Shown one piece after another: positions 1 to 33,728 of a DNA stretch of 33,728 bases. Within the stretch, counting starts at the first letter, position 1. The number at the start of each line of letters is the position of its first letter. Made by a program: the position numbers and the translations under genes. The notes under the pieces are model-generated. The model was not told the DNA's origin and did not search any database. It saw only the letters and a list, made by a program, of their open reading frames with translations. This stretch comes from Blastocatellia bacterium. Its GTDB lineage: Bacteria > Acidobacteriota > Blastocatellia > HR10. The DNA is taken from positions 1-33,728 of the forward strand of contig DATLZR010000098.1 in assembly GCA_035573895.1 (NCBI GenBank), read 5' to 3'.

Positions 1-984
1 GCCTGTGATGAGTTCACCCCGCCGAACCGGCGCCACCGTTGTTGAAGCGCCTCCTATGTGGAGGATGACTGCATTCTCTTCGGTACTCGCCCCGGACCCT
101 TCCTCGATCAATGTGCCGATGATGCTCGCCACATGTCCCGAGAATAGAGCCGAAGCGGGTTGTCGCAGAAATTCATCGGGCCGGAGAACCCCGGCGTCAT
201 TGCCCATGATGAGCAGGGGGGCTGTAATGTCACACCTCCGGAGGCTCTTTTCCACAAGCTCAACCAGACGCACGAGACGGGGCAGAAACCCAGCGATCAG
301 GAGCGACCGCAGGAGAAGATTCTGCGCCTGATCGTTTCCCCCCGCGGGCTGACAAGCCGCCAGGTCGTGCAGCGCTAGAGCAGGCATTCCGAGAGCGACG
401 GATGCCGCCACCACCTCTCGTTCCCGTCGAGACGTCGCAGCTTCATCGGCCACCACGAGGACGCGAGCCCCGCGTGATCGAAGGTCATACAACGTGTTAC
501 GGAGGACAGCTTCATGACCAACCTGCTCGGGGTCAAGTCGCAAACTGAGGAGCCTGATGGGATTGGAGAAGGAGTCACTGCTTGGGGCAGTGAATCTCTC
601 CAGTGACCAAGGGGCGCCCACGATCACGAGTCCCACCGCCGGGCTCTCACTTTGGCCGATCGGGTAGGTGCCCCAGGTAGTCCCAAGCACGACGGTCTCG
701 ACATCCTGCGCCGCAAAAGACCCTGATCCCGCTGACTGCTGCAGGGCAGTATGCAGCCGCTCCGTTAGATCATCTCGACCGGCGCCCTCTGTCGGGGATT
801 CTCTCCCTTCTGATCTTTGCGCGAACTGGCGGAGTCGGGCGGACATCTCGAGAGGTTTCAGGGGTGATGTCCCCGTCGCCAGAGTGCAAACAGAAACCAC
901 CTCTGTCGTGTCGCCGTCAACGGCCACGATCCGAATGTGAGCGACACCGACATCGAGCCCAATTCGGATCCTCCGTCGTCCCAT
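1..984 (-). CDS. Hydantoinase/oxoprolinase-like ATPase-fold protein, partial (3' end outside window)
   Basis: The frame is open from ATG at 984 to the window edge (328 codons seen), so the C-terminal part is missing. An in-frame TGA four codons upstream makes this ATG the only good start. The residues follow the hydantoinase A/oxoprolinase layout: an N-terminal RIGLDVG phosphate-loop-like motif (about residues 7-13), a VVLGTTWGTY segment matching the family GTT motif, a LRSRGARVLVVAD strand, LLIMGNDAGVL (family: imqSdGG), SGHVASIIG (family: SGPAgGviGA) and HIGGASTTV (family: DMGGTSTDV). Several normally conserved residues differ: Asn after GTT, and the Asp residues of the DMGGTSTD motif. This may be a divergent or catalytically altered member. 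It lies 178 bases downstream of a corrinoid adenosyltransferase on the same strand and may share its transcript. Related actin-fold ATPases reactivate B12 enzymes, but that role here is only inference. Confidence 0.72.
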   Translation of the reverse strand, partial: MGRRRIRIGLDVGVAHIRIVAVDGDTTEVVSVCTLATGTSPLKPLEMSARLRQFAQRSEGRESPTEGAGRDDLTERLHTALQQSAGSGSFAAQDVETVVLGTTWGTYPIGQSESPAVGLVIVGAPWSLERFTAPSSDSFSNPIRLLSLRLDPEQVGHEAVLRNTLYDLRSRGARVLVVADEAATSRREREVVAASVALGMPALALHDLAACQPAGGNDQAQNLLLRSLLIAGFLPRLVRLVELVEKSLRRCDITAPLLIMGNDAGVLRPDEFLRQPASALFSGHVASIIGTLIEEGSGASTEENAVILHIGGASTTVAPVRRGELITG

Positions 985-1162
985 AGAGGGTGTGGATCAC
1001 TCGGCCCCTCAACCAATCCGCACAGACGCCAGGGATCAAGCCTCCCCCGGTACCCGCAATGCCACACAAATTACGCCGACATCCCGGCACGCCGTCGCCC
1101 AGAGGTTGCAAGGCCGAGCTTGGATCTCTGGAGAATCTATCATCTCGCCGACTCGATGATTC

Positions 1163-1744
1163 TCAATCTTCCGGCTGCTTTTTCCTCGTTCTCGGCGGGC
1201 TAGCAAATGATGCCTGCTCTTCACTGATGCCCGCTCGACGATTAACGACCCGCGCCAGCACAAAGAGAAGATCGGACAAACGATTGAGGTAGACGATCAA
1301 CTCAGGATTGATCGCCTCTTCTTTTGAGAGCTTCACAACCTTCCGTTCGGCGCGCCGCGTCACGGCTCGGGCGAGATGCAAAAGAGCCCCCGCCGGAGCG
1401 CCTCCGGGGAGAACGAACTCCTTAAGGGGAGGAATTTGACGATTGAATTCGTCAATCGTGCGTTCGAGCCGGAGACTCTCCTCCCGGGTGATTCTGGGGG
1501 CATCGAGATTTAGGGGACTGGCCAGATCGGCTCCCACCGTGAAAAGCGTATTTTGGAGGGTCGCCAGGATGCCATCAATCTCTTTATCCTGCACGTGGCA
1601 GCGGACAAGTCCGAGCAGGGAATTCACCTCATCAATTTCACCATAGGCATCAACCCGAGGCGAATCCTTGCCGACGCGCTGACCTCCCACCAGGGATGTC
1701 TCGCCGCTATCGCCCGTTCGCGTGTAGACTTTTGTGATACGCAT
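1163..1744 (-). CDS. Cob(I)yrinic acid a,c-diamide adenosyltransferase, PduO type
   Basis: This enzyme transfers the adenosyl group of ATP to cob(I)alamin, making coenzyme B12 for mutases and dehydratases in the cytoplasm. The 193-residue length is normal for the family. The N-terminus carries the ATP-binding signature TRTGDSGETSLVGGQRVGKD (about residues 8-27), followed by YGEIDEVNSLLG. The middle has FVLPGG and ARAVTRRAER, and the C-terminal helix has YLNRLSDLLFVLARVVNRR, all hallmarks of PduO/MMAB-type trimeric enzymes. The tail is basic and probably disordered. The start is ATG at 1744 with only a weak Shine-Dalgarno sequence. A minus-strand sigma-70 promoter lies about 65 bases upstream, divergent from the next block. 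The hydantoinase-like gene follows on the same strand. The B12-dependent enzyme it serves is not in this window. Confidence 0.95.
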   Translation of the reverse strand: MRITKVYTRTGDSGETSLVGGQRVGKDSPRVDAYGEIDEVNSLLGLVRCHVQDKEIDGILATLQNTLFTVGADLASPLNLDAPRITREESLRLERTIDEFNRQIPPLKEFVLPGGAPAGALLHLARAVTRRAERKVVKLSKEEAINPELIVYLNRLSDLLFVLARVVNRRAGISEEQASFASPPRTRKKQPED

Positions 1745-1817
1745 AAGAGTCTTCGCTCAGCCACGAATACCAGCAAACGGCACCGCTTCATACCAGCCGG
1801 ATGACAAACAGAGGGAG

Positions 1818-1847
1818 AATATACGCGGGCTCCGGCGGCGGTGTCAA
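1818..1847 (-). promoter_or_regulatory. Sigma-70 promoter for the adenosyltransferase gene
   Basis: On the minus strand TTGACA (1847-1842) is followed after 18 bases by TATATT (1823-1818). Transcription would start near 1811, leaving a leader of about 65 bases before ATG 1744. It is divergent from the promoter at 1877-1905. Confidence 0.6.
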
Positions 1848-1876
1848 AGAGTCCCCGAATTAGCAAGGAACACACC

Positions 1877-1905
1877 CTGACAGCGGACGGGCGACGTAGT
1901 ATAAT
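1877..1905 (+). promoter_or_regulatory. Sigma-70 promoter for the membrane protein/activator pair
   Basis: CTGACA (1877-1882), 17 bases, then TATAAT (1900-1905): one mismatch in the -35 box and a perfect -10. The predicted start near 1912 gives a leader of about 33 bases to ATG 1945, which has GGAG seven bases upstream. Confidence 0.65.
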
Positions 1906-1944
1906 CGTGCTGCTTCGCGGAGAAACCCTTGAAGGAGCGGGCCG

Positions 1945-2226
1945 ATGAGTGAGGGGTGGTCGTGGCTTATCGCCCTCGCGCTGGCCGTCGGTGTGGTGGC
2001 ACTGCTTGTGCGCGATTACCGGCGGAAGCAGACGCGCACGGACGAACAATACCAGGCGGACGTAAGGCGAGCGGGAGTTTCCTGGATCGGAGCGGCGGCC
2101 CTCAGTCTCCACAAACTTCTCCAGCCGGGCGTTGAGAAAGCAATCTCGTACGTGCAGGACGAGAGGGAAGGAATGACCGAGAACGATCATGATACCGGGC
2201 TCGACCCTCGCAACGGGCGGAGGTGA
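1945..2226 (+). CDS. Small single-pass membrane protein, unknown function
   Basis: A 93-residue protein that I do not recognise. Residues about 6-25 form a hydrophobic helix (IALALAVGVVALLV), followed by a basic stretch (RDYRRKQTR). The remainder is soluble and probably cytoplasmic by the positive-inside rule. The start is ATG 1945, with GGAG at 1934-1937. The stop codon ends four bases before the ATG of the sigma-54 activator, and the activator's GGAGG lies inside the last codons of this gene, so the two are very likely cotranscribed and translationally coupled. That pairing suggests a role linked to the activator, for example a membrane tether or sensor accessory, but nothing in the sequence proves it. 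Confidence 0.7.
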   Translation: MSEGWSWLIALALAVGVVALLVRDYRRKQTRTDEQYQADVRRAGVSWIGAAALSLHKLLQPGVEKAISYVQDEREGMTENDHDTGLDPRNGRR

Positions 2227-2230
2227 CGCC

Positions 2231-3790
2231 ATGAGTGCCAGCCGTGATCCAATTGTCGCGGGCGGCCGCAGTGAGATCAAAAAACTGACCTCACTGCTTC
2301 AGATCAGCCAGACACTCGGTCAGCCGCTGAATCTCCGGGCAGCGCTCGCGCGCGTCCTGGAAATCCTGGAGGAAAATCATGGTGTGGTCTCGGCGATTGT
2401 CGTCCTCCAGGATGAAAGGGATGAGCTTTTGAAGATCGAAAGCGCCATCGGTATCAGCCCTCAGGCGCGTCGCCGCAGCCAATACCAGGTGGGTGAGGGA
2501 ATCATCGGGCGCGTCGTGGAAAGCGGCCGTCCCATTGTCGTGCCCAAGGCCAGTCAGGAGCCACTCTTTCTGAACCGCACCGGTATTCTCAAGGGCCCTC
2601 ACGAGGAGCTCACCTTCATCTGTGTCCCCGTTTCCGTTGATCGGCAGACAGTGGGAGCACTGGGCGTCGCCCTCCGCTACAAGCGTGAGCGCGATTATGA
2701 CCAGTCGGTTCAGTTTTTCAGCATCGTCGGCTCGATGATCGCTCAGGCGGTCAAAGTGAATCGCCTCATCGAGGCGGAAAAACAGCGCCTGCTCGATGAG
2801 AATCTCACACTCAAGATGGAGCTGCGCCAGCGCTACGACTTCAGCAACATCGTGGGGACGAGTCGTCCGATGCAGGATGTCTATGAGCAGGTCGCCCAGG
2901 TGGCCAAGACCAACACAACTGTCCTCATTCGAGGAGAGTCAGGAACAGGCAAGGAGCTTATCGCGCGGGCCATCCACTATAACTCCCTGCGGGCGGATAA
3001 GCCGTTCATCAAGGTGAGCTGCGCCGCCTTGCCCGAAAGTTTGATCGAAGCCGAGCTTTTCGGCTACGAAAAGGGAGCCTTCACCGGGGCCTACAGTCGC
3101 AAAAAGGGCCGCTTTGAACTCGCCGACCACGGCACGCTCTTTCTGGACGAAATCGGCGACCTCAGCCCCTCGACTCAGGTCAAGCTCTTGCGCGTCCTCC
3201 AGGAGCGCGAGTTCGAGCGCCTGGGGGGCACGGAAACCATCTCCGTAGACGTCCGACTCATCGCGGCGACCAACCGCGATCTGGAAGGGGCACTGCGTGA
3301 CGGCACCTTCCGCGAAGACCTCTATTATCGGCTCAACGTCTTCACCATCTATCTTCCTCCCCTGCGCGAGCGGAAATCGGATATTCTGCTTCTGGCCGAT
3401 CACTTCCTGGAGAAGTACGCGCGGCTCCATCGCAAGGACATTCGAAGGATCTCGACCCCCGCGATTGATATGCTCATGAGTTACCACTGGCCCGGGAATG
3501 TCCGTGAGCTGGAGAACATCATCGAGCGGGCCGTTCTCGTGTGTGAGGGAAATGTCATTCACAGTCATCACCTGCCGCCCACGCTCCAGACTGCCGAGGC
3601 CTCGGGAACCCTTCCGCGACGGTCCCTCGCGGAAGCGGTGCAGGCCTACGAGAAGGATCTCATCCTCGATGCGCTCAAAACCACACGCGGTAACATCACC
3701 CGAGCTGCGCGCCTCCTCAATACGACCAAGCGAATCCTCGGCTACAGGGTCAAAAGGCTCAAGATTGACGTCTCTCGTTTCAAGGAGTAG
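2231..3790 (+). CDS. Sigma-54-dependent transcriptional activator, NifA-like (GAF-AAA+-HTH)
   Basis: A bacterial enhancer-binding protein of 519 residues that remodels sigma-54 RNA polymerase using ATP. Residues about 20-165 form a GAF sensor domain rather than a phosphorylated receiver, as in NifA. The AAA+ domain has Walker A GESGTGKE (about 235-242), the sigma-54-contacting loop GAFTGA (about 282-287) and Walker B LFLDEIGDL (about 303-311), so it should be active. The C-terminal Fis-type helix-turn-helix has GNITRAARLLNTTKRILGYR, and the LGYR ending resembles NifA-type domains. A longer frame begins at 2189, but ATG 2231 has GGAGG about eight bases upstream and follows the previous stop directly, so it is preferred. 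A well-matched sigma-54 promoter lies downstream, before the glnA block, making nitrogen assimilation its likely target (inference). The GAF ligand is unknown. Confidence 0.95.
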   Translation: MSASRDPIVAGGRSEIKKLTSLLQISQTLGQPLNLRAALARVLEILEENHGVVSAIVVLQDERDELLKIESAIGISPQARRRSQYQVGEGIIGRVVESGRPIVVPKASQEPLFLNRTGILKGPHEELTFICVPVSVDRQTVGALGVALRYKRERDYDQSVQFFSIVGSMIAQAVKVNRLIEAEKQRLLDENLTLKMELRQRYDFSNIVGTSRPMQDVYEQVAQVAKTNTTVLIRGESGTGKELIARAIHYNSLRADKPFIKVSCAALPESLIEAELFGYEKGAFTGAYSRKKGRFELADHGTLFLDEIGDLSPSTQVKLLRVLQEREFERLGGTETISVDVRLIAATNRDLEGALRDGTFREDLYYRLNVFTIYLPPLRERKSDILLLADHFLEKYARLHRKDIRRISTPAIDMLMSYHWPGNVRELENIIERAVLVCEGNVIHSHHLPPTLQTAEASGTLPRRSLAEAVQAYEKDLILDALKTTRGNITRAARLLNTTKRILGYRVKRLKIDVSRFKE

Positions 3791-3959
3791 AGTCGGCGAC
3801 GCTGTCCGAGCGACCGGAGGCAATGGTACGAATGGGTTGCCCCAGCGGACGATGACTCCCGGATGAGACCGGCGACTCACAATGGGACACCCGCCGCAGG
3901 CCTTCCTAACAAAAAGCTGGATGGGCGAGGTCGAAGGGCCACCGAGGGGACCGACAGTA

Positions 3960-4354
3960 TGTGACAATTTTGTCCCTTTTCCTGAAATCTGTGACACTTT
4001 TGTTCCATTTCCCTTTCCCCTCGACCGCCGGCGGGTGTTCATGCGGTAGCGGTGAGACAATCCTTCCGCGGCAATCACTGGATGTTGGGGTTTGCCAGGA
4101 ACCCGGCTCAATATCTGGTGGGGAAGCCTGATGCCCGAGACAGCCCATGTGAGAGTGACGGAGTTCCCCATGCCCCTTCGGTGAAGCGGAGGATTTCACG
4201 AGCAGGGGCCAACGGATGAATGGCAGGTAGTACGACCTCATTTCCCCGAGGGATGCACGCCGGGCACCGCTCTCTCCGCTGGCGAGACCGGAGCCGGACA
4301 AAAATGGGACATTTTTGTATCTTTCGAGTCTGTTTGGTACACTATTGTCGCATT
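3960..4354. repeat. Inverted pair of two-site repeats bounding a ~395-bp non-coding segment (MITE-like remnant or operator array)
   Basis: At the left, two direct copies of TGTGACANTTTTGT lie exactly 30 bases apart (starting 3960 and 3990). At the right, ACATTTTTGT (4309-4318) and ACACTATTGT (4339-4348) are also 30 bases apart. Read on the minus strand from 4354 or so, the right end aligns without gaps to the left end in two blocks: about 13/17 over the first site and 13/20 over the second, separated by an unmatched spacer. This is what decayed terminal inverted repeats with paired transposase-binding sites look like; IS21-family ends have repeated subterminal sites. No transposase gene or clear target duplication is visible. 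The flanks 3791-3959 and 4355-4450 hold nothing else I can name. An activator-binding role is the alternative. Confidence 0.5.
4298..4318. promoter_or_regulatory. Perfect 9-bp dyad, possible operator or enhancer site
   Basis: Arms ACAAAAATG (4298-4306) and CATTTTTGT (4310-4318) are perfectly complementary around GGA. The centre lies about 145 bases upstream of the -24 element of the sigma-54 promoter at 4451, a usual distance for an activator site. It overlaps the repeat pair described at 3960-4354, so it may instead be a transposon end. Confidence 0.45.
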
Positions 4355-4449
4355 CCATTCCGTTCGGCCTCTCCCCGATCCAGGCTTCGTTGGCGCCCTT
4401 TCCTCGCGTTCTCAATGGGTTACAGGAAAGATTGAAGTGCCTTGGTCTC

Positions 4450-4467
4450 GTGGAACACCGTTTGCAA
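4450..4467 (+). promoter_or_regulatory. Sigma-54 (-24/-12) promoter upstream of the small ORF and glnA
   Basis: TGGAACACCGTTTGCA at 4451-4466 matches the consensus TGGCACG-N4-TTGCA at all but two defined positions and keeps the required GG-N10-GC spacing (GG 4452-4453, GC 4464-4465). Transcription would start near 4477. It follows a sigma-54 activator gene and precedes glnA, which is often sigma-54 controlled. Confidence 0.72.
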
Positions 4468-4625
4468 AATGCCACTTCGGTCGAAATTGTCGGTCGTTTC
4501 TTATGACCGTGCGGCCGGCGCAACATGGAGAGACCCTGGGTGCAGCCGGGGATGATTTGTGGAAAAGGCGACTTTTGAGTCTGCGATGCAATACGAAAGC
4601 TTGTGCACCAATACTGGAGGAAGCC

Positions 4626-4844
4626 ATGCCAGGCGAATACGGTGAGATCATGCGATTTCTCATGTACCATCGCGAACGGTACTCCACCGAGGAGGAATTC
4701 CGTCATTTCCTCGCGACGGAGATTCGGAAGCTTGTCCTTGACCTCCGGGATTTCGACATTATCATTTCGGTCCTACCGGAGTTCCTCAAACCCCGCTCGC
4801 TTGAGCAAGTTGGGGCGCCCGCTCCGGGACGGGCGGCGGTATAG
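4626..4844 (+). CDS. 72-residue unknown protein in the glnA leader
   Basis: I do not recognise this protein. It starts at ATG 4626, preceded by GGAGG at a good distance; a longer in-frame extension to 4437 would begin upstream of the predicted transcription start and has no ribosome binding site. The sequence is soluble, charged and probably helical: an acidic/aromatic N-terminal half with [20 protein letters not shown], then a hydrophobic strand-like FDIIISVL, ending in a Pro/Ala tail. It sits between the sigma-54 promoter and glnA, 92 bases ahead of the glnA start, so it should be transcribed with glutamine synthetase. Small proteins that bind and regulate glutamine synthetase are known elsewhere (cyanobacterial IF7, archaeal sP26), but no similarity to them is visible. 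Confidence 0.7.
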
Positions 4845-4936
4845 GTGCGCTCAGCAGGGCGGTCAGGGCTGGTTGGGCCCGCGGGAATTCCGGGAGTGCT
4901 CGAAGTAGAAAAATCACAAACTGCTCAGGAGGTCGA

Positions 4937-6334
4937 ATGACGCCTAAAGAAGTCCTGTCATTTGCCAAGGAACAGGGTGCCAAATTCGTTGACATGCGCT
5001 TTACCGATCTGCCCGGTCAATGGCAGCACATGATTTTTCCCATCGAGGAGCTGTCGGAGCGCTCCTTCGAGGAAGGGTTCGGGTTTGACGCCTCTTCGAT
5101 TCGAGGCTGGGCGGCGATTCACGAAAGTGACATGCTCGTTGTGCCTGATCCCTCGCGGTGCTGGATTGACCCGTTTTTCAAGGAACCAACACTGGTGATG
5201 ATCGGAACGGTGGTTGATCCAATCACCAAGCAGGAATATGAATTCGACCCTCGGGGGGTGGCACGACGGGCGGAAGCCTATCTCCGGTATACCGGGATCG
5301 CAGACGTGGCTTATTTTGGGCCGGAAGCCGAGTTTTTCATCTTCGACGATGTGGTCTACCACAACGATAGCTACACGGCCGAGTACTCCATTCACAGCGA
5401 TGAGGCCGCCTGGAAGGAGAGCGGCAGCGGCTATCGCATTCGGCACAAGGAGGGATATGTGCCGACGCCCCCGCTCGATACGCTGGTGGACCTGCGTTCG
5501 GAGATCACCCTCCGGCTACGCCAGGTGGGAATCGAAGTGGAGTGTCACCATCACGAAGTGGCCACGGCGGGTCAGGGGGAGATTGACTTCCGTTACTCGA
5601 ACCTGACGACGACTGCCGACAATGTGATGATCTTCAAGTACGTCGTCAAGAACACCGCTCGGGCCTGGGGCAAGGTGGCCACCTTCATGCCCAAGCCCAT
5701 CTATGGCGACAACGGCAGCGGTATGCACTGCCATCAGTCGCTGTGGAAAGGGGGCAAGCCGCTCTTTGCCGGAGATGAATACGCCGGACTGTCGCGGGAG
5801 GCGCTCTATTACATCGGGGGACTACTCAAGCATGCGCCGGCACTTGCGGCACTGGTGGCGCCGACAACCAACAGTTATCGGCGCCTGGTGCCCGGTTATG
5901 AAGCTCCGGTGAACCTCGCCTACTCGCGTCGCAATCGAAGTGCCGCCGTGCGCATCCCGATGTACTCGCCGAGTCCAAAGGCGAAGCGACTGGAATTTCG
6001 CCCGCCGGACCCCAGCTGCAACCCGTATCTCGCCTTTGCCGCCATGCTCATGGCCGGTCTCGATGGAATCGAACAGCGGATTGATCCGGGCGAGCCGCTT
6101 GATCGGGATATTTACGACATGAGTCCGGAGGAGTTGAAGAACGTCCCGAGCCTGCCCGGTTCTCTCGAAGAGGCGTTGGCTGCTCTGGAACGGGACTACG
6201 ACTTCTTGCTCAAGGGAGATGTTTTCACCGAGAGTCTCATCGAGCGCTGGATCCGTTATAAGCGTGAGCGGGAAGTGAATCAACTTCGACTCCGACCCCA
6301 TCCTTACGAGTTCGCGCTTTATTTCGACGTGTAG
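4937..6334 (+). CDS. glnA: Glutamine synthetase, type I
   Basis: This enzyme makes glutamine from glutamate, ammonia and ATP in the cytoplasm as a dodecamer. The 465-residue length is typical of GSI. Visible signatures are [10 protein letters not shown] near the N-terminus, EAEFFIFD (metal-binding Glu), [12 protein letters not shown], the ATP/ammonium segment [16 protein letters not shown] and the C-terminal [13 protein letters not shown]. The segment DIYDM carries Tyr393 at the position of the E. coli adenylylation tyrosine (397), so it looks like the GlnE-regulated GSI-beta type. ATG 4937 has GGAGG five bases upstream. It lies in the predicted sigma-54 transcript with the small upstream ORF and is followed after 130 bases by glutamate synthase, giving a GS-GOGAT block. 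No key residue appears missing. Confidence 0.97.
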
Positions 6335-6464
6335 ATGATGGGGTCACTGGCCTGCTGATTGGCTGACTCGGCGACTCACCATCGGGGTGGGCTGGCGAGT
6401 CACGGTCCTTACACTCTCGGTGTCGGCGAAGGAGAGGCATTTTTCATCGAGTGAGGTCAGAAAA

Positions 6465-9400
6465 ATGAACGCAACGGTGATGGGGGAAACAGAAGAGCAA
6501 CGAATTGATCTCGAGCGCGACAGTTGCGGAGTTGGGTTTATCGCCGATCTTCAGGGGCGTCGCCGCCATGATATCTTGGAGATGGGCCTGACGGCTCTTT
6601 CCCGGATGCGTCATCGAGGGGCCGTCTCTGCTGATGCTGAAACGGGAGATGGAGCGGGTGTCCTCTTTCAATTGCCCTCGCAGTTTTTCCGGCGCGAGTT
6701 GCTGCGGCGGGGAGTGCGCTTGTCTCCAAAGGCGCGTGTCGCCGTCGGAATGGTCTTTCTGCCGGCATCCCCGGAGGATTACGAGGCGAGCAAACGCACG
6801 ATTGAAGACGTGATTGCGCGAACCGGTAGGGCAGGCGCGTCCCTCCACGCCTCCTCGGTCTGCTCGGACACTTCTGGGTCTCCTCCCCGAAGTGTCCGGA
6901 TTCCCCTGCAATGTCTCGGATGGCGACGGGTCCCTGTGGATCTGGAAGTGCTGGGTGAGGAGGCGCGGGCTGCTTGCCCGATCATCGAACAGGTGATCAT
7001 TGCTCCCACCTCCCCCTGTTCGAGTGACGCGCTCGAACGGACTCTTTTTCTGGTCAGAAAAGAGATCGAGCATCGCCTGTCGGTTGCGGGACTTTCGGCG
7101 CACATCGTCTCACTGTCACATCGAACGATAGTCTACAAGGCATTGCTCGTGTCGTCCGATCTCCGAAGATTCTTCCCGGATCTTCAGAGGCTGGATTTCC
7201 GCACGCGATTTACCATCTTTCACGGCCGCTACAGCACCAACACGCGACCGAGCTGGAGGTTGGTTCAGCCGTTTCGCTTCCTGGCCCATAATGGGGAGAT
7301 CAATACGCTCCAGGGAAATCGCCGGTGGGTCCAGGCGCGGACGGAGATGCTCGCCTCTGTGTGGGGCGGCGAAACGAAATGGCTTGTGCCCCTCCTTGAC
7401 GAACGAGCGAGCGACTCAGCCAATTTAGACAACGTGCTGGAGCTGCTCTTTTTCTCAGGGCGCTCTTTGCTTCATGCGATGTCCATGCTGGTGCCGGAAG
7501 CCTACGGGCGCGACCCGGAAAAGGATCCTGCTATCGGTGCCTTCTACGAGTATCATGAATGTCTCATCGAACCTTGGGACGGACCGGCGGCCCTCTGCTT
7601 CACCGATGGGCGTATCGTTGGAGCTGCGCTCGACCGAAACGGACTCCGTCCCGCTCGCTACGTCATCACGAGTGATGGACTCATGGTCCTCGCGTCGGAA
7701 GTCGGCGTGCTGCCGTTAAGTGAGTCGCACATTGTTGAGAAAGGTCGCCTCGGTCCGGGCAGTATGGTTGCCCTCGATACGGCTTCCCGCCGCCTCTATC
7801 GAGATGAAGAGATCAAGCGGCGCCTGGCCCGACGACGCCCCTATCGGCACTGGCTGAAGCAGCACCTGATTGAGATTGATCGAGACGCCCCATCGGTGGA
7901 GTCTGACGCCCCATCCTTATCGAACCCGTTGAAAACCCTTCAACGAACCTTTGGCTACACGCGCGAGGATCTCGAACTCATCTTGAGCCAGATCGCAATC
8001 GAAGGCAAAGAGCCCATTGGTTCGATGGGAGATGACACGCCGTTGCCTGCGCTTTCACAGAAGCCGCGGCTCATTTACGACTATTTCAAGCAGCTTTTCG
8101 CTCAAGTGACGAATCCCCCTATTGATCCTCTGCGGGAGCGACTCGTCATGTCGCTCGATACATGGATCGGACCGCGATCCAACTGGCTCAAAGAGGAGCC
8201 CGAAGCCTGCCGGATGATTCGCTTCAGAAGCCCTATCTTGACGGGCAATCAGTTTCGCTGGCTGAAGGCGCAGCGAGGACTTCCTGTCGCAATTCTTCCC
8301 ACCCGCTTCCCGGTGAGTCGAGCAGGAGAAGGGCTGCGTCAATCTATCGAGCGCTTATGCGCTCAGGCGGAAAAAGCGGTCGAGCAGGGCGCGGGCATAC
8401 TCATTCTCAGCGACCGCAACGTGTCAGGGCGATGGGCTCCCATCCCGATGTTGCTGGCCGTCGGTGCCGTGCATCAGCACCTTCTCCGAAGTGGAAAACG
8501 AATGCGCGTCGGCCTCGTCGCCGAAGTGGGTGATGCCCGCCAGGATCATCATTTCGCCTGTTTGATCGGATATGGAGCAAGCGCCGTTTACCCCTATTTG
8601 GCCTACGAGTCTGTGGCCGCGTTGGCCGAAGAGAAGGCAATGATAGACCGCCACCATGCCGTCATTACCTATCGGCAGGTCATAGGGAAGGGTTTGCTCA
8701 AGATCATGTCAAAGATGGGGATCTCGGTTCTCTCAAGCTATCACGGCGCTCAGTTGTTTGAAGCCGTCGGATTGGCGCCGGAGGTGATCTCCCGCTGCTT
8801 CTCGGGTACACCGTCACGAATCGGAGGGGTTGGCTGGGAGGGAATCGCGGCAGATGTGCTTCAGTTCCACCAGAGGGCGTTCGGAAAGGAGGACGTTTTC
8901 TTCCAGCCGGGGTATCACTCGAACACGACGAAAATAATGGCGCCTCGGGGTGCTCATGTCATTGCACGTTCAGAGGGAACAACCTCTCTTGACGATTACG
9001 GCTTCTATCGTTTTCGGAAAAACGGCGAATATCATGCGTTCAATCCGGGGGTGATCCGAACGTTGCATCGCGTTGCCCAGAGCAACGGGGATCAAGGGCG
9101 AGGACCGGCTCCGACTGAACTGTATCACGCCTATCGCGCAGCCGTTGAAGATCGTCCTCCCCTCGCCCTGCGGGATTTTCTCACTTTTGATTCGCCCCGA
9201 CGACCCATTTCGATCAGTGAAGTGGAGCCGGTCGGTGAGATCGTGAAGCGGTTTTCCACCTCCGGGATGTCGCACGGGGCGCTCAGCCGGGAAGCACACG
9301 AAGCACTGGCCATCGCTATGAATCGGCTGGGTGCCCGGTCCAATAGCGGCGAGGGGGGCGAGGATCCCTCCCGTTACCGACGTCCACGGGATGGGGACTG

Positions 9401-11318
9401 GGCGGGCAACGCCATCAAACAGGTCGCATCGGCGCGATTTGGTGTGACACCGGCCTATCTCGTCTCGGCTGATGAGCTGGAGATCAAAATCGCGCAAGGA
9501 TCAAAGCCGGGCGAGGGAGGACAGCTTCCCGGTCATAAAGTGACGGTGGAGATTGCCCGTCTTCGTCACGCGACGCCTGGCATAGCGCTCATCTCGCCAC
9601 CCCCACATCACGATATTTATTCGATTGAGGACCTGGCCGAGCTAATTTATGACCTCCGCCAGATCAACCCTCGCGCCCGCATTGCCGTCAAGCTTGTGGC
9701 CGAAGCGGGTATCGGGACGATTGCCGCCGGCGTCGTCAAAGCCGGGGCCGATGTGGTTCACATTAGCGGGCATGATGGGGGGACCGGAGCATCGCCTCTC
9801 AGTTCGATCAAGTACGCCGGGATTCCCTGGGAGCTGGGCCTTCGTGAGGTCCAGGCGGCGCTCATGGCCAATGCTCTCCGGGGCCGGGTCGTCCTCCGCG
9901 TGGACGGAGGGTTGAAGACAGGTCGGGATGTCGTCCTCGCGGCCATGCTGGGCGCCGATGAATTTGGCTTCGGGACGGCAGCTCTCATTGCTCTGGGTTG
10001 TGTCATGGCTCGTCAGTGTCATCTTAATACCTGTCCGGTCGGAATCGCCACCCAGCGCGAGGACCTGCGCGCCCGCTTTCGCGGAAAGCCGGAACATGTT
10101 GTGCGCTTCTTTCTCTCTGTGGCCGAGCAGGTGCGAGAGATCCTCGCTCATCTCGGGTTTCGCCGCTTCGAGGAGATCATCGGGCGGAGCGACCTCGTCA
10201 AGCTTCGTGCACCCGATGGCTTCGTACTGGACGATGCTGAAAACCACACCCCTACTCGGGGAACCCTCTACCCGGGGAAAAAGAAGCAGCCCTCAGTAGT
10301 GGTCGGAGGAGCAAAAAGCGCCCGACTTGACCTGAGCATCCTCGTCGAAGCGGATTCTGCAACAGGATCGCGTGCTCGGAGATTTCTTCAGACGGCTCGC
10401 CGACAACATCCCGTACTCGATGATGTCATCCTTGGCGAGATCGCACCGTCGCTCGAGAGGGGGCAAGATGTTCATCTTTCTTTCCACATCAGCAATACCG
10501 ACCGGGCCGTGGGAGCGAGGCTCGCCGGAGAGATCGTTCGGCGGTACGGTGATAAAGGACTCTCCAGGCAATCCATTGAGATCACATTTCGCGGAACGGC
10601 GGGTCAGAGCTTTGGGGCTTTCTGCGTCTCCGGGTTGCGGCTTCTTCTTTTCGGGGATGCCAACGATTATGTGGGGAAAGGGATGGCCGGGGGAGAGATT
10701 GTGATTCGTCCGTCCGAGGCGGCTCGCTTCACCTGGCACGAAAATGTCATCGTGGGGAACACAGTCCTGTATGGTGCAACTGGAGGTCGGCTGTTTGCCG
10801 CCGGTCGCGCCGGAGAGCGGTTTGCCGTACGAAATAGCGGGGCCGTTGCCGTTGTCGAAGGCGTGGGAGATCACGGCTGTGAGTATATGACCGGTGGCGC
10901 GGTGGTTGTTCTGGGCGACGTAGGGTTCAACTTCGCTGCGGGTATGACCGGAGGCATCGCCATTGTGCTGGATGAGACCGAGCGCCTCATTCACCGGGTC
11001 AATCACGACCTCGTTTCACTGGCTCCCCTGGAAACGGCCGATGAACAGTGGCTGCGGGCCCTGCTCGTGAGCTACTGGGAAGCGACCTCGAGCCCTCGCG
11101 CCCGCATGCTGCTTGACTCCTGGAGCCACTGGGTCACGGCCTTCAGGAAGATCCTGCCCAAGTCGCCGGGAGAAATGGCTCTGCCTCCCCACGATCGGTT
11201 GCAAGACGACAGGAGATGGGATTTCTCTGATCTCAGTTATCGTTCAGGGGAAAGCCCCGTCGTCACCTATGGCTCGATCAATACGACGGAACTCGCACGA
11301 TCCGGCAGACACCTATAA
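6465..11318 (+). CDS. gltB: Glutamate synthase large subunit
   Basis: It converts glutamine plus 2-oxoglutarate into two glutamates. The start is ATG 6465 with GAGG eight bases upstream; an extension to 6387 lacks such a site. The product is 1617 residues, about 100 longer than usual. A short propeptide precedes Cys21 (RDSCGVGFIA), the catalytic N-terminal Cys of the class II amidotransferase domain (about 21-440). The central domain follows, then the FMN-binding synthase domain with PGEGGQLPGHK and SGHDGGTGASPLSS. The 3Fe-4S cluster cysteines are 1179, 1185 and 1190 (CVMARQCHLNTCPVG). The C-terminus is the GXGXG beta-helix domain (GGEIVIRP and similar repeats). About 20 extra residues near 122-150 coincide with a DNA palindrome. 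No gltD small subunit is adjacent, so whether NADPH or ferredoxin is the donor is unclear. Confidence 0.96.
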   Translation: MNATVMGETEEQRIDLERDSCGVGFIADLQGRRRHDILEMGLTALSRMRHRGAVSADAETGDGAGVLFQLPSQFFRRELLRRGVRLSPKARVAVGMVFLPASPEDYEASKRTIEDVIARTGRAGASLHASSVCSDTSGSPPRSVRIPLQCLGWRRVPVDLEVLGEEARAACPIIEQVIIAPTSPCSSDALERTLFLVRKEIEHRLSVAGLSAHIVSLSHRTIVYKALLVSSDLRRFFPDLQRLDFRTRFTIFHGRYSTNTRPSWRLVQPFRFLAHNGEINTLQGNRRWVQARTEMLASVWGGETKWLVPLLDERASDSANLDNVLELLFFSGRSLLHAMSMLVPEAYGRDPEKDPAIGAFYEYHECLIEPWDGPAALCFTDGRIVGAALDRNGLRPARYVITSDGLMVLASEVGVLPLSESHIVEKGRLGPGSMVALDTASRRLYRDEEIKRRLARRRPYRHWLKQHLIEIDRDAPSVESDAPSLSNPLKTLQRTFGYTREDLELILSQIAIEGKEPIGSMGDDTPLPALSQKPRLIYDYFKQLFAQVTNPPIDPLRERLVMSLDTWIGPRSNWLKEEPEACRMIRFRSPILTGNQFRWLKAQRGLPVAILPTRFPVSRAGEGLRQSIERLCAQAEKAVEQGAGILILSDRNVSGRWAPIPMLLAVGAVHQHLLRSGKRMRVGLVAEVGDARQDHHFACLIGYGASAVYPYLAYESVAALAEEKAMIDRHHAVITYRQVIGKGLLKIMSKMGISVLSSYHGAQLFEAVGLAPEVISRCFSGTPSRIGGVGWEGIAADVLQFHQRAFGKEDVFFQPGYHSNTTKIMAPRGAHVIARSEGTTSLDDYGFYRFRKNGEYHAFNPGVIRTLHRVAQSNGDQGRGPAPTELYHAYRAAVEDRPPLALRDFLTFDSPRRPISISEVEPVGEIVKRFSTSGMSHGALSREAHEALAIAMNRLGARSNSGEGGEDPSRYRRPRDGDWAGNAIKQVASARFGVTPAYLVSADELEIKIAQGSKPGEGGQLPGHKVTVEIARLRHATPGIALISPPPHHDIYSIEDLAELIYDLRQINPRARIAVKLVAEAGIGTIAAGVVKAGADVVHISGHDGGTGASPLSSIKYAGIPWELGLREVQAALMANALRGRVVLRVDGGLKTGRDVVLAAMLGADEFGFGTAALIALGCVMARQCHLNTCPVGIATQREDLRARFRGKPEHVVRFFLSVAEQVREILAHLGFRRFEEIIGRSDLVKLRAPDGFVLDDAENHTPTRGTLYPGKKKQPSVVVGGAKSARLDLSILVEADSATGSRARRFLQTARRQHPVLDDVILGEIAPSLERGQDVHLSFHISNTDRAVGARLAGEIVRRYGDKGLSRQSIEITFRGTAGQSFGAFCVSGLRLLLFGDANDYVGKGMAGGEIVIRPSEAARFTWHENVIVGNTVLYGATGGRLFAAGRAGERFAVRNSGAVAVVEGVGDHGCEYMTGGAVVVLGDVGFNFAAGMTGGIAIVLDETERLIHRVNHDLVSLAPLETADEQWLRALLVSYWEATSSPRARMLLDSWSHWVTAFRKILPKSPGEMALPPHDRLQDDRRWDFSDLSYRSGESPVVTYGSINTTELARSGRHL
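6865..6898. repeat. Perfect 10-bp inverted repeat inside gltB
   Basis: CGGACACTTC (6865-6874) and GAAGTGTCCG (6889-6898) flank a 14-base loop. It lies where the protein has about 20 residues more than typical GltB sequences, between EDVIARTG and CLGWRRVPVD, a junction that is normally short. This suggests insertion of a small palindromic element in frame. Confidence 0.6.
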
Positions 11319-11488
11319 CTTCCCCCGAATTGTTGACAAACCGGCGTCTGTTCATCGCGCTCCAGATCGCACGGAAAGGAGACCCTCCCATCATCTTCGA
11401 GCGGGGATTCCGTTAACATGGACGTTACACGGCCCTGATAGTCTTCTCTGTCACATGCGGCAGGAGTGATTGCCTGGAGCGGTCGGTC

Positions 11489-11505
11489 AGCCTCTTCGAG
11501 AGGCT
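11489..11505. other. Stem-loop between gltB and the HAD gene
   Basis: AGCCTCT (11489-11495) and AGAGGCT (11499-11505) form a perfect 7-bp stem with loop TCG, 49 bases before the next start codon. No T-run follows, so it is not a classical terminator. It may be a leader hairpin or a short palindromic repeat. Confidence 0.4.
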
Positions 11506-11553
11506 TCTGCCGAAAAATTATGATGAACTCAAGGGGATCCACGGAGGTAAGAA

Positions 11554-12426
11554 GTGAAAGCGAAATCGAATGCAACGAGGCACTATCTTCTGGCCAGCGA
11601 TTTTGATAAGACGCTGAGCTTCAACGATTCCGGCCATGTCTTGAGCGAGTTGCTGAACTTATCGGGGTTCGAGCAGAAGGTTGCATCGCTGGCGCGGATC
11701 AACCTGGTTCAGCAAGGGGGTGAGTTGGCATATCTCCTCCTGCATGACCCCGATTATCGGGGAGTGCGACGCGAACACCTGGTGGAAGTCGGTAAGCGAA
11801 TTCGGCTCAAGAAGAACATCTCTCTCCTCGCGCGCTTCCTCGAAGGTGGCATCGAAGGGCATCGCTTCTCCTTTTATGTGATCTCGGCAGCTCCTGAGGA
11901 TGTCATCCGATCGGCGCTCGAGGGGATCGTCCCCGCCGATCACATCTACGGGACTCAGTTCGAGTATGATCCCTCGACGGGGGAGATCCGTTCTATTCTT
12001 CGGGTCCCGGCGGGATACGGAAAGGTGGCTGTTCTCGATGATCTCCAATCGCGGTTGCAGGTGAGCCATCACCATATCATCTATGTCGGCGATGGTGTGT
12101 CGGACGTGCATGTCATGCTCCACGTCAATCAGCGAGAAGGGTACACAATCGCCGTGTCGGAGGCGCGGTACATTGCCCATATCGCCAAACGAACGATTCT
12201 GAGCGATGATGCCTTCAGCATTGTCGTGCCCATTTTAGAGGATATTGCTGGCTGGCCGGCCGATCGCATCCGAGCCTTATTTGAATCACAGGGGTTGCTC
12301 ATTCAGGAGTGGGGGAAGGTTCGCACCGACTGGCTGACGATCCGGGAGTCTCCTGGTCCCGCATTGCTGAATCAGGGCATCCCCGAAGGTTATGATGGTC
12401 GCAACAGTCGGGATCTCGCGGGTTGA
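11554..12426 (+). CDS. HAD-superfamily phosphatase, phosphoserine-phosphatase-like
   Basis: A cytoplasmic HAD hydrolase of 290 residues. Motif I is DFDKTL with nucleophile Asp16 and general acid Asp18. The motif II region follows [12 protein letters not shown], and motif III/IV is [12 protein letters not shown] with Asp180 and Asp184 binding Mg2+. The helical insert between motifs I and II is the cap type seen in SerB-like enzymes. The start is GTG 11554, with GGAGG six bases upstream. The last 30 or so residues are polar and poorly structured. The substrate cannot be told from the sequence; phosphoserine or another small phosphomonoester is possible. It sits alone between gltB and the mur genes, with gaps on both sides. 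Confidence 0.85.
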
Positions 12427-12878
12427 CCCCCTTCGATTTTGTTCGACATTGACGGCTGGGTTCGGTCGTTGAGGGAAGCAAAATCTACATCCGTCGCACC
12501 CCGACAGGAGTGGCAGCAGGGCGGTACGGTTACCTTTTCCTCCGGTCGTTCGACGGAGACGACCCTCGAACCACAGGGCGACGACCCGACCGGGGCCTCT
12601 AAAGGATCCAGCCCTTTTGGCGCCCCTGCGCTCGGAAGATGCGGGCGGTCTCCAGGATAAACCCCCATCGCTCCTGCTTTCAGGGAAGTGGGGCTTGTCT
12701 TTGAACGTCAGCCCCCGATGAGAATTCCGTTCCCGGGCCTTTTCATGTAGGAGATTCGTACCTTTTGCTTGACTTTCTCCGGAGACTCGGGGATCGTTAC
12801 GGGTATTCCTTGTCTGGCCGTTTCGTCGGCGAAGGCGGACCGGCCGACAAATCCTTAAGCGGACGGAGCAGTTTGATA
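12427..12878 (+). other. Intergenic region before murB
   Basis: About 450 bases with no convincing gene. It holds a small hairpin (GGTCGT and ACGACC near 12543-12565) and AGGAG at 12749-12753, ahead of an in-frame TTG (12765) that is the alternative murB start. Short frames here have arbitrary composition and no ribosome binding sites. Confidence 0.5.
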
Positions 12879-13799
12879 GTGGAGGCAACAATAGCGTCGG
12901 TCGCTCAATTGCGCGCTCAGCTCGTGGAGCAATATGGGGAAGACCGCGTTCGATGCCAGGAACCATTGGCACGATATGTAAACTGGCGCGTTGGCGGTCC
13001 GGCGGATCTTCTCTTCATCGCGCGGACGCGAGAGGAGCTGGTGACAGGTGTTCAGCGAGCACGTGACAGGTCGCTGCCCGTTACGGTGATCGGGTACGGA
13101 GCTAATGTGCTTGTCTCCGACCGAGGAATCCGGGGCCTTGTGATCGTCAATCGGGCGGAAGACATCACGGTGAGCGGGGAGCGAATCACCGCCGATTCAG
13201 GCACAAATCTCGTCACCCTCGCTCGGCGGGCCTGTGAAGAGGGCCTGTCAGGTTTAGAATTTCTCATCGGCATCCCCGGAACCGTCGGCGGAGCGATCGT
13301 CGGCAACGCGGGCACCCGGGACGAGTGGATCGGCGATCGGGTGGAGAGGATCGAAATTCTCGCTCCGCACGGCGAACTCCAATGGCTCGAGCAGCGAGAA
13401 CTGGACTTTGGCTATCGCAGAAGTCGTCTTCAGCGAACGGGAGAGATTATCCTCCGTGCCGTTTTGCTCGGGCGGAAGGCTCCTCGTGGGGAAATTGAAA
13501 AGCGGATGGATCAGATGCTGGCGGCCCGAAGAAATCAGCCGACCGGTCCGAGCGCGGGTTCGGTTTTCAAAAATCCTCCGGGGGATTTTGCCGGTCGGTT
13601 GATCGAAGCCTGCGGGTTAAAGGGCTATCGTATCGGAGGGGCAAAGATCTCCGAGCAACACGCCAACTTCATCATCAATACGGGAGGGGCAACGGCGGGA
13701 GAGATCAGGGCCCTGATCGAGGTAGCCCGGCAGGAGGTCGTCCGCAAGTTCGGCATCCGGCTGGAGGAAGAGGTGCGCTATCTCGGAGAGTGGGATTAA
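12879..13799 (+). CDS. murB: UDP-N-acetylenolpyruvoylglucosamine reductase
   Basis: A FAD/NADPH enzyme that reduces enolpyruvyl-UDP-GlcNAc to UDP-MurNAc, the second committed step of peptidoglycan synthesis. The FAD-binding signature is NWRVGGPADLLF (about residues 35-46), followed by VIGYGANVLVSD, GLEFLIGIPGTVGGAIVGNAGT and the C-terminal catalytic segment SAGSVFKNP with GGAKISEQHANFIINTGGATA. GTG 12879 has GGAG ten bases upstream and gives 306 residues, the normal length. An upstream TTG at 12765, with AGGAG 11 bases ahead, would add 38 unusual residues and is the alternative. The Tyr-loop region with FGYRRSRLQ supports the type IIa/type I-like layout. Its stop codon overlaps the murA start (TAATG), so the two are coupled. 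Confidence 0.93.
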   Translation: MEATIASVAQLRAQLVEQYGEDRVRCQEPLARYVNWRVGGPADLLFIARTREELVTGVQRARDRSLPVTVIGYGANVLVSDRGIRGLVIVNRAEDITVSGERITADSGTNLVTLARRACEEGLSGLEFLIGIPGTVGGAIVGNAGTRDEWIGDRVERIEILAPHGELQWLEQRELDFGYRRSRLQRTGEIILRAVLLGRKAPRGEIEKRMDQMLAARRNQPTGPSAGSVFKNPPGDFAGRLIEACGLKGYRIGGAKISEQHANFIINTGGATAGEIRALIEVARQEVVRKFGIRLEEEVRYLGEWD

Positions 13800-15112
13800 T
13801 GACCTGGATCATTCGCGGAGGTCGCCCGCTCCTGGGCGATGTGACAGTCGGCGGAGCAAAGAACACGGCTTTCAAGCTGATGATTGCCGCGCTCCTGGCT
13901 GATGATGTCAGCGTTCTGGAGAACGTGCCCGATGTGGGAGATACCCGCACGGTAGCCGAGATGATTCGGGCACTTGGAGGACAAGTCGAATGGGCGACGG
14001 GTCGAAGCCTCATAATTGATCCAGGAGGCGTCAGGCAGTATGTGCTTGATCGGGAGATGGCCACGCGCTGTCGAGCCTCGATCCTGTTTGCCGGACCGTT
14101 ACTCGCGCGCCTGGGCGAAGCTGTAATTCCTCTGCCCGGAGGTGATCGCATCGGCCGCCGTCCGGTGGACCGCCATCTCGCAGGCCTCCTGGCGCTCGGT
14201 GTGGAGACCCGCGATGAAGGTGGGCTTCTTCACCTCAGGGCACCTCGCCTTCGAGGAGCACGCTACCGATTTCCCAAAAGCACTCACACCGGGACGGAGA
14301 CACTGCTTCTGGCGGCTGTGTGTGCCGAGGGGGAAACTCTCCTGGAAAACGCTGCCTGCGAGCCGGAAGTGGACGACCTGATCGCTTTCCTAAGGAAGAT
14401 GGGGGCACAGGTCGAGCGGCTGACCGACCGAACGATCCGCATCCTTGGCGTTGCAGGACTACATGGCGCGCGTCACAGCATCATGCCCGACCGGAATGAA
14501 GCCGTGACTTACGCCTGTGCTGCTCTGATCACCCGGGGAGATGTAACGACCCACCAGGTGCAGCCCGTGCACCTGACGGCATTCATTGACGTCCTGAAGG
14601 CAATGAGGGCTGGCTGCCAGGCGGATGATAACAGGCTGCGCGTGTGGTATGATGGGCCACTCCGTCCCGTGACGATCACAACGTCGCCACACCCGGGATT
14701 CATGACCGATTGGCATCCGCTCGTGGCGTCTGTGCTGACGCAGGCCGAGGGAGTAAGCGTCGTCCATGAGACCGTGTTTGAAAATCGCTTTGGCTATGTG
14801 CCGTATTTGAGGCAAATGGGCGCGCGGATCGAGCTGTTCAATCCCGAGGTTCTCAATCCCGACGCAGTCTACAACTTCAACCCCGAGGACGACCATCCCG
14901 ATTACTTTCATGCCGCGCGGATCTTCGGGCCGACGCCTCTCCGCGGTGCCTGCGTGCATGCAACCGACGTTCGCGCCGGAGCGGCTCTCGTCCTGGCGGC
15001 GCTGGCAGCCGATGGTGAAACCACCTTAACGGGAATTGAGCACATCGAGCGGGGATACGAACGGCTCGATCTCGCTCTCCGGTCGCTTGGCGCAGACATT
15101 CGTCAGAAGTAG
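13799..15112 (+). CDS. murA: UDP-N-acetylglucosamine 1-carboxyvinyltransferase with Asp in place of the catalytic Cys
   Basis: It transfers enolpyruvate from PEP to UDP-GlcNAc, the first committed step of peptidoglycan synthesis. The 437-residue, two-domain EPT fold is recognisable: GGAKNTAF with Lys21 (E. coli Lys22), the loop LPGGDRIGRRPVDRH, SPHPGFMTD with the catalytic Asp region, ETVFENRFGYV, and the C-terminal TDVRAGAALVLAAL with the conserved Arg. At the loop position of E. coli Cys115 this protein has Asp116. The same change in Mycobacterium and Chlamydia MurA keeps activity but prevents fosfomycin alkylation. There is also an insert of about 20 residues after the ENRF segment (NPEVLNPDAVYNFNPEDD). 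The start is ATG 13799, overlapping the murB stop by one base; a GTG nine bases upstream is less likely. Confidence 0.9.
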   Translation: MTWIIRGGRPLLGDVTVGGAKNTAFKLMIAALLADDVSVLENVPDVGDTRTVAEMIRALGGQVEWATGRSLIIDPGGVRQYVLDREMATRCRASILFAGPLLARLGEAVIPLPGGDRIGRRPVDRHLAGLLALGVETRDEGGLLHLRAPRLRGARYRFPKSTHTGTETLLLAAVCAEGETLLENAACEPEVDDLIAFLRKMGAQVERLTDRTIRILGVAGLHGARHSIMPDRNEAVTYACAALITRGDVTTHQVQPVHLTAFIDVLKAMRAGCQADDNRLRVWYDGPLRPVTITTSPHPGFMTDWHPLVASVLTQAEGVSVVHETVFENRFGYVPYLRQMGARIELFNPEVLNPDAVYNFNPEDDHPDYFHAARIFGPTPLRGACVHATDVRAGAALVLAALAADGETTLTGIEHIERGYERLDLALRSLGADIRQK

Positions 15113-15255
15113 GACGCATCCCGGATTCGCAGAGATGACGATCCCCTTCGTCTCCGGTTTACGCGCAGGTCATCGTTATTTTTCGGCTATGGTTGGAAGC
15201 GGAGGGAGACGCCTGTCCATTCGGCGGAGATTTCGGTCATGGGGATTCAACCGGC

Positions 15256-15284
15256 TTGCCCTCACACGCCGACTGCCGTAAACT
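15256..15284 (+). promoter_or_regulatory. Possible sigma-70 promoter for the kinase gene
   Basis: TTGCCC (15256-15261), 17 bases, then TAAACT (15279-15284), about 48 bases before the kinase start codon. Both boxes are moderate matches, and the preceding 140 bases after murA hold no gene. Confidence 0.4.
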
Positions 15285-15331
15285 GTGGACGTCTGATGCG
15301 TAACGAAAGCGGTTGAGGGTCGGACTGACGC

Positions 15332-17665
15332 ATGGCGGAGATCGTCCCCATCACAGTGGGAGCCACCCTCTCACACTACCTTGTCCTGGAACGACTTGGT
15401 CGAGGGGGGATGGGGGAGGTCTGGAAGGCGGAGAATATACGGCTGAAGAAGATAGTTGCGCTCAAGACACTCTCGCCCAAGCTGCTTGCCGATCCTGATG
15501 CCAAAGCCCGATTCCTCCGGGAAGCCCGGTTAATCGCCCGGCTGGATCATCCCAACATCGCCAGCGTATTTGACATCGTGGAGGTGGGCGATCTCGTCTT
15601 CATCGTCATGGAGTACATTCAAGGCGAGTCGCTCGACCGGCGCATCGCTCGAGGTCCGCTGGATAAGAGCGAGGTCGTGAAGATTGCGGCTCAGGTGTGT
15701 GATGCATTGGCCGAGGCGCATCGCCATCGGATCATTCATCGAGACATTAAGCCGCACAATATCATGCTCACGCCGGCGGGTCATGTGAAGGTTCTTGATT
15801 TCGGACTGGCGAAGTTGCTGGCACCTCCGCAGATGGAGGAGACCACCGAAACACAAACGGTCGAGGCTACAGCTTTGACCATGCCGGGGATGACATTCGG
15901 CACGCGCAAATACATGTCGCCCGAGCAATGGCTCAGCCCGGAGGTTGATCATCGCAGCGATATTTTCTCCCTTGGCGTCGTGATTTTCGAGATGCTCGTC
16001 GGCGATCTCCCCATTGAGGGCTATCAATTGGCCAATATGATCGGCACCCAATCCACTGTCTGGTCGGGCGTCTTTCAGGGAGTCCCGCGAGAGTTTCGCC
16101 CGATACTGTTGAAGACGCTGGCCCGGAATCCCGACGATCGGTATCAAAGCGTGACTGAACTCATGCGCGATCTGGGGAGCCTTCCGCGCGTGACCGAGTA
16201 CGTGCCGGAAGTGACCGTCACTCCACCGGTGCTCGAAGCCCCGCCGCTGAAACCATCGGTGACGGTTTCCCTGCTTCACGCCATCGGCTATCTCGCACCC
16301 TCTTTGTTTCTGATTCACCTGGCGGGCGCACGACCGGGTACGCTCCGGGCGGCAAGCGCTGTCGTTCTGGCGGTGACTCTTCCTTTTCTCATCCGGGCAC
16401 TCGAGGGGCGTCTTGGGCGTCGGCTGAAACCGATCCGGTTGATCGCTCAGCGGACGGATCGGCGCGTGGCGCCGGTCGTCGGTCTGCTAATGCTGTTTGT
16501 GCTCGCGGCTGCCTTTAATATCGGAGACCTCTTCGGATGGGTTCAGCAATGGGGGGACTGGCGCTATGCCATTACATCGGTTCCGCGCCATAAGGATGTC
16601 GTGTTGATCGCTATTGATGCCGAGTCCCGCCAGAAATTCCTCGCCACCGACCCCGGCGCTTCTCAGTTGAAGAACTGGCGGCGGTACCACAGGCAACTCA
16701 TCGAGACGATTCTCGCTCATGGCCCTCCGAAGGCCATCGGGTTTGACATTTTCTTCGAGGATCCGACCGAATTCGATGCGGACTTCGCCCAGGCGATCAC
16801 TCGCGCCCGAAGCCAGGGAGTGCCCGTCATCATTGGGGAGTTTTTCGACGAGCAGAAGTATGAGTTTCGCCCGCCGACTCCGCAGATTCGCGCCGCCGTT
16901 GGCGATGCGGTTGGCCATCCGATCGTTCTCAAGGGGATGGACGATGTCGTCCGGGGGGTTCCGCTGGTTCTGCGGAGCAGGCGGGTGGATGAGGAAGCCG
17001 GTGTTGTGTTCACCCAGGAGGTGCCCTCGCTCTCGCTGCTCATGGTCAGCGGCGGAAGCTTCGATGCGACTCGCGTGTTGCCCGGTCAGGAGTTGCGTCT
17101 GGAGGATCGGGTCGTACCGCTTGCTTCCGGGCCGCAGTATGTGCGCAATCTCCCTCCGGACAGGTTCGATTACGAAACCTTTCTCATCGCCTACAGCCGG
17201 GATTCCCTTGAACAGCTCAGCTACTGGGATGTCTACGAGGGGAGCATCTTTAAGGATCGCCTCCCGGCCAATTACTTCCTCGGCAAATATGTCTTGATCG
17301 GAGCGGCGTATCCCGATTTCGAGCGTCCGGTGCAAATTCCCACAGATCGCGAGGTTTATCCGTTCTACGTCCACGCAAGCGCCATCAACGCAATGTTGCA
17401 AAACGCGTCTATCACGCAGGTGCGAGGATTTCCGGCGCTCTTGATTGTCGCGCTCGTCGGCCTGACGGTCTACGGAGCGGCGCTCCACTTTCGCCGACGT
17501 TTCCTCCTTCAGGCCGCATCAGTTGGCGGGATATGTGTGCTGGTGGGCGGGGCATCGTACTGGCTCTACACCAGCTCGTTCACCTGGTTCGATTCCTCCT
17601 ACACGATTTTTGCTGCCATCAGTGTGGGCCTTTTTTGTCGTCTAACGGAGGGAAGGCAAAAATGA
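15332..17665 (+). CDS. Membrane Ser/Thr protein kinase with periplasmic CHASE2 domain
   Basis: A 777-residue sensor kinase. The N-terminal cytoplasmic Hanks-type domain (about 14-275) has the Gly loop LGRGGMGEVWKAE, Lys45 (VALK), HRDIKPHN at 136-143 with catalytic Asp138, DFGLAK at 156-161 and MSPEQ, so it should be active. Three hydrophobic helices follow (about 310-330, 340-360 and 385-405). After them a CHASE2-type extracytoplasmic sensor (about 415-700: VVLIAIDAESRQKF, PPKAIGFDIFFEDP, ANYFLGKYVLIGAAYPDF) precedes three C-terminal helices. In many CHASE2 proteins the sensor precedes the output domain; here the kinase comes first. The stop overlaps the next start (ATGA), so the FecR-TPR gene is translationally coupled. 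CHASE2 ligands are unknown. It probably phosphorylates local targets in response to an envelope signal (inference). Confidence 0.93.
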   Translation: MAEIVPITVGATLSHYLVLERLGRGGMGEVWKAENIRLKKIVALKTLSPKLLADPDAKARFLREARLIARLDHPNIASVFDIVEVGDLVFIVMEYIQGESLDRRIARGPLDKSEVVKIAAQVCDALAEAHRHRIIHRDIKPHNIMLTPAGHVKVLDFGLAKLLAPPQMEETTETQTVEATALTMPGMTFGTRKYMSPEQWLSPEVDHRSDIFSLGVVIFEMLVGDLPIEGYQLANMIGTQSTVWSGVFQGVPREFRPILLKTLARNPDDRYQSVTELMRDLGSLPRVTEYVPEVTVTPPVLEAPPLKPSVTVSLLHAIGYLAPSLFLIHLAGARPGTLRAASAVVLAVTLPFLIRALEGRLGRRLKPIRLIAQRTDRRVAPVVGLLMLFVLAAAFNIGDLFGWVQQWGDWRYAITSVPRHKDVVLIAIDAESRQKFLATDPGASQLKNWRRYHRQLIETILAHGPPKAIGFDIFFEDPTEFDADFAQAITRARSQGVPVIIGEFFDEQKYEFRPPTPQIRAAVGDAVGHPIVLKGMDDVVRGVPLVLRSRRVDEEAGVVFTQEVPSLSLLMVSGGSFDATRVLPGQELRLEDRVVPLASGPQYVRNLPPDRFDYETFLIAYSRDSLEQLSYWDVYEGSIFKDRLPANYFLGKYVLIGAAYPDFERPVQIPTDREVYPFYVHASAINAMLQNASITQVRGFPALLIVALVGLTVYGAALHFRRRFLLQAASVGGICVLVGGASYWLYTSSFTWFDSSYTIFAAISVGLFCRLTEGRQK

Positions 17666-19245
17666 TCCGGAAGAGGAAAAAGCGCTGGGAGATCGTGAGC
17701 ATCCTCGTGCTCAGTTGCTCGGCGATGACGGCTCAAGGTCAGCAGAGCGTGGCCGTGATCTTCGATATTCGCAAGCCCCCGTCAGGGTCCACATCGTATG
17801 CCGACCAGGAACCCGTCGAGAACGTCAACGTGTTCAAAGCGCAAGACCGTCGGTGGCAATCGGGATGGAAAAGGCTCCCGCTCGATCTTCTCGATCGCGT
17901 GAATGTGCGTCGGCTTCCTCAACCTAAAGTGCAGAAGCTCATCATCACTTTCACCGATCCCCGGCGCAAGCAAGTGATCCTCGCCGAGGGCGACCATATT
18001 CAAATTCTCGATCCCGAAACGATCCAGGTTGAGGGAGGGTTTTTCGGCTGGATCGTGGGGCGAATTCGCACGACGACGCGCTATATCCAGGCCATCGCCA
18101 GCGGCACCCAGTACGGGCTCATTGTGGATGGCGAACGAACGCGGCTATACGTCTGGGAGGGAAGCGTGGAAGTGTCCAGCCGCGCGGGAGGGCGAGTTGT
18201 GGTCGGGGAGAAACATTTGACCGAAGCTGTTGGGGAACGTCCGCCGGCTCCCCCGCGTATCCCTCGATTCGAGGAAATCAAAGACCTCGTCCTTTTCGGC
18301 ATCGAGGTGGATCCCGACGTGCGCATCCGTTTTGCCGACGAACGATCGCAATCTCAGTTGCACGAGGACCTGATCCGGGCGGAATTCGAGACTGCCGTTC
18401 GACCGACGGTGGAGACGCAGATCAACCTCGGTAATCTCTATCTCGCCCTCGGACGCTATGATCAGGCTCTGGCCGTTTTCAACCGGGCGGAAAAGATCGC
18501 TCCCGCGAGTGACATCTATAATGCCCGAGGCATCATTTACACCGTGCGGCCCGGGCTGGGTGATCCGGTGAGTGAGTTTCGAGCAGCCATCGGTCGGGAG
18601 AATCTCTCGAGGTTTCACAATAATCTCGGGGTTTACTATTTGCGGGAGCGACGGATTGATCAGGCCATTACCGAGTTTCAAACAGCCGTTGCGCTGGAGC
18701 CAACCAATGACGTGGCCTACAACGGATTGGGAGTTGCCTGGATTCAATCGGGGCAGGGAACGATGGCGCTCAGCCGTGCTCAGGAGGCACTTAGCCGGGC
18801 CGTCCGGCTCAAGCCCAGAGTCGTATCTCTGACCAATTTGGGCACGACATACTTGCTTCAGGGTCAGGTTGATGCCGCCGAAGATTACTACCGGCGAGCA
18901 GCTCGACTGGCTGAACCCGATGCCGCCATTGCAAACAATCTCGGCGTCTCGTCGCTCAAACGCGGGCGATACGAAGAGGCAGTGGATCAGTTCATCAAGG
19001 CCATTCACGCTGATAGCTCCGATCCTGCTGCTTACTGTAATCTGGCCCTCGTCTATCACGCGCAGGCCGAGCTCCGGGAGGCAATCAAAAGTCGAGTTCA
19101 GGATCTGGCTGCTCCCGCGGGACCGCTCTCGGCAGATGTGGTTCGATCAACGATGGCCCTTCTAGGCGAAGTCGAGCGGCTTCCGGCGGACCAATTTGAC
19201 GCAGCCTGCGAGAGATTCGCCGCAACACTACGGCGAAACCGTTAG
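17662..19245 (+). CDS. Secreted FecR-like and TPR-repeat protein
   Basis: Starting at ATG 17662, which overlaps the kinase stop and has GGAGGG upstream, the product is 527 residues. It begins with a basic n-region and hydrophobic signal peptide (MIRKRKKRWEIVSILVLSCS, cleavage near AQG-QQ). Residues about 90-205 resemble a FecR-type beta domain: VILAEGDHIQILDPE, GRIRTTTRYIQAIASGTQYG, and an LYVWEGSVEV strand like the FecR v-x-v-l-eG-V-v pattern. From about 250 to 470 there are several TPR units with the usual spacing, such as LGNLYLALGRYDQALAVFNR, NNLGVYYLRERRIDQAITEF and NNLGVSSLKRGRYEEAVDQF. FecR domains normally act in the periplasm in signalling, and CHASE2 and FecR genes are often neighbours. 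A role as periplasmic partner or scaffold for the kinase's sensor domain is likely but unproven. Confidence 0.85.
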   Translation: MIRKRKKRWEIVSILVLSCSAMTAQGQQSVAVIFDIRKPPSGSTSYADQEPVENVNVFKAQDRRWQSGWKRLPLDLLDRVNVRRLPQPKVQKLIITFTDPRRKQVILAEGDHIQILDPETIQVEGGFFGWIVGRIRTTTRYIQAIASGTQYGLIVDGERTRLYVWEGSVEVSSRAGGRVVVGEKHLTEAVGERPPAPPRIPRFEEIKDLVLFGIEVDPDVRIRFADERSQSQLHEDLIRAEFETAVRPTVETQINLGNLYLALGRYDQALAVFNRAEKIAPASDIYNARGIIYTVRPGLGDPVSEFRAAIGRENLSRFHNNLGVYYLRERRIDQAITEFQTAVALEPTNDVAYNGLGVAWIQSGQGTMALSRAQEALSRAVRLKPRVVSLTNLGTTYLLQGQVDAAEDYYRRAARLAEPDAAIANNLGVSSLKRGRYEEAVDQFIKAIHADSSDPAAYCNLALVYHAQAELREAIKSRVQDLAAPAGPLSADVVRSTMALLGEVERLPADQFDAACERFAATLRRNR

Positions 19246-19319
19246 CCCATTCGGTTGGTCACGGGAGACGCTTACCCTGGGGACTGAAAGGGCGGGCTTC
19301 GATCGGGAGGTACGCAACC

Positions 19320-21860
19320 ATGAGAAAGACGCTCGCTTTGATTGCCACTTTAGCCTTCGGCATAGGGATTCGGCCGTCGCCGGTTGGGATGGCAGGCGGA
19401 GACGGGACCATCTCATCAACGTCTTTCGCACCTAGAGCCGCTCAGGTCGGCTTCGCCGTCATCGGCATTTCCCCCGCGCCGGAGGCGACCAATGTTCCGG
19501 TGACGACGACCATCATCGTCACTTTTAACCTGCCGTTGGTAGCGTCATCGGTGACGACCCAAACGTTCACACTCGCGGCCCTGACTGGCGTCGCAAGCGT
19601 TCCCGTCGCGGGTACGATAGCTGTTCTGGGATCAACGGCCACGTTTCGGCCTTTGATGGCCTTGTCGCCGCTGACAAATTATCAGGTCAGGATCGTCGGC
19701 GGACCCAGAGGAGTTCGCGGCAGGGATCCACAGGGATCAATCTTCAGCCTGGAGAAAGATTTTCTCAGTACTTTTCGAACGGGGGAAGCTACCGGGGGCG
19801 GCACGTCGGTGCGTGCGAGAAATGGAGGGATTGTGACCGATCCTCGCACCGGCGCATCGGCCTCGATCCCACCAAACACGCTGAAAACTGACGCGCGCGT
19901 CCGCATCCTGACGCTCGACTCGGCAGCGCAGATCGGTCAGGTGGATAATAGCTGCGGCGTCTCCATTCGGCCCGACGAGCCGTTGCCGGGCGTAAATGGG
20001 TTTCTGCGCGTTTCCGAAATCGTACGGTATGAGGTTCAGCCCTGCGGTTCCGTCGCATTCGGGCCGAGTATGACGTTGCGATTTCCGCTCATTTTTCCTT
20101 TCAAGGGGACGCTTCCGATCGGCACGGTGGTTCGCGTCTTTGAACTGGGGCGCTCGGCGAATGGTCAGCTTGTCTTCCGTGATACGGGAGTCCCCGCCAA
20201 GGTGATCGGAAGTTTTCTTACGGGCACGGCAGCGATTGTGCCGGGAATTCCTGTTTTCGGCACGTTCGCCGCGTTCCTGCCGGTGACAAATTCTGCGAAG
20301 ACCACGCGGTGGTATGGTGATGAGGAGCAAAGCGGGACTTTCTTGAGGTCTTCTTCAGTCGTTGCCAACGCCATGCACGCGCTCTATTTCCCCCTGGTGC
20401 TCGAGTCCGATGGGCGACGGACGAAAATTTCGGTTGTGAACCCCACAACGAATCCGGTTGATGTTAACTTTGTGGCTTATACACCAGCGGGGGATAAGTC
20501 CGTCACCGTTGCTATTCGACTCGACGGAGGCCGCCAGTTCTCGCTGCGTGTGGGAGAGGCCTTTCCCGGGTTCACGCGGGGAGCAGTTGTCGTTCTCTCG
20601 AACGAGGCCATCACCGGCTTTTACGAGATCGTCAACGAATACGACAAGCCGACGCTCATGGCCGGAGCTGCTGCCGTGCGTTCGGCTCAAGCAGCGATGG
20701 TCTTTCCCGTGATCATGACGCTCGGAAATGATGCCACGGAAGTCCATCTCTTCAATCCTTCGTCACAGCCGGTGCGCGTGAGTGTCAAGGGATACGATGC
20801 GACGGGCGCTCCGGTCAGTCCCACCGATGGTTCGGGATCACCGGTGACGGATTTCGAACTGCCTCCCTTCGGCACATATGTGGTCTCCAGCCGGGACCCG
20901 AGTGCAAACACCGGTCCGGCATTCCTTTCGCTGGCCCAGCTCAATGGAGGCTATTTGATCGTCCAGTCACTTGACGCAACCCATGGACTCGTTGGGGCTG
21001 AAATTTTCGGCACGGAAACGGCGTCTCAACGTACCGTGGCTGTGGTCAACGGCCTTTCGCTTCCCTCCGGCTGCGTCCTTGTGAACCCCGGCGATGGGGC
21101 CTGTCACGTTGATTCGTCGCCCGAGTCCGAAATTCCCGAGGCCGTGCGTCAGCATACACTTTACGGCCTTCATTTCGATGATCCTCCAGCAGGGGCCGAA
21201 CTCCTTCTCATCAATGTCAGCGATCAACCGGCTCAGGTTGCCATAAGCGCTTTCCGCGAGGACGGAAGCTTTCGGGGGAGCTTTCCGGCAAGCGGATTTC
21301 TCGTGCCGGATCTGCCTGCTCACGGGGTCTTGCGCCTTGATCTTCCGGCGAAACTGGGATTCCATCCGGCTCCCGGCTACATTCGCGTCGAGGACCAAAA
21401 TTCGGCGCTCGTCGGAGTCATCATCAATTTTGACGCCACGAGCGGACGGTACAAGACGGTCCTGCCACTCGTTCCCGATGATCCACGCCTCGCTCAGTCC
21501 AACGTCACGACGTTTCTCTCCCGTGTGCAGCTCGATCCTTCCTCCTCTGCAGAACCGCGAATGGTGACGGGTCTGATCGTGTTCAACCCTAATAACAACA
21601 GTGTCCCTTTCACGTTGCGGATTCGAGACAATGCCGGGCGCGTGCGGAGCACATCGGCGACGCTCGTGGCCAGAGGAATGTTCATTCGGTCACGGTCAGC
21701 GGTGAGTTTCCCGACGACAGACAACGGCTATGTTGAAATGCAAACAACAGGTGCGCTTTTGCCCGGCACCGGGGCGCGCCTCATCCTCGTTGGCATTTAT
21801 CGGGCCAGAGGATCAAGTGGAATTCACGTGTCCTCGCCAGTGCTGGAGCAAACCAGGTAG
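19320..21860 (+). CDS. Secreted Ig-like repeat protein, paralog A
   Basis: An 846-residue exported protein. ATG 19320 has GGGAGG eight bases upstream. A signal peptide (about 1-26) is followed by a bacterial Ig-like Big_5/SbsA-type domain (about 46-150, ISPAPEATNVPVTTTIIVTF and STFRTGE). A segment with VTDPRTGASASIPPNTL resembles the IP-x-x-L pattern of ZU5-like domains. The C-terminal half has four divergent beta modules, each opening with an N-P or N-V turn: VVNPTTNPVDVNFVAYTPAG, LFNPSSQPVRVSVKGYDATG, LINVSDQPAQVAISAFREDG and VFNPNNNSVPFTLRIRDNAG. Two pairs of Cys may form disulphides. Paralog B lies directly downstream. The stop codon TAG is the beginning of a palindromic repeat. Function is unknown; a surface or matrix protein is likely. 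Confidence 0.8.
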   Translation: MRKTLALIATLAFGIGIRPSPVGMAGGDGTISSTSFAPRAAQVGFAVIGISPAPEATNVPVTTTIIVTFNLPLVASSVTTQTFTLAALTGVASVPVAGTIAVLGSTATFRPLMALSPLTNYQVRIVGGPRGVRGRDPQGSIFSLEKDFLSTFRTGEATGGGTSVRARNGGIVTDPRTGASASIPPNTLKTDARVRILTLDSAAQIGQVDNSCGVSIRPDEPLPGVNGFLRVSEIVRYEVQPCGSVAFGPSMTLRFPLIFPFKGTLPIGTVVRVFELGRSANGQLVFRDTGVPAKVIGSFLTGTAAIVPGIPVFGTFAAFLPVTNSAKTTRWYGDEEQSGTFLRSSSVVANAMHALYFPLVLESDGRRTKISVVNPTTNPVDVNFVAYTPAGDKSVTVAIRLDGGRQFSLRVGEAFPGFTRGAVVVLSNEAITGFYEIVNEYDKPTLMAGAAAVRSAQAAMVFPVIMTLGNDATEVHLFNPSSQPVRVSVKGYDATGAPVSPTDGSGSPVTDFELPPFGTYVVSSRDPSANTGPAFLSLAQLNGGYLIVQSLDATHGLVGAEIFGTETASQRTVAVVNGLSLPSGCVLVNPGDGACHVDSSPESEIPEAVRQHTLYGLHFDDPPAGAELLLINVSDQPAQVAISAFREDGSFRGSFPASGFLVPDLPAHGVLRLDLPAKLGFHPAPGYIRVEDQNSALVGVIINFDATSGRYKTVLPLVPDDPRLAQSNVTTFLSRVQLDPSSSAEPRMVTGLIVFNPNNNSVPFTLRIRDNAGRVRSTSATLVARGMFIRSRSAVSFPTTDNGYVEMQTTGALLPGTGARLILVGIYRARGSSGIHVSSPVLEQTR

Positions 21861-21938
21861 CGCGGGCTTTCGAGTTTGCGTGACGTGGCGCAGACTTTCT
21901 AATCTGCGGTAACGTAAGGCGGACATTCAAGTCCGCGG
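21858..21938. repeat. Cluster of three palindromic repeats (REP-like) between the paralogs
   Basis: Three units lie in tandem: GTAGCGCGGGCTTTCGAGTTTGCG (given here in parts: GTAGCGC, GGGCTTTCGAG, TTTGCG; 21857-21880), CGCAGACTTTCTAATCTGCG (21889-21908), and GCGGAC/GTCCGC around ATTCAA (21919-21936). Each ends near CGGT or a similar spacer. The first unit supplies the stop codon of the preceding gene. They share the core of copies at 22525, 29096 and 32312. Confidence 0.75.
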
Positions 21939-21957
21939 TCAAGTTGGAGGGGAACAC

Positions 21958-24447
21958 ATGAAGGGACTCCGGTGGACAAGCATTCTTCTGCTGGTTGTTT
22001 TTCTGGCGAGCACAAGTCCCTCTGCTTCAGTGCAACTGCCGCTAGCCGTAGTCAGCATCTCACCGGCTCCAGGGGCAACGGATGTTGACCCTGAAACGTC
22101 GGTCGTCGTGACCTTCAATTATCCTCTTATCCCGCAGTCGGTGACGCCCAGTACCTTCCTCGTCCAGCGGATCGAGGGGATCATTCCTATCCCCGTTGTC
22201 GGAATCATTACCGTGTTCGGGAGCGTGGCAACATTTCGTCCCCTCACACCACTTGCAGAGCTGACCACCTATCGGATCGTGCTTAAAGGGGGAACCGGTG
22301 GAATTCTCGGGAGCAACGAGCAGTTTATGCCGAGCGATTTCGTGAGCACGTTCCGAACTGGGCGAAAGAGCGGTGGGACGCCGGTTGATTTTACTCAGGG
22401 AGCAACGGTGACCGATCCTCAAACCGGTGCATCCACCGAGATTCCACCCTATACGCTGAAGGAGGATGCCACGATTTCCATAGTTGTAGACCCCTCTGAC
22501 TTGGGGTCAAGTGGCGAAGAAAACCGCAGGCTCGAAAGCCTGCGCTACAGCGGCTCGTTGCCGTCGGGAGATTCGTTCCCTTCGGTGGAGGGAATGGTCC
22601 GTGTAACGCGAGTCGTGCGATTTGAAGTTGACCCGCCGGGGCTGACTGCCTTTGGGCCGGGGATGAAGATTTCCCTTCCTTTGCTCTCTGAGCACGTGGG
22701 ACGACTACCCCAGGGAACAACTCTCCGGCTCTTTCAACTGGCTCTCCGGTCCGACGGTAGGGAGGAGGAGCCGGTGTTCGTAGATACCGGCATACCGGCG
22801 GTCGTTAGCACAAGAGGTATCTTCGGCCCGACAGTAGCGATTTCCCCGGATGTTCAAACGTTTGGCACCTATGCTGCTTTTCAAGAAATCTCCGCTCAGG
22901 GAGTTAATCTGAGCGCGGCACCTGTTCGGCAGGATCAAGGGTCCCAGCTCATTTTTCCCATTGTTGAGCAGAGCGGAGAACGCGCGAGCCGTCTATCTCT
23001 GGCCAACATGAATGTCGCCGAACCGACGACAGTGGAGCTTCACGCCTATACTCCGACAGGCGATCTCTACAGGACGGTCAGCCGGATGATTCCGGCCGGT
23101 CAGGCGGCTGCATTTCTTGTGTCGGACCTCTTCCCCGGATTCTCAACGGGAGCAATTATCGCGCGCGCGGAGGCAGGGCCGATTCATGGTCAGATCGAGA
23201 TCGCAGATGATTTTTCTCGGCCGGGAGTTCTTGCCGCCGGTGATGCCGTTACGACCGTGCCGTCGGCTCTGGTCTTTCCTGTTATTGCAACATCGAGCGG
23301 CCGGTTTACCGAGATTCATCTGTTCAATCCCTTTGATGAACCCGTCAGCGTCATAATCAAAGCCTTTGATCGGGAAAGGAAACCGGTGACGCTCACCAAC
23401 TCGGCGGGCGAGTCGCTCACGGTTGTCAAAATCCCCCCGCACGGCAAGGTAGTAGCGGCTTGCTCCGGTAGTGGCTGCGAACGTCGGACGCAAGCGCAGG
23501 ATGTCGTGATTCCTCTCGATCGCCTCGATGGGGGCTATGTGCTCGCCTTTGGCGATGATCCATCAAAGGGAGTTGTGGGAGCCGAGCTATTCGGAGAGAC
23601 GACAGGCGGTCGGCGCACTCTGACGATGGTTGCCTCGGGTCCGCTCCCCCGTGGGTGTGTGATTCGAGGAGTAACGGCTACGGGCTGCCGGGTGAGCGAA
23701 GACCCGCTTGATCCCGCGTTCGTTCCAGATGTTGCTCGTCAACATACGCTCTATGCCCCTCATTTTGAAGACTCACCGGCGACGGCGGAGATTGTCCTGG
23801 TTAACGTCAGCGACGTTACAGTCCCAGCGGCCTTCACCGCGTTCCGCGAAGATGGAAGTTTTCGCGCAAGCTATCCCGCGTCGGGTTTCTTCTTGCTTGA
23901 ACCACACCAGGTCGTGCGATTGCCGGTACAGACACTTTTAGGGTTCAATCCCGCGCCAGGCTATGTTCGGGTTGAGGATCCACTTTCTGCTCTCGTGGGA
24001 GCTCTCATCAATCAGCGCACTACCTCCCCACCATATCTCTCTGCGATTCCTCTCATCGCAGACGATCCTCAGATTGCGCAGTCTCCGTCGGTTTTGTTTC
24101 TCTCGCGAATTCAACTTGATCCCACGGCGACAATCCCCCGGCTGACGACCGGCCTCGTTGTGTTCAATCCCGGCAACAATGCAAATCCCTTTGCCGCGAT
24201 CGTGAGATCAGGAGATGGACGGACGAATCGGGTGGATCAATCGGTCACGAAGCGGGGAGTTTTGACTCGGTGGCGCGGTTCCCTCTCGGTTGCTTATCCG
24301 ACAGTCCGTGAGGGAATTCTTGAGATACGATCCACGAAACCGGAGACAGCCGGGGAAACTCGGCGACTGATCGTCGTCGGCATTTACCGTGCGACAATAC
24401 AGTCGGGATCGTCGTTCGCTTTGAGCACAGCTGTGATCGCTCATTGA
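21958..24447 (+). CDS. Secreted Ig-like repeat protein, paralog B
   Basis: An 829-residue homologue of the preceding protein over its whole length. ATG 21958 follows GGAGGGG by six bases. The signal peptide is about residues 1-25 (KGLRWTSILLLVVFLAS). A Big_5-like domain (VVSISPAPGATDVDPETSV, TFRTGRKSGG) is followed by TDPQTGASTEIPPYTL. The same four beta modules are present: LANMNVAEPTTVELHAYTPTG, LFNPFDEPVSVIIKAF, LVNVSDVTVPAAFTAFREDG and VFNPGNNANPFAAIVRSGDG. At about residues 187-198 (NRRLESLRYSG) a palindromic DNA repeat is translated; paralog A has a shorter loop there. The Oar-like receptor starts 42 bases downstream, so the two could share a transcript. Retention of two diverged copies suggests different ligands or a heteromeric complex. 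Function is unknown. Confidence 0.8.
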   Translation: MKGLRWTSILLLVVFLASTSPSASVQLPLAVVSISPAPGATDVDPETSVVVTFNYPLIPQSVTPSTFLVQRIEGIIPIPVVGIITVFGSVATFRPLTPLAELTTYRIVLKGGTGGILGSNEQFMPSDFVSTFRTGRKSGGTPVDFTQGATVTDPQTGASTEIPPYTLKEDATISIVVDPSDLGSSGEENRRLESLRYSGSLPSGDSFPSVEGMVRVTRVVRFEVDPPGLTAFGPGMKISLPLLSEHVGRLPQGTTLRLFQLALRSDGREEEPVFVDTGIPAVVSTRGIFGPTVAISPDVQTFGTYAAFQEISAQGVNLSAAPVRQDQGSQLIFPIVEQSGERASRLSLANMNVAEPTTVELHAYTPTGDLYRTVSRMIPAGQAAAFLVSDLFPGFSTGAIIARAEAGPIHGQIEIADDFSRPGVLAAGDAVTTVPSALVFPVIATSSGRFTEIHLFNPFDEPVSVIIKAFDRERKPVTLTNSAGESLTVVKIPPHGKVVAACSGSGCERRTQAQDVVIPLDRLDGGYVLAFGDDPSKGVVGAELFGETTGGRRTLTMVASGPLPRGCVIRGVTATGCRVSEDPLDPAFVPDVARQHTLYAPHFEDSPATAEIVLVNVSDVTVPAAFTAFREDGSFRASYPASGFFLLEPHQVVRLPVQTLLGFNPAPGYVRVEDPLSALVGALINQRTTSPPYLSAIPLIADDPQIAQSPSVLFLSRIQLDPTATIPRLTTGLVVFNPGNNANPFAAIVRSGDGRTNRVDQSVTKRGVLTRWRGSLSVAYPTVREGILEIRSTKPETAGETRRLIVVGIYRATIQSGSSFALSTAVIAH
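22525..22544. repeat. In-frame palindromic repeat within paralog B
   Basis: CGCAGGCT (22525-22532) and AGCCTGCG (22537-22544) are perfectly complementary around CGAA. On the minus strand the sequence reads CTGTAGCGCAGGCTTTCGAG and onwards, which matches intergenic copies at 21858 and 29096 beyond the stem itself. It is therefore a dispersed repeat rather than a chance palindrome. It encodes RRLESLRYS. Confidence 0.75.
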
Positions 24448-24489
24448 AGGGTGTTTATGGGAATGACCCGATACGCGGAGCATCGGACT

Positions 24490-27400
24490 ATGAAACGAGT
24501 GCTTGTTGGAGTGAGCGTTTATTTCATCATCTGGAGTGTCAGCTCAGGTTGGGGGCGAGCGTCCTCTCCTCAAGTTCCGATCTCCGGTCGCGTCGTGGGG
24601 ACGATTCGCAACGAAGCGGGTGTGCCGCAATCGGGGATCACCGTCACGCTCACCTTCAAGGGGCGCCCGGGAGCGCCTCCTCCCCCGACGCCCATCGTCA
24701 GGCAGGCGGTGTCCCAGCGGGATGGACTCTTTTGGATTGATCAAGTTGAGCCCGGAGTTTATGACGTAACGGTGGGACCGCCGGGAGAGCAGACCACCCG
24801 CGCAGCCGAGGAAGTTTACCAGGGAGCCACACTTGAAATCGAAGTCCTGACCGCGAAGGCGAAGGTCGTGGAAATCATTGTCGGCAAGAAATCGCGCATC
24901 GCGGCGACGGCCGATGTTCCGATCACCGATACACTCAAGGCGAAAGTCGTCACGCTCGTTGAATTTCAACTGGGAGGTGGGGCACGCGAACCCATCGTTA
25001 ACACCGTGGACCCAGCTCTTGGGCGTTCGCTCGATCCTCGCTCTATTATCGGATTGCCCCTCAAAGGCCGGAACTATCTCGATCTTCTATTGCTTGAGCC
25101 TGGAGTCGTCGAAGGCAATGGGGGCGAGGGGTTCGGTTCGGTCAATGGCGGACGGGCGACAGCGCAAAACTACACTCTTGATGGGACGGAAAACACCGAC
25201 ACCGATATCGCCTTGCCTTCGCTTTTCGAGAACGGCGCCATTGCGCTCGATGCCATTCAGGATTTTCGCGTCATTCGCTCCAATGCCAACGCGGAGTTCG
25301 GGCGCAATTCGGGAGGACAGGTGAGCCTGTTCATCAAGCGGGGTAGTCATGAGGTTCATGGATCGGTCTATGAGTTTTTCAGCAATGACCATCTCAATGC
25401 CCGTGACTTTTTCGATCGCGATCCGGTCTTTGCCCGTCGGGGATTTAAACCGCCGCTCACCCGCCATCAGTTTGGAGCGACCCTGGGTGGACCGCTGGCC
25501 CGGCGAGGACACTTCTTTTTCGCCAACTACGGAGGGTATCGAAATCGCGAGGGGCTACCGCGTCACCCCCGCGTCCCAACGGCCAGTTTGCGGCAGGAAT
25601 TGGCGAGCACCTTCGAGTTCGTTGATTTCGATCCCCGCACGGGATTGCCGATCGGGACGGCGCCGAGTCCTCTTCTCGTCGCTCTGTTCCTTCGCGGTTA
25701 TCCGCTGCCCACGCGCGAGCTTCCCGTGACGGGTCACAGATTCTTTCCCATTGGCCTTCAGACCAGGACGCGCGCCCTTCAAGCCTCGCCCGATGTCGGC
25801 GTCTTTGATACAACGGTTCCGTTGATCGAGACCACCGATAGTTTCATCCTGCGAACGGATCATGAGCTGGGCCGTAAAAACCGCCTGCACGTCAGGTACG
25901 CGGTGAGCGATGGGACGGTGAGCGTCGTGGGCAACGGCCTTGCGGGAACTGGGGCGGGGAAGGACTTCCGCCCGCAAAATGTCTCTCTTGTTGATACCCA
26001 TGTGTTCAACAGCACCATGTCGAATGAGGTTCGCTTTGGCTTCAGTCGCAACCGCGTGCTCTTTCCCACGGCCACGACCCCGCCGGAGATCCAGCAGTTG
26101 GCCCGTCTCCGGCTCAGTGATGTGATTCCGCAGCTACCCACGCTGCCGCTGACCTTCGCCCAGGTCTACCGGGATATCGGCTTTGGCCCGGACAACAGCT
26201 CAGCCACCGGGTTTCCCCACATCGTCTTTGAAACGGGGCGATTCGCGGATTTCGGGGTCGAGGCGGCGTCGTTTCCTCAGGGGCGTGCCCGAAACACGTT
26301 TCAATTCGGTGACACCTTTTCTCTGGTGCGAGGGCGTCACGCCATCCGCACGGGGTTCGACATCCGTCGGTTGCAGCAAAACTCAATCTCGGGATTCAAT
26401 CTCCGTCCGACCATCATCATTCCGGATGTCTCGGTGGAAAGCCTCTTCGTAGACCGGGTGATCGGAGGCCGACAGAACTTCTTCCTCACACGGGACGGAC
26501 AGCCGAACGGGCCAATCCTTCGCGGGTTGAGAAGCACCGAGTGGGGATTTTTCTTTCAGGATACGGTGAAGGTTGCACCCCGGGTGACGCTCGACCTCGG
26601 TCTGCGGTACGAGGTGTTTGGTCGTGAACGCGAAGTCCAGAATTTTCTCTCGCGCGCTGTCAGTTACACCTTCACTCCGTTTAGCCCATTGGCGACGGTC
26701 TCACCGTCCTTCGCCGTGCGCGCGCTCGGACCGGACGTGGGATTCACCGTGAGAAATGGTGACAAAAATGATTTTGGCCCCCGCCTCGGTTTGGCCTGGG
26801 ACATGCTCGGCACTGGCCGATTGGTCCTGCGGGGGGCCTACGGCATTTATTACGACCACATTCAAGGGAGCACGATCTTCCCCACACAGGTGAATCCTCC
26901 GGGCGTACTCGGTTTCGTCATTCCGATGGAGGTATCTGGCGAAGGCGAGTTGCGCCGGGATACGCGAATTGGAGAGATCCCGGTCCCCCGCAGTCGTGAT
27001 GGATTCGTTCGACCCTGCCAGCTCACGGCCGGAGCCACGGGTTTCCTCGATGCTACTGGGAGGTGTGTTGCGATTCCGATGCCGGTAGCCATTATTGATC
27101 CGAACCTTCGTGACCCCTACACAGGACGATGGTCGCTGACATTGGCCGGGCAGATTCATCGGGGCTGGAGTGTCGAGGTGAGCTATGTCGGTTCGAAAGG
27201 CACAAAGCTCACGCGCGCCCGAATGATTAATCTCGGCCCCTTCCTGGAGGAACCGTTCCTGGAACGGTTTTTCGGTCGGCGACGTCCGAATCTCAACTTT
27301 GGCGAGATCTGGGTCCAGGAATCATCCGCCTCCTCCATTTATCACGGGCTCCAACTGGAAGTGCAGCACAGCATGCGGAGAGGGCTTATGCTCCGGGCGG

Positions 27401-28155
27401 CTTATACCTTCAGCAAGTCGCTCGATGACGCCTCGAGTAATATTCGAGATGCCGGACGGGGTGGAAGCATCTTTCCGCAAAATTCCTTTGATCTTGTGGG
27501 AGAGCGGGGTCTTTCGGCGTTTCATACGGCCCACCGGCTGGTCATCTCTTATCTCTACGACCTTCCCTTTGGACCGGGGAAGCCGGTGCTCGGGTCGTTA
27601 AAGGGTTGGCCGGCCCGTCTCATCGGCGATTGGGCGATCAGCGGGATCACCGTCTTTCAAACGGGTTTCCCTTTGACGCTGCTCGCCGGTCTCGATGTCA
27701 ACGCCGACGGCGTACTCAATGATCGTCCGGTGGTCGTCGGGCCGCTGTCGGCGTTGCGCGTATCCGGGCGGCAGAGTGGCGAGAAAACCCGCTACTTCGG
27801 TGATCCGGTAGGGATCGTGAGTCCGGGTCGGGATGAACGTCTTGACCCATTCAACCCACCACCCTTTTATTCGCGGAATTTGTTGCGTCCGTTCGATCCG
27901 CGAATTCTCGCTCCGCGCAGTAGCTTCATCGGTCCGGGGAGAAATAAGTTCGATCTGGCCGTACGAAAGTTCGTCCGACTCGACCGTCTGCGTCCGGGAT
28001 TGAATGCGGAGTTCCGGGCGGAGTTCTTCAACCTCTTCAATCACCCCAATTTCGGCGATCCCGATGTCGTCATCACATCGCCTCAGTTCGGCGAGATCAC
28101 GGCAACGACGACCGGCGGGCGCTTCATCCAGTTTGCCCTGCGGATTCAGTTTTGA
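24490..28155 (+). CDS. Oar-like TonB-dependent outer-membrane receptor
   Basis: A 1221-residue outer-membrane beta-barrel. ATG 24490 has GGAG nine bases upstream and begins a normal signal peptide (KRVLVGVSVYFIIWSVSS); earlier in-frame starts at 24451-24463 would place an odd polar peptide in front. After the signal comes a carboxypeptidase-regulatory-like beta domain (about 25-110: ISGRVVGTIRNEAGVPQSGI). A plug follows with RSIIGLPLKGRNYLDLLLLE, GSVNGGRATAQNYTLDG and NAEFGRNSGGQV, then a large barrel (RYEVFGRER, DFGPRLGLAWD, PYTGRWSLTLAGQ, LRAAYTFSKSLDDAS). It ends in Phe (RFIQFALRIQF), the usual assembly signal. Oar-type receptors are greatly expanded in Acidobacteriota, and the Myxococcus Oar exports a protease. 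Transport of glycans or export of the two neighbouring secreted proteins is possible. Confidence 0.92.
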   Translation: MKRVLVGVSVYFIIWSVSSGWGRASSPQVPISGRVVGTIRNEAGVPQSGITVTLTFKGRPGAPPPPTPIVRQAVSQRDGLFWIDQVEPGVYDVTVGPPGEQTTRAAEEVYQGATLEIEVLTAKAKVVEIIVGKKSRIAATADVPITDTLKAKVVTLVEFQLGGGAREPIVNTVDPALGRSLDPRSIIGLPLKGRNYLDLLLLEPGVVEGNGGEGFGSVNGGRATAQNYTLDGTENTDTDIALPSLFENGAIALDAIQDFRVIRSNANAEFGRNSGGQVSLFIKRGSHEVHGSVYEFFSNDHLNARDFFDRDPVFARRGFKPPLTRHQFGATLGGPLARRGHFFFANYGGYRNREGLPRHPRVPTASLRQELASTFEFVDFDPRTGLPIGTAPSPLLVALFLRGYPLPTRELPVTGHRFFPIGLQTRTRALQASPDVGVFDTTVPLIETTDSFILRTDHELGRKNRLHVRYAVSDGTVSVVGNGLAGTGAGKDFRPQNVSLVDTHVFNSTMSNEVRFGFSRNRVLFPTATTPPEIQQLARLRLSDVIPQLPTLPLTFAQVYRDIGFGPDNSSATGFPHIVFETGRFADFGVEAASFPQGRARNTFQFGDTFSLVRGRHAIRTGFDIRRLQQNSISGFNLRPTIIIPDVSVESLFVDRVIGGRQNFFLTRDGQPNGPILRGLRSTEWGFFFQDTVKVAPRVTLDLGLRYEVFGREREVQNFLSRAVSYTFTPFSPLATVSPSFAVRALGPDVGFTVRNGDKNDFGPRLGLAWDMLGTGRLVLRGAYGIYYDHIQGSTIFPTQVNPPGVLGFVIPMEVSGEGELRRDTRIGEIPVPRSRDGFVRPCQLTAGATGFLDATGRCVAIPMPVAIIDPNLRDPYTGRWSLTLAGQIHRGWSVEVSYVGSKGTKLTRARMINLGPFLEEPFLERFFGRRRPNLNFGEIWVQESSASSIYHGLQLEVQHSMRRGLMLRAAYTFSKSLDDASSNIRDAGRGGSIFPQNSFDLVGERGLSAFHTAHRLVISYLYDLPFGPGKPVLGSLKGWPARLIGDWAISGITVFQTGFPLTLLAGLDVNADGVLNDRPVVVGPLSALRVSGRQSGEKTRYFGDPVGIVSPGRDERLDPFNPPPFYSRNLLRPFDPRILAPRSSFIGPGRNKFDLAVRKFVRLDRLRPGLNAEFRAEFFNLFNHPNFGDPDVVITSPQFGEITATTTGGRFIQFALRIQF

Positions 28156-28186
28156 GCCGACGGAATCTAATGGCGGTCTGGAGTGT

Positions 28187-28212
28187 GGCTCCGGTCAGTG
28201 ACTCACGGAGCC
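28187..28212 (+). terminator. Hairpin after the receptor gene, possible terminator
   Basis: GGCTCCG (28187-28193) and CGGAGCC (28206-28212) form a perfect 7-bp stem with a 12-base loop, 32 bases after the stop codon. No T-run follows, so termination by this element alone is uncertain. Confidence 0.4.
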
Positions 28213-28234
28213 GGACGGTAGTCTCAACGTGTTG

Positions 28235-28263
28235 TTGACATTCACGATCAAAAACGATATATA
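28235..28263 (+). promoter_or_regulatory. Near-consensus sigma-70 promoter
   Basis: TTGACA (28235-28240), exactly 17 bases, then TATATA (28258-28263). The start would be near 28270, only about 17 bases before the ATG at 28287, leaving just room for its GGAGG. This is the best sigma-70 match in the window and implies strong constitutive expression. Confidence 0.75.
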
Positions 28264-28286
28264 AGCGGGCCGACGTGGAGGCTTCG

Positions 28287-28994
28287 ATGACAGGTCTCGC
28301 AACCTATATCTACTGTGATCGCTTCCACGAGTCCAAGTCGGTTTTGATCTGCGCGTTCCGTTGTCCCTACTGGCGGGGATGTAAGGATTGGGCTGGGGCG
28401 CTGGCCGGAGAGAAGAAGGAGATGATCGTCACGGAAGTCACCGAGTACGCCACCCGCAAAGGTCTCGCGGTCAATGCCGAGATCTGGGATCCGCTGGGTG
28501 CGGCCAAACGTCGGCGCAAACGAGCCACGGCAGCTCCAGCTCTGACTGTCCCCGATAGCGGTGCGCGCGGGACCTCATCGGATGCTGCTCAGTCGGTCGG
28601 CCGGTCGGGAGACGGCAGCCCATCGCGCCGCACCGTCCGGCGAGCATCGTCAGAGGTGCACTCCCCACGAGGAAAGCACATCATGGTGAACGAGGAAAAG
28701 CTGACAGAGAGGAGACACAACCTGACACCGAGCCCCCGGGACATTGGAAGCAGGGTAAAACCGGCGGCCAAGCGCAAACGAACGACAGCGCGAGGGACTG
28801 GCCGGGCGAAGAACCCCGCTGCCTCCAGCACCGTCTATCTTATCCTGGAGAAAAATGGGCGCTACCGGGAAGTGAAGAGCGAAGAAGAAATGAAGCGGAT
28901 TGCCCTTGAGATTGCCGGCAAGGGGAAGAAAGGAGTGCGTTTTGCCCGGGCGACGCTGCTTGAAGCAGAGGTCACCTTCCGCCCGGCTCGCTGA
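28287..28994 (+). CDS. Cys4-motif protein with basic disordered linker, unknown function
   Basis: A 235-residue soluble protein that I do not recognise. ATG 28287 has GGAGG five bases upstream. The first 35 residues carry Cys10, Cys22, Cys26 and Cys32 (YIYCDRFH, ICAFRCPYWRGCKDW), a possible zinc- or cluster-binding knuckle. Residues about 70-180 are Lys/Arg/Ser/Ala-rich and probably disordered (AAKRRRKRA, KPAAKRKRTTARG), as in nucleic-acid-binding tails. The last 50 residues look folded (STVYLILEKNGRYREVKSEE, GVRFARATLLEAEVTF). No signal peptide is present. The gene has its own strong sigma-70 promoter and stands apart from the genes on both sides. DNA or RNA binding is plausible from charge alone. 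Confidence 0.7.
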   Translation: MTGLATYIYCDRFHESKSVLICAFRCPYWRGCKDWAGALAGEKKEMIVTEVTEYATRKGLAVNAEIWDPLGAAKRRRKRATAAPALTVPDSGARGTSSDAAQSVGRSGDGSPSRRTVRRASSEVHSPRGKHIMVNEEKLTERRHNLTPSPRDIGSRVKPAAKRKRTTARGTGRAKNPAASSTVYLILEKNGRYREVKSEEEMKRIALEIAGKGKKGVRFARATLLEAEVTFRPAR

Positions 28995-29370
28995 CAAGCC
29001 CGGGGAGCGAATCGCCAAGCGGATCGGGTTCAACGCTCCTGAGGGGCGTGGTCATATTCTTGAGGAGAGGGCAACCATCCCCCTGTACGGCACCTGTAGC
29101 GCCGGCTTTCGAGCCTCCCCTTTTTCGCAGACGGGAAAGTTCGTACCCCATTTGTGTGAGAGTTGGAACTCATGTAAGGCTCCTGCCGGGCTAACTTCAG
29201 GTGAAACGACTGGCGAGCGTTTTTCCCCGTTTTGATCTTCACTCAATGGGTGAGATGACCCGTGGGTCGGAGAAGTCAGATCCGGCGCAGGGCATACGTG
29301 CTGGCGTGCAAGTGGCTCTTTCGTAATTCCTTAGACCGCCATATTCTCCGCCTCAGAGGACAGTTTGAGA
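28995..29370 (+). other. Intergenic region before the metal locus
   Basis: About 375 bases without a convincing gene. It contains the degenerate palindromic repeat at 29096-29120, small dyads (for example GAGTT/AACTC near 29160) and, just beyond, the sigma-54-like promoter. Frames on both strands have arbitrary composition. Confidence 0.5.
29096..29120. repeat. Degenerate copy of the palindromic repeat
   Basis: TGTAGCGCCGGCTTTCGAGC, continuing CTCCCC, differs from the minus strand of the in-gene copy at 22525-22550 at only a few positions, including the shared TGTAGCGC flank. The stem is partly broken. Confidence 0.6.
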
Positions 29371-29373
29371 TGT

Positions 29374-29392
29374 TTCGGCACAATCTTTGCAA
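29374..29392 (+). promoter_or_regulatory. Sigma-54 (-24/-12) promoter upstream of the Met-rich propeller gene
   Basis: CGGCACAATCTTTGCA at 29376-29391 matches TGGCACR-N4-TTGCA with a single mismatch (C for T before GG) and has exact GG-N10-GC spacing (GG 29377-29378, GC 29389-29390). Transcription would begin near 29402, 32 bases before ATG 29434. Confidence 0.7.
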
Positions 29393-29401
29393 CCGTCTTC
29401 G

Positions 29402-29418
29402 CGTGTTAAATCAACACG
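29402..29418 (+). promoter_or_regulatory. 5' leader stem-loop
   Basis: CGTGTT (29402-29407) and AACACG (29413-29418) form a 6-bp stem around AAATC, beginning about where the sigma-54 transcript should start and ending before AAGGAGG. It could protect the 5' end of the mRNA or act as an operator. Confidence 0.4.
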
Positions 29419-29433
29419 ACGAAGGAGGCGATT

Positions 29434-30195
29434 ATGAAAAATCTCATTACGCTCGGTGCCATCGTAATGCTTCTGTTTTTAGCCTGGGCGGGTCACGTCA
29501 ACGGTCAAGTGATGAATGGGATGGGACCAGTCAGGCTCGATAATCAGACTGTCGCCGTTGGTCCTGATGGAACGATATACGTCGTGACCTCGCCTCTGCA
29601 ACGGGGGATGGGACGCGAGTGGAGACAGGCCGTTCTCCTTGCCGTTGATCCCGTGACAAACGGGATTAAGTGGAGATTCTCCCTCGATGACGAAGACAGG
29701 GCGGCTTCTTCCCTGGTTGTCGGCAAGGATGGTACGGTTTATTTCACACTCACCGAAATGATGGTGATGGATTCCCCCTGGGAAGATTCCACCCAGGTGC
29801 GGAAGGCCGAGCTTTTGGCTGTGAAGAACGGCTTGCTCAAATGGAAATATGAGTTTGACGACGTGATTGCTTCGGAGCCCGTCCTCAATCCGAGCGGGGA
29901 TGTGGTCTTTGTGACAACGACGGAGCTATTGTTCACCCCAATGCCTGGCATGGGCTCGCTCGGTCGCTCCCGGTTTCTGGCACTGGCGGATCGCGGGACG
30001 ACGGCGGAACGAGTGGCCTTTCTTGATCTCGGTGTCGGTCGCGTTTCGGCTCCGGTGGTCGGGCCGTATCCATCAACGTCGTGGGCCATCTTTATCACGG
30101 GGGAGGCGTTCATGGCCCCGATGGGAGCGGGTCAGGCGACAACGCTCTTTATCATTTCGCCCGACTACCGGCTGACGACGCTTCGACTTCGCTAA
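29434..30195 (+). CDS. Secreted PQQ-like beta-propeller protein with Met-rich motifs
   Basis: A 253-residue exported protein. ATG 29434 has AAGGAGG six bases upstream. The signal peptide covers about residues 1-24 (ITLGAIVMLLFLAWAG). The mature part has repeated beta-propeller-type blades of the PQQ-binding-like family: VAVGPDGTIYVV, LAVDPVTNGIKWRFSL, LVVGKDGTVYFTL, LAVKNGLLKWKYEF, and PVLNPSGDVVFVT, giving about four blades rather than the full six to eight. Met clusters (QVMNGMGPV, EMMVMDS, TPMPGMGSLG, FMAPMGAG) are reminiscent of the Met-rich copper sites of periplasmic resistance proteins. The gene lies ahead of a Cys-rich protein, a TolC-family protein and a CusB-like adaptor, so periplasmic copper or silver binding is a reasonable but untested idea. 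No enzyme residues are evident. Confidence 0.78.
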   Translation: MKNLITLGAIVMLLFLAWAGHVNGQVMNGMGPVRLDNQTVAVGPDGTIYVVTSPLQRGMGREWRQAVLLAVDPVTNGIKWRFSLDDEDRAASSLVVGKDGTVYFTLTEMMVMDSPWEDSTQVRKAELLAVKNGLLKWKYEFDDVIASEPVLNPSGDVVFVTTTELLFTPMPGMGSLGRSRFLALADRGTTAERVAFLDLGVGRVSAPVVGPYPSTSWAIFITGEAFMAPMGAGQATTLFIISPDYRLTTLRLR

Positions 30196-30255
30196 GCTTG
30201 AGGCTCGAGAGGAAGGATGTCCGACCCTTGCGCCGGCGGGAGACACGGAGAGTCG

Positions 30256-30267
30256 GGAGCTAGCTCC
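30256..30267. promoter_or_regulatory. 12-bp palindrome just upstream of a promoter
   Basis: GGAGCTAGCTCC is a perfect loop-free palindrome 12 bases before the -35 box at 30280. This position suits a dimeric regulator, but no second copy was found. Confidence 0.3.
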
Positions 30268-30279
30268 TTGCCCTGAAGT

Positions 30280-30309
30280 TTGACTGGTTGACAGGCCCTC
30301 GGTTAGAAT
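30280..30309 (+). promoter_or_regulatory. Sigma-70 promoter for the Cys-rich gene
   Basis: TTGACT (30280-30285), 18 bases, then TAGAAT (30304-30309). The start near 30316 leaves a leader of only about eight bases before ATG 30324, too short for a normal ribosome binding site. Confidence 0.5.
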
Positions 30310-30323
30310 GCCGCAAGCACCTT

Positions 30324-30746
30324 ATGACGCGGGCGATCGCAATGATCTTCGTCGCGCTACTGCTCGTAGTGGAGACGGGCAGGGCAGCGGTGCTCTGTCT
30401 CAAGCAGATCTGCCTTATGCGTCCTCGCGTCTGCTGCTGTCGCGTCCACGCCGATGAGGTGCCGAGACGGGCTCTTACAGCCGAGCGGAGATGTCACACT
30501 CAACCGGCCCTCATTTCGGGAGCGCAAGATCATTCATGCTGCCTTCGTTCACCATCCCCGATGTCACAGCCTGGCGAAGTAGCGGGAAGATCAACTGGTT
30601 CCATCCCATTGGTGACAGAGCAATCCGAATGGTCGCCCGACTGGCCGGAGCCGCCACCCGACTCCCTTCTTCCCGGCCGTTACAGCTATTCTTCAGCGTT
30701 TGACAGCTCCGGCACCTTTCTCAGAATCGCTGTTCTTCTGATTTGA
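30324..30746 (+). CDS. Small secreted Cys-rich protein, possible metal binder
   Basis: A 140-residue protein, not recognised. ATG 30324 begins a clear signal peptide (RAIAMIFVALLLVVETGRA, about 1-21). The mature N-terminus has eight Cys (25, 30, 37, 38, 39, 57, 72, 73) with His 42, 58 and 70, including a CCC run and two Cys-x-His-like patches; the C-terminal half is Pro/Ser-rich. An in-frame extension to 30288 would overlap the promoter and spoil the signal peptide. No Shine-Dalgarno sequence is visible and the predicted mRNA is almost leaderless. It lies just upstream of a TolC/CusB-type efflux pair, so binding of Cu(I) or another soft metal in the periplasm is plausible. The composition could also be accidental, and confidence that it is a gene is moderate. 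Confidence 0.55.
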   Translation: MTRAIAMIFVALLLVVETGRAAVLCLKQICLMRPRVCCCRVHADEVPRRALTAERRCHTQPALISGAQDHSCCLRSPSPMSQPGEVAGRSTGSIPLVTEQSEWSPDWPEPPPDSLLPGRYSYSSAFDSSGTFLRIAVLLI

Positions 30747-30903
30747 AGTCCCCTCCGCTTGTCCTGTTTCTCATCGGGTGAGTCGTCACCTTCGATCACC
30801 CGCCAAGTTAACCCTCTCAACCGATTCAATGAGGGACCCGGTATGATCGGGCTCGCAGTCTCTGTCTGCCGGCACAAAGCGAAACGGGGATCAAGAGGAG
30901 GGG

Positions 30904-32295
30904 ATGATGCGAAGACTTCTGGCACTTTCTCTTAGCGTGTGGGTATCCGTTCCTGTCTGGGGGCAGTCAAGTTGTGGACCGCAGATTCTCGATTGTCGTG
31001 CAACTTCAAGCAACCGTCGGCTGTCGCCGGTCCTCAACGGGCAGCAAGAGAGTTCGTGGGTTGCCGATTCTGGCATAAGCGGCAACTTCACGGTTCACGA
31101 GCAGCGAGCAGACCAACCCGTGATACTGGAGGAGCTTGTTCAAGAAGCACTGGAGAACAACCGAGAAATTCTCGCTGCCCGACGGCGATATGATGCCAGG
31201 CAAGCCCGTATCCCCCAGGAAGGTGCACCGCCCGAACCAATGCTCTCAATCGGTTCGATGGGGAATCTCTTGCCCTTCTCGATACAACGCGGGGACCCGT
31301 CGAGTGCGCGGATTGTCAGTTTCTCCCAAGAGATTCCTTTTCCCGGCAAGCTCTCCCTTCAAAGCAAGGTCGCCTGGGCGGACGCACAAGCCGAACTATG
31401 GGATTATGAACTCGTTCGACGTCGCGTCATTGCCGAACTGAAGACCGCATACTATGACCTTTATTTCGTTGAAAAATCACTTGAAAGTGTCGGCAAAACG
31501 AAGGACCTGCTTCAACAGGTTCTCAAAATTGCCGAGGCCCGCTATCAGGTGGGGAAAGCTGCGCAGCAGGACGTGCTCAAAGCTCAGACGGAAATCTCGA
31601 TCCTGCTCGAGCGATTAGCGGTTTTAGAGCGGCAGCGGGCGACGACGGTTGCACGAATCAACTCGATCCTCTACCGCCCGCCGGACACCCCCTTAGGGAG
31701 ACCGACTGAGGTGCGCAAGAGTGAATTCCCTTACTCGTTGGAGCAGCTTTATCAACTGGCTCTCCAGCGGTACCCGGAGTTGAGAAAGCAGGAGAGGATC
31801 ATTGACCGGAGTCAGTACGCCGTCTCCCTGATGAGGAAGGAGTTTTACCCCGATTTTGGCGTCACCTTCCAGTATCTCCAGCGTCCGGCGATGCCAGAGA
31901 TGTGGGGACTGATGGTGAATGTGAAAATCCCACTCTACTTCTGGAAGAGGCAACGACCAGCTCTGGAAGAAGCGGCGTCGGAGCTGGCTGCTGCCAAACA
32001 GACTCACGAACGGATTGCGGCGCAACTCCTTTTCCAGATCAAAGACCAATACCTGATGGCGACGACGGCCGAGCGACTCTTGCGACTGTATGGAGAAGGG
32101 ATTATTCCACAGGCAACATTGACGCTGGAGTCCTCGGTGGCTTCCTATCAGGTGGGAACGGTGGACTTTCTCACGCTCCTCACCAATGTGATGACCGTCC
32201 TCACCTACGAACTGAACTATTACGAGCAACTGGCAACCTTCCAGAAATCGCTGGCTCAACTTGAACCATTGGTCGGTGTGGAGCTTGCTCGATGA
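30904..32295 (+). CDS. TolC-family outer-membrane efflux protein (CusC/CzcC-like)
   Basis: A 463-residue outer-membrane factor forming the exit channel of a tripartite efflux pump. The signal peptide is residues 1-21 (LLALSLSVWVSVPVWG). Two OEP repeats are visible. The first (about 75-265) has EELVQEALENNREILAARRR, VAWADAQAELWDYELVRRRV and EARYQVGKAAQQDVLKAQTE. The second (about 270-460) has LEQLYQLALQRYPELRKQER and SSVASYQVGTVDFLTLLTNV. These long coiled-coil helices and the Y-x-V-G-x-x-x-x-x-x-L motifs are diagnostic. The second ATG (30907) has better spacing to GGAGG (five bases) than the first. The gene is followed after 88 bases by a CusB-like adaptor, which suggests metal export, probably Cu(I)/Ag(I). 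Confidence 0.92.
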   Translation: MMRRLLALSLSVWVSVPVWGQSSCGPQILDCRATSSNRRLSPVLNGQQESSWVADSGISGNFTVHEQRADQPVILEELVQEALENNREILAARRRYDARQARIPQEGAPPEPMLSIGSMGNLLPFSIQRGDPSSARIVSFSQEIPFPGKLSLQSKVAWADAQAELWDYELVRRRVIAELKTAYYDLYFVEKSLESVGKTKDLLQQVLKIAEARYQVGKAAQQDVLKAQTEISILLERLAVLERQRATTVARINSILYRPPDTPLGRPTEVRKSEFPYSLEQLYQLALQRYPELRKQERIIDRSQYAVSLMRKEFYPDFGVTFQYLQRPAMPEMWGLMVNVKIPLYFWKRQRPALEEAASELAAAKQTHERIAAQLLFQIKDQYLMATTAERLLRLYGEGIIPQATLTLESSVASYQVGTVDFLTLLTNVMTVLTYELNYYEQLATFQKSLAQLEPLVGVELAR

Positions 32296-32311
32296 TTCTC
32301 AGCACACAGGG

Positions 32312-32358
32312 CGCAGACTTTCGAGTCTGCGGTCGTGCATAAACTCGAAAGCTTACAC
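32312..32358. repeat. Two palindromic repeats between the efflux genes
   Basis: The first is CGCAGACT (32312-32319), TTCG and AGTCTGCG (32324-32331), a perfect 8-bp stem followed by GGT as in the 21889 copy. The second, in reverse orientation, is a weaker dyad around CTCGAAAGC (32344-32352). They form a head-to-head pair 16 bases after the TolC-family stop codon. Confidence 0.7.
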
Positions 32359-32383
32359 CACGTTTTCGGAGGAGATGGGGGCA

Positions 32384-33728
32384 ATGGAAAAAAAGAGGAT
32401 GAGAGATGATCGGCGGGGACTGTCCCGGTATATTGTCGTCCTGCTTCTCGTAATCGGGGCCGGCGTGGTCGGTTACAGCTTTCGGCAGGAGGTGAAGAAA
32501 ACGCTGTTCAAACTGGGGGACCGAGCGCAGGAGTCACCCCAGGAGGTATACTATTGCCCGATGCACCCGCAGTACCGATCCGATAGACCCGGAGAGTGTC
32601 CTGTGTGCAATATGGCGCTGGTGAAACTCGACCCGGCTCAACCGGCTTCGGAGGCTGCACCGTCCGAGCGGCGCATTCTCTACTGGCAGGACCCGATGCA
32701 CCCCGATTATAAATCCGATAAGCCCGGCAAAGCACCGGATTGCGGGATGGACCTGGTGCCGGTTTATGCCGATGAGGCTACGAGTGCAGGAAGTTTCCCA
32801 CCGGGAACCGTCCGGATCAGCCCTCAGAAACAACAGCTCATCGGCATCACAACTGGCGAAGTGGCAACGGTTCCTCTCGCACAGACGATTCGGACGGTTG
32901 GTAAAGTCACCTACGATGAAACCAGGATCACCCGTATTCACCCGAAGATTGAGGGATGGATCGAAAAAGTCTTTGTTGATTACACGGGGAAGTTCGTACG
33001 GAAAGGGGAGCCTCTCGTCAGTCTCTATAGTCCCGAATTAGTGGCTACCCAGCAGGAGTATCTTCTGGCGCTTCGAGCCCGAGCATATCTCGGAAGAAGC
33101 TCGGTTCGGGAGATCGTCGAGAATTCGCTGTCTCTTCACGAAGCCAGCAAAAAGCGCCTGCTTCTTTGGGATATTTCCGAGGAGGAGATTCGTGAGATTG
33201 AGAGACGGGGAGAGCCGCTGAAGGCTCTCACGATCTATGCTCCGAGTGAAGGGTATGTCTTGAGTCGCAATGCTTATGAGCGTCAGCGGGTGACGCCCGA
33301 AACGGAGCTTTACACCATTGCTGATCTCTCAACCGTGTGGGTACTGGCTGACATCTACGAGTACGAAGCACCGATGGTGAAAATCGGGCAAACGGGTGTG
33401 CTGACACTGCCTTACTACCCCGGGAAGACCTTCAGAGGGACGGTGACCTATATCTATCCACAGGTGGATAACGTCACGCGAACGGTGAAAATTCGACTGG
33501 AATTTCCCAATCCTGGGCTTCTGCTCAAACCGGACATGTACGTAAATGTTGAACTGCGCGTTGACTATGGGCGACGTGTGGCCGTTCCGGAGGAGGCTGT
33601 TCTGGATTCGGGGGAAAAACAGATCGTTTTCGTGGCCCATGAAGGAGGATATTTCGAACCGCGCCGCGTTACACTGGGTCAAAAGGTCGGCAATTTTTTC
33701 ATCGTGCTCGATGGGCTCAAGCCGGGGG
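32384..33728 (+). CDS. CusB-type RND efflux adaptor with two heavy-metal-binding motifs, partial
   Basis: A periplasmic adaptor joining an RND pump to the TolC-family channel; 448 codons are seen and the 3' end is outside the window. ATG 32384 has GGAGGAG nine bases upstream; an alternative ATG at 32375 is too close to it. Residues 15-32 form an N-terminal membrane anchor (RYIVVLLLVIGAGVVGY). Two HMBD (YHS-like) motifs follow: YYCPMHP with CPVCNMALV (Cys58, Cys72, Cys75), then YWQDPMHP with APDCGMDLVPVYADE, where the first Cys is replaced as in many CusB proteins. Then come the adaptor beta-barrel and lipoyl domains (VRISPQKQQLIGITTG, EGWIEKVFVDYTGKFVRKGE, LVSLYSPELVATQQEYL, DLSTVWVLADIYEYEAPMVK, VPEEAVLDSGEKQIVFV). 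CusA should lie just beyond the window. Confidence 0.95.
   Translation, partial: MEKKRMRDDRRGLSRYIVVLLLVIGAGVVGYSFRQEVKKTLFKLGDRAQESPQEVYYCPMHPQYRSDRPGECPVCNMALVKLDPAQPASEAAPSERRILYWQDPMHPDYKSDKPGKAPDCGMDLVPVYADEATSAGSFPPGTVRISPQKQQLIGITTGEVATVPLAQTIRTVGKVTYDETRITRIHPKIEGWIEKVFVDYTGKFVRKGEPLVSLYSPELVATQQEYLLALRARAYLGRSSVREIVENSLSLHEASKKRLLLWDISEEEIREIERRGEPLKALTIYAPSEGYVLSRNAYERQRVTPETELYTIADLSTVWVLADIYEYEAPMVKIGQTGVLTLPYYPGKTFRGTVTYIYPQVDNVTRTVKIRLEFPNPGLLLKPDMYVNVELRVDYGRRVAVPEEAVLDSGEKQIVFVAHEGGYFEPRRVTLGQKVGNFFIVLDGLKPG

Follow-up and report, generated by a model that had tools for sequence, protein, structure and literature searches.

A GTAG-class REP element lies in frame inside one of two tandem secreted-looking paralogs of an acidobacterium

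REPs of the GTAG class are recognized by an unpaired GTAG at one end (with the variants GYAG, GYRG, GTRG, GTMG and GTGG), a stem of 5–13 bp in which alternative complementary bases occur and a loop of 2–20 nt (PMC3733652). Intragenic copies of GTAG-tagged REPs have been described and are most numerous in Opitutus terrae (Di Nocera et al. 2013, PMC3733652), and RPE-4 and RPE-6 of R. conorii are intragenic repeats of the CGTC class (PMC3733652). Here we analyse a repeat copy within a 33,728-nucleotide stretch (the window) of a 3.9-Mb acidobacterial draft genome (G000; 184 contigs, 97% complete), in which two paralogous genes stand in tandem: paralog A (19320–21860, plus strand; 846 amino acids) and paralog B (21958–24447, plus strand; 829 amino acids), the latter intact and secreted-looking.

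The initial annotation held that a dispersed palindrome is translated in frame inside paralog B as RRLESLRYS, and both the dispersal and the frame were borne out. The element, GTAGCGCAGGCTTTCGAGCCTGCG, occupies 22525–22548 on the minus strand and scores 38.9 bits with the weight matrix derived from this genome, with a perfect 8-bp stem and an intact GTAG foot. On the plus strand, the palindrome reads CGCAGGCT-CGAA-AGCCTGCG at 22525–22544; the foot is TGTAGCGC on the minus strand, corresponding to GCGCTACA at 22543–22550. The REP proper measures 24 nt, or exactly eight plus-strand codons (CGC AGG CTC GAA AGC CTG CGC TAC), which encode RRLESLRY, residues 190–197 of paralog B, in a frame running E-E-N-[R R L E S L R Y]-S; the final S of the annotated segment belongs to the flank. 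The element lies 567 nt from the start of the gene and 1,896 nt from its end. Immediately upstream of the hairpin is GCGAAGAAAAC (22514–22524, plus strand), which is A-rich like the spacers of REP pairs (for example, AAGAAC, GAAAAC and AAAGAAAA) and may have arrived with the REP, such that the inserted or replaced piece may slightly exceed 24 nt. A REP dimer was rejected as the source of the insert, as neither a full nor a degenerate second REP could be detected upstream in paralog B, the best score there (-29.8 bits) being no better than that of ordinary window DNA.

Searched without mismatches, the palindrome has 10 genomic occurrences and a reversed-pattern control has none. The consensus GCGCRGRCTTTCNAGYCTGCG, allowing up to three mismatches, gave 219 genomic matches (122 + 97) compared with 2 (2 + 0) for the reversed control, a total that counts both strands and may enter a few near-perfect palindromes twice. 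A weight matrix was built from copies with at most two mismatches and applied at a threshold of 14 bits to 1.94 Mb of the genome (about half, read in stretches and including 166 of the 219 pattern matches). It returned 187 elements and none in the reversed sequence, although part of this DNA was chosen for holding listed copies and is therefore enriched, so that density there differs from the genome average. The family consensus, GTAG-CGCRGRCT-TTCN-AGYCTGCG, has a foot left unpaired, a stem of 8 bp and a loop of 4 nt, and stop codons occur in only one of its six reading frames. Foot variants among the 187 copies include GTAG (77), GTGG (36), GTCG (18) and GCAG (10), with GTAG in the paralog B copy. 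Stem pair 9:18 is GC in 78 copies and AT in 75, and pair 7:20 is AT in 83, GT in 48, AC in 16 and GC in 13; with both pairs varying in this way, pairing is conserved by compensatory change. Close neighbours are inverted in the +- arrangement, feet outward, in 45 of 85 cases and in the -+ arrangement in 11, with a spacing within REP pairs of 3–10 nt as a rule. The tag, the stem and loop with alternative pairs, the copy number, the mostly extragenic location and the dimers with outward GTAG were all found in this family, which on its sequence anatomy is a GTAG-class REP.

Six more copies lie within the window. Three stand in tandem on the plus strand at 21857–21880 (33.9 bits), 21885–21908 (intergenic; 31.8 bits) and 21914–21937 (diverged; 16.3 bits), and the GTAG foot of the first supplies the stop codon of paralog A (TAG, 21858–21860). 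An intergenic inverted pair is formed by 29096–29119 (plus strand, 20.4 bits) and a diverged copy at 29126–29149 (minus strand, 17.8 bits), and a further intergenic copy is found at 32308–32331 (plus strand, 30.6 bits).

Copies were placed relative to genes with a simple purpose-made hexamer gene finder, which predicted about 85% of the DNA to be coding. Across the 1.94 Mb, 162 of the 187 copies were intergenic, 14 sat on a gene edge and 11 fell within predicted ORFs. Ten of these 11 were within roughly 130 nt of a predicted start or roughly 60 nt of a stop, leaving the paralog B copy as the only one of the 187 deep in a gene. For a 24-mer placed at random, the probability of lying 150 nt or more inside a gene is 59%, which by chance would put around 60 of the 102 clusters in such a position; a single deep copy against this expectation means that the REP is strongly avoided in, or purged from, gene interiors. 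The suggestion in the initial annotation that the repeat 'can be fixed in genes' thus goes too far as worded, given that only one of the 187 copies is mid-gene and that it comes from a single genome of the lineage.

Other in-ORF copies were rejected as true insertions: those in L052 and L071 form C-terminal tails, those in L054, L066, L067, L050 and L064 lie near predicted starts, where start calls are uncertain, and that in L078 sits in a poorly coding end. Pfam scans of five of these ORFs (L052, L071, L054, L067 and L066) placed the REP copies outside the matched domains. The tails in L052 (630–684) and L071 (2991–3014) are read in frame in glycosyltransferase and aminotransferase genes, and both lack the foot TAG, their first foot being GCAG. 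In 11 genes of the 1.94 Mb, paralog A among them, the TAG of a REP foot is the stop codon.

The family is near background in same-family genomes, with the exception of one near-perfect cluster in G001, indicating that it expanded in or near the source lineage. This lone cluster (G001:C25:6133-6242) consists of four near-perfect copies in a genome otherwise without the family, possibly through horizontal transfer or as a relic. Two same-class genomes, G017 and G021, carry related yet distinct REP subfamilies (for example, GTACCGCAGRCKGTCTAGYCTGCG in G021), with many inverted pairs about 35–80 nt apart, start to start. A search for a RAYT or Y1 transposase (PF01797) gave no match in the source genome, where a gene could have been missed in a 97%-complete draft of 184 contigs, and thus yielded no REP-flanked Y1 transposase gene of the kind that marks a RAYT-mobilized REP (REPtron). 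The same search placed 31 of 39 genomes above the cut-off, most members of the class with several matches, and found none in four of five same-family genomes. The RAYT may have been lost from the source genome, left unassembled or never present; a REP-rich genome apparently without one poses a small puzzle about REP movement there.

We compared paralog B with six homologs, namely paralog A and five loci from three same-order genomes. The REP segment was absent from all six, indicating that it entered paralog B by insertion or by replacement. Paralog A is indeed shorter at this site, as the initial annotation had stated, but by a net 6 residues rather than about seven. When the eight codons were deleted in silico, the local BLASTP score against paralog A rose slightly, from 125 bits to 129. 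All six homologs have a cysteine at the insert site and a second one downstream at 'PC' or 'QC', a pair that may form a disulfide, and paralog B has neither (window 22525–22660). Because the net difference is 6 rather than 8 residues and both cysteines are missing, the change would be an insertion accompanied by a small deletion, or else a replacement, and the exact borders of the piece are uncertain. Protein identity between paralog B and its homologs is only around 37–42%. No homologs of the gene were found in five same-family genomes and no other genomes of the same genus turned up, so there is no near ortholog that displays the empty site. A protein scan of genome contigs with P0001 alone gave no match; with the alignment, it found two Acidobacteria loci, apparently the same genes as in G007 and G009.

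Paralog B comprises a Big_5 domain (residues 28–134), a ZU5/GAIN-like domain (around residues 135–311) and a DUF5719-like part. AlphaFold, run on the 177-residue domain with 5 sequences, modelled it as a beta-sandwich (best model pLDDT 78; range of the five models 40 to 78), and Foldseek matched the model to ankyrin ZU5 and adhesion-GPCR GAIN domains (best E 9e-4, TM 0.55). The REP-encoded residues are domain residues 56–63, within a stretch of pLDDT below 50 (domain residues 49–71; codons at 22504–22572, plus strand), and are predicted to sit in a floppy, disordered loop of the ZU5-like domain. In paralog A, which is without the insert and has both conserved cysteines, pLDDT in the same loop falls below 50 for residues 47–53 only.

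We put at roughly 85% the probability that a lineage-specific GTAG-tagged REP inserted in frame into paralog B and was tolerated in a disordered loop, probably with near-neutral effect. One REP of the family, presumably placed by a transposition-like event, would have entered in frame, and with 24 nt making eight codons and five of six frames open, the reading frame would have survived. The loop that received it would be long and disordered, part of a ZU5-like beta-sandwich in a paralog that, from its coding score, is weakly constrained; eight added residues would do little harm there, so that the gene stayed open. The paralog B protein is presumably made and working, and the REP probably has no function in it, a selfish repeat left unpurged. 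The perfect consensus hairpin, despite the low protein identity to homologs (around 37–42%), together with the expansion of the family near the lineage, suggests that the insertion is young. In-frame landings of a REP in mid-gene are rare, and intragenic GTAG REPs were already described in 2013 (PMC3733652).

The loss from paralog B of both cysteines present in all six homologs indicates that loop architecture was altered beyond its length and, with the gene still open, could be read as recruitment, in which RRLESLRY and the missing cysteines changed the domain usefully and paralog B was neofunctionalized. We regard this as improbable: the loop is predicted by AlphaFold to be disordered, and the coding score of paralog B (2.6th percentile, among the lowest of long genes) fits relaxed constraint better than recruitment. 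Equally doubtful is a reading in which the REP took the place of a segment of the ZU5-like domain that bore a cysteine and was possibly anchored by a disulfide, and was then kept, with a selfish palindrome thereby giving one tandem secreted paralog a new functional loop.

A role for the hairpin in paralog B mRNA or DNA—as an attenuator, an mRNA processing signal or a gyrase site—would account for the perfect stem, and the local RNA fold predicted around the insert has the hairpin as its stable core (z -2.3). However, any recent insertion would still have its stem, a structure in mid-gene would be predicted to impede expression, and the other copies shun gene interiors, making this role a long shot too; nothing in the data favours either it or recruitment. 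Charged or polar loops can be rich in R, E and S, but chance resemblance or convergent codons with no insertion at all would have to produce agreement with the consensus over all 24 nt, foot included (38.9 bits), when the control contained nothing of at least 14 bits in 1.94 Mb, and we consider that explanation negligible. The near-neutral insertion of a REP in frame therefore remains our preferred reading.

Under the preferred reading, the locus is a clean, countable case of an 'extragenic' repeat entering a protein, with eight codons, an open frame, a disordered loop and a tandem paralog. In the 1.94 Mb, one of 187 copies is mid-gene where random placement would put about 60%, a contrast that roughly gauges avoidance or purging. 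The initial annotation likened the repeat to the protein-coding palindromes of Rickettsia, and the likeness holds functionally, in that a palindromic repeat is read in frame inside protein genes, but not anatomically: the Rickettsia elements bear a CGTC tag, or are of the RPE-1 type, and have several copies in coding genes, whereas here a single mid-gene element of 24 nt has a GTAG tag. RPE-1 is described as longer than this REP. The present family was not found in frame in many protein genes, and by its tag it is of neither the CGTC nor the RPE-1 type. The Pseudomonas REPINs and RAYT-associated REPs (PMC3116915) share inverted, mostly extragenic REP pairs with our family, but next-neighbour peaks in SBW25 are at 71 and 110 bp (PMC3116915) compared with spacers mostly of 3–10 nt here, and no Y1 transposase was detected in the source genome. 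The G021 subfamily, from the same class, has a similar stem and inverted pairing but a mostly GTAC foot, another loop and longer spacers. Closest is the GTAG REP superfamily (PMC3733652), which has, as here, a GTAG foot, an 8-bp stem, a short loop, subfamilies whose stems differ by complementary base changes, pairs that are mostly inverted and have GTAG outermost, a foot TAG serving as the stop codon of neighbouring genes and occasional in-ORF copies; our case differs in its acidobacterial host and in that no RAYT gene was found. The intragenic GTAG REPs, for example those of Opitutus terrae (PMC3733652), are thus a nearer precedent than Rickettsia. They differ in number: O. terrae ranks first in that survey for intragenic GTAG copies, and the acidobacterial genome holds only one mid-gene copy among 187.
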